A stretch of DNA of 64,000 nucleotides from Rhodobacteraceae bacterium IMCC1909. Lineage in GTDB: Bacteria > Pseudomonadota > Alphaproteobacteria > Rhodobacterales > Rhodobacteraceae. The notes beneath the pieces were generated by a model that made no database searches, was not told where the DNA came from, and saw nothing but the letters and a program-made list of their open reading frames with translations. Made by a program: the position numbers and the translations under genes. The stretch spans positions 930,001 to 994,000 of the forward strand of contig JAPDHM010000001.1 of NCBI GenBank assembly GCA_030704425.1, written 5' to 3'. Of this stretch, positions 1 to 64,000 are shown piece by piece (the stretch's first letter is position 1; the number at the start of each line of letters is the position of its first letter).

Positions 1-2097
1 ACAGGTCAAGTAAAGCTCAATTATGATCCTTTGACACTCGATTTGGGCCTGTTGCAGGCCAAAGTGAATGGAACCGACCTAAGTCTTTCTGGCCATGGGG
101 TGCTCACACCGCTTGGGTGGTCCTACGACGGGCAGGGGCGTGTGCCCTCCGTTGACAGCCAAACCGTGATGAGCCTCTGGCCGGAAATGCTAAAATCCAA
201 AAGCCGGCGCTGGTTTGGGCAAAACGTGCATAAAGGCACGATGAAAAACGTGACCGTTGATTTGCGTCAAACAGCGGGAACGCCTGCGGTCTTGGCCAGC
301 AGCTTTCAGTTTGAACAGGCGGAAGTGAAATTCATGCGCCACATGCCCGTGATCTCTGAGGGTCTGGGCTATGGTGTTTTCGAGCGGGATGAATTTGTTT
401 TGGCTTTGGAGACGGGCTATGTCCAATCAGCTAATGGCGGGCGTTTGCAGATGGATGGCTCGACCATGCGCGTGCCCAATGCGCGCTTACCAGATCCGCC
501 AGCAATATTTAATTTGAAGGGTAGGGGGTCCGTCCCGACTGTGATGTCTCTTATGGACAATAAACCGTTTGAGATACCGACAAAAACCAAACGCGGCATT
601 GATGATGTATCTGGGCAGGCAGAGTTGGCCATTGAGATTGAAACCCGTCTGAAAAAAGGGGTTAAACCGCGTGATGTGGCCTATGATTTGACAGGCAGGC
701 TGCGCGATTTGCGTAGCGAAGTCTTGGTGCCGGGGCGCTTTTTCACCGCTGACGTGCTGCGCTTGACCGGCGCGCCAGATCTCGTCGAAATTTCTGGTGA
801 GGGGCGCGTGTCTGACATTCCATTTAAGGGAACTTGGTCACAACCGCTGGGGGCCGCAAATTTGCCCAGCCAAATCACTGCAAATTTTGATCTTACACCG
901 AAGAGCCTCAACGCACTTAATATTAGATTACCCAACGGCAGTTTAACCGGAGCCGCAGAGGGCGCTTTGCGATTGGATATTGCTAAAAATAAGCCTGTGA
1001 CTTTTGAGCTGACGTCCGATCTGACCGGCGTGCGGTTGAAATCTGCAGCATTAAACTGGTCGAAACCTGCCGCACAAACGGCGCAGTTGCAGGTGCAAGG
1101 GACCCTCAGCAAGCCAATGCAAGTAGATCTTCTGGAGCTTGAAGCGCCGGGCTTGTCGCTTGAGGGTACGGTTGAATTTTATGATCAGGGTCTCGACCGA
1201 GTTGTGCTGTCACGTTTAGTTGCCGGTGATTGGCTCGATGGGGCCGCAACCTTTATCCACCAAGGGGCCGATGTTCCGATGCGCCTGCTGTTGTCTGGAG
1301 ATTTGGATCTGCGCAGCTACGGGAAATTGGCGAGAGGTGATCCTGCGCGGGCGACTACGACCGCACCAATGCCGATGTCACTCAGACTGGGTCGGCTGCA
1401 GCTCTCCAATAATCTATTTCTCAGCGATGTGAGGGCCGATTTTGACGGAGGTCTTGCGGCCGGAGGCCCCTTCAACGGTCGCGTCAATGGCGGTGTGGGT
1501 ATCACAGGTCAAATGTCCGGCCAAGGTGCGGGGCTGCGCCTGTCGGTCAAATCGCAGGACGCAGGAGGCGTGTTGCGCGATGCTGGACTTTTGCGACAGG
1601 CCAGCGGCGGCGAGATGACTTTAGATCTTGCGCCGCATGCGGAGGGGTGGAACGGTGCGATGAATATCAGAGCCGTCCGCGTCAATGACGCACCGGCCAT
1701 TGCCCAGTTGCTCAGCGCTGCATCCATTGTTGGCTTGCCTGATCAACTGGATGGGAAAGGCATTTTATTTTCGATAATTGAAGGCGAGTTCAACATCAAC
1801 AAAGAGCTGTTCACCATTTACCGCTCCAGTGCGGTTGGTCCGTCTTTGGGCATGTCGATGGATGGTTATATCGATACCAAACGCAAACAGTTGGATCTTC
1901 AGGGTGTCTTGTCGCCCTTTTATTTGCTCAATGGCATAGGCTCTATTCTAACGCGGCGTGGAGAGGGGTTGATTGGCTTTAATTTCATGTTGAGGGGCCC
2001 GTTAGAAAATCTACAAGCGTCGGTTAACCCTTTGTCCTTATTCACACCTGGAATGTTCCGTGAAATTTTTCGTCGCAGACCGCCGCAACAAGAGTAA
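1..2097 (+). CDS. AsmA-like / DUF3971-type envelope protein, 5' end missing
   Basis: The reading frame is open from the first base, so this is the C-terminal part of a larger protein of at least 698 residues. It shows the pattern of large AsmA/YhdP-like proteins, which are thought to bridge inner and outer membranes and help move lipids: long stretches of alternating beta structure, few cysteines, and a C-terminal block (around the GYIDTKRKQLDLQG motif, then LSPFYLLNGIGSILTRRGEG) typical of the AsmA-like C-terminal region. It ends in a basic tail, FRRRPPQQE. The N-terminal membrane anchor expected for the family would lie upstream of the window. Assignment to the superfamily is fairly secure; the exact transport role is inference. 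Confidence 0.75.
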   Translation, partial: TGQVKLNYDPLTLDLGLLQAKVNGTDLSLSGHGVLTPLGWSYDGQGRVPSVDSQTVMSLWPEMLKSKSRRWFGQNVHKGTMKNVTVDLRQTAGTPAVLASSFQFEQAEVKFMRHMPVISEGLGYGVFERDEFVLALETGYVQSANGGRLQMDGSTMRVPNARLPDPPAIFNLKGRGSVPTVMSLMDNKPFEIPTKTKRGIDDVSGQAELAIEIETRLKKGVKPRDVAYDLTGRLRDLRSEVLVPGRFFTADVLRLTGAPDLVEISGEGRVSDIPFKGTWSQPLGAANLPSQITANFDLTPKSLNALNIRLPNGSLTGAAEGALRLDIAKNKPVTFELTSDLTGVRLKSAALNWSKPAAQTAQLQVQGTLSKPMQVDLLELEAPGLSLEGTVEFYDQGLDRVVLSRLVAGDWLDGAATFIHQGADVPMRLLLSGDLDLRSYGKLARGDPARATTTAPMPMSLRLGRLQLSNNLFLSDVRADFDGGLAAGGPFNGRVNGGVGITGQMSGQGAGLRLSVKSQDAGGVLRDAGLLRQASGGEMTLDLAPHAEGWNGAMNIRAVRVNDAPAIAQLLSAASIVGLPDQLDGKGILFSIIEGEFNINKELFTIYRSSAVGPSLGMSMDGYIDTKRKQLDLQGVLSPFYLLNGIGSILTRRGEGLIGFNFMLRGPLENLQASVNPLSLFTPGMFREIFRRRPPQQE

Positions 2098-2167
2098 AAT
2101 CCGCGGGTTTCGGGTTTGCCAAATGATATGATTGTCGCTAATGGGAGCGCTTCTTAAGGGGCGTGCT

Positions 2168-3217
2168 ATGAAACTTTCAGATTTTTATTTTGAGTTGCCA
2201 CAAGAGCGGATCGCGCTTCGCCCGATGTCTCCACGCGGTGACGCGAAACTTTTGGTAAGCCAAGGTGGGCAAATCGAAGATGCGTTTGTGCGAGATCTCT
2301 GCCACTATTTCCGGCCGGGCGATCGCTTGGTCTTGAATGATACCAAAGTCATTCCTGCACGCCTGTCGGGTACACGGGCGCGGCAATCGGCGCAGGGTTT
2401 GGTCGAAGCAAAAATCGAAGTCACCCTCATGGAGCCACAGGCCAACGGGAGGTGGAAAGCCCTTATCAAGCCACTGCGCAAATTGGCAGTCGGGGAAGAG
2501 ATTGTTTTCGCCGCCGGCCTATCAGCGCGCTGCATTGAGAAAACCGACGGAGGAGCTATACTCGATTTTTCTGCCCAAGGCGCAGAGCTGGATGCGGCAT
2601 TGGATGCCAGTGGTCAGATGCCCTTGCCTCCTTATATCGCGTCCAAACGCGCCGCAGATGCGCACGATAAGAGCGATTATCAAACAGTTTGGGCGAAACA
2701 TCGCGGCGCGGTGGCGGCGCCGACGGCCTCTTTGCATCTGGATGCAGCAGCTTTGGACGCTTTGCAGGGCCATGGGGTGACGATCAGCTATGTCACCCTG
2801 CACGTTGGGGCCGGCACTTTTTTGCCGGTCAAGGTGGAAGAGATCCGCACCCATAAAATGCACGCAGAATGGGGCCATGTAAGTCCGCAGGCCGTGGCAG
2901 AGATAGAGCAAACCCGCACTGCCGGCGGCCGGATTATCCCCGTGGGCACGACCGCTTTGCGCCTGATTGAGACGGCGGCGCGTGGGGGCACCCTTGGACC
3001 TTTTGATGGGGAGACAGATATTTTCATTTACCCGGGGTTTGAGTTTCAGATCACGGATGGGTTGATGACCAATTTCCACCTACCAAAATCGACCCTGCTG
3101 ATGTTGGTGGCCGCCCTTGTCGGCAAGCCGCAGTTGGATGCAATCTACGCCCATGCCGTGGCAAATAAATATCGGTTTTTCAGCTATGGCGATGCATCAT
3201 TGCTTTTTGCGTCATAA
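2168..3217 (+). CDS. queA: S-adenosylmethionine:tRNA ribosyltransferase-isomerase QueA
   Basis: This 349-residue protein matches QueA, which transfers and isomerises the ribosyl part of SAM onto preQ1 in tRNA to make epoxyqueuosine. Family hallmarks are [19 protein letters not shown] at the N terminus, [10 protein letters not shown] near residue 60, [11 protein letters not shown], and the C-terminal [14 protein letters not shown] block. A longer frame begins 36 bases upstream, but the ATG at 2168 has AAGGG eight bases before it and gives the usual family N terminus. It stands alone on the + strand after the AsmA-like gene. Confidence 0.95.
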
Positions 3218-3288
3218 TACCGTTTGGGTAAAAACAGAGCCCGTGTTTCTCAGGCTCACCTGTTGCTGATTCATTTTAAGGAAGTGCA

Positions 3289-4545
3289 ATGTTTCAAGTT
3301 TTGTCGCGGTCTTGGGCGCTGCTTATCGGCATGATGTTGTTGATGGTTGGCAATGGGTTGCAGGGCACATTGCTCGGCGTGCGGGGAGGGATTGAAGGGT
3401 TTTCAACCTTCGAAATGTCCATCGTGATGTCAGCATATTTTGCGGGGTTTCTTGGCGGTTCACGCCTGGCGCCTGAAATGATCCGCCGGGTGGGACACGT
3501 GCGGGTCTTTGCGGCTTTGGCCTCATTCATCTCTGCCATTTTGATTCTCTATCCGGCATTTGCCCATCCCGTGGCTTGGGCCTTGGGGCGCGTTGTGATC
3601 GGATTTTGTTTCTCTGGGGTGTATGTCACCGCAGAAAGCTGGCTGAACAATTCTTCTGACAATGCCAATCGGGGCAAGGCGCTCTCGGTCTATATGATCG
3701 TACAGATGTTTGGAATTGTCAGCGCGCAAGCGCTTTTGGCCATGGGGGACGCAAGTGGCTACGCCTTGTTTATTTTGTCCTCCGTTTTGGTTTCGATTTC
3801 TTTTGCTCCGATTTTGCTGTCCATTTCTCCAACGCCTGCATTTGAAACCGCAAAACCTATGCCGCTCAAGACATTGCTTGAGACATCTCCCTTGGGCTGT
3901 TTTGGCATGTTTCTTCTGGGCGGCGTTTTCTCGGCGCAATTTGGCATGTCAGCGGTCTATGGCGTGGCGGCCGGTCTGACGATTGCGCAGATCTCGATTT
4001 TTGTTTCCAGCATCTATGTGGGTGCCTTATTGATGCAATATCCGATTGGCTGGTTTTCGGACCGCATGGACCGGCGGGTTGTGATTATGATCGTAGCCGC
4101 AGCGGGAGGGATTTTCTCGCTTCTAGCGCTATTTTTCGACTATTATTTTGGCGCGCTGCTCGTGGCCGCTTTCGTGATCGGCGGCACATCCAATCCGCTG
4201 TATTCATTGCTGATCGCCTATACAAACGACTATCTCGATCCCGACGATATGGCCGCGGCCTCAGGAGGGTTGATATTTATCAACGGTATGGGCGCGATTG
4301 CTGGGCCTTTGGTGACCGGCTGGATGATGGACAGTTTTGGTGCCCAGGCGTTCTTTGGCATGATTGCGCTCTTGATGCTCATCCTCGCGGGTTACGCGGT
4401 CTACCGGATGACACAGCGGTCGCGGGCCGGCATCGAGGATGGTGCCTATGCGCCGGTTCTGCCCTCGGCTAGCCCGGTCGCGGTGGAGGTGGCTTCGGAA
4501 TATTATATCGAGACCGCTTTGGAAGATGAAACGAATGAAACATAG
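3289..4545 (+). CDS. MFS transporter, UMF2/YfkF-like
   Basis: A 418-residue integral membrane protein with about twelve hydrophobic segments, the loop motif GWFSDRMDRRVVI between helices, and a hydrophilic C-terminal tail of about 40 residues rich in Glu and Ala. This is the layout of Major Facilitator Superfamily exporters, closest in flavour to the unidentified UMF2 group common in alphaproteobacteria. The substrate cannot be read from the sequence. AAGGAAG lies just before the ATG. It is not obviously co-transcribed with queA, 71 bases upstream. Confidence 0.8.
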   Translation: MFQVLSRSWALLIGMMLLMVGNGLQGTLLGVRGGIEGFSTFEMSIVMSAYFAGFLGGSRLAPEMIRRVGHVRVFAALASFISAILILYPAFAHPVAWALGRVVIGFCFSGVYVTAESWLNNSSDNANRGKALSVYMIVQMFGIVSAQALLAMGDASGYALFILSSVLVSISFAPILLSISPTPAFETAKPMPLKTLLETSPLGCFGMFLLGGVFSAQFGMSAVYGVAAGLTIAQISIFVSSIYVGALLMQYPIGWFSDRMDRRVVIMIVAAAGGIFSLLALFFDYYFGALLVAAFVIGGTSNPLYSLLIAYTNDYLDPDDMAAASGGLIFINGMGAIAGPLVTGWMMDSFGAQAFFGMIALLMLILAGYAVYRMTQRSRAGIEDGAYAPVLPSASPVAVEVASEYYIETALEDETNET

Positions 4546-4619
4546 AGTTACCTTTTTCTTTGCACTCTTGATTTAGATGCGTAGAGATTGAAGATAGGCA
4601 GACTCACCGGAGCGGACAT

Positions 4620-5198
4620 ATGACAACTGTAAACGAAGTTGTTGATTTTTGGCTGGACGAAGTTGGAGCGGACAGATGGTATGCAGCCGATGAGGCGCTG
4701 GACCATGAGGTCCGCAGGCGGTTCGAACAGCTCTGGTGGGACACGCTCAACGGGGCCAATGGGCTTTGGTTGACTTATTCCTCCGGCACGCTTGCCTATC
4801 TGATATTGATGGATCAAATGCCCCGCAATATGTTTCGCGGAACAGCGCGGTCATTTGGATCGGATCGGCACGCTCTCGCGGCGGCCAAAGCGGCATTGCA
4901 TAATGGCTGGGATCTGAAGATCGACGAGCCGGCGCGGCAATTTTTCTATATGCCTTTGATGCATTCTGAGAGTCTCACAGATCAAGATCGTGCGGTGCGA
5001 TTGATCATGTCTCGCCTGCCGCAGGGCAGGACATTTCAATTGCCCCATGCCCAGGCGCATCGGGATATCATCCGCAAGTTTGGCCGCTTTCCAGCGCGCA
5101 ACGATGCGTTGAAGCGGCGTGCAACGGCGCCGGAGGTGATTTACACCCAAGCGGGCGGATATGATTTCACACTCAAAAGTCTTGCGGCCAGCTCCTAA
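4620..5198 (+). CDS. DUF924 family protein
   Basis: A 192-residue soluble protein of the DUF924 family (TPR-like alpha-helical fold, no established function). Motifs seen are VVDFWLDEVGADRWYAAD at the N terminus, LILMDQMPRNMFRGTARSF in the middle, FFYMPLMHSE, and HRDIIRKFGRFPARNDAL near the C terminus, all typical of the family. GGAG eight bases upstream supports the ATG. It is a single gene between an MFS transporter and lpdA. Confidence 0.85.
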   Translation: MTTVNEVVDFWLDEVGADRWYAADEALDHEVRRRFEQLWWDTLNGANGLWLTYSSGTLAYLILMDQMPRNMFRGTARSFGSDRHALAAAKAALHNGWDLKIDEPARQFFYMPLMHSESLTDQDRAVRLIMSRLPQGRTFQLPHAQAHRDIIRKFGRFPARNDALKRRATAPEVIYTQAGGYDFTLKSLAASS

Positions 5199-5251
5199 AA
5201 CTTTGGTGCGGCTGCAATGGCTCTCGCCGCGCGACCTGCAAAATTTTCGAT

Positions 5252-5287
5252 TTGCACCGGTTTGAACTATAGTTTAATATTAAACTA
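5252..5287 (+). promoter_or_regulatory. lpdA promoter with overlapping perfect palindrome
   Basis: A -35-like TTGCAC (5252-5257) and a -10-like TAATAT (5275-5280) are 17 bases apart. A perfect 18-bp palindrome, TAGTTTAATATTAAACTA (5270-5287), covers the -10, which is where a dimeric repressor would sit. The lpdA start codon is 22 bases further on. The regulator is not identifiable from the site alone. Confidence 0.5.
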
Positions 5288-5308
5288 ATTCAAAAACGGA
5301 GTCCTGTG

Positions 5309-6703
5309 ATGGCTGACAATGCATATGATGTGATCGTTATTGGAGCGGGGCCTGGGGGCTACGTTGCGGCAATTCGTGCGGCGCAGTTGGGGTTGAAAAC
5401 CATTGTGGTCGAACGCGAGCACATGGGGGGCATTTGTCTCAACTGGGGCTGTATTCCGACAAAGGCGATGCTGCGCTCCTCTGAAGTGTATCATTTGATG
5501 CAGCGGGCCAAGGAGTTTGGTTTGTCTGCCCAGGGCATCGACTATGATCTTGATGCCGTTGTGGCACGGTCTCGAGCGATTGCAAAACAGTTGAACGGCG
5601 GCGTGAGCCATCTGCTGAAAAAGAACAAAGTGACCGCCCTGATGGGGGCGGCAACAATCACGGCTCCCGGCCAGGTCTTGGTTAAAACTGCCAAGGGGGA
5701 CGAGACCCTATCGGGCAAGCATATCATCATCGCGACCGGGGCGCGGGCGCGTGAATTGCCTGGGCTGGAGGGCGATGGGGATTTGGTTTGGACTTATAAA
5801 ACCGCTCTGACCCCGCCGCGCATGCCGAAAAAGCTGTTAGTGATCGGCTCCGGCGCGATTGGTATCGAATTTGCCAATTTCTATAACACGCTTGGTGTGG
5901 ATACTACGGTGGTTGAGGTGATGGACCGGGTTATGCCGGTGGAAGACGCGGAGATTTCTGCCTTTGCTCAAAAGGCTTTTGAAAAGCAAGGTATGAAAAT
6001 TCGCACAAAAACTATGGTGAAACAACTCGATCGCGGCCAAGGCTCTGTTACAGCGCATATCGAACAGAACGGCAAAGTCACCACTGGGGTGTTTGACACC
6101 GTGATCTCGGCGGTTGGGATCGTCGGCAATGTGGAGAGTCTCGGGCTTGAGGCGCTTGGCGTTGAAGTCGACCGCACCCATATCACGACGGATGCCTATT
6201 GCCGCACAGCTGTAGCCGGTGTCTATGCCATCGGCGATGTGGCTGGTGCACCATGGCTTGCGCATAAGGCCAGCCATGAAGGGGTTATGGTCGCTGAAAT
6301 GATCGCAGGCGGAACGCCGCATCTGGTCAAACCGGAGAGCATTGCCGGTTGTACCTATTGCACGCCGCAAGTGGCCAGCGTCGGACATACCGAAGCACAG
6401 GCGAAGGAAGCCGGCTATGACGTGCGCGTTGGACGCTTTGCTTTTATCGGCAATGGCAAGGCAATTGCTCTGGGCGAGGCGGAAGGCATGGTCAAAACCG
6501 TGTTTGATGCCAAAACAGGTGAGCTGTTGGGCGCGCATATGATCGGCGCAGAAGTCACAGAGCTGATCCAAGGCTATGTGGTTGGGCGGCAGCTGGAAAC
6601 CACGGAAGAAGATTTGATGCAAACGGTCTTCCCACATCCCACCCTGTCGGAAATGATGCATGAAAGCGTTTTGGACGCTTGGGATCGCGCAATCCACATC
6701 TAA
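5309..6703 (+). CDS. lpdA: Dihydrolipoyl dehydrogenase (E3)
   Basis: Flavoprotein of 464 residues that re-oxidises dihydrolipoamide in 2-oxoacid dehydrogenase or glycine cleavage complexes. Visible features in order: FAD dinucleotide site GAGPGGYVAAIRAAQLG, redox disulfide GICLNWGCIPTKAML, NAD site GSGAIGIEFANFYNTLG, FAD site YAIGDVAGAPWLAHKA, and the C-terminal HPTLSE motif with the catalytic His-Glu. A GTG three bases earlier is possible, but ACGGAG is better spaced for the ATG at 5309. No E1 or E2 gene is adjacent, so it is a stand-alone E3 copy. Its promoter carries a palindrome over the -10. Confidence 0.93.
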   Translation: MADNAYDVIVIGAGPGGYVAAIRAAQLGLKTIVVEREHMGGICLNWGCIPTKAMLRSSEVYHLMQRAKEFGLSAQGIDYDLDAVVARSRAIAKQLNGGVSHLLKKNKVTALMGAATITAPGQVLVKTAKGDETLSGKHIIIATGARARELPGLEGDGDLVWTYKTALTPPRMPKKLLVIGSGAIGIEFANFYNTLGVDTTVVEVMDRVMPVEDAEISAFAQKAFEKQGMKIRTKTMVKQLDRGQGSVTAHIEQNGKVTTGVFDTVISAVGIVGNVESLGLEALGVEVDRTHITTDAYCRTAVAGVYAIGDVAGAPWLAHKASHEGVMVAEMIAGGTPHLVKPESIAGCTYCTPQVASVGHTEAQAKEAGYDVRVGRFAFIGNGKAIALGEAEGMVKTVFDAKTGELLGAHMIGAEVTELIQGYVVGRQLETTEEDLMQTVFPHPTLSEMMHESVLDAWDRAIHI

Positions 6704-6752
6704 ATTTCAATGGGCTATGGCCGAGGCACCGGCGTCTCGCGGTGTTCTCGGC

Positions 6753-6778
6753 CCCGGCATTGCGCGCGCGGGTTTTTT
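6753..6778 (+). terminator. Rho-independent terminator after lpdA
   Basis: A GC-rich hairpin (CCCGGC pairing imperfectly with GCGCGGG) is followed directly by six T at 6773-6778. A second, longer stem, GGCCGAG (6719-6725) with CTCGGCC (6747-6753), lies just before it. Together they plausibly end lpdA transcription. Confidence 0.55.
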
Positions 6779-6796
6779 GGCGGAATAAATCTCCGT

Positions 6797-6811
6797 GTTC
6801 TCTAAAAGTTC
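6797..6811 (+). promoter_or_regulatory. SOS (LexA) box of uvrA
   Basis: GTTC-TCTAAAA-GTTC is an exact match to the alphaproteobacterial LexA direct-repeat box GTTC-N7-GTTC. It sits 65 bases before the uvrA ATG. The same motif precedes lexA in this window (41994-42008). Confidence 0.85.
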
Positions 6812-6875
6812 TCATTTTTTGATTGGCCCTGAGGCGACTTAACACTATGTTGTGTTCAAAGATCTGGGGTCCAAA

Positions 6876-9728
6876 ATGGTTGAGCTAAAAAATATTGAAG
6901 TCCGCGGTGCGCGTGAGCATAATCTTAAGAATATAGATGTTGATATCCCCCGCGATCAGTTGGTGGTGATAACCGGGCTGTCAGGTTCGGGAAAATCATC
7001 TTTGGCCTTTGACACAATCTATGCAGAGGGGCAGCGACGCTACGTTGAAAGCCTGTCTGCATATGCACGCCAGTTTCTTGATATGATGGAAAAACCTGAT
7101 GTTGATCACATCAGCGGTTTGAGCCCTGCCATCTCTATTGAGCAAAAAACCACCTCTAAAAACCCTCGCTCGACAGTGGGCACGGTGACGGAAATTTATG
7201 ACTATATGCGGCTTTTGTTCGCGCGGGTTGGTACGCCATTTTCTCCTGAAACGGGTCTGCCGATTGAAGCCCAACAAGTACAAGATATGGTCGACCGGGT
7301 CATGGCCATGGAGGAGGGCACGCGCGGCTATTTGCTGGCGCCCATCGTGCGCGACCGAAAGGGGGAATATCGCAAAGAATTCGCCGAGCTGCGCAAACAA
7401 GGCTTTCAACGCATCAAAGTCGATGGCGCGTTTTATGATTTGGACGAGCCGCCCACGCTAGACAAAAAATTTCGCCATGACATTGATGTGGTCGTCGACC
7501 GGATTGTGGTGCGCGCAGGGGTCGAAACCCGTTTGGCCGATAGTTTCCGCACGGCCTTAGATTTGGCCGATGGTATTACCATTCTTGAAACCGCCCCCAG
7601 TGAAGGCGACCCAGAGCGCCATACCTTCAGTGAAAAATTCGCCTGTCCCGTGTCGGGCTTTACCATCCCTGAAATTGAGCCGCGCCTTTTTTCCTTTAAC
7701 GCGCCTTTTGGTGCCTGTCCGCAATGCGATGGCCTGGGAGTTGAATTGTTTTTTGATGAGCGTCTCGTGGTGCCCGATCAAACCCTGAAAATTTCCGATG
7801 GCGCCTTGGCGCCTTGGCGCAAAGGCAAGTCGCCTTATTTCCTTCAAACTATAGAATCCATCGCCAAACATTACGCGTTCAAACCCTCTGCCAAATGGAA
7901 GGAACTGCCGGAAAAAGTGCAAAAGGTTTTTCTTTACGGATCGGGTAAGGAAGAAATCCTGTTTCGCTATGACGAGGCCGGGCGGGTGTACCAGGTGACG
8001 CGCAGCTTTGAAGGTGTCATCCCCAATATGGAGCGCCGCTACCGCGAGACCGACAGCAATTGGATCCGTGAAGAGTTCGAGCGTTATCAAAACAACCGCT
8101 CCTGCGGCACTTGCGGCGGGTATCGTCTGCGGGCAGAGGCTTTGGCTGTCAAAATTGCCGGGCTGCATGCCGGGCAAGTGGTGCAAATGTCCATAAAAGA
8201 GGCCTTTGAATGGTGCAAATCTGTGCCAGACCAGTTGAGCAAACAAAAGCTGGCCATTGCCGGGCCCATCTTGAAGGAAATTCGCGAAAGGCTTGGGTTC
8301 CTGAACAATGTCGGGCTTGAATATCTCACTTTGGCGCGCAATTCCGGTACGCTTTCCGGTGGAGAAAGCCAACGGATTCGCCTTGCCAGTCAGATCGGCT
8401 CTGGGCTGCAGGGCGTGCTCTATGTGCTTGATGAGCCAAGCATTGGCCTGCATCAACGGGACAATGACCGACTTTTGACCACGCTTAAAAACCTTCGTGA
8501 TCAAGGCAATACGGTCATTGTGGTTGAGCATGACGAAGAGGCCATCCGCGAGGCCGATTATGTGTTCGACATTGGCCCCGGCGCAGGTGTGCACGGGGGG
8601 CAGGTGGTGGCCAAAGGCACGCCGGAAGAGATTATAGCCAATGCAGCCTCTGTGACCGGGGATTATCTCTCTGGGCGCCGGCGCATTGAAATTCCAACCA
8701 CGCGCCGGGTGGGCAACAAAAAGAAAGTCACCGTACGGAAGGCGACGGGGAATAATCTACAAAATATTACGGTTGATTTTCCCTTAGGTCAGTTTGTTTG
8801 TGTGACGGGCGTTTCGGGGGGTGGTAAGTCGACTCTGACCATTGAGACCCTGTTCAAAACCGCCTCAATGAACCTGAATGGTGCGCGGCAAACACCGGCG
8901 CCATGTGAGACGGTGAAAGGTCTAGAGCATCTCGACAAGGTCATCGATATTGACCAACGCCCCATTGGTCGCACGCCACGATCCAATCCTGCCACCTATA
9001 CGGGCGCATTCACTCCGATCCGCGATTGGTTCGCTGGTCTGCCCGAGGCCAAGGCGCGCGGGTATAAACCGGGGCGTTTTTCCTTTAATGTCAAAGGTGG
9101 GCGCTGCGAGGCCTGCCAGGGTGATGGGGTGATCAAAATTGAAATGCACTTCCTGCCGGATGTCTATGTGGAATGTGAGACCTGCAAGGGCGCGCGCTAC
9201 AATCGTGAAACCTTGGAGGTAAAATTCAAAGGGCAGTCCATTGCGGATGTGTTGGATATGACCGTGGAGGTGGCGCAAGATTTCTTTAAGGCGGTGCCCT
9301 CGATCCGTGAAAAGATGGATGCGCTTATGCGGGTTGGGCTGGGCTATATCAAAGTGGGCCAGCAAGCGACAACGCTGTCAGGCGGTGAAGCGCAACGGGT
9401 GAAACTGTCAAAAGAGCTGTCCAAACGCAGCACGGGCCGAACCCTATATATTCTGGATGAACCGACAACGGGCCTGCATTTTGAAGATGTGCGTAAACTG
9501 CTCGAAGTGCTGCATGAGCTGGTTGATCAGGGCAATTCTGTCATCGTGATTGAACACAACTTGGATGTGGTGAAAACCGCAGATCACATTATTGACATTG
9601 GCCCCGAGGGCGGCGATGGCGGAGGGCAGGTGGTGGCCAAAGGCACACCGGAGGTGGTCGCAAAAGTCCCACAAAGCCACACCGGGTGCTATCTCAAGGA
9701 GATGCTCGCGGCGCAAAAATTGCGTTAG
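6876..9728 (+). CDS. uvrA: Excinuclease ABC subunit UvrA
   Basis: DNA damage-recognition ATPase of nucleotide excision repair, 950 residues from the ATG at 6876; the frame could start 24 bases earlier at a GTG, but GGGG six bases before the ATG and the standard N terminus [20 protein letters not shown] favour the later start. Two ABC modules are present, with Walker [10 protein letters not shown] and GVSGGGKST, signature motifs LSGGESQR and LSGGEAQR, and zinc-binding cysteine pairs including CPQC, CGTC, CEAC and CETC. An SOS box lies upstream, so induction by DNA damage is expected. Its stop codon overlaps the converging gene on the other strand by four bases. Confidence 0.97.
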
Positions 9729-11050
9729 ATCTGGGGTTTTCTCAGGACCAATTCAAGCAGTGATTGAAGACCCGGCGCATCCAGTTGATCGAAATTCGCG
9801 CAGAGGGTTTCGAGAATTTCTGCATTTTTGACCCCCAATATTGGATCGGCAAATAGGTGGAATTTCTGGGAAATCTCTGCATCTGTTAGGGGCATATCAA
9901 CATCGCCTCGAGGGCTTCGCGGGGCGCTTTCGCAAATGCGGCCATCGCGCAGGCGCAGGCTCACCTGTGCCCAGCGTTTTCCCTCGCTGATCTGGGTTAA
10001 ATGCGGGTCATCAATCAATTGCGTCGCGTTACTTATGCGCAATATTTCGGGATCTTTCAGCGTCTCTGCCGCCAATTCCGCCGCACCGATTTGCCCGCGC
10101 ACAATCATGCAGGCCACAGGAAAGGCAATTGAATAGGCAAATTCATCGGCCGTTTTGGGGTGATGCCCGGCCAAGCGCGTGGCATTGTGAAAGGTTTTGA
10201 TCTCAACAGAGCTGACCTGGTGATGTGTAATTTTATGCTTGGACATGAGATCGGCGGCGGCATCGATGCTTGGATGGGCCCACCGGCAACAGGGGTAAGG
10301 CTTGTAATGGGTGTCGCTCACCAATTTCCAAGTCTCGCCCAAGCCTTGCCAATGTGGCCCCTGACAGGTGAGCGCCGGTGCGCCGGTGAACCCGTTGAGG
10401 GCCAAAAATCCAGCCGTAATGCCCGTGGGTGCACCCCAGCCAACCCCGTCACGCACCATAGTGGGATGATCGATGCAGCGCATCATTTGGCTGCGAGGGC
10501 CATGATATTCGCCGATCCCTGCGGCCTCATGGATCTGCATGGGGTTGCAGCCAATCACCCGCGCGGTCATCGCCGCAACCCCAACCGCAGTCCAGGCCCC
10601 CGATGTGTGGTAATCGGCGCAGATGTCATGCTGTGTCAGCCCGGCCCGATAGGAGATCTCATAGGCCAATGCTAAATAGGTCGCGAAATCTTGCCCTGTC
10701 ATACTGCGTTCATCGGCCAGAACCAAAAGCGCTGGAAAGATCGCAGATCCTGCATGACCTTTGCAAGGGGAGGTGCCATCATGGGCGTCGATGCTGTCGA
10801 TGGTAATTGCGCCGGCCATCGCAGCGCCGGCGAGGCTTGCCACATTTCCATCAAAAAGGCAGCGCGCTGCAGATGCGGAGGTGGCGCCGAACATCATTCT
10901 TGCGGTCTTTGTGCCAATCCCTGCCATCTCAGTTTGCGATCCAATGGCCGCAACCCCGAGGCTGTCGAGCAGCGAACGCCGCAAGACTTTCAGCACATCC
11001 TCAGGCAGGTCGTTATAGGATAGGCTCGCGGCAAAGTCTTGCATCAACAT
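9725..11050 (-). CDS. MmgE/PrpD family protein
   Basis: A 441-residue member of the MmgE/PrpD fold family, which includes 2-methylcitrate dehydratase and cis-aconitate decarboxylase. Typical motifs are [10 protein letters not shown] near the N terminus, [22 protein letters not shown], and [16 protein letters not shown]. It lies last in the valine-catabolic operon, ten bases after mmsB, with AGGAG six bases before the ATG. PrpC and PrpB are absent nearby, so a methylcitrate-cycle role is not supported; a side function on a branched-chain intermediate is possible but unproven. It ends tail-to-tail with uvrA with a 4-base overlap. Confidence 0.85.
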
Positions 11051-11059
11051 ATCTATCTC

Positions 11060-11932
11060 CTAGGAACGACTGCGGCCCTCGAATCGCGGCAGCATGGCGG
11101 AAAAATCTCGTCCGCTACCATCTTCCTGTTCGACAAAGTTTTTGTAAAGTTCTGTCGCAGCTGCGCCCATGGGCGTGTCGGCATCCACATCTTGAGCAGC
11201 CTGTTGTGACAGGCGTAGATCTTTGAGCATGAGATCGGCGGCAAAGCCGGGTGCGTAGCCATTATCAGCAGGGCTTTGCGGGCCGATGCCGGGGGCTGGA
11301 CAATAGGCATTCATCGTCCAGCTGTAGCCGGAAGATGTGCTGACCACGTCAAACATGGCTTGTCGGTCCAGCCCAAGTTTATCGGCCAGAGCAAAGGCTT
11401 CACAGGTGCCGATCATGGTGATCCCAAGAATCATGTTGTTGCAAATTTTTGCCGCCTGCCCATTTCCGGCGCCGCCGCAATGCACCGCCGTGCGTCCCAT
11501 GATATCAAACAGCGGCGATACCGCCGCAAAGCTCTTGGCCGCTCCGCCCACCATGAAGGTCAAAGTGCCAGCCTCCGCTCCGCCCACGCCGCCAGACACG
11601 GGTGCATCTAGGAAGCTGATCCCCCGGTCCTCGGCGCGGCACGCAATGCTACGGGCTGCGGCCACGTCGATGGTTGAACAATCGAGTAAGACGGTACCTT
11701 TTTCCATGACAGGCAGCGCTTGATCGGCCACCGATTGGGCGATTTTCCCATTGGGGAGCATGGTAATCACCACATCGGCGCCGGTTGCGGCCGCCTGTGC
11801 ACTGGCGGCTACGGCCACGCCCTCTGCTGTGGTGCCCGCCGGGTCATATCCCGAGACCTGATGGCCCGCAGCGGCCAGATTTTCGGCCATAGGCGCGCCC
11901 ATATTTCCAAGTCCAATAAATCCGATGTTCAT
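11060..11932 (-). CDS. mmsB: 3-hydroxyisobutyrate dehydrogenase
   Basis: NAD-dependent oxidation of 3-hydroxyisobutyrate to methylmalonate semialdehyde in valine breakdown. The 290-residue protein has the N-terminal Rossmann motif GFIGLGNMGAPMAENLAAAG, the substrate-binding DAPVSGGVGGAEAGTL block near residue 115, and the catalytic lysine motif GNGQAAKICNNM near 165. The ATG at 11932 follows GGAG and directly abuts the stop of the preceding hydrolase gene with one base between; the seven extra upstream codons in the open frame are not needed. It acts just before mmsA in the pathway. Confidence 0.93.
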   Translation of the reverse strand: MNIGFIGLGNMGAPMAENLAAAGHQVSGYDPAGTTAEGVAVAASAQAAATGADVVITMLPNGKIAQSVADQALPVMEKGTVLLDCSTIDVAAARSIACRAEDRGISFLDAPVSGGVGGAEAGTLTFMVGGAAKSFAAVSPLFDIMGRTAVHCGGAGNGQAAKICNNMILGITMIGTCEAFALADKLGLDRQAMFDVVSTSSGYSWTMNAYCPAPGIGPQSPADNGYAPGFAADLMLKDLRLSQQAAQDVDADTPMGAAATELYKNFVEQEDGSGRDFSAMLPRFEGRSRS

Positions 11933-11933
11933 T

Positions 11934-12971
11934 TTAATTCTCCGTGAGATCAAGGGAATGGGGTCCCAAAGGGCGCAGCATGGCGCTTGCCGCTGGCAGC
12001 AGCGGGTCCGTCATCGCGTGCCGCCATTTTGGGGATTTGTCTTTGTCGATTACCATAGCTCGGATGCCTTCGATGAAATCACCCTGTTCTGCGGCTCGGT
12101 AGGTGAAACGATATTCCATGCCCAAGGCTAAAACGATATCGTCCAGCCCACGCACCCGGTGGATCAACTCAATGGTTGCGGCCATGGCCAGGGGGCTAGA
12201 GCGCGACAGTTTTTTGATGCAGGCCTCGGCAAAATCGCCGCCAGTGTGATTGAGATTGTTGACGATATCGCCAAAATAGTTGCCTCGGAAAAACTCATTC
12301 ACTTGCGCTTCAATCTGCAACAGCGGGGCAGGGCCCGCAGGGCGGGCAGCCTTGGCAATCGCTGAAACATCGCCTGTGTCACAGAGGGTTTGGATCAATT
12401 TGGGCCAATCTTCTTGCGGGATGAAGTGATCGGCAAAGCCGGCAAAAATGGCATCTGCCGGCCCCATACGGCTGGCCGTTGTGCCGAGATATTCACCAAA
12501 GCGCCCGGGTGCACGGGCCAAAAGCAAGGAGCCGCCCACATCTGGCACCAGACCAATGCCGCATTCGGGCATGGCAATCTGACTAGATTCGCAGACAATT
12601 CGGTGCGGCAGGTGGCAGCCCAGTCCCACGCCACCGCCCATTGTGAAACCGTGCAAAAAGCTGATGATCGGCTTATGGCTGGTCGCAAGTTTGGCGTTGA
12701 GGCGGTATTCATCAGTCCAAAATTGCCGGCCATAATCATAGTCTCCGGCAACGGCTGTTTTATACATGGCGGTTATATCGCCGCCGGCACAAAATGCCCG
12801 CTCACCCGTACCTTCAAAAAGGATCACTTCAACGCCCGGATCGACTTCCCATTTGCCGAGGTAGCTCTCAATTTGCAGGCACATTTCATAGGTCAAAGCG
12901 TTCAAGGCGCCGGGACGGTTGAGCGTGAAACGCCCGGCTTTGCCGTCTTTGCGCGCGACAAGATCGCTCAT
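11934..12971 (-). CDS. 3-hydroxyisobutyryl-CoA hydrolase (enoyl-CoA hydratase/isomerase family)
   Basis: At 345 residues this is longer than simple enoyl-CoA hydratases (about 260) and has the C-terminal extension of 3-hydroxyisobutyryl-CoA hydrolases. Oxyanion-hole segments are RAFCAGGDI and HGFTMGGGVGLG; PECGIGLVPDVGG follows, and the diagnostic DFIEGIRAMVIDKDKSPKW is near the C terminus. Releasing free 3-hydroxyisobutyrate supplies the substrate of mmsB, the next gene. Its ATG overlaps the stop of the acyl-CoA dehydrogenase gene by four bases (ATGA), showing translational coupling. Confidence 0.9.
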   Translation of the reverse strand: MSDLVARKDGKAGRFTLNRPGALNALTYEMCLQIESYLGKWEVDPGVEVILFEGTGERAFCAGGDITAMYKTAVAGDYDYGRQFWTDEYRLNAKLATSHKPIISFLHGFTMGGGVGLGCHLPHRIVCESSQIAMPECGIGLVPDVGGSLLLARAPGRFGEYLGTTASRMGPADAIFAGFADHFIPQEDWPKLIQTLCDTGDVSAIAKAARPAGPAPLLQIEAQVNEFFRGNYFGDIVNNLNHTGGDFAEACIKKLSRSSPLAMAATIELIHRVRGLDDIVLALGMEYRFTYRAAEQGDFIEGIRAMVIDKDKSPKWRHAMTDPLLPAASAMLRPLGPHSLDLTEN

Positions 12972-14104
12972 GCACGCAAGCCCCTGGCCACGATCATCCG
13001 CATGATTTCATTGGTGCCCTCTAAGATTTGATGAACCCTGAGATCGCGTACGGTTTTTTCAATGCCGTAATCGGCCAAATAACCGTAGCCACCATGCAGT
13101 TGCAGGCAATCATTGGCCACTTTGCTGCCCATATCCGTCACCAGCTTTTTGGCCATGGCGCAAAAATGTGTCGCATCTGGCGCGCCATTGTCCAGCTTCC
13201 AGGCGGCTTGACGCAGAAATATGCGGCCCGATTGCAGTTCAATCTCCATGTCGGCAAGACGAAATTGCAGGGCCTGAAACTGATCGATTGATTTCCCAAA
13301 GGCTTTGCGCTCGGCCATATAGGCGCGCGTTGTGTCAAAGGCTTGTTGCGCTGCCCCCAGCGAACAGGCCGCGATATTCAGCCGCCCGCCGTCCAGCCCA
13401 GCCATGGCGTAGGAAAACCCGAGGCCTTCGTCGCCCAGAAGGTTTTCGATGGGCGTCTTGCAATCATCCAGCTGCACCTGCCGGGTTGGTTGCGCGCGCC
13501 AGCCCATTTTATCTTCCAGCCCGCCAAAGGACAGCCCCTCTGCGCCATCTTCCACGATCAAGGCCGTGATGCCTTTTGGACTGTCATCGCCTGTCCGGGC
13601 CATGATAATATAGGCATCAGAATAGCCTCCACCAGAGATAAAGGCCTTGGTGCCGGTAAGGGTGAAATCTGTGTTGCTCTTAAGAGCTTTTGTCTTCAAT
13701 GCCGCCGCATCAGACCCTGAGCCCGGCTCGGTGAGGCAGTAGGAAAAGAAGGTCTGCATACTCAAGGCGCGCGGAAGATATTTGTCTCGCAGCGCCTGGG
13801 AGCCGAATTTATCGATCATTGCCGCGCACATATTGTGGATTGATAGAAAGGAGGCCACCGTTGGGCAGGCCATAGATAGTGCTTCAAACACCAAAGTGGC
13901 ATCCAGTCGGCTCAGGCCCGATCCGCCGCTTTCTTCGCATACATAGAGCCCGCCAAAGCCCAATTCCGCCAATTGGGGCCAGAGGCTCTTTGGAATTTCG
14001 CCTGCCGCTTCCCACTCCCGTGCGAAAGGCGCGATGTGGCTGGCACTAAAATCGCGGGCCATGTCGAAAATCGCGATTTGTTCTTCGGAAAGGGCAAAAT
14101 CCAT
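12968..14104 (-). CDS. Acyl-CoA dehydrogenase, probable isobutyryl-CoA dehydrogenase
   Basis: FAD enzyme of 378 residues. Seen are MDFALSEEQ at the N terminus, CLTEPGSGSDAAALKT in the FAD-binding region, and LEGTNEIMRMIVARGL near the C terminus, with other family blocks such as DCLQLHGGYGYLADYGIE. In this operon, which otherwise encodes the lower valine pathway, oxidation of isobutyryl-CoA to methacrylyl-CoA is the expected step. The ATG at 14104 has AGGAG upstream; the open frame extends 13 codons further but without a ribosome site. Confidence 0.88.
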   Translation of the reverse strand: MDFALSEEQIAIFDMARDFSASHIAPFAREWEAAGEIPKSLWPQLAELGFGGLYVCEESGGSGLSRLDATLVFEALSMACPTVASFLSIHNMCAAMIDKFGSQALRDKYLPRALSMQTFFSYCLTEPGSGSDAAALKTKALKSNTDFTLTGTKAFISGGGYSDAYIIMARTGDDSPKGITALIVEDGAEGLSFGGLEDKMGWRAQPTRQVQLDDCKTPIENLLGDEGLGFSYAMAGLDGGRLNIAACSLGAAQQAFDTTRAYMAERKAFGKSIDQFQALQFRLADMEIELQSGRIFLRQAAWKLDNGAPDATHFCAMAKKLVTDMGSKVANDCLQLHGGYGYLADYGIEKTVRDLRVHQILEGTNEIMRMIVARGLRA

Positions 14105-14200
14105 GAGACAGCTCCTATCATTGCGTTGCGGCAAGTGAAGCAAATCCCACGCCAGGAATCCAGCTTCTATTTTGAAGGCCGATTCTGCTTAGTGTTGCAT

Positions 14201-14227
14201 GCGCCGGGGCCCATTTGCCACCGGCGC
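14201..14227 (-). repeat. Intra-operon hairpin between mmsA and the acyl-CoA dehydrogenase gene
   Basis: GCGCCGG (14201-14207) and CCGGCGC (14221-14227) form a perfect 7-bp stem with a 13-base loop. No T run follows on either strand, so it is more likely an mRNA-stability or partial-attenuation element than a full terminator. It sits in the only sizeable gap (133 bases) within the operon. Confidence 0.4.
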
Positions 14228-14237
14228 AGCGCGTGAT

Positions 14238-15737
14238 TTATTCCATGACGGGAATAGAGAACTCGCCGCCTTCTTTAGTGCCTGACGGCCAGCGAGAGGT
14301 CACGGTTTTGGTGCGTGTGTAGAATTTAAACGCATCCGGTCCGTGCTGGTTTAAATCGCCGAAGACCGATTTTTTCCAACCCCCAAAGGTGTGATAGGCC
14401 AATGGCACCGGGATCGGCACATTGATTCCCACCATGCCTACATTGACCCGATTGGCAAAGTCGCGCGCGGTATCGCCGTCACGGGTAAAGATCGCTGTGC
14501 CATTGCCATATTCATGATCCATGGCCAGCCCGAGCGCCTCCTCATAGGTCTCTGCGCGAACGGTGGAAAGAACGGGGCCGAAGATTTCGTATTTGTAGAT
14601 GTCCATATCCATGGTCACATTGTCGAATAAATGCGCGCCCACAAAAAAGCCATCCTCATAGCCTTGGAGGTTGAAATCACGACCATCCACCACGAGATTT
14701 GCGCCTTGATCGATGCCGGTTTGCACCAAACGCTCAATATTTGCTTTGGCAGCCGCAGTGACAACCGGGCCGTAGTCCACGTCATTGCCCGCCGTGTAGG
14801 GGCCCACTTTCAGAGCTTCAACCCGGGGGATCAATTTTTCCATCAGGCGATCTGCTGTGTCTTCCCCTACGGGAACTGCGACAGAAATAGCCATGCAGCG
14901 TTCACCGGCGGCGCCATAACCTGCGCCCATAAGCGCATCAGCGGCTTGATCCATATCCGCATCTGGCATGATGATCATATGGTTTTTCGCACCACCAAAA
15001 CACTGCACCCGTTTGCCCTTGGCGCAGCCCGTCGCATAGATATATTCCGCGATTGGGGTGGAACCCACAAAACCTATAGATTGAATCACATCGTGATGCA
15101 GGATCGCGTCAACCGCTTCTTTATCACCGTTCACAACTTGCAAAATGCCCTTGGGCAGCCCGGCTTCTTCGAGCAATTCTGCCAACATCAACGGCACTGA
15201 GGGGTCGCGCTCAGAGGGTTTGAGGATAAAGGCGTTGCCGCAGGCAATGGCTGGTGCAAACATCCACATCGGGATCATGGCTGGGAAATTGAACGGGGTG
15301 ATGCCGGCTGTGACGCCGAGTGCCTGACGCATAGAGTACATATCAATGCCAGGACCGGCGCTATCGGTAAATTCACCTTTCAACAATTGCGGTGCACCGA
15401 TGCAATATTCCACAACTTCCAAGCCGCGGATCACGTCGCCTTTGGCATCTGGCAAGGTTTTGCCGTGCTCGCGGCTCAAAGCTTCGGCCAATTTGTCCAT
15501 ATCGCGATTTAAAAGGTCCACAAATTTCATCAAAACCCGAGCGCGGCGCTGCGGATTGACGGCAGCCCAAGCGGGTTGCGCGGCGGCGGCATGGGCCACG
15601 GCTTGATCTAATTCGGCGCCATTGGCCAGTGGGACTTTGGCTTGAACCTCGCCGGTGGCCGGGTTGTAGACATCGGCAAAACGTCCAGAGGTGCCTTTAA
15701 CATGGGCGCCATTGATATAGTGCGTTAACTCTTGCAT
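14238..15737 (-). CDS. mmsA: Methylmalonate-semialdehyde dehydrogenase (CoA-acylating)
   Basis: Converts methylmalonate semialdehyde to propionyl-CoA, the last step of valine breakdown; the family also acts on malonate semialdehyde in inositol catabolism. The 499-residue aldehyde dehydrogenase has ITPFNFPAMIPMWMFAPA, the cofactor segment GFVGSTPIAEYIY, the catalytic cysteine in GAAGERCMAISVAVPVGE, and YEIFGPVLS. Length is normal. It is first in the operon, with GGAGACC upstream of its ATG, and diverges from a LysR gene across 94 bases. Confidence 0.93.
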   Translation of the reverse strand: MQELTHYINGAHVKGTSGRFADVYNPATGEVQAKVPLANGAELDQAVAHAAAAQPAWAAVNPQRRARVLMKFVDLLNRDMDKLAEALSREHGKTLPDAKGDVIRGLEVVEYCIGAPQLLKGEFTDSAGPGIDMYSMRQALGVTAGITPFNFPAMIPMWMFAPAIACGNAFILKPSERDPSVPLMLAELLEEAGLPKGILQVVNGDKEAVDAILHHDVIQSIGFVGSTPIAEYIYATGCAKGKRVQCFGGAKNHMIIMPDADMDQAADALMGAGYGAAGERCMAISVAVPVGEDTADRLMEKLIPRVEALKVGPYTAGNDVDYGPVVTAAAKANIERLVQTGIDQGANLVVDGRDFNLQGYEDGFFVGAHLFDNVTMDMDIYKYEIFGPVLSTVRAETYEEALGLAMDHEYGNGTAIFTRDGDTARDFANRVNVGMVGINVPIPVPLAYHTFGGWKKSVFGDLNQHGPDAFKFYTRTKTVTSRWPSGTKEGGEFSIPVME

Positions 15738-15807
15738 GGGGGTCTCCTTGTTTGTTTTGCTTTTAATCTTGCAATAATGTAATTAAAAGCGAAAATAATC
15801 CAAAATC

Positions 15808-15819
15808 ATTTTGCAAAAT
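15808..15819. promoter_or_regulatory. Palindrome in the mmsA / LysR divergent intergenic region
   Basis: ATTTTGCAAAAT is a perfect 12-bp palindrome placed 12 bases before the LysR start codon and 70 bases before mmsA. TTGCAATAATG a little further left shares the TTGCAA word. This is a reasonable autoregulatory LysR site. Confidence 0.35.
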
Positions 15820-15831
15820 TGTTGGTTCGTA

Positions 15832-16746
15832 ATGGAAAACTGGGATGATCTACGCATCTTTCTGGCGGTGGCGCAATCGGGCAGCCTGACGGTTGCGGCG
15901 CAGATGTTGAAAATTGACCCAGCAACGGTCAGCCGTAGGATTGCTCGGTTGGAGCAGGCCCATGCAACGCCGCTCTTTTCAAAATCCCCGAAAGGCTACG
16001 AGCTGACGGAAGCGGGGCATGGGCTCATGGCGCATGTGGATGCCGCCCAAGCCTCTTTAAATGCGGGGCTTGGGGCGCTGCGCGGTGACGGGGAAGGGCT
16101 TAGCGGCCAGATTCGCATTGGTGCGCCGGATGGATGCGCCAATTTCCTTTTGCCGCAGGTCTGCGGACATATTACAAAAACTTATCCAGATTTAGATATT
16201 CAAATCGTGGCTTTGCCAAGGGTTTTCAACCTGACGCGGCGCGAGGCTGATATGGCGATTGGGGTGAGCCAACCCACGGCCGGGCGGCTTATGGTGCAAA
16301 AAATCGCTGACTATCGGTTGCATCTCGCGGCCTCAACGGCGCTTTGGCAAACCCACAAAAGGCCCGAGTGCCTGAGCGATCTCAAAGACCTGCCGACTGT
16401 TGGCTACGTGCAAGATATGATCTTTGACAAGGAGCTTGATTACCTTGAACCGCTCGGACTGCGGCGGGTGCAGCTGGCGTCCAATTCCATTTCCGTCCAA
16501 ATGAACCTGTTACGGCAGGGTGCAGGGCTTGGCATTGTGCATGATTTCGCCCTGCCTTTTGCCCTGGAATTACGCCGCATTTTAGTGGATCACTTGAGCC
16601 TGACGCGCAGTTTCTTTTTGATCCGGTCCACCGATGATCGCCACAATCGGCGGCTCAATCAATTCGCACAGGTATTGGTGAGCGGGTTGCGGGTGGAAAT
16701 TCAGAGGCTTGAGGCTTTGGCCGAAGAGCCGGGCGGTAAATTTTAA
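15832..16746 (+). CDS. LysR-family transcriptional regulator, probable regulator of the mmsA operon
   Basis: A 304-residue regulator with an N-terminal winged helix-turn-helix (NWDDLRIFLAVAQSGSLTVAA, then DPATVSRRIARLE) and a LysR-type effector domain. It diverges from mmsA across a short intergenic region, so control of the valine operon and of itself is the simplest reading; the effector is unknown. A TTG 21 bases upstream also opens the frame, but MENWDDLR at 15832 is the natural family start. Confidence 0.85.
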   Translation: MENWDDLRIFLAVAQSGSLTVAAQMLKIDPATVSRRIARLEQAHATPLFSKSPKGYELTEAGHGLMAHVDAAQASLNAGLGALRGDGEGLSGQIRIGAPDGCANFLLPQVCGHITKTYPDLDIQIVALPRVFNLTRREADMAIGVSQPTAGRLMVQKIADYRLHLAASTALWQTHKRPECLSDLKDLPTVGYVQDMIFDKELDYLEPLGLRRVQLASNSISVQMNLLRQGAGLGIVHDFALPFALELRRILVDHLSLTRSFFLIRSTDDRHNRRLNQFAQVLVSGLRVEIQRLEALAEEPGGKF

Positions 16747-16832
16747 ACGACTGCACCGGTTTTTTGCACCGCGCTGGCTTGCAATTCGCTCAATTTATGG
16801 CTTGTTACCAATATCAAGTCGGAGAAGTTAAA

Positions 16833-17330
16833 ATGCGCATAGGCCTTTACCCCGGAACCTTTGATCCGATTACTCTGGGACATATTGATATCATCCGACG
16901 TGGCTGCGCATTGGTGGACCGCTTGGTCATCGGGGTGGCGATCAATCGCGATAAAGGGCCGCTCTTTGATTTCGATGAGCGCGTATCGATGATTGAAGTT
17001 GAGGCGGTGCGTCTAACGGAGCAGACCGGAACTGAAATTCATGTGCACCCGTTTGAAAACCTTTTGATTGACTGCGCCCGCGACGTCGGCGCCGGGGTCA
17101 TTTTGCGCGGATTGCGCGCAGTTTCAGACTTTGAATATGAATATCAGATGGTTGGCATGAATAGGCAGTTGGATTCATCGGTTGAAACTGTCTTTTTGAT
17201 GGCCGAGGCCCAGCATCAGGCCATTGCGTCAAAACTGGTCAAAGAGATCTGTCGCTTGGATGGGGATGTGTCGAAATTCGTCACCCCGGCGGTCGAGGCG
17301 GCCTTAAAACGCCGCCTGCACCGCTCATAA
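16833..17330 (+). CDS. coaD: Phosphopantetheine adenylyltransferase
   Basis: Penultimate enzyme of coenzyme A synthesis, transferring AMP to 4'-phosphopantetheine. The 165-residue protein has the nucleotidyltransferase motif YPGTFDPITLGHIDII, RGLRAVSDFEYEYQM and a C-terminal ISS-like region near SKLVKEICRLDGDVSKFV. The ATG at 16833 follows GGAGAAG; the open frame starts 69 bases earlier without homologous sequence. It converges on the gap1 gene with a 20-base gap and no clear terminator. Confidence 0.95.
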   Translation: MRIGLYPGTFDPITLGHIDIIRRGCALVDRLVIGVAINRDKGPLFDFDERVSMIEVEAVRLTEQTGTEIHVHPFENLLIDCARDVGAGVILRGLRAVSDFEYEYQMVGMNRQLDSSVETVFLMAEAQHQAIASKLVKEICRLDGDVSKFVTPAVEAALKRRLHRS

Positions 17331-17350
17331 TTTACATGAGCTGTCTGAGG

Positions 17351-18352
17351 CTAGATTAATTTGCCCATGGCCACAGCTGTATCGGCCATACGGTTGGAAA
17401 ACGCCCATTCGTTGTCGTACCAAGACAGCACGCGCACCATATCACCGCCCATAATCAGGGTTTGATCCGCATGAAAGATCGAGGAATGCGGATCGTGGTT
17501 GAAATCAGTCGAGACCAAAGGCGCATCCACGACATCAAGCACCCCTTTGAGTGGACCGGCGGCCGCCTTCTGCATTAAAGCCAAAATTTCGGCAGCATCC
17601 GTGCTGCGTCCGGCTTCGAAGGTGAGATCCACCGCTGAGACATTTGGGGTCGGCACCCGGATGGCGACGCCGTCCAACTTGCCGTTCAGTTCTGGCAGAA
17701 CCAAGCCAACAGCTTTGGCCGCGCCCGTGGTGGTTGGGATCATCGACAGGGCAGCGGCGCGCCCCCGGTAAAGGTCTTTATGTGTGCGATCCAATGTTGG
17801 CTGGTCGCCCGTATAGCTGTGAATCGTTGTCATCAGCCCGCGTTTGATGCCGATAGATTCGTGCAAGACTTTTGCAATAGGCGCCAAGCAGTTGGTGGTG
17901 CAGGACGCATTTGAAACAATCAAGTCATCCGCGGTTAATGCCTGGTGATTGACGCCATAGACGATGGTTTTATCGGCATCTTTACCAGGTGCCGAGATCA
18001 ACACGCGGGAGGAGCCATTGTCGAGGTAGGCTTGGCAATCGGCCTTGGAGGTGAAAATACCCGTGCATTCCATCACCACATCGACATCCGACCAGGGCAG
18101 ATCCGCTGGATTGCGTATGGCCGTCACGCGCATGGGCCCTTGCCCGACATCAATAAAGTCTTCCCCATGGGTCACAGAGGCCGCGAACCGCCCGTGTACG
18201 GAATCGTATTTCAACATATGCGCATTGGTTTGCACCGGACCGAGGTCATTGATTGCGATGACCTGTAGATCTGTACGCCCTGATTCAACAATCGCGCGCA
18301 GTACATTGCGGCCAATACGGCCAAATCCGTTGATTGCAACTTTTAATGTCAT
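17351..18352 (-). CDS. gap: Glyceraldehyde-3-phosphate dehydrogenase, NAD-type (gap1)
   Basis: A 333-residue GAPDH with INGFGRIGRN at the N terminus, the catalytic cysteine in SNASCTTNCLAP, and WYDNEWAFSNRM near the end. The cofactor loop reads INDLGP with Asp36, the residue that binds the adenosine ribose and excludes NADP, so this copy looks glycolytic and NAD-dependent. It has its own promoter, TTGACT-N17-TGTTAG, whose -10 is the first half of a LacI-type operator. This suggests repression. The other GAPDH copy lies 215 bases upstream and differs at residue 36. Confidence 0.93.
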   Translation of the reverse strand: MTLKVAINGFGRIGRNVLRAIVESGRTDLQVIAINDLGPVQTNAHMLKYDSVHGRFAASVTHGEDFIDVGQGPMRVTAIRNPADLPWSDVDVVMECTGIFTSKADCQAYLDNGSSRVLISAPGKDADKTIVYGVNHQALTADDLIVSNASCTTNCLAPIAKVLHESIGIKRGLMTTIHSYTGDQPTLDRTHKDLYRGRAAALSMIPTTTGAAKAVGLVLPELNGKLDGVAIRVPTPNVSAVDLTFEAGRSTDAAEILALMQKAAAGPLKGVLDVVDAPLVSTDFNHDPHSSIFHADQTLIMGGDMVRVLSWYDNEWAFSNRMADTAVAMGKLI

Positions 18353-18372
18353 ATCCAGGTCCCACTTTCTGT

Positions 18373-18409
18373 TGATAGCGCTAACATCACAGGTCGCAGA
18401 AAAAGTCAA
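18373..18409 (-). promoter_or_regulatory. gap1 promoter with LacI-type operator over the -10
   Basis: On the minus strand, TTGACT (18409-18404) and TGTTAG (18386-18381) are 17 bases apart. The -10 is part of TGTTAGCGCTATCA (18386-18373), which matches the perfect palindrome TGTTAGCGCTAACA at 13 of 14 positions, a form typical of LacI/GalR-family operators. The start codon follows 20 bases later. Binding here would block RNA polymerase. Confidence 0.6.
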
Positions 18410-18418
18410 CCGGCGCGG

Positions 18419-18553
18419 CTACCGCCAGAAGGCAATTGTGTCGATTAAGTCTAGAAATGAGCGTGCGAGGTATAATATTGCCGCGCCTTGCGTCAAAAAT
18501 AAGTCAGCCGCAACGGCGGCAAGTGCAACATATAGGGCCAGGCGCGGGGTCAT
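18419..18553 (-). CDS. Small membrane protein (44 aa) between the two GAPDH genes
   Basis: A 44-codon frame, MTPRLALYVALAAVAADLFL at the start and ending in FLDLIDTIAFWR. It has one hydrophobic segment (about residues 4-20), a short linker with GAAILYLARSF, and an aromatic-basic tail. The ATG has GGGAGAG upstream and lies 14 bases after the stop of gap2, so it is translated from the gap2 mRNA. I recall similar short proteins ending in a LAFWR-like tail beside gap in other Rhodobacteraceae, but function is unknown. It is too short for usual ORF cut-offs and easily missed. Confidence 0.65.
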   Translation of the reverse strand: MTPRLALYVALAAVAADLFLTQGAAILYLARSFLDLIDTIAFWR

Positions 18554-18567
18554 ACTCTCTCCCACAA

Positions 18568-19569
18568 TTATTGGAGCTGCCCCATTTTAGCGGCCAAATC
18601 AGCCATACGCACGGAAAAGCCCCATTCATTATCATACCATGATAATACGCGGACCGTTGTCCCGCCAACCACTTTGGTTTGATCGGGGGCAAAAATCGAA
18701 GACTCGGGCGTGTGATTGAAATCAATCGAAACTTTAGGCGCAGGGTCATATCCCAAAATGCCTGCCATTTCGCCCTTGGCGGCCCGCTCGACCGCTGCGT
18801 TGACTTCCTCTTTTGTAACCGCGCGCGTAGCCTCAAAAGTGAGATCAACGCAAGAGACATTGGGGGTAGGGACGCGAATGGCCGTGCCGTCCAGCCGTCC
18901 TGCCATTTCCGGCAAGACCTCGCCAAGCGCCTTGGCTGCCCCGGTCGATGTGGGAATCAACGCCATGGCCGCTGCCCGGGCGCGATAGAGATCACTGTGA
19001 CGGCGATCTAGGGTCGGTTGGTCGCCGGTATAGCTGTGGATCGTGGTCATGATCCCACGTTCGATGCCAATCGCGTCGTTGAGCGCTTTGGCCAGCGGGG
19101 CAAGGCAATTGGTCGTACAAGATCCATTTGAGATCATCACATCACTAGGCAACAGCGCGGCCTCATTGGCCCCCAAAACGATGGTGCGATCCACATTTAC
19201 AGCTGGGGCTGAAATCAGGACCTTTTTGGCCCCTCGCGCAAGATGGACCTTGGCTTTATCGCCTTCGTTGAAATTGCCAGTGCATTCCAAAACAACATCA
19301 ACGCCGCTCCAGTCGAGCGTATTAGGGTCATAGGAGGAGAACATTTCAATCGGTCCGAGCCCGAGATCCAGCGTACCATCGCCAACGGTAATTTCCCCAT
19401 CGAACCGTCCATGTACGCTGTCATAGCGCATCAAATGTGCGCTGGTTTCCAGCGGGCCTGTGGCGTTGATCTTAACCACTTCCACATCTTTGCGGCCAGA
19501 GGACACGATATGTGCCAACACGCAGCGACCGATGCGGCCAAATCCATTGATGCCAATTCTTACTGTCAC
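18568..19569 (-). CDS. Glyceraldehyde-3-phosphate dehydrogenase, GapB-like / NADP-type (gap2)
   Basis: Second 333-residue GAPDH with INGFGRIGRC, catalytic SNGSCTTNCLAP and WYDNEWGFSVRM. The cofactor loop reads INATGP with Ala36 in place of the NAD-selective Asp. Loss of this Asp is the feature of gluconeogenic, NADP-preferring GapB of Bacillus (INAS in that enzyme), so a biosynthetic role is likely; enzyme direction is inference. The GTG at 19569 follows AAGGTGAG with good spacing; a GTG nine bases earlier is an alternative. It is separated from tkt by a strong terminator and has its own promoter with upstream LacI-type sites. Confidence 0.9.
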   Translation of the reverse strand: MTVRIGINGFGRIGRCVLAHIVSSGRKDVEVVKINATGPLETSAHLMRYDSVHGRFDGEITVGDGTLDLGLGPIEMFSSYDPNTLDWSGVDVVLECTGNFNEGDKAKVHLARGAKKVLISAPAVNVDRTIVLGANEAALLPSDVMISNGSCTTNCLAPLAKALNDAIGIERGIMTTIHSYTGDQPTLDRRHSDLYRARAAAMALIPTSTGAAKALGEVLPEMAGRLDGTAIRVPTPNVSCVDLTFEATRAVTKEEVNAAVERAAKGEMAGILGYDPAPKVSIDFNHTPESSIFAPDQTKVVGGTTVRVLSWYDNEWGFSVRMADLAAKMGQLQ

Positions 19570-19622
19570 AGCTCTCACCTTTTGCCAATTCCTGCCGGTG
19601 AAGTAGCAAGGTCAGAGGGGCA

Positions 19623-19698
19623 TTTAAAGTTCAAAGTAAAAGGATTTTCAACTTGTTAGCGAAAACATTTGTGTTAGCGATAACCGCTTGCGGTAACA
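19623..19698 (-). promoter_or_regulatory. gap2 promoter with upstream LacI-type operator array
   Basis: Minus-strand TTGAAA (19651-19646) and TTTAAA (19628-19623) are 17 bases apart. Directly upstream of the -35 are two copies of the operator word, read on the plus strand as TGTTAGCGAAAACA (19654-19667) and TGTTAGCGATAACC (19672-19685), each 12 of 14 to the palindrome. They are 18 bases apart centre to centre. A third inverted repeat, TAACCGC-TT-GCGGTAA (19681-19696), follows. Sites upstream of -35 fit activation rather than repression. Confidence 0.6.
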
Positions 19699-19723
19699 GG
19701 GTTTGTAACGAGATATGCCAGGC

Positions 19724-19753
19724 AAAAAGGCTGCGGTGCCACGCGCAGCCTTT
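19724..19753 (-). terminator. Rho-independent terminator after tkt
   Basis: AAAGGCTGCG (19726-19735) and CGCAGCCTTT (19744-19753) form a perfect 10-bp stem with an 8-base loop. Read on the minus strand, the stem ends in a run of T. It lies just after the tkt stop and separates tkt from the gap2 unit. Confidence 0.8.
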
Positions 19754-19760
19754 GGCTGTA

Positions 19761-21776
19761 TTAGAGCAGCGATTTGACTTTGCGCACAACCGCCTCTGCG
19801 GTGATGCCAAACTCTTTATAGAGCCGATCGGCCGGGGCCGAGGCCCCAAAGCCCGTCATGCCGACAAAACCAGCCTTGGCCTCACGTCCGCGTTCCCCCA
19901 AAAGCCATTGATCCCAACCCATGCGCACGGCCGCTTCCACGGCCACGCGCACTGCGCCGCCTGGCAAAATACGTTTGCGATAGGCGTCATCTTGTTGGGC
20001 AAAGAGCTCCATGCAGGGCATGGAAACTACGCGCGTGCCAATACCTTCGGCTTGCAGCAAGTCGCGGGCCTCTAGTGCCAGCGAGACCTCCGTGCCGGTT
20101 GCCATCAAAATCGCTTGGCGCTTGCCCTCGGCCTCGGCCAAAACATAGGCGCCGCGCGCGCTGAGGTTTGACGACTTATATTCATGACGCACCGCTGGCA
20201 CGCCCTGACGTGAAAGCGCCATGACGGTTGGTGTGCTTGGTTGGCTCAACGCCACTTCCCAAGCTTCCGCTGTCTCTGTAATGTCGGCTGGGCGGAAAAC
20301 CAAAGTGTTGGGCGTGGCGCGGGAAATGGCCAAATGCTCGACCGGTTGATGTGTGGGACCATCTTCGCCAAGGCCAATAGAATCATGCGTCATGACATAG
20401 ACAGTTGGAACGCCCATCAAAGCCGAGAGGCGCATGGCGCCGCGGGCGTAATCGGTGAAGCACATAAACGTGCCGCCGTAGGGGCGAACCCCGCCATGCA
20501 GTGCCAGACCGTTCATTGCAGCGGCCATGCCATGCTCGCGGATCCCATAGTAAATGTAGCGACCTGCGCGATTTTCGGGATCAAAAATCCCCATATCCGC
20601 AGTTTTTGTATTGTTAGACCCGGTCAAATCAGCCGAGCCGCCGACGGTTTCAGGCATCACCGGATTGACCGCCTGCAAGGTTTTTTCCGAGGCCGATCGC
20701 GTGGCCAGTTTTGGCTCTGACTCCGCGGCATCTTTCTTGATCTTGCGGATCGCAGCGGCCAATTTCTTGGGGGCTTCTCCAGCAAAGGCGCGGTTGAATT
20801 GCGCTTGCTTTGAGGCGGAAAGACCAGAAAATCGGCTGTCCCATTCGGCGCGTTCCGCGCTGCCGCGGGCGCCAATGGCCTCCCAAGCGGCTTTGACATC
20901 GGCTGGTATTTCAAATGCGCCATAGGGCCAGCCATAGGCGGCTTTGGCATCGGCCAGTTGCGCCGCATCCGTCAGCGCACCATGCCCTTTTGATGTGTCC
21001 TGTGCCGCGTGCCCCAGCGCGATATGGGTTTTACAGGCAATCATAGAGGGTTTCTTAGATTTACGCGCGGCCGTTAAGGCCTCATCGATGGCGATCGGGT
21101 CATGGCCATCAATGGCTTGCACATGCCAGCCAGAGGCTTTGAAACGCTGCAGCTGATCTGTCCGATCTGACAGCTCAACCGTACCGTCGATGGTGATGTT
21201 ATTGTCATCCCATAGCACCACTAAATGTCCCAGCTCATGGCGGCCGGCAAGTCCGATGGCCTCTTGGCTGACCCCTTCCATCAAGCAACCGTCCCCGGCG
21301 ATGACATAGGTGTTGTGGTTCTGAATTTTTTTGCCGTAGGTGGCACGCAATATTTCTTCGGCGATGGCGAAGCCAACCGAATTGGCAATCCCCTGTCCCA
21401 GTGGGCCAGTCGTGGTTTCAATGCCCGAAGCGTGGCCATATTCTGGATGCCCGGCGGTTTTTGCACCCCATTGGCGGAAGTTTTTGATCTCATCGAGCGT
21501 CATATCCGCATATCCGGTCAGGTGGAGCAGGGCGTAGAGCAACATCGATCCATGCCCCGCCGAAAGAATGAAGCGATCGCGATCTGGCCAAATGGGCGCC
21601 GCGGCGTCAAATTTCATGTGCTTTTCGAACAGAACGGTGGCCACATCGGCCATGCCCATCGCCATCCCTGAATGACCCGAATTTGCGGCCGCAACCGCAT
21701 CCAGCGTCAAAGCACGAATGGCGGCGGCTTTTTTCCAATGTTCAGGGTTCTTGACGGCGAGTGCTTTGAGATCCAC
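19761..21776 (-). CDS. tkt: Transketolase
   Basis: Thiamine-diphosphate enzyme of the pentose phosphate pathway, moving two-carbon units between sugar phosphates. The protein is 671 residues from a GTG at 21776 ([14 protein letters not shown], matching the usual family start); an upstream TTG at 21800 is also in frame. Motifs include [16 protein letters not shown], the ThDP/Mg motif [13 protein letters not shown] followed by [10 protein letters not shown], and [19 protein letters not shown]. It is followed by a strong terminator, so it is not obligatorily co-transcribed with the GAPDH genes downstream. Confidence 0.95.
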
Positions 21777-21888
21777 GGAGCTAACTTTCTGTAAGGGCAA
21801 ACGTTGTTGCTTCCTATCAAGTGAAGAGGGAATATCAAGTAACCTGACCCATTTCTTAAAAAATGTTTCATGCGCCGGCTCTTGGACG

Positions 21889-21904
21889 TTAAGGTTAATT
21901 TAAC
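21889..21904 (+). promoter_or_regulatory. CtrA-type box upstream of zauP-zapA
   Basis: TTAA-GGTTAAT-TTAAC matches the CtrA consensus TTAA-N7-TTAAC exactly. It overlaps a 15-bp palindrome, AGGTTAATTTAACCT (21892-21906). The zauP start is 71 bases downstream. A CcrM methylation motif (GATTC, 21927-21931) lies between. tkt diverges 113 bases away, but a cell-division target is the more natural one. Confidence 0.5.
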
Positions 21905-21975
21905 CTACCTTAGAGGTGGTCTATGCGATTCGAGACAGCTGATGGTGGCGTTTGAGCAGGGGTGTGAGATGAGCA

Positions 21976-22359
21976 ATGAGTGATATTTCGGTTTTAGAAC
22001 AAAAAATTACAGTGGCTATACGACGCATATCTGCGGCGACTGAGGCCGTGCCTCTCAACCGTGCCGCACCGACGTCAGCGCCAGTTGAGCCTGCGGCGCC
22101 TGAAAATGTTCATAATGACGCTCTCGGCGCTCTTGACGCGCAATTGTCACAAGTGATGCAATCCAACGCGCAACTGCGGGCGTCAAATCAAGCGCTGCGC
22201 GCGGCCAATGCCGAAGGCCTGGGGGATGCAAGTCTGATTAATGCTGGGATGCAGGCTCAGATTGATGCATTGACCGCAGAACGGGCCGCAGAGGCTGCGC
22301 AGCTTGAGCTGTTACTGACGGCTTTGACCCAAACCGATGAGGAGCCGCGCGATGCCTGA
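21976..22359 (+). CDS. zauP: ZauP-like coiled-coil protein (ZapA-upstream protein)
   Basis: A 127-residue, Ala/Gln/Leu-rich acidic protein with predicted long helices: residues 1-20 (SDISVLEQKITVAIRRI) and 48-120, with heptad-like spacing through LDAQLSQVMQSNAQL and QAQIDALTAERAAEAAQLE; a Pro/Ala-rich linker lies between. It overlaps zapA by eight bases. In Caulobacter the coiled-coil protein encoded immediately upstream of zapA, ZauP, works with ZapA to focus the Z-ring, and the layout here is the same. Identification rests on position and architecture rather than on a strong sequence motif. Confidence 0.65.
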   Translation: MSDISVLEQKITVAIRRISAATEAVPLNRAAPTSAPVEPAAPENVHNDALGALDAQLSQVMQSNAQLRASNQALRAANAEGLGDASLINAGMQAQIDALTAERAAEAAQLELLLTALTQTDEEPRDA

Positions 22360-22756
22360 AGTCACCATCAAAATTGGCCAACGCCCCTATTCAGTCAACT
22401 GCCCAGCAGGTGAGGAGCCCCAGCTGCAAATGGCCCGGGCCGCGTTGGATGCCGAGGCCAGCACCCTTCTGGCCCACGTGGGGCGCGTGCCAGAAGCTCA
22501 GATGTTGTTAATGTCCGGTCTGATGCTTGCAGATCGCACATTGGCATTGGAGGAAAAGTTAAAGGCGGCAGAGGCCGCTCTTGCGCAAGCAAAGACGGCG
22601 GCCCATGATATTTCTCCAGAAATCAAAACAGTCGTCACAGAAATTGAAGTGCCCGTTGTGCCGCCTGCCTTATTGGAGAGCCTCGCAGAATTAGCCGCGC
22701 GCGCGGAAGCTGCGGCAGATGATCTGGAAGAGAGAATAGCCCAATCCGCTGGCTAG
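22352..22756 (+). CDS. zapA: Cell division protein ZapA
   Basis: ZapA binds FtsZ and cross-links protofilaments at the division site. The 134-residue protein starts with the globular ZapA head, MPEVTIKIGQRPYSVNCPAG, followed by RVPEAQMLLMSGLMLADRTL and a coiled-coil tail rich in Glu and Ala. The ATG at 22352 overlaps the stop of zauP by eight bases, pointing to translational coupling. It converges on grxD across 60 bases. Confidence 0.88.
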   Translation: MPEVTIKIGQRPYSVNCPAGEEPQLQMARAALDAEASTLLAHVGRVPEAQMLLMSGLMLADRTLALEEKLKAAEAALAQAKTAAHDISPEIKTVVTEIEVPVVPPALLESLAELAARAEAAADDLEERIAQSAG

Positions 22757-22816
22757 CGAAAAGGGATCATCGGGCGGTGTCGTCCCGGTTTGTAATCTCA
22801 GAGGGCCCTGGAGGCG

Positions 22817-23182
22817 TCAGTCAGCCGAGTTTGCCTTGCGAATTTCATCCGCGGCATCTTGGTTGTAACTGACCTCATTTTCACCCAAGAGCCCATCCAA
22901 TTCCCCCGATAGGGTCATGTCACGGACAATATCGCAGCCGCCGATGAATTCACCTTTCACGTAGAGCTGCGGAATAGTGGGCCAATCGGAGTAGTCTTTG
23001 ATTCCCTGGCGAATGGCATCATCGGCCAGAACATTCACGTCGTGATACTCCACACCCATATAGTTCAATATACCGGCGATTTGGCTTGAGAAGCCGCATT
23101 GCGGCATGGAGGCGGTACCTTTCATGAACAGGACAACATCATTCGATGTCACTGTTTCGCGGATTTTATCTTCAGCGCTCAT
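22817..23182 (-). CDS. grxD: Monothiol glutaredoxin, GrxD (Grx4) type
   Basis: A 121-residue CGFS-type glutaredoxin, which carries a [2Fe-2S] cluster bridged with glutathione and partners BolA in iron-sulfur delivery. Seen are [19 protein letters not shown] with the CGFS site, [19 protein letters not shown] for glutathione binding. It forms a run with a small membrane protein and bolA on the same strand, matching the functional pair. The ATG at 23182 gives the normal length; 31 upstream codons in frame are spurious. Its start overlaps the end of the preceding gene by 11 bases. Confidence 0.95.
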
Positions 23183-23432
23183 CTTTTGGCTTTCTGTCTT
23201 TGGGCACAAATTGCTGTGCGTATTTCTGTGGGTCCTTTGGAACCCGAAAACTGCCCGAATGTCCACCTCCGGCACCGCCGGAAAAATAGTCCGCTCGAAC
23301 CTCGTGATCGCCCTGACCGGGCAAGGAGCCGCGGCCTTGGTCTTTTTCGTTCCGGATGACCCAAAGGGCCCGGAGAAACAATAAGATCAATATTGCAAGA
23401 GAAAAATATGCAATGAGACCCAAGTCAAACAT
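23172..23432 (-). CDS. Conserved small membrane protein between bolA and grxD
   Basis: An 86-residue protein with one N-terminal transmembrane helix ([20 protein letters not shown]) and a charged, Gly-rich cytoplasmic-looking tail with [20 protein letters not shown] and [21 protein letters not shown] know of no domain name. The compact arrangement, one base after the bolA stop and overlapping grxD by 11 bases, argues it is a real gene of the bolA-grxD operon. A role linked to iron-sulfur trafficking is only guilt by association. Confidence 0.65.
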
Positions 23433-23433
23433 A

Positions 23434-23676
23434 TCAGCTCGGCGCCTTGGTGGTCAGTGCAAGAGCGTGCAGCTCCCCATGAGCTCCGTCCATTTTGCCT
23501 TTCAAAGCGGCATAAACTGCGCGATGCTGTTGCACCCGGTTTTTGCCTGCAAAGCTGGCATCGGTCACCTCAGCGGCGTAATGATTGCCATCCCCAGCCA
23601 GATCAGTGATCGTGATCTGCGCCTCGGGAAAAGACTCCCGGATCAGAGCTTCAATATCTTGTGCGGCCATGGCCAT
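23434..23676 (-). CDS. bolA: BolA family protein
   Basis: An 80-residue BolA/IbaG-type protein. The fold motifs DIEALIRESFPEAQITITDLAGDG (broken here as EALIRESFPEA, then DLAGDGNHY) and KNRVQQHRAVYAAL, containing the conserved His, are clear. BolA proteins form [2Fe-2S]-bridged complexes with CGFS glutaredoxins, and grxD lies two genes downstream. The ATG at 23676 has GAGGA eight bases upstream; an ATG six bases later is also possible. Confidence 0.93.
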   Translation of the reverse strand: MAMAAQDIEALIRESFPEAQITITDLAGDGNHYAAEVTDASFAGKNRVQQHRAVYAALKGKMDGAHGELHALALTTKAPS

Positions 23677-23729
23677 TGGGCGTTTCCTCGTTTGGTATAA
23701 CTCGAAGGTAGAGCCGAGCGCTGTTGTTT

Positions 23730-25889
23730 TCAAGTGACCGCATCGGCGAAACTGTTGCGGAAAATAGTACTAAGCTCGGACAGCTCGGTCTGTTGTGCGC
23801 CAAAGCTGACCTGCGTGCCGCCAAAGCGCCCGACACAGGTGGCCGGAACCCCGAGATTGCCGGCCGCAGCCAGCAGCGCTTCGGCTTGATCAAAGTTGCA
23901 GGCCACCAGATAGCGGGCTTGATCCTCACCGAACAACTCTGCGGTGCCTTCTGTATCGAGGCTAACGCCGACATTTGCAGCTTCGGCCATTTCAAAAGCA
24001 GCCAACGCCAGTCCACCATCGGACAGATCGCTACAGGCCGTAACCCAGGCGCTATTGGTGCGGATAAATTCTCCATGTTTCTTTTCAGATGCAAGATCCA
24101 CAGGCGGCGCATCGCCTTCCACGCGGTTAAAGACTTCCGCCAAGAGGGCAGATTGCCCAAGGTGCCCGTTGGTTTCGCCAATCAAAATCGCCATATGACC
24201 CTCGCGCGCCAACCCTGTGATGGCGTCATCCGCATCGGCAATGAGGCCGACAGCGCCAATGGTCGGTGTCGGTAGAATTCCCGAGCCGTCCGTTTCATTA
24301 TAGAGCGACACGTTGCCAGAGACGATCGGCATATCGAGGGCGGCCACAGCGGCACCGATGCCTTTGATCGCTCCCACAAATTGACCCATGATTTCTGGTT
24401 TTTCTGGATTTCCAAAGTTCAAATTATCGGTTGTGGCCAGGGGTAGGGCGCCCACCGCTGTGAGGTTGCGATAGCCCTCTGCCACCGCTTGCTTACCTCC
24501 TTCAAACGGATTGGCCGCCACGTAGCGCGGTGTCACGTCAGAGGTAAAGGCCAGTGCCTTTTGCGTGCCATGCACTCGCACGATGCCCGAGCCCATGCCT
24601 GGCGTGCGCAGGCTATCGGCCATCACTTGGCTGTCATATTGTTCATATACCCATTGTTTGGCCGCGTAATTCGGGCTGGAGATTAGCATTTTTAACCCGT
24701 CAATTGGATCGATATGCGGCACATCCCCCAGCGGCTCCGCTGCGGGTGTCTCAACCCAAGGCCGGTCATATTCCGGCGCCGTACCCGAGAGCGCCTTGAG
24801 CGGCAGATCGGCTTTGACCTCGCCGTTCATCACGATCAAGAAGCGGTCTTCGGCAATCGTTTCGCCCACAATGGCGAAATCCAGATCCCATTTATCAAAG
24901 ACGGCCTTCGCTTGCTCTTCCAGTTCCGGCTTTAGCACCATGAGCATACGTTCTTGCGATTCCGACAGCATCATCTCATAGGCGGTCATATTCAGCTCGC
25001 GGGTTGGTACTTTTTCAAGATCCAAGCGCACACCTAAATTGCCCTTGTCTCCCATTTCGACCGCAGAGCAGGTCAGGCCCGCGGCCCCCATGTCTTGAAT
25101 GGAAATCACAGCGCCTGTTGCCATAAGCTCTAATGTGGCTTCCATGAGGCGTTTTTCGGTGAAAGGGTCGCCAACCTGCACTGTTGGGCGCTTATCTTCG
25201 ATGGTGTCGTCAAATTCAGCGCTGGCCATCGTCGCGCCGCCAACCCCATCGCGTCCAGTTTTGGCGCCCAAGTAAACCACAGGCATGCCGACGCCCGAAG
25301 CTGCGGAATAAAAGATCTTATCAGTATCTGCTAGACCGGCAGCAAAGGCGTTCACAAGGCAATTGCCGTTATAGGCCGGATCAAAGCGCACTTCGCCGCC
25401 AATAGTTGGTACGCCAAAGCAATTTCCATAGCCGCCAACGCCCGCCACCACGCCAGAAACTAAAGACTTGGTTTTGGGATGATCCGGACTGCCAAAGGAC
25501 AAAGAGTTCATCGCCGCAATAGGGCGCGCGCCCATTGTAAAAACATCACGCAAAATGCCGCCAACGCCCGTGGCCGCGCCCTGATAGGGTTCGATATAGC
25601 TGGGGTGATTGTGGCTTTCCATTTTGAAAATTACAGCCTGCCCGTCGCCAATATCAACAACACCGGCATTCTCACCGGGGCCGCAAATCACCTGTGGCCC
25701 TTCGGTGGGCAGGGTGCGGAGCCATTTTTTCGAGGATTTATATGAGCAATGCTCATTCCACATGGCAGAGAAGATGCCTATTTCCGTAAAGCTCGGGTCC
25801 CGGCCTATGATTTCGAGAATGCGATCGTACTCGTCTGGGCTCAGCCCATGGGCGGCAATAAGGTCGGGCGTTATCACTGGATCTTGCAA
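23730..25889 (-). CDS. purL: Phosphoribosylformylglycinamidine synthase II
   Basis: Small-type PurL (719 residues) that, with PurQ and PurS, converts FGAR to FGAM in purine synthesis. Motifs: [19 protein letters not shown] with the catalytic His, [36 protein letters not shown], and [18 protein letters not shown]. The longer open frame begins 29 codons earlier, but the TTG at 25889 has AAGGG eight bases upstream and gives the usual [16 protein letters not shown] start, so I prefer it. The bolA gene follows after 53 bases on the same strand. Confidence 0.95.
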
Positions 25890-26035
25890 GTTGTCATCCC
25901 TTACGGTGCAAATTTGCACCCTGATACGAAAGTTAACGGGCAGAGGGAAGGTTGGAATAGCTATTAAATGCTGCATTTGCCCGAAAGACTGGTGGAATTG
26001 GCAAATATCAAGCTCAACCGCATAGGCGCTCGGGC

Positions 26036-26063
26036 AAAAAAAATGCCGGGCACAGGGCCCGGC
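26036..26063 (-). terminator. Strong Rho-independent terminator between the LysR gene and purL
   Basis: On the minus strand GCCGGGC pairs with GCCCGGC around a five-base loop (26063-26045), followed by A then eight T (26043-26036). It lies 126 bases after the LysR stop and 147 bases before the purL start. It may end the LysR mRNA, a small RNA, or both. Confidence 0.85.
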
Positions 26064-26114
26064 GTAAGTCCAACAGGGAGGTTATGAGGGGCTACCACTG
26101 GCTGCCGTCCACAT
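26036..26114 (-). ncRNA. Candidate AbcR-like small RNA
   Basis: Between the LysR gene and purL no convincing reading frame exists, but the minus strand has the parts of a small RNA: a weak promoter (TTGCGG at 26149-26144, 17 bases, TAAATA at 26126-26121), a small hairpin (GGCAGC/GTAGCC), an unpaired stretch with anti-Shine-Dalgarno CCTCCC (26081-26076), and a strong terminator. In rhizobia the AbcR sRNAs, which use exposed CCUCCC-type sequence, lie beside the LsrB/VtlR-type LysR gene, as here. The promoter is weak and the 5' end is a guess. Confidence 0.3.
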
Positions 26115-26188
26115 GAGGCGTATTTAGTAGCGCCGATGCATCCCCGCAAGCCCTCTGGGTGCAAAGCCGCTACGCGCTCAGAGCATAG

Positions 26189-27097
26189 CTACTTTTGGAC
26201 TTCAAGGCTTCGCTCTGCGCGACGGCGGGCGATAATCTCATCTTGCACAAAATCGCGAAAGGCCGCGATGCGGCGCGAGTGGCGCAGCTCTTCTGGATAG
26301 GCAAGAAACACCGGGACTTCCGTGTTCTCAAGCTCGGGCAGGACTCGCACGAGATCAGGAAAATCATGGGTGACGTAATCGGGTAAAATTCCGATCCCAA
26401 GGTTGTTGATGACGCCTTGCAACACGCCGAAATAGTTGTTGACGGTCAAAGTGGATTTTGGACTGTATCCCATCAGATTTTGCACCAAGGCTGCACTGAC
26501 GGCCACTTGAGGTGCGTTTGGATTTTGGCAAATCAAACGATGATTTGCGATATCTTCTAAAGTTTGCGGCGTGCTGCGGGATTTCATATAGTCTGCGCTG
26601 GCATAGAGGCGCATTTCGACGGTCATAAGGCGCTTTCGAATCAAATCTGCTTGGCTCGGCTCTTTCATGCGGATGGCAACATCGGCCTCACGCATCGGCA
26701 GATCCAAGACCCGCTCCTCAAGCATCAGCTCTACATTCAAGTCGGGGTATTTTTCATAAAGCTGTGGCAAGCGGGGCGCCAGCCAGAGCGTGCCAAAACC
26801 GGTGGTTGTGGTGACGCGCAGCTCACCGAAGACTTCATCTTCACTGTCTCGAATGCGTGCTGACGCGGCATCAAGGCGTTTGGTCATCGCGCGGGTGGCT
26901 TCAAATAACAGCTCGCCTTGCTCCGTGAGTATCAACCCACGCGCGTGTCTATGAAACAATGTCGCGTCAAGGGTGTCTTCCAGTGCGCGGACCTGCCGAG
27001 AGACGGCCGATTGCGACAGATGCAGTGTCTCCCCCGCATGGGTCAGTGACCCGGCATCGGCAACCGCATGGAAGATTCGTAATTTATCCCAGTCCAC
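26189..27097 (-). CDS. LysR-family regulator, LsrB/VtlR-like
   Basis: A 302-residue regulator with DNA-binding domain MDWDKLRIFHAVADAGSLTH (then LSQSAVSRQVRALE and LFHRHARGLILTEQGELL). This N terminus closely resembles LsrB of Sinorhizobium and VtlR of Brucella and Agrobacterium, which control envelope, stress and AbcR small-RNA genes. The effector domain contains LRVTTTTGFGTLWLAPRLP and AIRMKEPSQADLIRKRL. It diverges from the oxidoreductase gene across 128 bases that hold a large inverted repeat, so it may also control that gene. Confidence 0.85.
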   Translation of the reverse strand: MDWDKLRIFHAVADAGSLTHAGETLHLSQSAVSRQVRALEDTLDATLFHRHARGLILTEQGELLFEATRAMTKRLDAASARIRDSEDEVFGELRVTTTTGFGTLWLAPRLPQLYEKYPDLNVELMLEERVLDLPMREADVAIRMKEPSQADLIRKRLMTVEMRLYASADYMKSRSTPQTLEDIANHRLICQNPNAPQVAVSAALVQNLMGYSPKSTLTVNNYFGVLQGVINNLGIGILPDYVTHDFPDLVRVLPELENTEVPVFLAYPEELRHSRRIAAFRDFVQDEIIARRRAERSLEVQK

Positions 27098-27165
27098 CGG
27101 CTTACCTCATTGTCCATTCCTGAGATTCATAACACGCAAATTAAGACTGGGTCACGGAGTTTTTC

Positions 27166-27196
27166 ATTGTTAGGTCATAGTTTTTGACCTAACAAT
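27166..27196 (+). promoter_or_regulatory. Perfect inverted repeat before the oxidoreductase gene
   Basis: ATTGTTAGGTCA (27166-27177) and TGACCTAACAAT (27185-27196) are exact reverse complements separated by seven bases. The start codon of the oxidoreductase is 30 bases downstream and the divergent LysR start is 69 bases upstream. A dimeric or tetrameric regulator site is the best reading; a hairpin in the 5' leader is the alternative. Confidence 0.6.
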
Positions 27197-27225
27197 TATT
27201 CGTGCATACCGGGAGGCCGCAGACC

Positions 27226-30200
27226 ATGCATCAAGATGTTTCACTCGCTGATAGATATGATTTGTCGAAAAAACAGGTTTTGTTGAACGGCACGCAAGCC
27301 TTAGTGCGGATGATGTTGATGCAATCGGCGCGCGACCGAGCGGCGGGCCATAGGACAGCTGGCTATGTCACGGGCTATCGCGGATCTCCACTCGGCGCGG
27401 TGGATTTTCAGATGACCCGCGCGGCGGCAGAGCTTGAAAATGCGCAGGTGCGGTTTCAAGAAGGGCTGAATGAGGATTTGGCCGCCACGGCGCTTTGGGG
27501 CAGCCAGCAGGCCGAGTTGCGTGGTGAAGGAAAATTTGAGGGCGTGTTTGGGCTTTGGTATGGCAAAGGGCCGGGCGTGGATCGCTCCGGCGATGTCTTT
27601 CGCCATGCGAATATGGCTGGCACCTCGCCCCTCGGCGGTGTTGTGGCGGCGCTTGGGGATGATCACACAGGTGAGAGCTCGACCACATTGCACCAATCGG
27701 AATGGACGATGATCGACAGCTTCATGCCAGTGCTGTCTCCTGCCGGCGTCCAAGAGGTGATGGATTACGGGCTCTTCGGCTTTGCCTTGTCGCGCTTTGC
27801 TGGGGTTTGGGCCGGGCTGAAATGCATCAAAGACACGATAGAAGTGACCTCTGTGGTGAACGGCGATCCTCTGCGGTTGGAATTTGCCACCCCAGAGTTC
27901 GACATGCCCGAAGGGGGCTTGAATATCCGCCTCATCGACACGCCGCAGGCCCAAGAGGCGCGGGTCATTGATCACAAGCGCAGAGCCGTGCAGGCATTTG
28001 CACGCGCCAATCGGATGGATAAGCGCGTTTTGGGACAGGCTGGCGCAAAAATTGGCTTTGTCGCGGCGGGCAAAAATTGGCTGGATTTGGCCCATGCCAT
28101 GCAGGTGCTCGGCATGGATCAGGAGGCGGCGGTGCGCCATGGCGTGACAACCTACAAAGTCGCCATGACTTGGCCACTTGATATGCAGTCTTTTGCCGAA
28201 TGGGCGGAAGGTTTGGACTGCATCGTTGTTGTCGAAGAGAAACGCAAACTGATTGAGGGACAAATCAAAGAAGCTCTTTTCAATCAAAAAGGCAGCTGGC
28301 GGATTTTTGGGTCCAAAGATGCCCAAGGTGCATTGCTTTTTGCCGATAGCTATGCGCTCGATCCAATGGTGATTGCGCAAAAACTCGGTCAAATTTTGAT
28401 TGCTGAGGGCTGCGGATCGGCGCGGCTTACAGGCGCGTTGGAGAGGATTGATGCGGCGCAAACCGCAAACAACGCTCCCACATTGGCCAGCCGCGTGCCG
28501 TATTTCTGCTCTGGGTGCCCCCACAGCAGCTCCACGAAAATTCCCGAGGGCAGCCGCGCCTATTCAGGCATTGGCTGTCATTACATGGTGCAATGGATGG
28601 ATCGGGAGACCTTGGGGTTCACGCAAATGGGTGGTGAGGGGGCCAATTGGATTGGCGAGTCGTTGTTTTCCACCCGCGCGCATGTGTTCCAAAACATAGG
28701 CGATGGCACCTATAATCACTCTGGCATCCAAGCCATTCGCGCGGCGCTCGCCGCTGGCACGACCATGACCTATAAAATTCTGTTTAATGATGCCGTGGCG
28801 ATGACAGGCGGGCAAAACAATGATGGGGGGCTGGATGCTGCGCGGATCGTGCAAGAGATGCGCGGGATCGGGGTGAAACATCTTGCCGTGGTTTATGATG
28901 AAAAGGAAGACATCTCTGCGGCTGATTTTCCGGCTGGCACTCAGATGCACCCGCGCGCCCAGCTCAATGCGGTGCAAGAGGCATTTCGGCAATTGCCGGG
29001 CGTCTCTGTCATTGTCTATGTGCAGACCTGCGCGGCGGAAAAGCGCCGCCGCCGTAAACGTGGGGCCTTCCCCGATCCAGATCAGCGCCTATTTGTCAAT
29101 CCAGAGGTCTGCGAAGGCTGCGGTGATTGCGGGGTGCAATCCAACTGCGTCTCTTTGCTGCCGCTCGAGACGCCTTTGGGGCGCAAAAGGCAAATCGATC
29201 AGTCCAGCTGCAATAAAGATTTCAGCTGCATAAATGGCTTTTGTCCCTCTTTTGCCACTGTGCGCGGCGGGCAGCTGCGGCGTCCGGCAGCGCAGGAGCT
29301 GTCCATTCCGGAGTTGCCCGCCCCGCCGCCCTGCACGCTGCAAGGAACACATAACGTCGTGGTCACGGGCGTGGGAGGAACCGGGGTGGTGACCATTGGG
29401 GCGCTTCTGGCCATGGCGGCGCATTTAGATGGCAAGGCAGCAGGGGTCATGGAAATGGCCGGGCTGGCCCAAAAGGGCGGCGCGGTGCATATTCATTGCC
29501 GCATCGGTGAGACGCCAGAAGATATTTCCGCCATTCGTGTGGCTTTGGGCGAATGCGATGCGTTGATTGGCGGTGACCTTGTGGTCTCGGCCCAGGGCAG
29601 CACTTTGGGTCTCATGGCGCCCACAGGCGGCGCCGTGGTCAATCGTCACGAAATCATAACAGGGGAATTCACCCGCGACACCGCTTTCGCAATTCCGGGC
29701 GCTGATTTGCACCTGGCACTTACCGCAAGGTTGCAGGAGCGCGCGCGGCTTCTCAATGCAACCCGCTTGGCCGAAACGGCTTTGGGAGACACCGTCTATG
29801 CCAATATGATCTTGCTTGGCGCCGCCTATCAGCAAGGATTGCTGCCACTTACGCAAGAGGCCTTGCTTGAGGCAATTGCGCTGAATGGGGCGAAAGTGAG
29901 GCAGAATCAGCAGGCCTTTGCTCTGGGACGTTGGGCTATGGTTGATGCGGATCTGGACAGTAAATTTGAGCGCATAGAAGCACCGGCTCAGGATTCCGAA
30001 GCGGCCCGTGTCGCGGGATTGCGCGCTTATGGTTCAGGTCGCTTGGCGCGCTATGAGGCCATGCGAAGCAAACTTCAGGGGATTGAGCCAGACTTACGCG
30101 AGACAGCCCTGCAGTCCTATCACAAGCTTTTGTGCTACAAGGATGAATATGAAGTTGCGCGCCTGCTTCGGGCGACCAAGACACAGGTTGCAGAGCGGTT

Positions 30201-30609
30201 TGAAGGCGAATATGAAATTTCCTATCACCTGGCGCCACCACTTTTGGCGAAAAAAGGCCCGGATGGTCGGCCGCAAAAGCGCAGCTTTGGGTCTTGGTTT
30301 GACTTTGTAAGTCAAGGTTTGGCGCGTCTTAGGTTTTTGCGCGAAACCCCATTAGATCCTTTTGGATATAGCGCAGAGCGGCGCATGGAGCGGCAATTGA
30401 TCAAGGATTTTGAGAGCGTGGTGGCCCGGATGCTGCACGCGTATGAACCGGCGCAGCTCGGAATGTGGCGCGAGCTTTTGAGTTTGCCGCTCAATATCCG
30501 CGGCTTTGGTCCGGTCAAATTGGCCAATGCGCAGGCCATGCAGAAGCGCCGGGCGGAGTTGCTTGCTCAGCTGACATCGAGCCATGACACTGAGCGCTCC
30601 GCCGCCTAA
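27226..30609 (+). CDS. Indolepyruvate ferredoxin oxidoreductase, fused alpha-beta-gamma type
   Basis: A 1127-residue single-chain 2-oxoacid:acceptor oxidoreductase of the type annotated as indolepyruvate ferredoxin oxidoreductase in aerobic alphaproteobacteria; it decarboxylates aryl or branched 2-oxoacids to acyl-CoA. Order: N-terminal pyrimidine-binding domain ([15 protein letters not shown]), ThDP domain ([19 protein letters not shown], then [13 protein letters not shown]), a cysteine-rich [4Fe-4S] segment ([13 protein letters not shown], then [13 protein letters not shown]), and a gamma-type domain with [18 protein letters not shown]. The ATG at 27226 follows GGGAGG. Upstream lie a large inverted repeat and a divergent LysR gene. 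Confidence 0.92.
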
Positions 30610-30697
30610 GCTTGCGTTTTTCGGCACAGGAATAGTCAAGGCAGATGCCCTAAGCTATGATCGGGCAGGGCAGTTTGTGAGACACGGGAATTTAAGC

Positions 30698-31510
30698 ATG
30701 GCAATCGGAATTTTTGACAGCGGTCTGGGTGGGTTGACGGTTTATGACGCGATCCGCAAACAGATGCCTGATTTGGATACAGTCTATCTTGGCGATCATA
30801 AGCACGCGCCCTATGGGGTGCGCGACGTGGATGATATTTACCGCTGCACGACCCAATCGGTGCAAATTCTCTTTGATCAGGGATGTGATTTGGTGATTTT
30901 GGCGTGCAACACAGCCTCGGCCGCTGCATTGCGCCGGATGCAGGAGCATTGGTTGACAGAGGACAAACGGGTTCTGGGTGTCTTCGTGCCGATGATTGAA
31001 GCACTGACCGAGCGGCAATGGGGGGACAATTCTCCGCCACGCCAGGTGGCCGTGGAGCATGTGGCGCTTTTTGCCACGCCGGCCACTGTGTCGAGCCGCG
31101 CCTTTCAGCGCGAACTGGCCTTTCGCGCCATAGGTGTTGACGTGGAAGCACAGGCCTGTGGCGGTGTGGTGGATGCAATTGAAGATGGGGATTTCATTCT
31201 GGCAGAGGCTTTGGTGCAAAGCCATGTGGACGCGCTGCACCGGAAGATGCCGCACCCTCAAGCGGCTATTTTAGGATGCACCCATTACCCATTGATGCAT
31301 GATGCGTTTCAAAAAGCGCTTGGGCCTGAGGTTAAGATTTTCTCACAGGCGGATTTGGTGGCGCAAAGCTTGGAAGATTATTTGCAGCGCCACCCAGATA
31401 AATTGGGCGCAGCAACCGACCGCAAATTTTTGACAACTGGGGACCCGGTTAAAGTGTCCCAACGCGCCACACAGTTTCTCAAACGCCCGATGCAGTTTGA
31501 AGCGGCCTAG
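30698..31510 (+). CDS. murI: Glutamate racemase
   Basis: Makes D-glutamate for peptidoglycan. The 270-residue protein has the two catalytic cysteine motifs, [12 protein letters not shown] and [14 protein letters not shown], and the N-terminal [15 protein letters not shown] and [11 protein letters not shown]. The frame opens 114 bases earlier inside the end of the oxidoreductase gene, but the ATG at 30698 gives the standard start MAIGIFDSG. It begins a + strand series with argC and the ccm genes. Confidence 0.95.
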
Positions 31511-31581
31511 GTGCGTCGCAAAGGTGGCTTGAAAAACGCCCGTATTCGTTCCATATCCGATGGGGAACAGAGGATTTTGCA

Positions 31582-32610
31582 ATGGCACATCGGATTATCA
31601 TTCTTGGCGCGAGCGGTTATACCGGTGCGGAGCTTGTAAGATTGATTGCATTGCATCCGCAGATGGAGATTGTGGCGCTCTCGGCGGACCGGAAGGCCGG
31701 GCTTGAGATGCGAGACGTCTTTCCACATTTGTCGCATTTGTCTTTGCCGGTCCTGAAAAAAATCGATGATATTGATTTGGTGGATGCGGATTTGGTGTTT
31801 TGTGCTCTTCCGCATGCCACGTCACAGGCTGTGATCCGTAAACTGCCTGATCATGTAAAAGTCGTGGATCTTTCGGCTGATTTTCGCATCAATGACCCCC
31901 AAGTTTACAGTAAATGGTATGGCAAGCCCCATGATGCGCCTGATTTGCAAAAGAGCGCCGTTTACGGGCTGACAGAATTTTATCGCGCCGAAATTTCTAA
32001 TGCGCGCTTGGTGGCAGGCACGGGCTGCAATGCCGCAACGGGGCAGTTTGCATTGCGCCCATTGATCTCTGCCGGTGTGATTGATCTCGATCAGATTATT
32101 ATCGACTTGAAAACGGGGGTGTCGGGCGCCGGGCGCGCGGCCAAGGAAAATCTGCTGCATGCGGAGCTTTCCGAAGGGTTTCATGCCTATGCGGTGGGAG
32201 GGCAGCATCGGCATCTGGCAGAGTTTGATCAGGAATTTTCCGCATTGGCCGGCCGGCCGGTAACGATCCAATTCACCCCGCATTTGATGCCAACCAACCG
32301 GGGTATTTTGGCGACAGTCTATGTCCAAGGCGCAGCGGATGCGATCTATAACGCCCTGGAGGCGGCCTATGCAGGCGAGCCTTTTGTGCAGCTACTGCCG
32401 ATGGGCACCCATCCCAGCACGCGCCATATCCGGGGATCCAACTTTTGCCATATTGGCGTCGTTGCGGATCGGATCCCTGGCCGGGTGATCGTCTTGGCAG
32501 CCTTGGACAATTTAACAAAAGGCTCCTCTGGGCAAGCGGTGCAGAATGCCAATCTCATGCTCGGCTGTGACGAGACAACGGCCCTGATGATGCCACCGGT
32601 GTTTCCATAA
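31582..32610 (+). CDS. argC: N-acetyl-gamma-glutamyl-phosphate reductase
   Basis: Third step of arginine synthesis. The 342-residue protein has the NADP site [20 protein letters not shown], the catalytic cysteine in [13 protein letters not shown], and [18 protein letters not shown]. The His of the ARHRHLAE-like segment appears as [13 protein letters not shown]. It is one base overlapped with ccmE (TAATG), a layout common in Roseobacter genomes even though the products are unrelated. Confidence 0.95.
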
Positions 32611-33062
32611 TGCGCGGGCTCAAAAAACAACGCCGCATTCAGGTGATCGCATTGGCGCTGGTCTGTTTGATCGGCGCGACTGGTTTAATCGGATTTGCCC
32701 TGCGTGATGGGATCAACCTCTTTCGCTCTCCGACACAGGTGGTCGAGACCGCCCCAGCGCCTGGGGAAGTGTTCCGTCTGGGCGGTTTGGTCGCGCAAGG
32801 CAGCATTCGCCAAGGTGAGGGCGTGCATTTTTATTTCGACATCACTGATGGCGCCAATACTGTGGCGGTGAAATATGTCGGCACCGACCTGCCGCCTGAT
32901 CTCTTTAAGGAGGGGCAGGGCACCATCGCGACGGGGCGTTTTTCAGATGGGCTATTTGAAGCCACTGAAATTTTGGCCAAACACGATGAAACCTATATGC
33001 CCAAAGAAGTGATCGACGCGCTCAAAGAGCAAGGCGTCTACCAAGGCGCGGCAGGCTCCTGA
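32610..33062 (+). CDS. ccmE: Cytochrome c maturation haem chaperone CcmE
   Basis: Membrane-anchored periplasmic chaperone that binds haem covalently and passes it to the CcmF-CcmH lyase. The 150-residue protein has an N-terminal basic segment with one transmembrane helix (IQVIALALVCLIGATGLIGF), an OB-fold domain, and the haem-binding motif LAKHDETYMPKEV with the invariant His followed by Tyr. Its ATG overlaps the stop of argC by one base. Confidence 0.96.
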   Translation: MRGLKKQRRIQVIALALVCLIGATGLIGFALRDGINLFRSPTQVVETAPAPGEVFRLGGLVAQGSIRQGEGVHFYFDITDGANTVAVKYVGTDLPPDLFKEGQGTIATGRFSDGLFEATEILAKHDETYMPKEVIDALKEQGVYQGAAGS

Positions 33063-33168
33063 CCCAAAGCTGGCTGTGTGCGCTTGGCGCCTGGGGTTGT
33101 GACCATTTGCACCGGCAAATCGGAGTTGAGTTTCTTGCCAAGCGCGTTTGAGCCATTATACCAAACCT

Positions 33169-35130
33169 ATGCTTAATGAACTCGCTCATTTTAGTCTGAA
33201 CATCGCGCTTGGTTTTGCGGTGCTTGGGACAATCATTCCGCTTCTGGGGGCCACATTGCGCCGCAGCAGCTGGATGCAGCTGGCGTCCGTTTTCGCCCTA
33301 TTGCAATTTTTATTGGTCTGTTTTGCCTTTGGAGTGCTCACGCTCGCCTTTGTGACATCGGATTTCTCTTTGCGTTTGGTGGTGCTCAACTCCCATACAC
33401 TCAAGCCGATGATCTATAAAATCGCCGGGGTTTGGGGCAATCATGAAGGCTCATTGCTGCTTTGGGTTTTGATCCTAACCTTTTTCGCCGCCTGCGCCGC
33501 TCTGTTCGGTCGGCGGCTGCCGCAAAGCCTTTTGGCGCGAGTTTTGGGGGTGCAAAGCGCCATCACCACGGCCTTTCTGGTCTTTGTTTTGCTGACATCC
33601 AATCCCTTCACACGCGTGGCATTTCCGCCCTTTAATGGGCAGGGGCTCAATCCCTTGCTGCAAGACCCCGGCTTGGCCTTTCATCCGCCGTTTTTATATC
33701 TGGGCTATGTCGGCCTATCGATCACCTTCTCTTTTGCCATCGCCGCCTTGCTGGAAGGCAAAGTGGATTCGGCTTGGGGGCGCTGGGTGCGGCCTTGGAC
33801 TTTGGCGGCTTGGATTTTTCTGACAATCGGAATCGGCCTAGGCAGCTGGTGGGCCTATTATGAACTTGGTTGGGGCGGGTTCTGGTTTTGGGATCCTGTC
33901 GAAAACGCAAGTTTCATGCCGTGGTTGATTTCAGCAGCCTTGCTTCATTCGGCCATTGTGGTTGAGAAACGCGACGCGCTGAAAGCATGGACGATCTTAT
34001 TGGCAATCTTGGCCTTTGGCTTTTCACTGATCGGCACCTTCATCGTGCGCTCGGGCGTTCTGACCTCCGTGCATGCCTTTGCCAACGATCCTGAGCGCGG
34101 TGTGTTCATCTTGATGATTTTGGCCGTGTTTTTCGGTGGCGCATTATTGCTCTTTGCCCTGCGTGCCAAAGTTATGGACAGCAAGGGGGTCTTTGCGCCC
34201 GTCAGCCGTGAAAGCGCTTTGATTGCCAATAACTTGCTGCTGGCCATAAGCTGTTTTGTGGTTTTTGTTGGCACGGTTTGGCCTTTGGTGGCCGAATTAT
34301 TGATGGATCGTAAACTCTCGGTTGGCCCGCCATTTTTTGATCTTGCCTTTACCCCCTTTATGGTGGCTTTGGCGGTGATATTGCCGATCGGCTCGACCCT
34401 GCCATGGAAGCGAGCGCGGAGGGCGCATATCACCCGACTTTGGCCTGTGGCGCTGTTGTGTTTGGCCTGTGTTGGACTGGCTTGGGCCATGCAAACGGGG
34501 CGCTCTTTGATTGGTCCGGTTGGGCTTGGCCTCGGTGTTTGGCTGGTCATGGGCGTGGTGATTGAGCTTTATCAACGCTGCGGACGTGGCGCGGGGAAAA
34601 TGCGCCGGTTGCTGCGGCTGCCTTTGGCCGATTGGGGCAAGGCAGTTGCCCATGCCGGGCTTGGCATCGCTATCTTTGGCGTGGCCGGCATCACCGCATG
34701 GCAGGTGGAAGACATTCGCGTTCTTGAAATTGGCCAATCTGCCGAAGTTGCGGGCTTTACCATCACATTGGAGGCCGTAGAGGATCGACAGGGACCGAAT
34801 TACCTCACCACAATGGCGGATGTGGCCTTGTCGCGGAAAGGCCAGCCGATCGCAATGCTGCATCCAGAGCGGCGCTATTATCCAGTGGCAGAGATGCCAA
34901 CGACGGAAGCGGGCATTGATAGCGGGCTGTGGCGGGATATTTATGTGGTCGTTGGGGATGCACAACCCGAGGGCGGCTATGCGGTGCGTAGTTTCATCAA
35001 ACCCTTAGCCAATTGGATCTGGAGCGGGGCGATCATTATGGCTTTGGGGGGCTTTCTGAGCCTATTTGATCGGCGTTACCGGATGGCGCCCGGCGCTGCG
35101 CGTGAACCGGGTCAGGAGGCGGCACAATGA
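33169..35130 (+). CDS. ccmF: Haem lyase CcmF
   Basis: Polytopic membrane protein that ligates haem to apocytochrome c. The 653-residue sequence has about fifteen hydrophobic helices, the tryptophan-rich WWD signature GGFWFWDPVENASFMPWL near residue 235, GNHEGSLLLWVLILTFF, and the conserved histidines. A longer frame starts at a TTG 21 bases earlier; neither start has a good ribosome site, and the ATG at 33169 gives the usual MLNELAHFSL-type start. It overlaps ccmH by four bases. Confidence 0.94.
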   Translation: MLNELAHFSLNIALGFAVLGTIIPLLGATLRRSSWMQLASVFALLQFLLVCFAFGVLTLAFVTSDFSLRLVVLNSHTLKPMIYKIAGVWGNHEGSLLLWVLILTFFAACAALFGRRLPQSLLARVLGVQSAITTAFLVFVLLTSNPFTRVAFPPFNGQGLNPLLQDPGLAFHPPFLYLGYVGLSITFSFAIAALLEGKVDSAWGRWVRPWTLAAWIFLTIGIGLGSWWAYYELGWGGFWFWDPVENASFMPWLISAALLHSAIVVEKRDALKAWTILLAILAFGFSLIGTFIVRSGVLTSVHAFANDPERGVFILMILAVFFGGALLLFALRAKVMDSKGVFAPVSRESALIANNLLLAISCFVVFVGTVWPLVAELLMDRKLSVGPPFFDLAFTPFMVALAVILPIGSTLPWKRARRAHITRLWPVALLCLACVGLAWAMQTGRSLIGPVGLGLGVWLVMGVVIELYQRCGRGAGKMRRLLRLPLADWGKAVAHAGLGIAIFGVAGITAWQVEDIRVLEIGQSAEVAGFTITLEAVEDRQGPNYLTTMADVALSRKGQPIAMLHPERRYYPVAEMPTTEAGIDSGLWRDIYVVVGDAQPEGGYAVRSFIKPLANWIWSGAIIMALGGFLSLFDRRYRMAPGAAREPGQEAAQ

Positions 35131-35579
35131 GGCAGGTTTTTGTCCTATTATCCCTTCTTCTCTGGGCTGGAGTCGCCTCGGCCGTGGAGCCCGACGAAGT
35201 TCTATCTGATCCAGTTTTGGAAAATAGAGCTCGGCTGATTTCTCAAGGGCTGCGCTGTTTGCAATGCCGCAATGAGAGCATCGATGAATCTAACGCCGGT
35301 ATTGCCCGAGACCTCAGGTTATTGGTTCGAGCCCGCCTGTTGGAAGGTGACAGTGACACAGAGGTCATGGATTATGTTGTTGCACGATATGGGGAATATG
35401 TTTTGCTACGGCCCAATGGATTGGGTATAAATTTGGTGCTGTGGTTGGCGGGGCCTGCGTTGTTTTTGGTCTCACTTGCGGGGCTGATTGCCGTGCAGCG
35501 GCGCAGCAAGCGCAAAGACTCCATAGACCAGTTGACCGAAGACGAAGAAAGAGAAATTGAAAAACTCCTCTCATCTTGA
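35127..35579 (+). CDS. ccmH: Cytochrome c maturation thiol protein CcmH
   Basis: Periplasmic, membrane-tethered reductase of the haem-binding cysteines in apocytochrome c. The 150-residue protein has a signal peptide (VFVLLSLLLWAGVASA), the CXXC site GLRCLQCRNESI, and a C-terminal transmembrane helix (LVLWLAGPALFLVSLAGLIA) followed by a charged tail. Together with ccmE and ccmF it covers the late steps of system I; ccmABCDG and ccmI are not in the window. Confidence 0.95.
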   Translation: MRQVFVLLSLLLWAGVASAVEPDEVLSDPVLENRARLISQGLRCLQCRNESIDESNAGIARDLRLLVRARLLEGDSDTEVMDYVVARYGEYVLLRPNGLGINLVLWLAGPALFLVSLAGLIAVQRRSKRKDSIDQLTEDEEREIEKLLSS

Positions 35580-35620
35580 GTGGGACAGGGCGCGGAACAC
35601 CGCAAGCACAGGATTTTATT

Positions 35621-36397
35621 ATGATTTATGAGACACTCACCTACGCTGTAGACCACAATGTTGCCGTGATTACGCTTAATCGCCCCACGGTGATGAATGC
35701 GCTCAATTCGCAGATGCGCGCTGAAATCACGGATGCTGTGGGCCAGGCCGGTCAGGCGGCGCGGGTGGTGGTGCTAACCGGCTCAGGCCGGGCGTTTTGT
35801 TCGGGGCAGGATTTGGGCGCGGAGGGAAATTTTGCAGATATCGATCTCGAGCGCACGTTGAAAGATGAATATGTGCCAATGCTCAAAGCCATTACGGAAT
35901 GCCCGGTTCCGACGATTTCTGCCGTCAATGGTCCGGCTGCGGGAGCGGGGGCGAATTTGGCGCTTGCAGCGGACGTGGTGATTGCAGCTGAATCTGCTTA
36001 TTTTGTGCAGGCCTTCACCCGTATTGGTCTTATACCCGACGCGGGCGGAACCTATCTTTTGCCGCGGCAAATGGGTCTGGCTAAGGCCATGGGTGCGGCG
36101 CTTTTTGCTGATAAAATTTATGCGCGGCTGGCCAGTGAGATGGGCATGATCTGGGAGAGCGTCGCTGATGAAAAATTTGAGACCCAATGGCAGGCCCGAG
36201 CCGCGCATTTGGCCTCGGGTCCTACAGAAACATACGGCCATGTAAAAACGGCCATTCGCCAGAGTCTTTCCAATTCCGAAGAAGACCAGCTTGAGCTGGA
36301 AGCGCGCTTGCAAGGCGCCTGTGGCCGCACCCGTGATTTCAAAGAGGGGGTGACAGCCTTTCTGGACAAGCGCACTGCCAAGTTTGAAGGTCGGTGA
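35621..36397 (+). CDS. Enoyl-CoA hydratase/isomerase, PaaG-like
   Basis: A 258-residue crotonase-fold protein with VITLNRPTVMNALNSQMRAE, oxyanion segments GRAFCSGQDLG and NGPAAGAGANLALAADVVIA, and FTRIGLIPDAGGTYLLPR. The RIGLIPDAGG and GQDLG signatures resemble PaaG (2-(1,2-epoxy-1,2-dihydrophenyl)acetyl-CoA isomerase). No other phenylacetate genes are nearby, so the substrate is uncertain. The ATG at 35621 follows AGGA; it lies 41 bases after ccmH. Confidence 0.85.
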   Translation: MIYETLTYAVDHNVAVITLNRPTVMNALNSQMRAEITDAVGQAGQAARVVVLTGSGRAFCSGQDLGAEGNFADIDLERTLKDEYVPMLKAITECPVPTISAVNGPAAGAGANLALAADVVIAAESAYFVQAFTRIGLIPDAGGTYLLPRQMGLAKAMGAALFADKIYARLASEMGMIWESVADEKFETQWQARAAHLASGPTETYGHVKTAIRQSLSNSEEDQLELEARLQGACGRTRDFKEGVTAFLDKRTAKFEGR

Positions 36398-36505
36398 CGC
36401 GGCTTGAGTGAAAGAATGCTCCTAGATACCAGAGCCTTTGATCAAAACCCCTGTTCCCGGGCGCAAGAGCGGCGCATTGCAGGAATAGGCGGAAGAAACT
36501 TTGCT

Positions 36506-37804
36506 CTAGCGTTTCTCGATATCCACATAGTCCCGCGTGGTCTCGCCGCAATACAGCTGGCGGGGGCGGCCAATCTTCATGGTTGGATCTGAGATCATCT
36601 CTTTCCATTGTGAAATCCAACCGACCGTCCGAGACAGGGCGAAGATCGGTGTGAACATCGAAGTTGGAAAGCCCAACGCCTCCAGGATAATACCCGAGTA
36701 GAAATCAACATTTGGGAAGAGTTTCTTCTCGGCAAAATATGGATCGGCCAGGGCAGCTTTTTCCAACTCTTTGGCCACTTGCAAGATGGGGTTATTCTCA
36801 ACGCCCAAAAGCTCCAGAACTTCATCTGCCGATTCTTTAAGAACCGTCGCGCGCGGGTCGATGTTTTTGTAAACCCGGTGCCCAAAGCCCATCAGACGGA
36901 AGGGATCGTCTTTGTCTTTCGCACGGGCGATAAACTCTGGAATGCGGTCGACCGTGCCGATTTCATTGAGCATTTCCAGGCAAGCTTGGTTTGCGCCGCC
37001 ATGTGCCGGACCCCAAAGACAGGCAATTCCAGCTGCAATGCAGGCAAATGGATTGGCCCCAGAGGAGGACGCCAGACGAACCGTAGAGGTCGAGGCATTT
37101 TGCTCATGATCTGCATGAAGGGTGAATATCCGGTCCATCGCGCGGGACAAGATTGGGTTCACCTCATAGTCTTCGGCAGGCACCGCAAAGCACATGCGCA
37201 GGAAGTTTGAGGCATAATCCACATCATTTCGCGGATAAACAAAGGGCTGCCCAACCGTGTATTTATACGCCATGGCTGCAATTGTTGGCATTTTCGCGAT
37301 CAAACGAATGGACGCGACCTCGCGCTGGTGCTGGTCGGTAATATCTGTTGAATCGTGATAGAATGCCGACATGGCTCCAACAACACCGGTCATAATGGCC
37401 ATCGGATGGGCATCACGGCGGAAGCCGCGAAAAAAATTGACCATCTGTTCGTGCAGCATGGTGTGATTTGTCACCAGGCTTTCAAACTCTTCGAGCTCAG
37501 TTGCATTTGGCAAGTGACCGTTGAGCAACAAAAAGCACACTTCCAAATAGTGGCTTTGCGAGGCCAGCTGATCAATGGGATAGCCTCGATGCAGCAATAC
37601 GCCGGCCTCTCCATCAATGAAGGTGATGGTCGAATCGCAGGAGGCGGTTGAGGTGAAGCCCGGGTCATAGGTAAAGACATTGGCCTGTGCATAGAGCTTT
37701 CGAATATCGATCACATCCGGTCCGGCTGTCGGCGACATCACTGGAAGGTCAAAGGTGGTCCCGTTCAGGGTCAGTTTGGCAATGTTTTGAACGTCATCGG
37801 TCAT
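36506..37804 (-). CDS. gltA: Citrate synthase, type II
   Basis: Entry enzyme of the TCA cycle, 432 residues. The catalytic residues lie in [15 protein letters not shown] (His), [14 protein letters not shown] (His) and the following [13 protein letters not shown] (Asp is in the VDFYS segment). The N-terminal domain [21 protein letters not shown] is typical of the hexameric, NADH-sensitive Gram-negative type. The ATG at 37804 follows GAGAA; the frame extends 16 codons further upstream. gltX lies just upstream on the same strand. Confidence 0.96.
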
Positions 37805-37848
37805 ATTATTCTCATCTTCCCAGTTCAGCATGGTCTCAAAGGGCCTGC

Positions 37849-39249
37849 TCAACTTATATCGTTTAGCCGTGCAATGGTTTCATCCCGGCCCAACACTAAC
37901 ATCATGTCAAATACACTCGGCGAGGTAACGCGTCCTGAAAGTGCGGCCCTTAGTGGGGCTGCCAACTTGCCCATTTTTGTCTCATGGGACAGTGCAAGGC
38001 GTTCAACCAAATCTTCCAGTTCTTCTCGCGTCCAGATAGCATTTTGCAACTGCGGCGTCAATTCATTCAGTATACTAATGGATACTGAATCAAGCGCCTG
38101 AAGCGCTTTCTCTTCCAGATTCAAAGGGCGAGACTGGAGTATAAATGATGATTTATCAATGATTTCCGGCATGGTTTTCGCGCGTTCTTTGACGCAATAA
38201 GCGCCGGACAGGAAGAGAGATTTTTGTGCATCACTCAAAGGGTCGGCCTGGGTTGCCGCCAGATATCCCTCCAGATCATGCAGCAATGCAGCATCATCGG
38301 TTTGCGCGATGTGTTGGCCGGAAATATTGGCTAACTTTTTGAAGTCAAACCGCGCGGGTGATTTGCCAATGTGCTCAAGGTCAAACCAGGATTGCGCTTG
38401 GGCATCGGTGAAGAACTCATCATCCCCATGGCTCCAGCCTAAACGCGCCAGATAATTGCGCATTCCGGCGGCCGAGTAGCCAAGCGCTTGATACTCCTCA
38501 ACCCCAGTCGCGCCATGGCGCTTGGACATTTTCTTGCCGTCCGGCCCATGAATGAGCGGGATATGCGCATAGGTTGGCAGATCCCAGCCCATGGCCAGGT
38601 AAATCTGAATTTGCCGGGCCGCGTTGTTCAGGTGATCGTCGCCGCGAATAACATGGGTGACGCCCATATCGTGGTCATCAACCACAACAGCGAGCATATA
38701 AACGGGGCTGCCATCTGATCGGAGCAAAACCATGTCATCAAGCTGATCGTTGCGGATAACAACATCCCCTTGTACATGATCCTTGATGAGCGTTTGCCCC
38801 TCGCGCGGGGCTTTGAGCCGCACCACATAGGGCGCGTCAGGTTGATCCCCCTCTTCGGCATCACGCCAGGGGGAGCGAAACAGCTTCGAACGTTTCTCCG
38901 CTTGCGCCACCTCTCGAAAGGCGGCGATTTCCTCTTTCGTGGCAAAACACTTATAGGCGTGGCCCGCTGCCAGCATTTGCGCGGCCACGTCCGCGTGACG
39001 CGCCGCATTGGCCGCTTGACTGACCGGCGTTCCATCAAAGTCCAAGCCAAGCCAAGCCAAACCCCGGTAAATGGCCTGGGTTGAGGCCTCGGTTGAGCGC
39101 TCCTTATCTGTATCTTCCACCCGCAGCAAAAATTGCCCGCCGTGGCGCCGAGCGAAGAGCCAGTTGAACAGCGCCGTGCGCGCCGAGCCAATATGCAATG
39201 TTCCGGTCGGGGAGGGGGCAAAACGGGTGACCACTGGGGTGTCAGACAT
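37849..39249 (-). CDS. gltX: Glutamyl-tRNA synthetase
   Basis: Class I aminoacyl-tRNA synthetase of 466 residues, with the HIGH motif in [20 protein letters not shown] and the KMSKS-type motif [13 protein letters not shown]. The start at 39249 ([16 protein letters not shown]) has GAAAG-containing sequence upstream; an in-frame ATG nine bases earlier is the alternative, and a much longer frame is spurious. The gene diverges from comEC across 66 bases. Confidence 0.95.
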
Positions 39250-39315
39250 GATGTTCATCTTTCGCGAAGGAAAAGGGCGCAGACTGTACCTAAGGCGCAT
39301 CCATAGAGAGGACAA

Positions 39316-41259
39316 GTGCAGCATTGGTCTTGGATTTGGGCAGCAGCGGAGTCTGCGCTGCAGGCGCAAAACCTGATGCATTGGACCGCTTTTGGTTTTG
39401 GCTTGGGAATTGCGGCCTATTTTGGAGTGCCTCGCGAGCCAGGACCATTGGTCTTCGTAGCCGCAAGCCTCTCTGCGGGCCTATGTGTGGGTCCTGCGAT
39501 CCGATTTCGCACTGGAATAGCGCGATTGCTAATCGTGATCGCTGCTCTGGCGGGTGGTTATGCCTGGAGTAAATATCGGGCCCATGCGGTCTCTGGCCCT
39601 CTTTTGTCGGAGCGGTTTTATGGTGCGGTGCAGGGGCGGGTTGTCGGTATTGATCGCAGCCTGTCTGAAAAGCCGCGTTTAACTTTGGATCAATTGGTGT
39701 TGGGCTCATTGCCGCAGCCGCCGGGGCCGGCTGAACCCTATGGTTATGATTTTCAACGACAGGCTTGGTTTGCTCAATTGGGTGCGGTGGGATACACGCG
39801 CAGCCCCGTGATGTTCTGGCGCGCGGCACCGGCCGATCAGGGCGGGCTTATCGTTCAAAAATGGCGTCAGAAGATCGGCGCGCATATGGCGGCGCATATG
39901 CCAGCCCACACCGCAGGGGTGGCGGTGGCCATCACGGTTGGTGACCGAATGTATCTTGATCGAGAGGTGCAGCAAACGTTGCGTGCGGCAAATCTTTCGC
40001 ATTTTTTTGGCGATTTCTGGCCTGCATATGGGCTTGCTCACCAGTCTGGTGTTCTTTTTAACGTGGGCCTTTTTGTCGTGTCTGCCCTATCTTATTTTAA
40101 ACTGGCCGATCAAGAAAATAGCCGCGCTGATGAGCATAGGGGTTGGGGCGGGGTATCTGATGCTGTCCGGTGCCAGTGTTGCGACCGAGCGGGCGTATAT
40201 TATGGCCTTTACCATCTTCGCAGCGGTGCTGCTCGAGCGGCGTGCGATCGCCTTGCATGCGCTGGCGATTGCGGCAATGTTGGTTTTGCTGCTCCGGCCG
40301 GAGGCCCTGCTGGGTCCGGGCTTTCAAATGTCATTTGCAGCCACTGGCCTTTTGATCATCGTGTTTAACGCGATGAGCCAATGGACATGGGCGGCGCGCT
40401 GGCCGTGGGGCACGCGTTATTTGATGGGGTCTGTGGTCTTGGCGGTGGTGGCTGGCCTTGCCACTGCCCCGATTGTAGCGGCGCATTTTAACATACTGCC
40501 GCATTACGGGGGCTTTGCAAATGTTGTCGCGGTTCCGATTATGGGTTTTTGGTCATGCCTAGTGCGATTTTGGCCGCAGTGCTGGCCCCCTTTGGGGGAG
40601 AGGCGTTGGGCTTTTGGGGCATGACAATGGGGTTAGGAGCAATTTTGGATGTTGCGAGCCATGTTGCAGATCTTCCCCAATCGGTTAGCCATATCAAAGC
40701 ACCACCGCCAAGGGTATTGGGTCTATTGGCGGCATCTGTGCTGTTTGGAATTTTGTGGCAGGGTCGATTGCGATATCTTGCTGTTATTCCCGCCTGTGCC
40801 GCTTTGATATCCTGGGTTATGTCTCCTTGCCCGGATGTATTGATCAATGGTGATGGGCGTTTGGTTGGTGTGATAGTGCAGGGTACAAGGGTTCTGAATG
40901 TCGCAAAAGGTTCAGGCTTTGTGGCGCGCAGTTGGCTTGAGAATGATGGGAACCCCATCTCTCAAAAATCTGCCTATGGGGCTATGCCATCTTGGCTCGA
41001 GATTGTGGACAAAGGGTCTCACCCGATCCGCCCCTGTCAAGCCGCGCTGGTGGTTGTGCAAGATTGGCGGTCTGAGCCGGCCTGCGATGGCTTTGATTTG
41101 GAGGCGCTGGCAACTGCAGGGGGCGTGGCAGGACGGTTCGATAGCTCCGGAAGCCTGCAATGGATCACGGTCAGACAGGCTATCGGACACAGGCTGTGGA
41201 ACAGCGCAGAGTTGCGGGATGCGAAAGGCCACGATCTAGCAGGCCTTAAAGCGCGTTAA
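39316..41259 (+). pseudogene. comEC: ComEC/Rec2-family DNA uptake channel, disrupted by two frameshifts
   Basis: The protein is split over two frames. From a GTG at 39316 the frame runs normally to about 40000, giving LRAANLSHFF; after a run of seven T (40002-40008) the expected AISGLHMGLLT continues only in the next frame. That frame carries the Competence-domain helices to about 40545, where a five-T run (40546-40550) shifts back to the first frame (VMPSAILAAVLAPFGGEALG) through to 41259. The shifts are +1 and -1 and compensate. As written, translation stops at 40368. ComEC carries single-stranded DNA across the inner membrane in natural transformation. True inactivation or sequencing error are both possible. 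It meets lexA tail-to-tail with four bases shared. Confidence 0.85.
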
Positions 41260-41948
41260 TAGGTGCGGATCAGGCCCACCAATTTGCCCTGTACTTTGAC
41301 TTGATCGTCGCGGAATACGCGGGTTTCATAGGCAGGATTGGCCGCTTCAAGCGCGATGGCGCTGCCATTGCGGCGGAACCGTTTCAAAGTGGCCTCGTGA
41401 TCTTCGACCAAGGCGACGACGATATCGCCATTCTGGGCTGTGCTGGTTTCTCGGATCACCACCACGTCACCGTCATTGATTCCGACCTCGATCATCGAGT
41501 CTCCCTTCACCTCCAGCGCGTAATGCTGACCGGCGTTTGAGATCATATCGCCCGGCACAGCCACATCACGCGCGTAGTCTTGAATCGCAGAAATAGGCAC
41601 GCCAGCTGCGATGCGGCCCATCATCGGCAATGATCTCACGCCTGCCGAATCCAGATCAATGGCATCACGTGGACGGTCAGGACGATCCCCAGCAATCAGC
41701 CGCGGTGCAAACCCGCGTGTCGCGGGTTGCATCTGTTCGGGCATCCGCAGAATTTCAATGGCGCGCGCCCGATGCGCCAGGCGGCGAATGAATCCGCGTT
41801 CCTCGAGGGCCGTAATCAAGCGGTGGATACCAGATTTTGATTTGAGATCGAGCGCCTCTTTCATTTCGTCAAAGGATGGGGAGACGCCATCGACCTGCGT
41901 GCGCGCGTGGATAAACTCAAGCAGTTGCAATTGCTTCTTGGTTAGCAT
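41256..41948 (-). CDS. lexA: LexA SOS repressor
   Basis: A 230-residue repressor with winged-helix N terminus ([18 protein letters not shown], then [18 protein letters not shown]), the Ala-Gly self-cleavage site in [12 protein letters not shown], the catalytic serine in [15 protein letters not shown], and the lysine in EATLKRF. The ATG at 41948 gives the family start; five further codons upstream are not needed. A perfect SOS box lies 46 bases before it, so it is autoregulated. Confidence 0.97.
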
Positions 41949-41993
41949 GACATCATCTCCCAAGGTTGAGTCAATTCGCTGTGTTTGGGTAAT

Positions 41994-42008
41994 GTTCTAC
42001 TCTCGTTC
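41994..42008 (-). promoter_or_regulatory. SOS (LexA) box of lexA
   Basis: GTTC-TACTCTC-GTTC on the plus strand, an exact GTTC-N7-GTTC box, 46 bases before the lexA start codon and 29 bases after the moeA stop. Same pattern as the uvrA box at 6797-6811. Confidence 0.88.
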
Positions 42009-42036
42009 CCCTTTTGTGTCAAGCTGTTTTGCATGA

Positions 42037-43212
42037 CTACAAAGGAATATAACGCATCTCGCTGCCTTTGGGCATGGCGGGGGCCTGGATTGGAGCAATC
42101 GCGAGTGCGTTTGCGCCGCTCAAGATGCTCAGCAAAGAGCTGTCTTGCCGTGTGGCCACATGCAGAGCGCCATCTATCAAAGTGGCGCGCATATAGTGTT
42201 CTCGGGCGCCATTGGCGGGCAGATCATGGGCCAGTGGCGCGGTTTGCTGCGCACGCGGACCGGTCGGCAGACCGAGCATCTTTTCGATTAAGGGCACCAC
42301 GAGAATCTCGCCGCAGACCATGGCGGACACTGGGTTGCCCGGAAGTCCGATCATCGCCCGCCCGCCCATACGCCCGGCCATCAAGGGTTTCCCGGGGCGC
42401 ATTGCAACTTTGTAAAAAGATTGCTCCAGCCCGAATTCGGCCGCGGCCTGCGCCACCAAGTCATAATCGCCCACAGAGGCGCCACCAATCGTCAGGACCA
42501 GATCAGCGTCACGGGTCAAGGCAAAGACCTCCGCCAAGGAGCCCAACCGATCGCGGGCAATCGGCAATATTCGCGCCTCTGCGCCAAATTTTTGCAGCAT
42601 AGCGGCGAGCCCATAGCTGTTTGACGCGATGATTTGATCGTCGCGGGGGGCATCGCCGGGCTGTACCAATTCATCGCCTGTGGCGATAAGGGCAACCTTC
42701 GGCCTGCGGGTCACATTGGGGCGCGGGACATTCATTGCGGCCAAAAGTGCGATGTCTTGCGCAGACAGGCGGCGCGGGGCGCGCAACTGATGACCTTTGG
42801 TGAAATCACTGCCAGCAGGGCGCCGATGGGCCGCATCATTTGGACCGTCAATCAGTGTGATTTGTCCATATTTGGCGCAGACATTCTCTTGAATAAGGAC
42901 ATGGTCAGTGCCTTGGGGCAGGGGTGCGCCGGTGAATATCCGCGTGGCCTGGCCGGCGGCAACGGGACTTGAAAAAGGATGCCCGGCCGCAGATTCGCCA
43001 ATCACCTGCCATGTTTGCGCGCCGGCTGCGAGATCGGTGGCGCGGATTGCATAGCCATCCATGGCCGCGGCGGCGAAGGGCGGTTGATCGCGGTTGGCTG
43101 TGACGGTTTGGGCCAAAACCCGCCCCTGTGCGTATTGCAGGGCAATGTCTTCGCTTGGCAGCGCGTCGCTGAGTGCCAAGATATGGTCAAGCGCCTCTCC
43201 AACCGAAATCAT
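42037..43212 (-). CDS. moeA: Molybdopterin molybdenumtransferase MoeA
   Basis: Inserts molybdenum into adenylylated molybdopterin. The 391-residue protein has [10 protein letters not shown] near residue 50, [18 protein letters not shown], the MPT-binding [13 protein letters not shown], and [17 protein letters not shown]. Its ATG overlaps the end of the restored moaC frame by ATGA. It belongs to the trpGDC-moaC-moeA-lexA run of one strand, an arrangement recurring in Roseobacters. Confidence 0.95.
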
Positions 43213-43690
43213 AGCGCCGAACGCCGCCAGGTGCCGGACTTGCCGCCTTGCTTTTCTTCGAGTTGTATAGACGCAATGGTGATGCCTTTATCGACGGCTT
43301 TCATCATGTCATAGACCGTGAGGGCCGCTGTGCTGGCGGCGGTGAGGGCTCCATCTCAACTCCGGTTTGCCCGCGTGTTTTCACGGTGGCGGTGATCAGG
43401 ACCCGGTGAGTTGCCCGATCAGGCTCAAGATCGATCGTTACCTTAGTGATCGGCAACGGATGGCACAGGGGGATCAGCTCAGAGGTTTTCTTTGCGGCCA
43501 TAATTCCCGCTATTCGGGCGACAGCCAGCGCATCGCCCTTTTTCAAATTTCCCTCCAGCAGGACATCCATGGCCGCTTGTGTGAGCTGCACGATTGCCGT
43601 GGCAGTGGCCATACGATCTGTGTCGGATTTTCCAGAGACATCGACCATATGGGCGTGTCCGGCCTCATCAAGATGGGTCAGTTGTGACAT
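43209..43690 (-). pseudogene. moaC: Cyclic pyranopterin monophosphate synthase MoaC with one frameshift
   Basis: Residues 1-114 are a normal MoaC ([48 protein letters not shown]), but then the frame goes to [14 protein letters not shown] and stops at 43304. Restoring one base near 43349 gives [20 protein letters not shown], ending in [10 protein letters not shown] at 43209 with an ATGA overlap to moeA, exactly the family sequence. As written, the enzyme would lack the catalytic C-terminal part including the AVDKG lysine. Either a sequencing error or a real loss of molybdenum cofactor synthesis. Confidence 0.85.
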
Positions 43691-44503
43691 TTAAATCCTA
43701 TCTGGCATCCGCGGATTGGCCAAAAGAGTTCGCGTGGCCTGCGCCACATCGCTCTGACGCATGAGGCTTTCGCCAATGAGGAAGGTTCGGGCACCATGGC
43801 CGGCCAGATCGGCCAGATCTTCGGCTGTGTAAATCCCGCTTTCGGCAACTATGGTTTTGTCCGCTGGCACGCGCTGCGCGAGACTGCGGGTGGTGTCCAG
43901 TGTAACATCAAAGGTGTTGAGATTGCGGTTGTTGATGCCAATCAAGGAGGATTTGAGCGCAAGGCCGCGGTCCAATTCCGCCGCGTCATGCACTTCAATC
44001 AAGGCATCCATGCCCCAGGCCGTGGCGGCCGCTTCCAATTCTGCCGCTTGGCTGTCCGAGACGGAGGCCATGATAATCAAGATACAATCGGCGCCCAAGG
44101 CGCGGGCTTCTGCGACCTGATAGGTATCATACATGAAGTCTTTGCGCAGCGCCGGTAGGGTTGTGGCGGCGCGGGCGGCCGTGAGATAGCTGTCATCCCC
44201 CTGAAAGGACGGCCCATCTGTCAGAATAGACAAGCAGGTCGCACCGCCTTGCTCATAGTCACGGGCCAGTGCGGGCGGATCGAAATCTGCACGAATGAGG
44301 CCTTTCGAGGGCGAGGCTTTCTTCACCTCTGCGATCAAAGCATAACCGGTCTGCGCGGCTTCTTTGAGGCGGCTGGCAAAGCCGCGCAGGGGGGGCGCCG
44401 CGCGGGCGGCTGCTTCAACCTCGCCCAAAGAGATGGCCGCCTTGCGTGCTGCAATCTCTTCCAGCTTATAGGCTTTGATCTTATCAAGAATAGTGTCTGT
44501 CAT
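43691..44503 (-). CDS. trpC: Indole-3-glycerol phosphate synthase
   Basis: Fourth step of tryptophan synthesis, 270 residues, TIM barrel. Motifs: [22 protein letters not shown] with the catalytic lysine, [25 protein letters not shown], and [15 protein letters not shown]. Not fused to trpF. It follows trpD by 16 bases, and its stop directly abuts the moaC ATG. Confidence 0.96.
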
Positions 44504-44519
44504 ATATTCAGTCCAATTG

Positions 44520-45539
44520 TCATGCGGCGCTGGTGAGCGTGGCTAAGGCGGTGACTTTGCTTTTCGCTGCGCCGCTGTCGATCGCGCCCGCGGCCAATTC
44601 GGCCCCTTCGCTCAGCGAGCTGGCTTTGCCTGCAATTTTCAGCGCGGCCGCAGAATTGAGCAAGACCGCATCGCGGTACGCGGAGGCAGCGCCATCTAAA
44701 AGCGCGGCGAGGGCTTTGCCATTGTCTTCGGGGCTACCGCCAAGAATTGCCTCAAACGGATGCACTGGCAAGCCTGCGTCTTCCGGATGAATTTCAAACT
44801 CGACCACCTGGCCATTTTCAAGAGCGGCCACAGCGCTGCTGCCGGTGATGGTGAGCTCATCGGTGCCATCGGCGGTGCCATGCACCAGCCAAGCCGACTC
44901 GCTGCCAAGCGCCCGAAGGGTTTCGGCCATGGGGCGGATCAAATCTGCTGAAAACACACCTGTTAATTGCCGTTTGACCCCGGCGGGATTGGTCAGCGGA
45001 CCCAGGATATTAAAGATCGTGCGCGTGGCAAGTTCAGCGCGGGTGGGCATCACATGGGCGATGGCCGGGTGATGCATAGGGGCCATCATAAAGGCGATGC
45101 CGATCTCTTCCAAGGCGCGTTCCACGACATCGACACCCACCATCACATTGATGCCCATCTGGCCCAAAGCATCGGCGGCGCCAGATTTGGAGCTGAGATT
45201 ACGGTTGCCATGTTTGGCCACAGGCACGCCGGCCCCGGCCACCACAAAGGCGGTTGCGGTCGAAATATTCAATGTGCCCTTGCCATCCCCACCGGTACCG
45301 ACGATGTCCATGGCGCCCACAGGCGCGCGTACGGCGTTGCATTTGGCCCGCATGACGGCGGCGGCGGCGGCATATTCATCGACAGTCTCACCGCGTGTAC
45401 GCAGCGCCATCAAAAAACCGCCAATTTGGCTTGGGGTGGCCTCTCCATTGAATAGCGCCGCAAAGGCCAGCTCTGCTTCAGCGCGGGTCAAGGGACGGTC
45501 GGCGGCTGTCCCAATCAAGGGTTGTAAAGCAGATGTCAT
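44520..45539 (-). CDS. trpD: Anthranilate phosphoribosyltransferase
   Basis: Second step of tryptophan synthesis, 339 residues. The PRPP-binding motif [17 protein letters not shown], the anthranilate-site [17 protein letters not shown] and [17 protein letters not shown] are intact. Its ATG overlaps the trpG stop by four bases (ATGA), so the two are translationally coupled. Confidence 0.96.
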
Positions 45540-46117
45540 GCCAGTTCCTTTGCCATGTTAAGAAAATTGCGCACGAGATGATGCCCATGTTCGGAGGCGA
45601 TACTCTCGGGATGAAATTGAACGCCATGAATGGGCAGAGTTTTGTGCTGAAGCCCCATGATCGTGCCATCTTCCAATTCCGCAGTCACCTCTAAACAGTT
45701 GGGCAGTGTGGCGCGTTCTACAATCAATGAATGATAGCGCGTAGCCTCGAAAGGTGTCGGCAGGTCCGCGAAGAGACCTTGGCCGGTGTGATGCATTTTG
45801 CCCATTTTGCCATGCACAATCTCATGACAGCGCACGACCGAGCCGCCAAAGGCCTGACCAATGGTTTGATGCCCCAAGCAGACACCCATGAGCGGGACGC
45901 GGGCGGCAGCGGCGGCCTCGGTCAGGGCAAGACAGATCCCAGCCTGCGCCGGGTCACAAGGTCCCGGGGACAGGAGAATCGCGGAGGCCCCGAGGGACAT
46001 TGCCTCTTGCACGTCCAAGGCATCGTTGCGTTTGACCACAACCGTTGCGCCCAACTCCCCAAGATAATGCACCAAATTATAAGTGAAGCTGTCATAATTA
46101 TCGATCAGCAGTAACAT
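45536..46117 (-). CDS. trpG: Anthranilate synthase component II (glutamine amidotransferase)
   Basis: Supplies ammonia from glutamine to TrpE. From the ATG at 46117 (AAAGGA upstream) the protein is 193 residues, with [20 protein letters not shown], the nucleophile in [16 protein letters not shown], and [10 protein letters not shown] completing the triad. The frame is open for a further 154 codons upstream, but these encode no homologous sequence. trpE is not next to it; it must lie elsewhere. Confidence 0.95.
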
Positions 46118-46265
46118 GGGTCGTCCTTTATGTTTTTTTTGTCCCACCGGCGCTCTTTCGGAACAATGGGTCTCGCAATTGACAGATTGGTCGCGGTATA
46201 GATGCTCAGGGAACGATGCTATCGTCAAGAGTGACAGGGCGTTTTTGGTGATTGAAAGGTGATAG

Positions 46266-47375
46266 ATGCAACTACCGTTCTTCAATGGTCTGATTTGGGG
46301 TACGCTCATTGGGGGGGCTGGGCTGGTGGTCCTTTCTCTGTCCCACGATGTTTTGAACCTCAAAGGTCTAAACCCCAAGGTGACGGCTCTGCCGATCTCG
46401 CAAAGCCCTGATACGGCTATGACCGCGCAGGTACCGGTGATTGATCTGGATTCCCCCATGGAATTATCAGCGCCGCGCTCAATCTTGTCGCAAGGCCCCA
46501 CCGCCGCCAGCCTTGGCCGCGGCTTGACTCTTTCTGCGCAAAAACCTGTATTGACCGGTGAGACTGAGACATTGGCCACTTTGCCGATGGTTCAAAAACT
46601 GCGCCCCTCCGCAAATATGCCACAGGTCTACCCAGGAGATTCTGCCCTCCTCTTGCCGCAATCGCCGACCCGCTTGGCTGGGATGCGCCGCCCCAGTGTC
46701 ACCGCTCTCGATGACCGGAGCGCTATGCAGGTGAGCGCGCCGCGATTGTTGGAAACCGAGCCTCTGCCAGAGGTGACCTATCTGCGCTATGCTCTGGAGT
46801 TCGAGCGGGTGGTGGGTAAGGGGCTTATAAGCATCGTGTTGAGGGACAGGCCGTTAATGGACCCCCCCGATGGGTTGTTGGATCTTGGCGTGCCGTTCAC
46901 CGTGGCAATTGATGGGAAAGCGGCGGATGCGCGCACTAAAATGCTGCTTTATCGCGCCGCGGGTTTTGAAATTTTTACCAGTATGCAATTGCCTGAGACC
47001 CTAACTGCTGTGAATGTGGCGCTGATCACGGATGCCTCAGTGCAGGCCGTGCCTATGGCAACGGGGCTCTGGCCTACAGATTATGACCATGGCCCGCGAT
47101 CTCCTGCGCAATTGCGTCTGTTGCAAGACCATTTGTCTAAAGAAAACATAGGCTTGTTTCCAAATGTCGATGTGACGATTTCTGATGACATGCGCCGCGC
47201 CTCGGATGTGTTGAGTGCCCTGGACTTTGCGGCAGAAACAGCTGCGCAGACGGGGCAGGCGGTCGTGGCGCTGGATCCGGTTGCGGAAATTTGGCAAGTT
47301 TTGCGCTTTTGGCTGCGCCATTCCGACTACGGCGATAGCGTCATCGCGCCGCTCTCGGCTGTGCTCACCCGCTAG
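46266..47375 (+). CDS. Divergent polysaccharide deacetylase family protein (YibQ-like)
   Basis: A 369-residue exported protein: an N-terminal hydrophobic anchor (FFNGLIWGTLIGGAGLVVLSL), a long low-complexity linker, then from about residue 190 the fold of the divergent polysaccharide deacetylase family (DUF610), with GKGLISIVLRDRPLMDPP, LGVPFTVAID and LYRAAGFEIFTSMQLP. Substrate unknown; E. coli YibQ sits in an envelope context. It diverges from trpG across 148 bases and converges on the Stealth gene. Confidence 0.7.
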   Translation: MQLPFFNGLIWGTLIGGAGLVVLSLSHDVLNLKGLNPKVTALPISQSPDTAMTAQVPVIDLDSPMELSAPRSILSQGPTAASLGRGLTLSAQKPVLTGETETLATLPMVQKLRPSANMPQVYPGDSALLLPQSPTRLAGMRRPSVTALDDRSAMQVSAPRLLETEPLPEVTYLRYALEFERVVGKGLISIVLRDRPLMDPPDGLLDLGVPFTVAIDGKAADARTKMLLYRAAGFEIFTSMQLPETLTAVNVALITDASVQAVPMATGLWPTDYDHGPRSPAQLRLLQDHLSKENIGLFPNVDVTISDDMRRASDVLSALDFAAETAAQTGQAVVALDPVAEIWQVLRFWLRHSDYGDSVIAPLSAVLTR

Positions 47376-47397
47376 CGCATTTGTGACGACCCATGCT

Positions 47398-48369
47398 CTA
47401 AGGCGCGCCTGTCAGGAGCTGCGCCAGCCAGCTTCGAATGTCGGGGTAGAGCGCCTCGAGTTGGGGTAGGTCGTTGACGCAGAGCACCTTGAGGTCGGGG
47501 GTGTCTCGAAGGTTTTGCAAGAGCGCGGGGATTGTCCCATCTGCCGCACCAACCCCTTGTCCGCTGTAGATATGATGGTGATCTTTAATCGGATGTAGCT
47601 TGGCGGTCTTGTGCAAAATACAGGCATAATTGTGCAAGCTCTGCGGCGAAAATTGGCGAATATCACGCATTTGATAACGCGCATTGTCGCGAAATGCAGC
47701 GTTGAACCGGGTGTGAAGTTGGGTCATGGTGCGGCGCAAACAGGGGTGCGCCACATGTGCCGCGCGAAAGAGGCGTTGGGGCGGCATACCGCATAGGCCT
47801 GCCGCGTTGAGTTGCATGTAGTGATTGAACTTAGCCGGATCAGCCATCTGCACGGGATCGTCTTGCAAAGCGCTAAAATCAGCCCAAGCGCCGCGTAAAA
47901 TTGGGCCGCATTTCGTGAAGAAATCGGCTTCCTGACAGGGTGCTGTCAGAAAAACATCATCATTGAAATAGATAAATCGGTCGGACAGCCCAGGAATGTT
48001 CCAAAGAAAGGTCTCTATGGCCAAGGAGTTGAAAGTTGGCAGGGTCGCGCCATGATCGGCGAATATCTCTGTGTGATCAACCAAGTGAATTTTGGCTCGA
48101 AGAGCGGCGCTTAGGCGCGACAGATCTGGTGATTGATCATCGACAACAATCCATATTTTGCGCAGCCACGGGGCGTTGTGCTCAAGGGACGAAAGGCAGA
48201 GATAAATTTCGCCATTACATGCCCAGCGATGCGGGTTTGTGGCATTTTCATGGAAAAGATGTGGCGCTGAGCCTATGAAATTCTGGCGTTTTTGCAGGTG
48301 CGCTGGGTCCAATCCATCAACCCATGTAATGACCGCATCAATCGGATCGTGCTGGACTTCCTGAACCAT
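47398..48369 (-). CDS. Stealth family protein (probable sugar-phosphate transferase)
   Basis: A 323-residue member of the Stealth family, hexose-1-phosphate transferases that build phosphate-linked surface polysaccharides. Conserved region 1 is IDAVITWVDGLDP, and region 2 includes NGEIYLCLSSLEHNAPWLRK, IWIVVDDQSP, LPTFNSLAIETFLWNIPGLS and RFIYFNDDVFLTAP. Later conserved blocks are shorter than in capsule enzymes. No other polysaccharide genes are adjacent, so it is an orphan; its acceptor is unknown. Confidence 0.8.
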   Translation of the reverse strand: MVQEVQHDPIDAVITWVDGLDPAHLQKRQNFIGSAPHLFHENATNPHRWACNGEIYLCLSSLEHNAPWLRKIWIVVDDQSPDLSRLSAALRAKIHLVDHTEIFADHGATLPTFNSLAIETFLWNIPGLSDRFIYFNDDVFLTAPCQEADFFTKCGPILRGAWADFSALQDDPVQMADPAKFNHYMQLNAAGLCGMPPQRLFRAAHVAHPCLRRTMTQLHTRFNAAFRDNARYQMRDIRQFSPQSLHNYACILHKTAKLHPIKDHHHIYSGQGVGAADGTIPALLQNLRDTPDLKVLCVNDLPQLEALYPDIRSWLAQLLTGAP

Positions 48370-48706
48370 GAACGCAGACTCCTTGTTACGCGCTCAAGGC
48401 TAGCGCGCGCGCCGGACAATTGCGAGAGTGGCTTGGTATTTTCATGGATTGTTTTGCGAAAATGGTGGTGATGGTGTGGCAAAGACAACGGTTCGACTTA
48501 AGCGCAAACAAAAGGTTTATGCCGACAATGCCACGTCCCTAGTTACGAAAATGATAAACAAATTTCAAGAGCGCAAATTGCGCCAAAAAACGAAAAACGG
48601 CACAATTTGCGCCGCTTTTTGTCCGTTCCTGTCGATCATATGTGGACATCAATGTTCTGAAGTCCCTTATTTTAGGTTGTCAATTGTCGATCAACAACGG
48701 CGTATT
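48370..48706. other. Intergenic region between Stealth gene and tRNA-Arg
   Basis: No convincing gene in 337 bases. A plus-strand frame runs across part of it and through the tRNA, so it is a shadow. Near the middle are two copies of a GCGCAAATTGCGC-like palindrome (see separate entry). The left part should carry the Stealth promoter. Confidence 0.6.
48571..48620. repeat. Paired palindromes forming a hairpin, possible terminator
   Basis: GCGCAAATTGCGC (48571-48583) is a perfect odd palindrome. An inverted near-copy, GGCACAATTTGCGC (48599-48612), pairs with it with one mismatch over 14 bases. Five T follow (48616-48620) on the plus strand, and the loop is A-rich. It could terminate transcripts on either strand, including the tRNA transcript from the right, or be two operator half-sites. 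Confidence 0.4.
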
Positions 48707-48783
48707 TGGTGGTCCCGACAGGATTTGAACCTGTGACCCCTCGCTTCGGAGGCGAGTACTCTATCCAGCTGAGCTACGGGACC
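48707..48783 (-). tRNA. tRNA-Arg (CCG anticodon)
   Basis: A 77-base cloverleaf on the minus strand, with CCA encoded. Acceptor arms GGTCCCG and CGGGACC pair; the D arm has AGCTCAGCTGGATAGAG; the anticodon stem CTCGC/GCGAG encloses CTCCGAA, giving anticodon CCG (reads CGG); the T arm has GGTTCAAATCC. All expected positions are intact. Confidence 0.97.
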
Positions 48784-49030
48784 ATTTGTCTTTTCAGGCG
48801 GCGGCAAAGCGGCACTCGGCGCCTCTACACAAGCCGTTTCAGGCCTGCTGCGGTTCTTTTACATCAAGCCGCTTGCGCCTTACAACCCATTTTCCGCGGA
48901 ATTCCCGCATTGCGCGAAGGACGGCCCCAAAAATACGTTGATAGGGGCCACCCTCTACGCCGTTGCGGTGCACAGTAGCGTTCAGGGGCTGGCAACAGGT
49001 CTGAAAGGTGCCAAGAATTGCTGTGTGAAA

Positions 49031-49597
49031 CTAGCGGCCCCAAAGGCGCTTTTCGCCGCAATCAATATGGACGAAGTTGGAGCGAGAATAGCGGCCAACC
49101 CCGCCGGCAGCGCAGGAGGCGGCAGCTCTGGCCACCTGACGGACAGATTTGCCCTGCATGCGCAGATCCGCGGCTAGCCCCTTTACATGCAGGGAATTTT
49201 TAGCCACACCGCGCGAGCGTTTGCGCAGCAGCGCGTTGGTTTCAGCTGTCCGGTAGCCGGACAGCATGAGGAAGGGGGTGGGGGTGTCGAGCAGCTGTTG
49301 TGTGGCTGCGATGATGTCAACCGTGCGGGTGTCGATGGCGCGGGACCTATCCCTCCGCCAGTCACGCATGAACCAATTCACCTCAGTCAAGGCATCTTTG
49401 ATGTAGTCACCTTCAATCCAATAGATCACATCTAAGGATTCGCCCGTTCGCCGTGAATACATTTTTAACCGACGAATATCGCCTGCACCACGTAAGAAAC
49501 CGGCGGCATTGGAATAGGTTGGCGCCGCAATCAAGGCCGTGGCCGCAAAAGCGCCCAGCAATCCACGTCGTGAAATTACGGTCGGTTGGTCTGTCAT
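49031..49597 (-). CDS. DUF882 (YcbK-like) exported protein
   Basis: A 188-residue protein with a twin-arginine signal (ISRRGLLGAFAATALIAAP), so it is likely Tat-exported. The mature part has the peptidase M15-like fold of DUF882/YcbK: FLMLSGYRTAETNALLRKRS, NSLHVKGLAADLRM and FVHIDCG supply the metal-binding His and Asp. YcbK-type proteins act on peptidoglycan. It diverges from a YcbB-type L,D-transpeptidase, the same pairing (ycbB-ycbK) as in E. coli. Start at 49597 gives the shortest sensible signal peptide. Confidence 0.88.
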   Translation of the reverse strand: MTDQPTVISRRGLLGAFAATALIAAPTYSNAAGFLRGAGDIRRLKMYSRRTGESLDVIYWIEGDYIKDALTEVNWFMRDWRRDRSRAIDTRTVDIIAATQQLLDTPTPFLMLSGYRTAETNALLRKRSRGVAKNSLHVKGLAADLRMQGKSVRQVARAAASCAAGGVGRYSRSNFVHIDCGEKRLWGR

Positions 49598-49925
49598 TCT
49601 TTGTCCCACTTGTGCGCCGCGATCCATGTAGAACATGGCCGCTTATCCCCAGGTGCAAGGCTCATATGACATATTTCCTCCATTTTTGCAAAGCCCAATA
49701 TAGTTTCAATTCGAACTATTCCAATTCCGGCGGATTATCGCATGGTTGGCTTTGACAGGCGCGCCGCGATCCGCTGGGCCTTGCGATCCGGTGCCCTATC
49801 TGGGCTTTGTGCTTTCAGAGTTACAATCTGCGAAATCTAGTGGCTCAATGGGCAAAAGACAATAGACTTTTGCTCCTAAAATGCGCACTTATTCATCCGT
49901 ATTCTAAGTGAGGGCGCGCCGCGAC
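49598..49925. other. Divergent intergenic region between DUF882 and L,D-transpeptidase genes
   Basis: No gene seen in 328 bases. It holds the promoters of both flanking envelope genes. An imperfect 20-bp palindrome, ATAGTTTCAATTCGAACTAT (49700-49719, 8 of 10 arm positions paired), shares the words TAGTTT and AACTA with the lpdA palindrome, possibly by chance in AT-rich sequence. Confidence 0.5.
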
Positions 49926-51524
49926 ATGATGGGTCGAATTGATTTCCGTATAGCCAAGGTCCTGGCGAGTGTCTTGGCTGTGTTGTTTAGCACGGAGCTG
50001 GCGGCTCAGGCCATTGGATTTAAGCAATCTTTGGCCCAATATATAAGTTCTGACCGTAATATTTCTGGATTTTATCGTGCGCGGGATTATCGCTCGTTTT
50101 GGACCGGCCCAACAGCGCAGGAGCGCGCGCGATTGGAGGCGCTCATCACGGCCTTTGCTGATGCGGAGATGCACGGTCTGCCGAAAGCGCGGTTCAATGC
50201 TGAAATTATGCTCTCCAAACTGCGGGCGGCCAACAGTCAAAGTGCTTTGGGTCAGCTGGAAGCGGAGCTTACAACGGCGTTTCTGGACTATGCGCGCGCC
50301 GTGCAGTCAGGGCTGTTGATCCCCTCAGAGGTTGATGAGGAAATTGTCCGCAAAGTGCGCTACAGCAAACCGCTTGACCTATTGGCAGGTTTGGAGGCCA
50401 GCGATCCGCAGGCTTTTTTCAAATCCTTGCCACCGCAAAGCCGCCAATACATCGGACTTGTCAAAGAAAGACTGCGTTTGGAGCGGCAGGTGGCGGCGGG
50501 GGGCTGGGGTCAACCTGTGAGTGCCAAGCGCCTAAAGCCAGAGGAGCAGGGGGCGCAAGTGGTGCTTGTGCGTGATCGCTTGGTCGCCATGGGCTATCTG
50601 AGCAGAAGCTATTCCACCACATATGACGGGCCGCTTGCAGCCGCGGTGGCGCGCTTTCAAGCCGATCATGGGCTTGCCGTGACCGGCACGGCCAACAAGC
50701 TGACCCTTGAGCAGGTCAATGTTGCGGCTTCTGATCGCTTGGCATCGGTTTTGGTGGCTCTGGAGCGGGAGCGTTGGTTCAATCAACCTTTGGGTGAGCG
50801 GCATATCTCCGTGAATTTGACGGATTTCAAGGCGAAGATCGTCGATTTCGACAAGGTGACCTTTGAAACCAATTCCGTTGTCGGAGCGGTGGATGATGAT
50901 CGCCGCAGTCCCGAATTTTCGGACACTATGGAATATATGATCGTTAACCCGAGCTGGTATGTTCCGCGGTCTATCGTTGTCGGTGAATATTTGCCGATGT
51001 TACAAGAGGATGCGACGTCGGTGGAATATCTCGAGCTGCGTGATGATTTGGGCAATGTTGTGGGGCGTGAGGGGCTGGATTTCACAAGTTTCAATGAGGA
51101 CACCTTCCCCTTCGGCATGCGCCAACCGCCCAGCCCTGGCAATGCTTTGGGTCTGGTAAAGTTTATGTTCCCCAATCGGCACAATATTTATCTTCACGAC
51201 ACCCCAGCCAAAAACCTATTTGGGCGCGAAGTGCGTGCCTTCAGCCACGGCTGTATTCGCTTGGCGGATCCGTTTGATTTTGCCTATGCGCTCCTTGCAG
51301 CGCAAAGTGACGCGCCGAAGGCTCTCTTTCAGGAGGCCTTGAACACAGGCGAAGAGGTGCAGATCGATTTAGTGCGCCGCATACCCGTGCATATCATTTA
51401 CCGCACGGCGCTGGCGCGGCCGGAAGGCGGATTAGAGTTCCGCCCCGATGTTTATGGCCGTGACGCAAAGATTTGGCAGGCTTTGCAACGCCAAGGGGTG
51501 GTTATGGGTGAGATCACAGGCTAA
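49926..51524 (+). CDS. L,D-transpeptidase, YcbB/LdtD type
   Basis: Periplasmic enzyme making 3-3 cross-links in peptidoglycan. The 532-residue protein has an N-terminal signal peptide (FRIAKVLASVLAVLFSTELA), a scaffold domain, a peptidoglycan-binding helix bundle (YDGPLAAAVARFQADHGLAV), and the YkuD catalytic domain with NPSWYVPRSI, HNIYLHDTPAKNLFG and the nucleophile cysteine in AFSHGCIRLADP. The ATG at 49926 is preceded by GAGGG; a GTG 18 bases earlier is an alternative. lpxD follows by 29 bases. Confidence 0.92.
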   Translation: MMGRIDFRIAKVLASVLAVLFSTELAAQAIGFKQSLAQYISSDRNISGFYRARDYRSFWTGPTAQERARLEALITAFADAEMHGLPKARFNAEIMLSKLRAANSQSALGQLEAELTTAFLDYARAVQSGLLIPSEVDEEIVRKVRYSKPLDLLAGLEASDPQAFFKSLPPQSRQYIGLVKERLRLERQVAAGGWGQPVSAKRLKPEEQGAQVVLVRDRLVAMGYLSRSYSTTYDGPLAAAVARFQADHGLAVTGTANKLTLEQVNVAASDRLASVLVALERERWFNQPLGERHISVNLTDFKAKIVDFDKVTFETNSVVGAVDDDRRSPEFSDTMEYMIVNPSWYVPRSIVVGEYLPMLQEDATSVEYLELRDDLGNVVGREGLDFTSFNEDTFPFGMRQPPSPGNALGLVKFMFPNRHNIYLHDTPAKNLFGREVRAFSHGCIRLADPFDFAYALLAAQSDAPKALFQEALNTGEEVQIDLVRRIPVHIIYRTALARPEGGLEFRPDVYGRDAKIWQALQRQGVVMGEITG

Positions 51525-51553
51525 ACGGAGCGTGAAGCAAAGGGCGACCGTTC

Positions 51554-52651
51554 ATGAGCGTATGTAATTTACAAGACTTGGCGAAGGCGCTGAACGGACA
51601 AGCCGTGGGGGATGTCGCGTTGCAGGTCACGGGCGCCTGTGAGCCGCAAGATGCGGCAGGGGGCCTCTTGGCGATCGCGACAAGCCAATCTTATGTGGAG
51701 CGCTTGCCGCTTGGCCAAGCCCGCGTTGCCTTATTGGCCGAGGGCACCGACTGGCAAAGTCTCAACCTTTTGGGTGCAATCCTTGTTCCGCGGCCCCGCT
51801 TTGCCATGGTGGGTCTCTCGCAAGCTTTTGATCATAGGTGGCGCCCGGGTCCGCCGGGAATTCATCCGCAGGCCTGTGTGGAACCAGGGGCTGAGATTGG
51901 CGCCGGCGCGCGGATCGGCGCTTTTTGCCATATCGCGGCGGGGGCGGTCCTGGGCGAGAATGCCTGGCTCGGCAGCCATGTGACCCTCGGCGAAGGCTGC
52001 ACCATTGGCCCGGAGACCACATTGATGGCGGGCGTGCGTATCGGCGCGGAGGTGCGTATCGGCGCAAGGTTCATCGCGCAACCGGGGGCGGTGATCGGCG
52101 GGGATGGATTTTCCTTTGTGACCCCGGAGCGCTCTGCGATTGAGAATGTGCGCGAGACTTTGGGAGACAGCAAAGGCGCCAAACCGCAAGCCTTTGCCCG
52201 CATTCATTCTCTTGGGTCGGTGGTGATTGGCGATGATGTGGAGCTGGGCGCCAACAGCTGTATTGATCGCGGCACAATCCGCGACACGCAGATTGGCGAT
52301 GGTTGCAAGTTTGATAATTTGGCCCAGATTGGCCATAATGTAAAAATTGGTAATAATTGTATGATTTGTGCACAGGTCGGGATCGCCGGTTCCTCCGTGC
52401 TGGGAAACAATGTGGTTCTTGGGGGGCAAACTGGGGTGAGTGACAATCTGTTTATCGGCGATAACGCCATAACGGGCGGCGCGACGAAAGTGCTAAGCAA
52501 TATCCCCGCGGGGCGCGTGATGCTGGGTTATCCCGCGATGAAAATGGAGGCGCAGCTTGAGGTCTACAAAAACTTGCGGCGCCTACCGCGGATGTTAAAA
52601 GACCTCGCGCGGCTTAAAAAGTCACTGCCCGACTCTGATAACAGTCCTTAA
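51554..52651 (+). CDS. lpxD: UDP-3-O-(3-hydroxyacyl)glucosamine N-acyltransferase
   Basis: Third step of lipid A synthesis, adding a hydroxyacyl chain from ACP. The 365-residue protein has an N-terminal uridine-binding domain and a left-handed beta-helix of hexapeptide repeats ([20 protein letters not shown] onwards), with the catalytic histidine in [13 protein letters not shown] and a C-terminal helix. It sits between an L,D-transpeptidase and an ACP-ketosynthase pair instead of the usual bamA-fabZ-lpxA cluster, so it may be a second or relocated copy. Confidence 0.93.
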
Positions 52652-52670
52652 TGGGCAAAAAGGCGTTCCT

Positions 52671-52928
52671 ATGAGTGTAAAAGACAAGGTCATTCAAATC
52701 ATTGCTGAGCAAGGCTTGCTGGATCTGGCTGATGTAAGCCTATCGGCCACGCTAGAGGAGCTGGGCATTGACAGCCTTGGCGTGGTGGAAAGTATTTTCG
52801 CGATCGAAGAAGAATTCGACATCGAAGTGCCGTTTAATGCCAATGCCCCGCCGAAAAGTGAATTTGATATATCCTCTGTGGCGACCATTATTTCTGCGGT
52901 TGAAACACTTGTTGCGGAGCAGACCTAG
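52671..52928 (+). CDS. Acyl carrier protein, specialised
   Basis: An 85-residue ACP with the phosphopantetheine site ELGIDSLGVVESIFAIEEEF (serine of DSL). It differs from housekeeping AcpP in the acidic helix after the site and a C-terminal PPKSEFDISSVATI. Placed 19 bases after lpxD and 3 before a ketosynthase, it probably carries the hydroxyacyl or very long chain acyl groups used on lipid A, as AcpXL does in rhizobia; that link is inferred. Confidence 0.85.
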   Translation: MSVKDKVIQIIAEQGLLDLADVSLSATLEELGIDSLGVVESIFAIEEEFDIEVPFNANAPPKSEFDISSVATIISAVETLVAEQT

Positions 52929-52931
52929 CCC

Positions 52932-54140
52932 ATGAACCGCGTGGTGATTACAGGGGCTGGGACCATCAATGCTTTGGGTGGATCAGTGCCGGAAACTTTG
53001 CAAGCCATGCGCGAAGGACAGCTTGGGATTGGTCCTTTGCAGATGCGTGACCTGGACAGGCTATCTGTAAAAATCGGTGGGCAAATCAAGGATTTTGATC
53101 CTGAGGCGCATTTTGACCGGCAAAAATTGGCACTCTATGATCGGGTGACTCAACTGACGCTTTTGGCCAGCCGCGAGGCGATGGCGCAGTCTGGCTTGGA
53201 GATCACGGAGGAGCTCTCGGAAACGACGGGTGTGGTTCTTGGAACCGCTGCAGGTGGGATGAATACCTGGGATGATAATTTCCGGTCTGTCTATGAAGAG
53301 GGCAAAAATAGGGTGCACCCTTTTGTGGTGCCGAAACTCATGACCAATGCAGCCGCCAGCCATGTGTCGATGGCCCATAATATCAAAGGTCCCTCCTTGA
53401 CTGTCTCAACCGCCTGCGCCAGTTCAAATCACGCGATTGGATTGGCGTTTCAGATGGTCCGCAGCGGCATGGCGCGGGCGATGCTGGCCGGCGGCGCTGA
53501 TGCGATGCTGACCTTTGGTGGCATAAAGGCCTGGGAAGGGCTGCGCGTGATGTCCAAAACCGCTTGCCGGCCTTTTTCCGCCAATAGATCGGGCATGGTT
53601 CAAGGAGAGGGGGCAGGGGTCTTCTTGCTTGAGACCTATGAGGGAGCCAAGGCGCGTGGTGCTGAAATACTCTCGGAACTCATCGGCTTTTCTATGACCT
53701 CAGATGCTGGTGATATTGTGATGCCAAACCAGCACGGTGCTGTGCGCGCCATCCACGGTGCGCTCCGCGATGCGCGTCTAGATCCGCAAGATATTGGCTA
53801 TATCAACGCTCACGGCACGGGAACTGCGGCCAATGACAAGACCGAATGTGCGGCGGTGACGGAGGCTTTCGGCGCCCATGCGCCGGCCTTGATGATGTCA
53901 TCGACCAAATCCATGCATGGACATTTGATAGGCGGGACGGGCGCTGTGGAGTTACTTGCATGCCTCATGGCGCTGCGGGACGGGGTAATTGCGCCCACCA
54001 TTGGCTATGAACAGCCAGACCCCAATTGCGCGCTTGATGTGGTGCCAAATGTGGCCCGTCAAGCAAAGGTCACGGCGACTTTGTCCAACGCCTTCGCCTT
54101 TGGCGGCATGAATGCGGTTCTGGCGTTAAAAGCGATTTAG
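52932..54140 (+). CDS. Beta-ketoacyl-ACP synthase, FabF-like
   Basis: A 402-residue condensing enzyme of the KAS II class. The active-site cysteine lies in LTVSTACASSNHAIGLA, and the two histidines in YINAHGTGTAANDKTE and STKSMHGHLIGGTGAVE. The surrounding operon (lpxD, dedicated ACP) suggests elongation of a special acyl chain rather than bulk fatty acid synthesis. It converges on the IalB-family gene with a 13-base gap. Confidence 0.92.
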   Translation: MNRVVITGAGTINALGGSVPETLQAMREGQLGIGPLQMRDLDRLSVKIGGQIKDFDPEAHFDRQKLALYDRVTQLTLLASREAMAQSGLEITEELSETTGVVLGTAAGGMNTWDDNFRSVYEEGKNRVHPFVVPKLMTNAAASHVSMAHNIKGPSLTVSTACASSNHAIGLAFQMVRSGMARAMLAGGADAMLTFGGIKAWEGLRVMSKTACRPFSANRSGMVQGEGAGVFLLETYEGAKARGAEILSELIGFSMTSDAGDIVMPNQHGAVRAIHGALRDARLDPQDIGYINAHGTGTAANDKTECAAVTEAFGAHAPALMMSSTKSMHGHLIGGTGAVELLACLMALRDGVIAPTIGYEQPDPNCALDVVPNVARQAKVTATLSNAFAFGGMNAVLALKAI

Positions 54141-54153
54141 GGCCTATGCGCAA

Positions 54154-54743
54154 TTAATTGCCCAATGTGCCCATCAAGGCCTCATGCCCTGCGGTAAATC
54201 CCGTCAAAGATAATGTAAGGCGTTCGGGCTTCGTTGGGGCCGCGGCGGGAAACATGGTGATGATGGCCCGCGCTCCGGATCGGTAGCTGTCGAGATCGTC
54301 TTCCGTTAGACCGATGCGCGCCACGCAGCCCATTTGCGCACGGAATGCGAAGGGATATATTTTGGCATTTTCATCATCCACTTGGATGGTCAATTGTTGG
54401 TTAATAGGGTTTCCAAAGGTGTAATTACATTGGCTCCGGCAATAACGAGCCCATCCGATTGGACGGGGCTTAAGTTATATTCTGCCACGGGCGAGCCATC
54501 GGGGGTATGCATCAATTGAAATAACTGACAGGGGTCTTGCGCTTGCTCTGTTTTCAGACAGCGCAGCGTCCAATCTCCAAAGCTGCCTTTGGCATAGTAG
54601 TCGCCCATCGCCGGAGTGCTTTCGACAACTTCACCGGTTGAGAATTCCTCTGCCGCCGGCATTTGAGCCGATTGCGCCTGAAGCGCAGTGTGGGACAACA
54701 GAAGGTATAGGATCGCGCCAATATAGTTTGTAACTTTAAACAC
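54154..54743 (-). pseudogene. Invasion-associated locus B (IalB) family protein with one frameshift
   Basis: From a GTG at 54743 (AAAGGA upstream) the frame encodes a signal peptide (NYIGAILYLLLSHTALQA), then FGDWTLRCLKTEQAQDPCQLF and AGANVITPLETLLTNN, and stops at 54390. The expected continuation (LTIQVDDENAKIYPFAFRAQ, then GCVARIGLTEDDLDSYR and SLTGFTAGHEAL) is in the next frame to 54154; one base is missing near 54391-54400. Cysteines match the family. IalB proteins are periplasmic and of unclear function. Confidence 0.8.
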
Positions 54744-54845
54744 CAAATGGTCCTTTGCTATCGCACGCAGTATGAACAGTGATCTTGTCATAAATGTCTT
54801 AAAATTTATTCTGATGTGCCAACCAGCCTCTGGGAGCGCAACCTG

Positions 54846-54895
54846 AAAAAATTAAAGCAGAGGATTTGTTTCCAAAAGCCTCTGCCTTTATTTTT
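54846..54895. terminator. Bidirectional terminator-like hairpin
   Basis: GCAGAGG (54857-54863) pairs with CCTCTGC (54879-54885). A T-rich tract follows on the plus strand (54887-54895) and an A run (54846-54851) precedes it, which gives a T run on the minus strand. The 15-base loop is large. Confidence 0.55.
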
Positions 54896-54975
54896 CTCCT
54901 TGTCGGGCTTGCCGACTATGGGCAGACAAAAAAAATTATGTTTTGGTCGTCAATGAGAATTTTAAACCATTTTCC

Positions 54976-55002
54976 AAAAAACCGTGCCCGAAGGCGCGGT
55001 TT
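54976..55002 (-). terminator. Terminator with TTCG tetraloop after the CNNM gene
   Basis: On the minus strand AAACCGCGCC and GGCACGGTTT form a 10-bp stem (one G-T pair) closed by a TTCG tetraloop, followed by a T run (54981-54976). It is 115 bases downstream of the CNNM/CorC gene stop. Confidence 0.75.
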
Positions 55003-55116
55003 AGTTCAGGAAGGTATGACATGAAGAAAACTTCTATCACACCTAGCTTATAACCTCAGTTCCTTAAAATTTGGTTCGCACAGGGTGCGGTATTTGCCCT
55101 CATTTTTTTGCTAGGC

Positions 55117-56415
55117 TTACAGCTTGTATATCTTGAGCTGTGTGATGCGGTTTTCTTTGCGGGCAGCGACTTCAAAGCGAAATCCGTGAAATACGAAGAC
55201 TTGACCCTCGGCAGGTATCATCTGCGCCTCGTGAATCACCAAGCCGGCGAGCGTGTTGGCCTCTTCATCTGGCAGGCTCCAATCCTGCGCCCTGTTCAAA
55301 TCGCGAATGGTCATAGCCCCATCAACCACCACATGACCGTCCTGAGCCGCAGTGACCCCTTGGTCACTGGTGTCAAACTCGTCGGTGATTTCGCCAACGA
55401 TTTCTTCCAAAATATCTTCCAAAGTGATCAGCCCCTGCAACGCGCCATATTCATCCACCACCAAGGCGAAATGCGTGTGCCGCTTTAGAAACTGCCGCAT
55501 TTGATCATCCAGAGGGGTTGTTTCTGGAACAAAATAGGGCTCCATCGCCACATCTAGCACCTGAAATTTGGCCAAATCTTCGCTGCGGGCTGCGCTGTCG
55601 CGTGTGAGCTTAACCATAGCGCGAGCCAAATCCTTTGCGTGGATCACCCCAACGATATTTTCAGGATTGCCGCGATAGAGGGGGAGACGCGTATGCGCGC
55701 TTTCCAGGCATTGAGAGAGAATCTCTTCGGCCGGCAAGGAGACGTCAATCATCTCAATGCCGGATCTATGCAGCATGATTTCCTCGACCGTACGTTCGGA
55801 GAGATCCAATGCGCCCAGGATACGGTCCCGGTCCTCTTTTTCAACTAAACCCTCTTGATGGCCCAAAGTGAGTGCCCCGGCGATTTCTTCGCGTACGGCC
55901 AAAATATTTATATCAGGGTCCGTGGCAACGCCGAAAACCCATAAAACGCCGCGCACTAAAAGGCGCACGAAGCTGACCACTGGGGCGAAGATGAAGACGA
56001 CCAAGGATATAGGGCGCGAGACCTTTATTGCGGCACTTTCCGCATTAGTAATCGCATAGGTCTTGGGCAGCACCTCGGCGAAGACTAAAACCAAAAATGT
56101 CATGACCAATGTGGCCAAAACAACGCCATTCTCGCCCACCATCTGCGTGAAAAGTGCGGTAATCAAAGAGGTTGCCAGGATATTGACCAAGTTATTGCCC
56201 AAAAGAACCGAACCGATCAAACGCTCATTTTCATTGGTCACTTTCAAGGCCCTTGCGGCGCCAAGCGAGCCTTTGTCAGCCTGCGCTTGAAGCTTGCTGC
56301 GCGAGGCTGCGGTCAAGGCGGTCTCTGAGCCCGAGAAAAAACCCGATAGGATCAGCAGGACGAAAATCGCCCCAAAGGTCATCCAAAAGCTAGAGTCAAA
56401 GTCAAAATTTTCCAT
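55117..56415 (-). CDS. CNNM / HlyC-CorC family membrane protein
   Basis: A 432-residue protein with an N-terminal DUF21 membrane domain (FVLLILSGFFSGSETALTAAS, about four helices), two CBS domains (around MLHRSGIEMIDVSLPAEEIL and VVDEYGALQGLITLEDILEE), and a C-terminal CorC_HlyC domain. The family is linked to magnesium or cobalt export, not haemolysis. Its ATG overlaps the xerD stop by one base (TGATG), so it is co-transcribed with xerD. Confidence 0.9.
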   Translation of the reverse strand: MENFDFDSSFWMTFGAIFVLLILSGFFSGSETALTAASRSKLQAQADKGSLGAARALKVTNENERLIGSVLLGNNLVNILATSLITALFTQMVGENGVVLATLVMTFLVLVFAEVLPKTYAITNAESAAIKVSRPISLVVFIFAPVVSFVRLLVRGVLWVFGVATDPDINILAVREEIAGALTLGHQEGLVEKEDRDRILGALDLSERTVEEIMLHRSGIEMIDVSLPAEEILSQCLESAHTRLPLYRGNPENIVGVIHAKDLARAMVKLTRDSAARSEDLAKFQVLDVAMEPYFVPETTPLDDQMRQFLKRHTHFALVVDEYGALQGLITLEDILEEIVGEITDEFDTSDQGVTAAQDGHVVVDGAMTIRDLNRAQDWSLPDEEANTLAGLVIHEAQMIPAEGQVFVFHGFRFEVAARKENRITQLKIYKL

Positions 56416-57335
56416 CACAGACCTGTTTTCAAGGGGTGTGCCAAGGGATGATGTTCCAACACCAGCTCGCGCAACCGTTCTTCTTGGATATGCGTGTAAA
56501 TCTCTGTTGTCGCAATATCTGCATGGCCTAAAAGCGTTTGAATAGCTCTTAAATCAGCGCCACCAGCCAGTAAATGGGTGGCAAACGCATGTCTCAGAGT
56601 ATGCGGCGTGACGTTAATCGGATCAATACCAGCATAAATCGCTAATTTCTTGATCTGCTGAAAAAACCAAATGCGGGTCAAATGGCCCAATTTTCCGCGT
56701 GAGGGGAAGAGAAAGGCGGATTTTTCCGTCACAGGGTCGGTGTCCCGCAGAGTAAGCCAAACTTGTGTCGCCTCGCGGGCTGCCGGGGAAAGTGGCACCA
56801 TACGCTCTTTGCCGCCTTTGCCGCGCACCAAAATCATCTGCGGATTGCCGCGAACCGCCTCGGCTGGCAGGCTAACCAATTCTGTCACCCGCATGCCCGT
56901 TGCATACAGAAGTTCCATCAAACAGGTCAAGCGCAGCTTGTCATGGCGTTTTTCTGGCATCCTCCTTGCGTGCAGCAGCAGCTGGTCGACCTCATCATGA
57001 CCCAGAGATTTTGGTAAATGTTTGTCCTTGCCTGGTCCTCTGACTTGAATGGCGGGATTATCTTTGCGCAGCTCCTCTTCAAAGGCGAAACGGTAGAGCT
57101 GATTGATTGCGGAGAGCCGCCGGGCCTTGGTGGCGGTGGCAAGACCGGCGGCATCGCAGTGCACTAGATAATCCTCGACCATTGGGCGTGTGGCTGTCGC
57201 AAATTCCGCGCCGCGCGCCTCAAGATAGGCCAGAAAATCTTTCAGGTCGCGGCCATAGGCCTCTTGCGTATTGCGCGCGGCACCGAAATCCGCCGCTTGC
57301 GCCTCAAGGAAAAGGGAAATCCACGACAGGCTCAT
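56415..57335 (-). CDS. xerD: Tyrosine recombinase XerD
   Basis: Resolves chromosome dimers at dif with XerC. The 306-residue protein has the N-terminal SAM-like domain (NTQEAYGRDLKDFLAYLEARG) and catalytic residues in order: Arg in YATGMRVTELVSLP, Lys in RGKGGKERMVPLS, His-x-x-Arg in VTPHTLRHAFATHLL, His in LLGHADIATT and Tyr in TEIYTHI. No mobile-element context, supporting the housekeeping role. It overlaps the preceding unknown gene by four bases. Confidence 0.93.
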   Translation of the reverse strand: MSLSWISLFLEAQAADFGAARNTQEAYGRDLKDFLAYLEARGAEFATATRPMVEDYLVHCDAAGLATATKARRLSAINQLYRFAFEEELRKDNPAIQVRGPGKDKHLPKSLGHDEVDQLLLHARRMPEKRHDKLRLTCLMELLYATGMRVTELVSLPAEAVRGNPQMILVRGKGGKERMVPLSPAAREATQVWLTLRDTDPVTEKSAFLFPSRGKLGHLTRIWFFQQIKKLAIYAGIDPINVTPHTLRHAFATHLLAGGADLRAIQTLLGHADIATTEIYTHIQEERLRELVLEHHPLAHPLKTGL

Positions 57336-58786
57336 CGCATATCGGCCAAGATCATGAACTCCAGGGCCAATTGTTGCGCCAGTGGCGTCAGCCCCATGGC
57401 ACGGAAAAGGGCCACCGCCTCAATCAAAGCCAGCTCATTTCCCTCCAATCCATCCGTGATCAATCCGGTTGCGCGCAGCATATTGGCCGAGTGGAAGGGC
57501 AGGCTGGCCGGGATCTCTTGATTGAACTCTGCCATAAGCCGATCAAAGTTTTCTGACAAAATATGCGGATTAATACGCCGTAAACGGGCCATTGTTGGTT
57601 CAAAGTTAAAAGCATTTGAGCGGCTGAGGACCTGCATTTGGAAGAGTATATCATCTCCAGCGCCAGAGGCATCGAATTTCATCAACATCGGTGACCAAGC
57701 ATGCGCCAGAGGGGCGACAAGTCCGCGCGCCCGCATCAGTGTCCAAAATGCGAGCAGCTCGTCGCTTGGGTCAATGATCGGATCGGCCAGGGTTAGATCT
57801 AGGTTCTGAACCGCATTCACCCGATCCCACACACCGCCTGAGGCCGATGGCTGGCCAGATTTATAGCGCTCAAGCAATTGCGCCGCGGGCAGGCTGCCGA
57901 CTGCGCCCAAGCGTTCGGCGGCTTCAATCTGAGTCTTCCACCCGCTGGAGGGGCTCAAATCAGAGGGCACAAATTTCAAAGGCAGGCCCTGAGTTGGAAC
58001 CGGTTGACCTGCGCCAGCGCGCAGTTGGAATTCTAAAGCGGTCAACTGGTTCGGCTCCACATTCGGCAATCCCAAACTGTCAGCGAGTTCTGGATCTAAA
58101 TCAACGGCCAGGAGCGATGAGAGGGTTGGCGGGAAGGCGCCGAGTGTGTTGAGGGTGAAGAAATTTAATTCCGCCGTGTTCCATGAGCCGACACGGGCCT
58201 GACAATAGACTTTTAAGGCCTCGTTGTCTGACTGATGCCGCGACAGGTTGAGCTGGCGGCACATCCGTTCCACATTGCCTGTCAAAAGAGCCGTCTCTGC
58301 AAACAGTGCAAAGCCTTCCTGTGATTGGATCTGAGCCTGGCCCAAAAGGCTATAGGCGGCCTGCACCGCGCCGCGCTCTATCAGCGCTTGAACGCGCGTG
58401 TTCAAAACCGTCTCATCGCCCAATGTTTCAGCCAAGAGCGCGCGCAGCAGGAGATCGTCAGCCGCGGGAAGCCCGGACAGGGGTACCGACTTAAGGATCT
58501 GCCGCAGCATTCGGGGGTCAAGATCCGTCCAAAAATTTTCAGGGATGCCAGAAATCTTGCTCGGGATCAGCCCATAGGTTTTTTCCACAGGGGCATCCAG
58601 CTCAATGACATCAATCTCAGCCAGTTCCGCCCCACGCGTTGGATCGCCAACCACCAAAGGTTCTTCGCTGAGCGGCGCAAGCCCGGGCTGCGACAGCCAA
58701 TCAATTGCTGATATTGGAGCATCGGTTTGAGCCCAAAGCGGCGGCGCCATGAGCAGGCCGATAAAACAGACGTGCGCAATCTTCAT
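57332..58786 (-). CDS. Conserved exported protein of unknown function
   Basis: A 484-residue protein with a signal peptide (KIAHVCFIGLLMAPPLWAQ) and no domain I can name. The mature part is rich in Leu and Ala with repeated helical stretches such as DDLLLRALLAETLGDETVLN and LFAETALLTGNVERMCRQLN, suggesting a TPR-like or alpha-solenoid periplasmic protein. It is coupled to xerD by an ATGA overlap. Position before xerD and after the small membrane gene seems conserved in Roseobacters, but function is not known to me. Confidence 0.8.
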   Translation of the reverse strand: MKIAHVCFIGLLMAPPLWAQTDAPISAIDWLSQPGLAPLSEEPLVVGDPTRGAELAEIDVIELDAPVEKTYGLIPSKISGIPENFWTDLDPRMLRQILKSVPLSGLPAADDLLLRALLAETLGDETVLNTRVQALIERGAVQAAYSLLGQAQIQSQEGFALFAETALLTGNVERMCRQLNLSRHQSDNEALKVYCQARVGSWNTAELNFFTLNTLGAFPPTLSSLLAVDLDPELADSLGLPNVEPNQLTALEFQLRAGAGQPVPTQGLPLKFVPSDLSPSSGWKTQIEAAERLGAVGSLPAAQLLERYKSGQPSASGGVWDRVNAVQNLDLTLADPIIDPSDELLAFWTLMRARGLVAPLAHAWSPMLMKFDASGAGDDILFQMQVLSRSNAFNFEPTMARLRRINPHILSENFDRLMAEFNQEIPASLPFHSANMLRATGLITDGLEGNELALIEAVALFRAMGLTPLAQQLALEFMILADMR

Positions 58787-58787
58787 A

Positions 58788-58937
58788 TCAGTCGATATCC
58801 AAAGTCAGCGGTAATTCAATAGTTTGCATATGAGCGGAAAAATCCACACCAAAAAAAGGCCCGAGATAGGCAAAACCCACGAATGCGATTGCAGCCACTA
58901 TGAACAAGTAGAAAATATATTTGAGCAATCTGAGCAT
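58788..58937 (-). CDS. Small single-pass membrane protein
   Basis: A 49-residue protein from the ATG at 58937: basic MLRLLKYIFYLF, one transmembrane helix (FIVAAIAFVGFAYLGPFFGV) and a short periplasmic tail ending LPLTLDID. Twenty more codons upstream are in frame but would add a charged, unlikely N terminus. It is one base upstream of the exported unknown gene and diverges from aroK. Function unknown; probably a real gene given the tight packing. Confidence 0.65.
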   Translation of the reverse strand: MLRLLKYIFYLFIVAAIAFVGFAYLGPFFGVDFSAHMQTIELPLTLDID

Positions 58938-59041
58938 TTTGAAGAGTTTTCCTTTGGCGCGGTTTTGCTTATGGTCTTTTTGTAACAATCGCGCCATTGA
59001 AGACGCAAGGCAAGTTAATCTTAAGTCATGGAATAAGACAG

Positions 59042-59593
59042 ATGTCGCTCAACAAAACAGTCGTTCTGGTCGGGATGATGGGATCTGGGAAAACTGCCGT
59101 AGGAAAAGCACTGGCGGCAGAGCTGCATGTTGCATTCAAAGATTCGGATCAGGAGATATCTCTGGCCGCCAATCGCTCCATTGCGGAAATTTTTGAGCGA
59201 GATGGGGAGCCTTTTTTCCGTTCGGTCGAATCGAAAGTGTTGGAGCGGTTGCTGCAAGGCCCACCCTGCGTCTTGTCGACGGGTGGCGGCGCATTCATGT
59301 TTGGCAACAATCGCGCGTTGATTTCGAAACTTGGCATATCGGTATTTCTGAGCGCTGATTTGGAATTGCTCTGGGAGCGGGTCCGCAGCAAGGATACCCG
59401 CCCTTTGCTCAAAACCGCAGATCCCAAGGCGACATTGACCCGCATATTTGAAGGTCGCAAAGATCAATATGCGCTGGCCGATGTCACCGTCCAATCCCAT
59501 CCCAATTACTCCATAGCCCAAACGACGGATCAGGTGATTGCCGCATTGCGCGCGCAGCCTGGAGTATTCAGCCCATCAGGAGAGAAGTCATGA
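59042..59593 (+). CDS. aroK: Shikimate kinase
   Basis: Phosphorylates shikimate in the pathway to chorismate. The 183-residue P-loop kinase has Walker A VGMMGSGKTAVGKALA, the substrate Asp in FKDSDQEI, and the glycine-rich lid STGGGAFM. The ATG at 59042 has GGAATAAG upstream. It overlaps aroB by four bases, forming the common aroK-aroB pair. Confidence 0.95.
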   Translation: MSLNKTVVLVGMMGSGKTAVGKALAAELHVAFKDSDQEISLAANRSIAEIFERDGEPFFRSVESKVLERLLQGPPCVLSTGGGAFMFGNNRALISKLGISVFLSADLELLWERVRSKDTRPLLKTADPKATLTRIFEGRKDQYALADVTVQSHPNYSIAQTTDQVIAALRAQPGVFSPSGEKS

Positions 59594-60708
59594 CGCAGGT
59601 GGTTCACGTCCCTTTGGGAGATCGGGCATATGATATTCACATTAGCCGCGGTCTTTTGGATCAAGCGGGCAGCCTGATTGGGCCTATTTTGCAGCGGACA
59701 AAAGTGGCAATTGTCACAGATAGCAACGTCGCCCCACTGCATATGCGCCGGTTGACGGAGGCCTTGCAAGGCGCGGGCATTGCGCATGCGTCCCTGGTTC
59801 TGCCCGCAGGCGAGGCGACGAAAAGCTGGCCACATTTGAGCCAGACGATAGATTTCTTTTTGAATGAGAAAGTAGAGCGGCGGGACGTTGTGATCGCCTT
59901 GGGGGGCGGTGTGATAGGAGATTTGGTGGGTTTTGCCGCTGCCATTTTACGCCGCGGTGTGCGTTTTGTTCAAATTCCAACCAGCCTACTCGCGCAGGTG
60001 GACAGCTCGGTCGGTGGAAAGACTGGGATAAATGCCGCTCAGGGTAAAAACCTCATCGGGGCCTTTCATCAGCCCAGCCTCGTTTTGGCCGATATAGATG
60101 TTTTAGACACGTTGACTCCTCGGGATTTTTTGGCGGGTTATGGCGAGGTTGTGAAATATGGGCTGCTCGGCAATGAGCCGTTTTTTGAATGGCTGGAGCA
60201 GAACGGAGCCGCTCTGGCCGCTGGTGATCACGCGGTGCGCAGTGAGGCGGTACGGGTGTCTTGCCAGATGAAAGCGCAGATTGTGGTGCGCGATGAGACA
60301 GAGCAGGGTGATCGCGCCTTGCTCAATCTTGGGCATACGTTTTGCCATGCGCTGGAAGCGGCCACGGGGTATTCTGATCGCCTGCTGCATGGGGAAGGCG
60401 TGGCCATTGGCTGCGCTTTGGCTTTTGAGACCTCTGCCCGTTTGGGTCTGTGTGCCCAAGAGGCACCGTCACGGGTGCGGGCGCATTTAAAGACCATGGG
60501 GATGAAAACCGATATTTCCGATATCGAGGGTGCAATGCCCACGCCTGCGGCTCTGTTTGCGCTCATGGGGCAGGACAAAAAGGTGATTGCGGGGCAATTG
60601 AATTTTATCATGGCGCGCGCCATCGGGCGGGCGTTTGTCAGCTCGGATGTTTCTGAGGAGGTGGTGTTATCTGTGCTGGAGGCCTCGATGGGCTCGCGGG
60701 TGATATAA
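59590..60708 (+). CDS. aroB: 3-dehydroquinate synthase
   Basis: Second step of the shikimate pathway, NAD and zinc dependent. The 372-residue enzyme has ALGGGVIGDLVGFAAAILRR, QIPTSLLAQVDSSVGGKTGI and the metal-binding GYGEVVKYGL and LNLGHTFCHALE motifs. Its ATG overlaps the aroK stop. It feeds chorismate to the trp genes elsewhere in the window. Confidence 0.96.
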   Translation: MTQVVHVPLGDRAYDIHISRGLLDQAGSLIGPILQRTKVAIVTDSNVAPLHMRRLTEALQGAGIAHASLVLPAGEATKSWPHLSQTIDFFLNEKVERRDVVIALGGGVIGDLVGFAAAILRRGVRFVQIPTSLLAQVDSSVGGKTGINAAQGKNLIGAFHQPSLVLADIDVLDTLTPRDFLAGYGEVVKYGLLGNEPFFEWLEQNGAALAAGDHAVRSEAVRVSCQMKAQIVVRDETEQGDRALLNLGHTFCHALEAATGYSDRLLHGEGVAIGCALAFETSARLGLCAQEAPSRVRAHLKTMGMKTDISDIEGAMPTPAALFALMGQDKKVIAGQLNFIMARAIGRAFVSSDVSEEVVLSVLEASMGSRVI

Positions 60709-60730
60709 ATCCGCTTTAAAACAATTGTGA

Positions 60731-60767
60731 AAAATGATCCCAGCGCAAAGAGCGCTTCTGCGCTGGG
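60731..60767. terminator. Hairpin terminator between aroB and ssb
   Basis: CCCAGCGCA (60739-60747) and TGCGCTGGG (60759-60767) form a perfect 9-bp stem with an 11-base loop. On the minus strand it is followed by ATCA then five T, consistent with an ssb terminator; aroB may use it from the other side. Confidence 0.65.
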
Positions 60768-60774
60768 GTATGGT

Positions 60775-61287
60775 TTAAAATGGGATCTCGTCGTCGAGAT
60801 CGGCTGAGGGCGCGGGGCTGCTGTAGCCGCCCGCTTGATTGCCGCCTTGGTTCGGATCGGCCATGTAACCGCCCTGGCCAATGCCGTCTTGATTGGAGAC
60901 ATACCCACCACCTTGGCCGCCACCGCCGCCTTCACCGCGGCTGTCGAGCATGGTCAATTCTGAACGGTAGGGGCGCAGCACCACTTCAGTGGTGTAGCGG
61001 TCCTGACCGGATTGATCTTGCCATTTGCGGGTTTCCAACTGTCCCTCAAGGTAAACTTTGGATCCCTTGCGCAAATATTGTTCTGCCACGCGCACCAAAG
61101 GTTCTGAGGTGATGGAGACACGATGCCATTCGGTTTTCTCACGGCGCTCCCCAGTGTTGCGATCTTTCCAATTTTCGGAGGTCGCTACCGAAAAATTACA
61201 AACCTTTCCGCCGCTTGGAAAGCTGCGCACTTCAGGGTCTTGTCCCAAGTTTCCTATTATAATCACTTTATTTACTGATCCGGCCAT
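60775..61287 (-). CDS. ssb: Single-stranded DNA-binding protein
   Basis: A 170-residue SSB with an OB-fold ([20 protein letters not shown], then [20 protein letters not shown] and [20 protein letters not shown]), a glycine/glutamine-rich linker and the acidic partner-binding tip DLDDEIPF. An ATG six bases earlier is possible, but GGGGG spacing favours 61287. No SOS box is visible upstream, unlike uvrA and lexA. Confidence 0.95.
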
Positions 61288-61470
61288 AGCCATTGCCCCC
61301 AGGTTGTTGCTCTATCAATCCAGCATTTATGCTAAATTTGAGTTAAGTTTAATCAAGTAAGCCCTGCCTGCCTGACACGGCCCCGTTGCGCTATATATCT
61401 CTGGAACTGCCTTGCGGCGCAACCATCGAAAGGGATGAGGATGAGTTTTCTTTGCGTGGCGGCACCCAAA

Positions 61471-61505
61471 ATGGGGCGCATAGCCCCACTGATGCGGGCT
61501 ATGCG
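61471..61505 (-). terminator. Terminator after the ABC transporter operon
   Basis: CGCATAGCCC (61477-61486) and GGGCTATGCG (61496-61505) form a perfect 10-bp stem with a 9-base loop, 13 bases after the ATPase stop on the minus strand. A short T run follows after CCCC. Confidence 0.65.
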
Positions 61506-61518
61506 GGTTATTGGACGG

Positions 61519-63603
61519 CTATTCGGCTGCTATTTTGATCACCGCGTCCATTTTTGCCAAAATATCATCGGCCAGATGGCATTTGATCTGATGGCCCCCG
61601 GCCAATTTTCGGATGCTGGGCACCTCGGTTTCACATAGACCACCAGGAACTTCCAATTTCCAACCGCAACGGGTTTGGAACGGACAGCCTGATGGAGGGT
61701 TCATCGCTGATGGAATATCGCCCTCAAGCACAATATGCTTTTTCTCAATTGAGGTATCGGCGACTGGAACAGCGCTGAGCAGCGCTTCGGTATATGGGTG
61801 ATAGGGCGGTTGGAACACTTGCTCCGTTGTACCCATTTCAACCACATGCCCAAGATACATGACCAAAACCCGGTCCGACAGATAGCGCACGATGGATAGA
61901 TCATGGCTGATAAACAGCAAGGTCGTCTTTTGCTCGCGTTGGATATCCATGAGCAAATCGGTCACTGCCGCTTGCACGGAGACGTCAAGCGCTGACACGG
62001 GCTCATCGGCCACAACGATCTTCGCATCGCCTGCAAAGGCGCGGGCAATGCCCACCCGTTGCTTTTGCCCGCCTGAAAGTTGCCGCGGCATGCGGTCAGC
62101 AAATTCGCGGGGCAGTTTGACCAAATCCAGAAGCTCCAGCATCCGGTCTTGGCGATCGGCCGCATTCTTACCAATTTTGAACAATTCCAAGGCGCGGATA
62201 ATCTGGCTGCCAACCGTCATGGAGGGGTTCAACGTATCAAAGGGGTTTTGAAAGACCATCTGGACATCGGACACCGTCTTTGTGTCGCGATCTTCAATGG
62301 CCATACCTTCGATGTTCTTGCCCTCGAGAAGGATATGTCCCTCCGTCGCCGTCTCTAGGCCCATCAGAACTTTGGCAAAGGTCGACTTGCCGCAGCCCGA
62401 TTCGCCCACAATGGCGAGTGTCTCGGATTCGCGGGCCTCGAAACTTAAGGTCTCATTGGCTTTCACAACCTTTTTGTTGCCACCTCCAAAGAGGGCATTG
62501 GCCGCCACCTCATAATATTTTTTGAGTTCTTCAATTTTGAGAACCACTCGGCCCGGCTCAGCTTTGGTTTTGGTTTTCGCCAACTCAAGCGGGGCGTCCC
62601 AATCAATCTCGCTGCAGCGCAGGCAGCGAGATCCGTGTCGCTCCCCATGGGGCACCGTGTCCATTGAAATATGGCCCTGGTCACAGCGGCCCGCCTCAAA
62701 ATAATCGCAGCGGGGTCCGAAGTTACAGCCATTCGGCCGCTCATGCGGCAGTGGAAAATTGCCGGGAATGGCAATCAGCGGGCGATCGTTCTTATCAGCG
62801 CCTGGCAGTGGGATCGAACGGAACAAGGCCTGCGTATAGGGGTGCTGCATTTTGTCGAACACATCTTCAATACGGCCGGTCTCAACCGCCTCGCCGGAAT
62901 ACATCACGCAGATCCGGTCGCAGGTTTCCAAAACCAAGCCAAGATTGTGCGAAATGAACAGCATCGAAGTGCCGTATTTTTTACCCAAATCCTTTACTAA
63001 CTCCACAACGGCGGCCTCCACGGTCACATCCAAAGCTGTGGTCGGCTCATCTAGGATCAAAAGGCTCGGCTTGGACATAAGCGCCATCGCAATAACGATG
63101 CGCTGTTGTTGGCCACCGGACAATTGGTGGGGAAAGGATTTCAAGATCCGCTCGGGATCTGGCAATTTCACATCCGTAACCACTTCCAAAGCCCGCGCAT
63201 AGGCGGCCTCTTTGCTGATCCCCTCATGGATCATCGGCACTTCCATTAATTGCTTACCAATTTTCATGGCCGGATTGAGCGACGCCATGGGTTCTTGGTA
63301 GATCATCGCAATTTCAGAGCCTCGAATATCCCGCAGCTCCTCCTCAGACAGGAGATTAAGGTCGCGCCCTTTAAATTTGATGGCTCCGCCAACAATGCGG
63401 CCGTTGACCCCGAGGTCTTGCATGACCCCAAGGGCCACTGTGGATTTACCGCATCCAGATTCGCCAACCAATCCCATCGCTTCGCCGGGTTGGATTGTGC
63501 AGCTGAAATCCATGACTGCTGGAATTTCATTCAGCCGGGTGAAAAATGAAATCGAGAGTTGATCAATTTCAAGGATTGGGCCGTTATAGTCTTGCTTTTC
63601 CAT
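61519..63603 (-). CDS. Fused ABC transporter ATP-binding protein, dipeptide/oligopeptide (DppD-DppF) type
   Basis: A 694-residue protein with two complete ABC ATPase halves, equal to DppD and DppF joined. Each half has Walker A GESGCGKST, the signature LSGGQQQR or LSGGQKQR, and Walker B LLILDEPTTALD or KIVVADEPVSALD, each followed by the oligopeptide-ABC C-terminal domain with cysteine-rich segments (CNFGPRCDYF; CPFQTRCGWKLE). Energises import of peptides or related solutes. The permease gene lies four bases upstream. Confidence 0.93.
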   Translation of the reverse strand: MEKQDYNGPILEIDQLSISFFTRLNEIPAVMDFSCTIQPGEAMGLVGESGCGKSTVALGVMQDLGVNGRIVGGAIKFKGRDLNLLSEEELRDIRGSEIAMIYQEPMASLNPAMKIGKQLMEVPMIHEGISKEAAYARALEVVTDVKLPDPERILKSFPHQLSGGQQQRIVIAMALMSKPSLLILDEPTTALDVTVEAAVVELVKDLGKKYGTSMLFISHNLGLVLETCDRICVMYSGEAVETGRIEDVFDKMQHPYTQALFRSIPLPGADKNDRPLIAIPGNFPLPHERPNGCNFGPRCDYFEAGRCDQGHISMDTVPHGERHGSRCLRCSEIDWDAPLELAKTKTKAEPGRVVLKIEELKKYYEVAANALFGGGNKKVVKANETLSFEARESETLAIVGESGCGKSTFAKVLMGLETATEGHILLEGKNIEGMAIEDRDTKTVSDVQMVFQNPFDTLNPSMTVGSQIIRALELFKIGKNAADRQDRMLELLDLVKLPREFADRMPRQLSGGQKQRVGIARAFAGDAKIVVADEPVSALDVSVQAAVTDLLMDIQREQKTTLLFISHDLSIVRYLSDRVLVMYLGHVVEMGTTEQVFQPPYHPYTEALLSAVPVADTSIEKKHIVLEGDIPSAMNPPSGCPFQTRCGWKLEVPGGLCETEVPSIRKLAGGHQIKCHLADDILAKMDAVIKIAAE

Positions 63604-63607
63604 TGAA

Positions 63608-64000
63608 TTAATCCCTCAAGCTTTCTTCACGCAGGCCATCGGCCAGAAGATTCAAACCTAAAACCAAGCTCATAAGCGAAAAGGCTGGCACCAGGGGTGG
63701 GGCCAGATAGACCGAGAGCAATTTACGCCCAGCGTTGATCGTCGTTCCCCAGTCAGGGCTTTCCGATTCCAGCCCAAGGCCGAAGAATCCCAATGTGCCG
63801 AGCAGGATGGTCGCATATCCAATGCGCAGGCAGAAATCGACGATCAGCGGACCGCGCACATTGGGAAGAATTTCCCACAGCATAATGTACCAAGGGCCTT
63901 CGCCACGGGTTTGAGCTGCGGCCACATAGTCGCGGGTTTTCACGTCCAAGGTCAACCCGCGCACAATCCGGAAGGCTGTGGGGGAGTTCACAAAGACCAC
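63608..64000 (-). CDS. ABC transporter permease, DppC type, cut by the window end
   Basis: The last 130 residues of a dipeptide-type permease: the EAA-like loop SRDYVAAA-type segment (RDYVAAAQTRGEGPWYIMLWE), ILPNVRGPLIVDF, and the helix pair ending GLNLLADGLREESLRD, typical of DppC/OppC C termini. The frame is still open at the window edge, so the N terminus is missing. It pairs with the downstream fused ATPase. Confidence 0.9.
   Translation of the reverse strand: MVFVNSPTAFRIVRGLTLDVKTRDYVAAAQTRGEGPWYIMLWEILPNVRGPLIVDFCLRIGYATILLGTLGFFGLGLESESPDWGTTINAGRKLLSVYLAPPLVPAFSLMSLVLGLNLLADGLREESLRD

Follow-up and report, generated by a model that had tools for sequence, protein, structure and literature searches.

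Two GAPDH genes lie on the minus strand of the 64-kb window, a term used here for the whole stretch of DNA that was analysed. The first, gap1 (17351..18352), encodes a type I GAPDH (NCBIfam TIGR01534, 411 bits; cut-off 367) with Asp36 in the sequence INDLGP. The second, gap2 (18568..19569), encodes a type I GAPDH (388.7 bits on the same model; cut-off 367.2) with Ala36 in the sequence INATGP and a second cofactor loop that reads LDRRH. Both reading frames and both residues agree with the initial annotation. Upstream of gap2, and in the same orientation, lies tkt (transketolase, 19761..21800; TIGR00232, 773 bits; cut-off 682), the start codon of which was called mechanically. A 44-aa microORF (18419..18553, minus strand) starts 14 bp past the gap2 stop codon and has a single hydrophobic stretch and an FWR end. 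In 84 of 113 genomes, an ORF like it adjoins gap genes, a count in which the 71 ORFs used to build the search profile were recovered by construction. The microORF has no Pfam or NCBIfam match at the limits used, and its protein has none among plasmid records.

Three palindromic operators, given here without strand, occupy the positions originally proposed for them. The gap1 operator, TGATAGCGCTAACA (18373..18386), matches the 14-mer TGTTAGCGCTAACA at 13/14 positions and lies 20 bp ahead of the start codon. A -35 box, TTGACT (18404..18409, minus strand), is separated from it by a 17-bp spacer, and on the gene strand the first six bases of the operator occupy the expected position of the -10 box. 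At gap2, a weak -10-like TTTAAA (19623..19628, minus strand) and a -35-like TTGAAA (19646..19651, minus strand) are followed upstream, after 2 bp, by the proximal operator TGTTAGCGAAAACA (19654..19667; 12/14; 84 bp from the start codon) and, 18 bp from the latter, by the distal operator TGTTAGCGATAACC (19672..19685; 12/14). A possible third gap2 site (19685..19698) is weak, with a 10/14 match. The promoter elements, and with them the placement of the gap1 operator over the -10 box and of the gap2 operators upstream of the -35 box, were read by eye; the family consensus agrees, including TTT at gap2 consensus positions 39-41. A generic promoter scan returned neither the gap1 nor the gap2 promoter, terminator-like matches were about as many as shuffled sequence would give (4 versus 3.3 expected), and Rfam gave no match at gathering scores between positions 16000 and 22500.

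Cofactor loops of the two GAPDHs

The residues that distinguish the two enzymes are constant across Rhodobacteraceae. Ala36 and the Arg-Arg of the second cofactor loop, which in GAPDH touches the cofactor of the neighbouring subunit, occur together in all 111 readable Gap2-type proteins, that of the window included, and the other GAPDHs of the family have Asp36 in every case bar one unreadable sequence. Residue 36 changed once between Asp and Ala on a FastTree tree of 186 rows, in which support falls below 80 at 79 of 183 inner branches. Differing in both cofactor loops, the isozymes are unlikely to be two NAD-dependent, glycolytic enzymes: Gap1 has an apparent glycolytic role and would use NAD, and Gap2 is probably an NADPH-using enzyme for gluconeogenesis. 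A comparable pair is found in Bacillus subtilis, where GapA and GapB differ in having Asp or non-Asp in the cofactor loop and are under opposite glycolytic and gluconeogenic control. The B. subtilis genes are controlled by other regulators, whereas a single regulator would serve both genes here, and the Gap2 of Rhodobacteraceae additionally has Arg-Arg in the second loop.

Gap2 is of the GapB type as far as the loss of the cofactor-loop Asp is concerned. The likeness does not extend to NCBIfam NF005830 (PRK07729), which we take to be the GapB-type model: Gap2 scores 392 bits against a cut-off of 546, and neither Gap1 nor Gap2 passes. NCBIfam was consequently set aside as arbiter among GapA, GapB and E4PD, since no specific model was exceeded and only the general GAPDH-I model was.

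It is very unlikely that the main role of Gap2 is that of an erythrose-4-phosphate dehydrogenase, or of some other biosynthetic side enzyme linked to the neighbouring transketolase, with a control unrelated to gluconeogenesis. The transketolase reaction does involve erythrose 4-phosphate, tkt is present in the fetched stretch, with its 1.5-kb flanks, at 29 of the 70 gap2 loci of the main clade, and Gap2 reaches 327 bits on the E4PD model TIGR01532. However, this falls short of the cut-off of 530.55 and below the 380 bits of Gap1, and tkt also adjoins rhizobial and other Asp36 gap genes. Furthermore, in one genome (G009), Gap2 is the sole GAPDH-like gene at 1e-40 among the matches listed, and a purely gluconeogenic role for Gap2 therefore does not follow either.

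Operator positions in the genome and across the family

Palindromes of the TGTTAGCG type occur three times in the window, against 0.10 expected by chance, and the only matches to TGTTAGCGCTAACA with at most two mismatches are the three gap sites; none of 100 shuffles of the window contained three or more. In the organism's own genome, ten places match with at most two mismatches, and seven of them lie at six central-carbon promoters, those of gap1, gap2 (two sites), edd, zwf, glpX and pyk, the genes having been identified by scores above NCBIfam cut-offs. pckA has a site with three mismatches (11/14). Sites thus occur at edd, zwf and pckA, three of the genes initially proposed for a check. Genome-wide, the motif is not enriched by number: TGTTAGCGNTAACA with one mismatch was found 4 times in the forward form and 7 times in the reversed control, and TGTTAGCGCTAACA with three mismatches 82 and 210 times, respectively. 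Because the reversed control is the commoner, the genome-wide count was dropped as evidence, which lies instead in the position and the conservation of the sites.

Positions fall into two groups (distances counted by eye except for the gap genes). Sites are 20, 18, 17 and 16 bp from the start codon at gap1, edd, zwf and pyk, respectively, and 84 and 102 bp at gap2, about 78 bp at pckA and 59 bp at glpX. Site position therefore differs between the genes expected to be repressed and those expected to be activated.

The same arrangement was found in a sample of 120 Rhodobacteraceae genomes from 119 genera. Within 200 bp, a site of at least 11/14 is present at 70 of 76 gap2-type genes and at 69 of the 70 in the main clade, the limit of which (70.5% identity) was chosen after the site results had been inspected; of the six Ala36 copies below it, one has a site. 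Of the adjacent gap1 genes, 30 of 32 have a site of at least 12/14. Controls at 11/14 gave 0 of 571 coding windows and 16 of 3000 Markov sequences. A set of named loci, possibly overlapping the family genomes, has sites of at least 11/14 at 35 of 36 Ala36 genes (the exception being L232) and at all 21 Asp36 genes that share a stretch with an Ala36 gene. One of these loci (L238, from a Ruegeria sp.) has the gene pair and the two types of site. The remaining Asp36 genes have a site in 3 of 43 cases, a count made over genes with upstream sequence (and hence without L283) and with gap2 elsewhere checked for six.

The family consensus for gap1 is TTGACC-N17-ATGTTAGCG (n=30), with the operator in place of the -10 box. 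For gap2, the consensus usually comprises a pair of sites located 5' of a weak -35. TTGACA is matched at four or more of six positions, in a window of fixed position ahead of the site, at 35 of 53 gap1 genes versus 7 of 70 gap2 genes. The two gap2 sites are spaced mainly 19 or 30 bp apart, rarely 40-42 or 52-53 bp, and spacings cluster with an 11-bp periodicity (R=0.93, n=64, by a statistic that ignores kinship; R=0.92, n=32 in named loci, possibly overlapping the family genomes). These positions relative to the promoters point to opposite control of the two genes across the family, although we infer activation of gap2 from site position only.

LacI-family proteins mostly repress, and both sites might do so, at gap1 via the -10 box and at gap2 from an upstream position, where a DNA loop joining its two sites is one conceivable mechanism; there would then be no reciprocal switch. 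Two helically phased sites would also fit cooperative repression, and gapB is placed among glycolytic genes in the available portion of PMC4052901. Against this, the proximal gap2 site is positioned upstream of the weak -35-like stretch in 69 promoters, and the gap2 sites are far from the start codon, as at the gluconeogenic genes pckA and glpX of this genome. In Paracoccus denitrificans, moreover, deletion of cceR is described, in the accessible part of the source, as raising glycolytic enzymes and lowering gluconeogenic ones, with PckA lowered. Repression of both genes is thus unlikely.

The gap1 operator and its gap2 partner

Presence of the gap1 operator follows that of gap2. The operator was found in 49 of 53 genomes with gap2 versus 5 of 28 without it, among the matches listed, low-identity GAPDH copies being outside the sample (Fisher p 1e-11, kinship ignored). 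This count covers 113 of the 120 genomes, the seven for which no GAPDH stretch was retrieved or read being left out (G012, G029, G033, G060, G068, G095 and G103), and takes the best gap1 copy per genome, which favours multi-copy genomes. An independent-pair test on all 104 Asp36 genes, with a separate 104-row tree, yielded 8 well-supported pairs, about 5.8 for the association and 0.1 against (median p 0.03, range 0.016-0.375). Exceptions exist in both directions. Four genomes have both genes and no gap1 site (G046, G088, G110 and G112), one has gap2 without the sites (G109), and five genomes with the candidate regulator gene considered below have a gap1 site despite the lack of gap2 among the matches listed.

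A more elaborate reading joins gap2, the membrane-type microORF and gap1 into a single conserved module. Under gluconeogenic conditions, the gap2 message would also yield the microprotein, a hitherto unrecognised partner in the switch, and the gap1 operator would both block the gap1 promoter and, when bound, act as a roadblock to transcription arriving from gap2. A GAPDH without a partner has to work in both directions and could not keep the operator, which would consequently come and go with the gap2 partner. We regard this module as doubtful.

The candidate regulator and the control of the gap pair

CceR was reportedly described in Imam 2015. The GapR regulon has been predicted in Rhodobacteraceae, in 13 of 13 studied, with gapA and gapB among its members (Ravcheev 2014, PMC4052901), so the link between such a regulator and the gap genes is not new. 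GapR is a LacI-type regulator with a palindromic operator, and its targets, gapA, gapB, zwf, edd-eda, pykA and pckA, resemble the ED, glycolytic and gluconeogenic genes with palindromic operators here (gap1, gap2, edd, zwf, pyk, glpX and pckA). Given these shared targets, the 20-bp palindrome described for GapR presumably corresponds to the 14-mer of the gap locus. In contrast to the present results, the portion of that text on GapR gives neither the sign of control or promoter geometry for gapA and gapB, nor a spacing rule or a link between the gap1 operator and a gap2 partner. The present analysis describes how the sites are laid out and conserved; predicted GapR control of both gap genes is already in print.

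For the expected CceR-type regulator gene there is a candidate, P0003, a GntR-like LacI regulator encoded away from the gap locus (G000:C2:805632-806660), which scores 568 bits against the solved relative 3kjx_A. Its assignment to a joint CceR/PckR group had to be given up in part: the candidate would be of the CceR/GapR type, and PckR of Rhizobiales is non-orthologous to GapR and has a different motif, according to the available text of PMC4052901, on which the grouping was rejected. PckR resembles the present system in its dual control of central carbon genes, predicted there from site position. FruR/Cra of enterobacteria is likewise a single LacI-family protein that represses glycolytic genes and activates gluconeogenic ones (PMC4052901, in part), but it differs in regulator group, targets and effector.

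Orthologues of P0003 at E 1e-100 or better are found in 102 of the 120 genomes, with at least 58% identity (66-71% in six genomes, four of Paracoccus and two of Rhodobacter); the remaining genomes have weak matches only (five) or none at 1e-40 (13), among the matches listed in each case. Of 30 orthologues fetched, 27 have an identical recognition stretch. P0003 is the conserved candidate for CceR/GapR and would bind the palindromes. Alternatively, another LacI-family protein might bind them, e.g., L018 (C1:283954), the recognition stretch of which (HTH GTITVSRVLR) is similar. The genome contains ten LacI-type matches, and one family genome (G090) has many motif copies and no P0003 match among those listed. 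Also at odds with P0003 as the regulator, the G044 genome combines gap2 and an 11/14 site with the lack of a P0003 match at 1e-40 on the same basis. The wide distribution of P0003 and its nearly constant recognition stretch speak against a different protein, as does the lack of a gap1 site in all ten Asp36-only genomes without a P0003 match (among the matches listed). A like site also precedes the regulator's own gene in 12 of 30 orthologues; none was found upstream of P0003 itself. Binding by a different protein is accordingly highly improbable.

The gap locus is thus, very probably, an instance of the Rhodobacteraceae CceR/GapR regulon, in which one GntR-like LacI regulator would repress gap1 and activate gap2. 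Reciprocal control of the pair by one regulator, as first suggested, is likely because operator geometry, isozyme residues, partner tracking and the presence of a candidate regulator gene agree; the sign of control, the effector, the cofactor preferences and the direction of flux are read from sequence and literature. When the sugar-derived effector is low, P0003 would bind the palindromes. On the gap1 -10 box, it would keep the glycolytic Asp36 GAPDH from being transcribed; at gap2, mostly as two units on one helix face upstream of the weak -35, it would help RNA polymerase, and the Ala36/Arg-Arg enzyme, probably using NADPH, would be made for gluconeogenesis. A rise in effector (6-phosphogluconate, according to the available parts of papers citing the CceR study; PMC5507952, PMC4419725) would release the regulator and flip the gap pair.

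GAPDH catalyses a reversible step shared by sugar breakdown and sugar synthesis. Rhodobacteraceae appear to split this step between two genes, which one protein and one motif would drive in opposite directions according to the position of the motif. The rule that emerges from about 100 genera is that a glycolytic gap gene keeps its repressor site mainly when it has a gluconeogenic partner, and the gap pairs of Rhodobacteraceae may be a good system in which to study activation by LacI-family proteins.

Two GAPDH isozymes and their candidate regulator

Both GAPDH genes are encoded on the minus strand of the window (C1:930001-994000 of the 3.27 Mb host genome) at the coordinates originally proposed, gap1 at 17351-18352 and gap2 at 18568-19569, and the residues read from the proteins are Asp36 in Gap1 and Ala36 in Gap2. 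tkt lies 5' of gap2 on the same strand. Across the family, every gap2-type protein in which residue 36 could be read (111) combines Ala36 with Arg-Arg-His in the second loop. Asp36 occurs in 169 gap1-type proteins, 123 of them with LDTMH; the exceptions are one protein with Ala (genome G001) and one too short for the residue to be determined. A 186-protein tree has a single change of residue 36. The matching positions in Bacillus stearothermophilus GAPDH are Asp32 and Leu187-Pro188, which are established determinants of NAD use. Because Gap2 has lost the Asp and carries two arginines, it likely uses NADP(H). In one genome (G009), an Ala36 gene (G009:C3:1469584-1470576) is the sole GAPDH-like gene at 1e-40 among the matches listed, and it keeps two upstream candidate operators of 11/14.

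Ten LacI-type matches were found in the host genome. One of them, P0003 (G000:C2:805632-806660), is probably CceR/GapR, providing a candidate for the CceR-type regulator that the initial annotation had invoked. Its top NCBIfam model is GntR-like and scores 283 bits, below the cut-off of 400. Among the matches listed, orthologues at E 1e-100 or better are present in 102 of 120 family genomes, five have weak matches only, and 13 have none at 1e-40. The recognition stretch is unchanged in 27 of 30 fetched orthologues, and a site of at least 11/14 lies upstream of the regulator gene itself in 12 of the 30, host P0003 not being among them. The nearest solved structure, 3kjx_A (568 bits), is labelled a LacI-family regulator only; it is closely related to P0003, the probable CceR/GapR. 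Contig C6 of the host assembly (L017) carries an E. coli-type lacI (PRK09526, 617 bits) together with a neighbouring ORF resembling phage lambda terminase; this contig is possibly a contaminant.

We take GapR and CceR to be one protein, by way of RSP_1663. GapR (RSP_1663) is reported from all 13 Rhodobacteraceae genomes of one study, and its regulon there includes gapA and gapB (PMC4052901); CceR is described as sensing 6-phosphogluconate (PMC5507952, PMC4419725). A P. denitrificans strain lacking cceR is reported to have more of its glycolytic and less of its gluconeogenic enzymes. The literature searched, with many subscription papers and all figures outside its scope, contained no statement on opposite control of the two gap genes, and we claim no priority for it. 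In genome G110 (L182, G110:C44:34300-39500), an Asp36 gap gene with a best site of just 10/14 lies divergently to a P0003 paralogue (51%), a possible private regulator-target pair; the layout resembles one that Ravcheev reports for Roseobacter (PMC4052901).

Promoter layout and predicted regulon

The three 14-bp palindromes read as candidate operators are the sole matches in the window at up to two mismatches, against 0.10 expected. At the same stringency, the motif occurs at ten places in the whole host genome: seven lie at promoters, two of them at gap2 and one each at gap1, edd, zwf, glpX and pyk, genes identified above NCBIfam cut-offs, and three lie within called ORFs (L003, L006) or at an ORF end (L010). 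At pckA, an 11/14 site lies about 78 bp ahead of the likely start. The reversed-motif control is commoner in the host genome, so there is no enrichment by count and counting alone is no evidence. The distance from site to start codon falls into a short group of 16-20 bp (gap1, edd, zwf, pyk) and a long group of 59-102 bp (glpX, pckA, gap2). Genome G090 has many near-perfect motif copies, with seven forward matches at up to one mismatch and none for the reversed control, despite lacking a P0003 match at 1e-40 among those listed; in that genome the motif may serve a different regulator.

Relatives carry the sites upstream of the same gap genes: 30 of 32 gap1 genes adjoining gap2 have one, as do 69 of the 70 gap2 genes in the main clade (above 70.5% identity). 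Among controls, 0/571 coding windows and 16/3000 Markov sequences had a site of at least 11/14 within 200 bp. The gap1 promoter consensus (n=30) reads TTGACC, 17 bp, then ATGTTAGCGcTAACA, with the candidate operator taking the place of the -10 box. About 2 bp downstream of the proximal site, the 69 gap2 promoters have a weak -35-like stretch. Counting sites of at least 10/14, 68 gap2 genes of the family have more than one. Their spacing from proximal to next site is 18-20 bp in 39 genes, 29-31 bp in 19, 40-42 in two, 52-53 in three, 13-14 in four and 36 in one. An 11-bp period fits these spacings (R=0.93, n=64 with the four at 13-14 omitted; R=0.92 for 32 named loci; kinship uncorrected in both), which points to two regulator dimers on the same helix face.

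A microORF between gap2 and gap1

On the minus strand at 18419-18553, a 44-aa microORF extends from 14 bp past the stop codon of gap2 to shortly ahead of the gap1 promoter. Its relatives have 44-47 aa, one hydrophobic stretch and FWR at the C-terminus. A profile built from 71 such ORFs has 127 matches in the loci, 71 of them by construction; in the family, 84 of 113 genomes have a like ORF adjoining a gap gene, and it lies 3' of 54/76 Ala36 genes and 5' of 52/104 Asp36 genes. Codon-position entropies of 1.19, 0.91 and 1.51 make the third position the most variable, as in real coding sequence. The window microORF has no Pfam match up to E 0.1 and no NCBIfam match up to E 1, and a hand-written consensus gave just weak matches under the cut-offs. 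It is possibly a new microprotein family, whose product, judging by position, would be made together with gap2.

The gap1 operator and the gap2 partner

Among regulator-bearing genomes, 49 of the 53 that also have a gap2-type gene carry a gap1 site of 11/14 or better, versus 5 of the 28 that have none. Asp36-only genomes have a gap1 site in 0/10 cases without a P0003 match and in 1/5 with weak matches only. Across eight independent, well-supported pairs, about 5.8 speak for and 0.1 against the operator-partner link (median p 0.03). Four named Paracoccus genomes have the regulator (66-68% identity), but their GAPDHs fall short of gap2-like identity (61-63% at best); their fetched gap genes encode Asp36 and have no site over 11/14. 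The main text of the P. denitrificans cceR-deletion paper, figures and tables aside, names no GAPDH and lacks the terms gap, GAPDH and glyceraldehyde, a silence that is weak evidence but fits Paracoccus gap genes without a site.

This operator-partner pattern agrees with the reciprocal switch put forward initially, for which we infer the sign of control from site position and the cofactor from residues. A lone GAPDH would have to work in both directions, and its repression during gluconeogenesis would be harmful. Once a second, activated GAPDH is in place, the first could be shut off, which would be why the gap1 operator tracks the gap2 partner.
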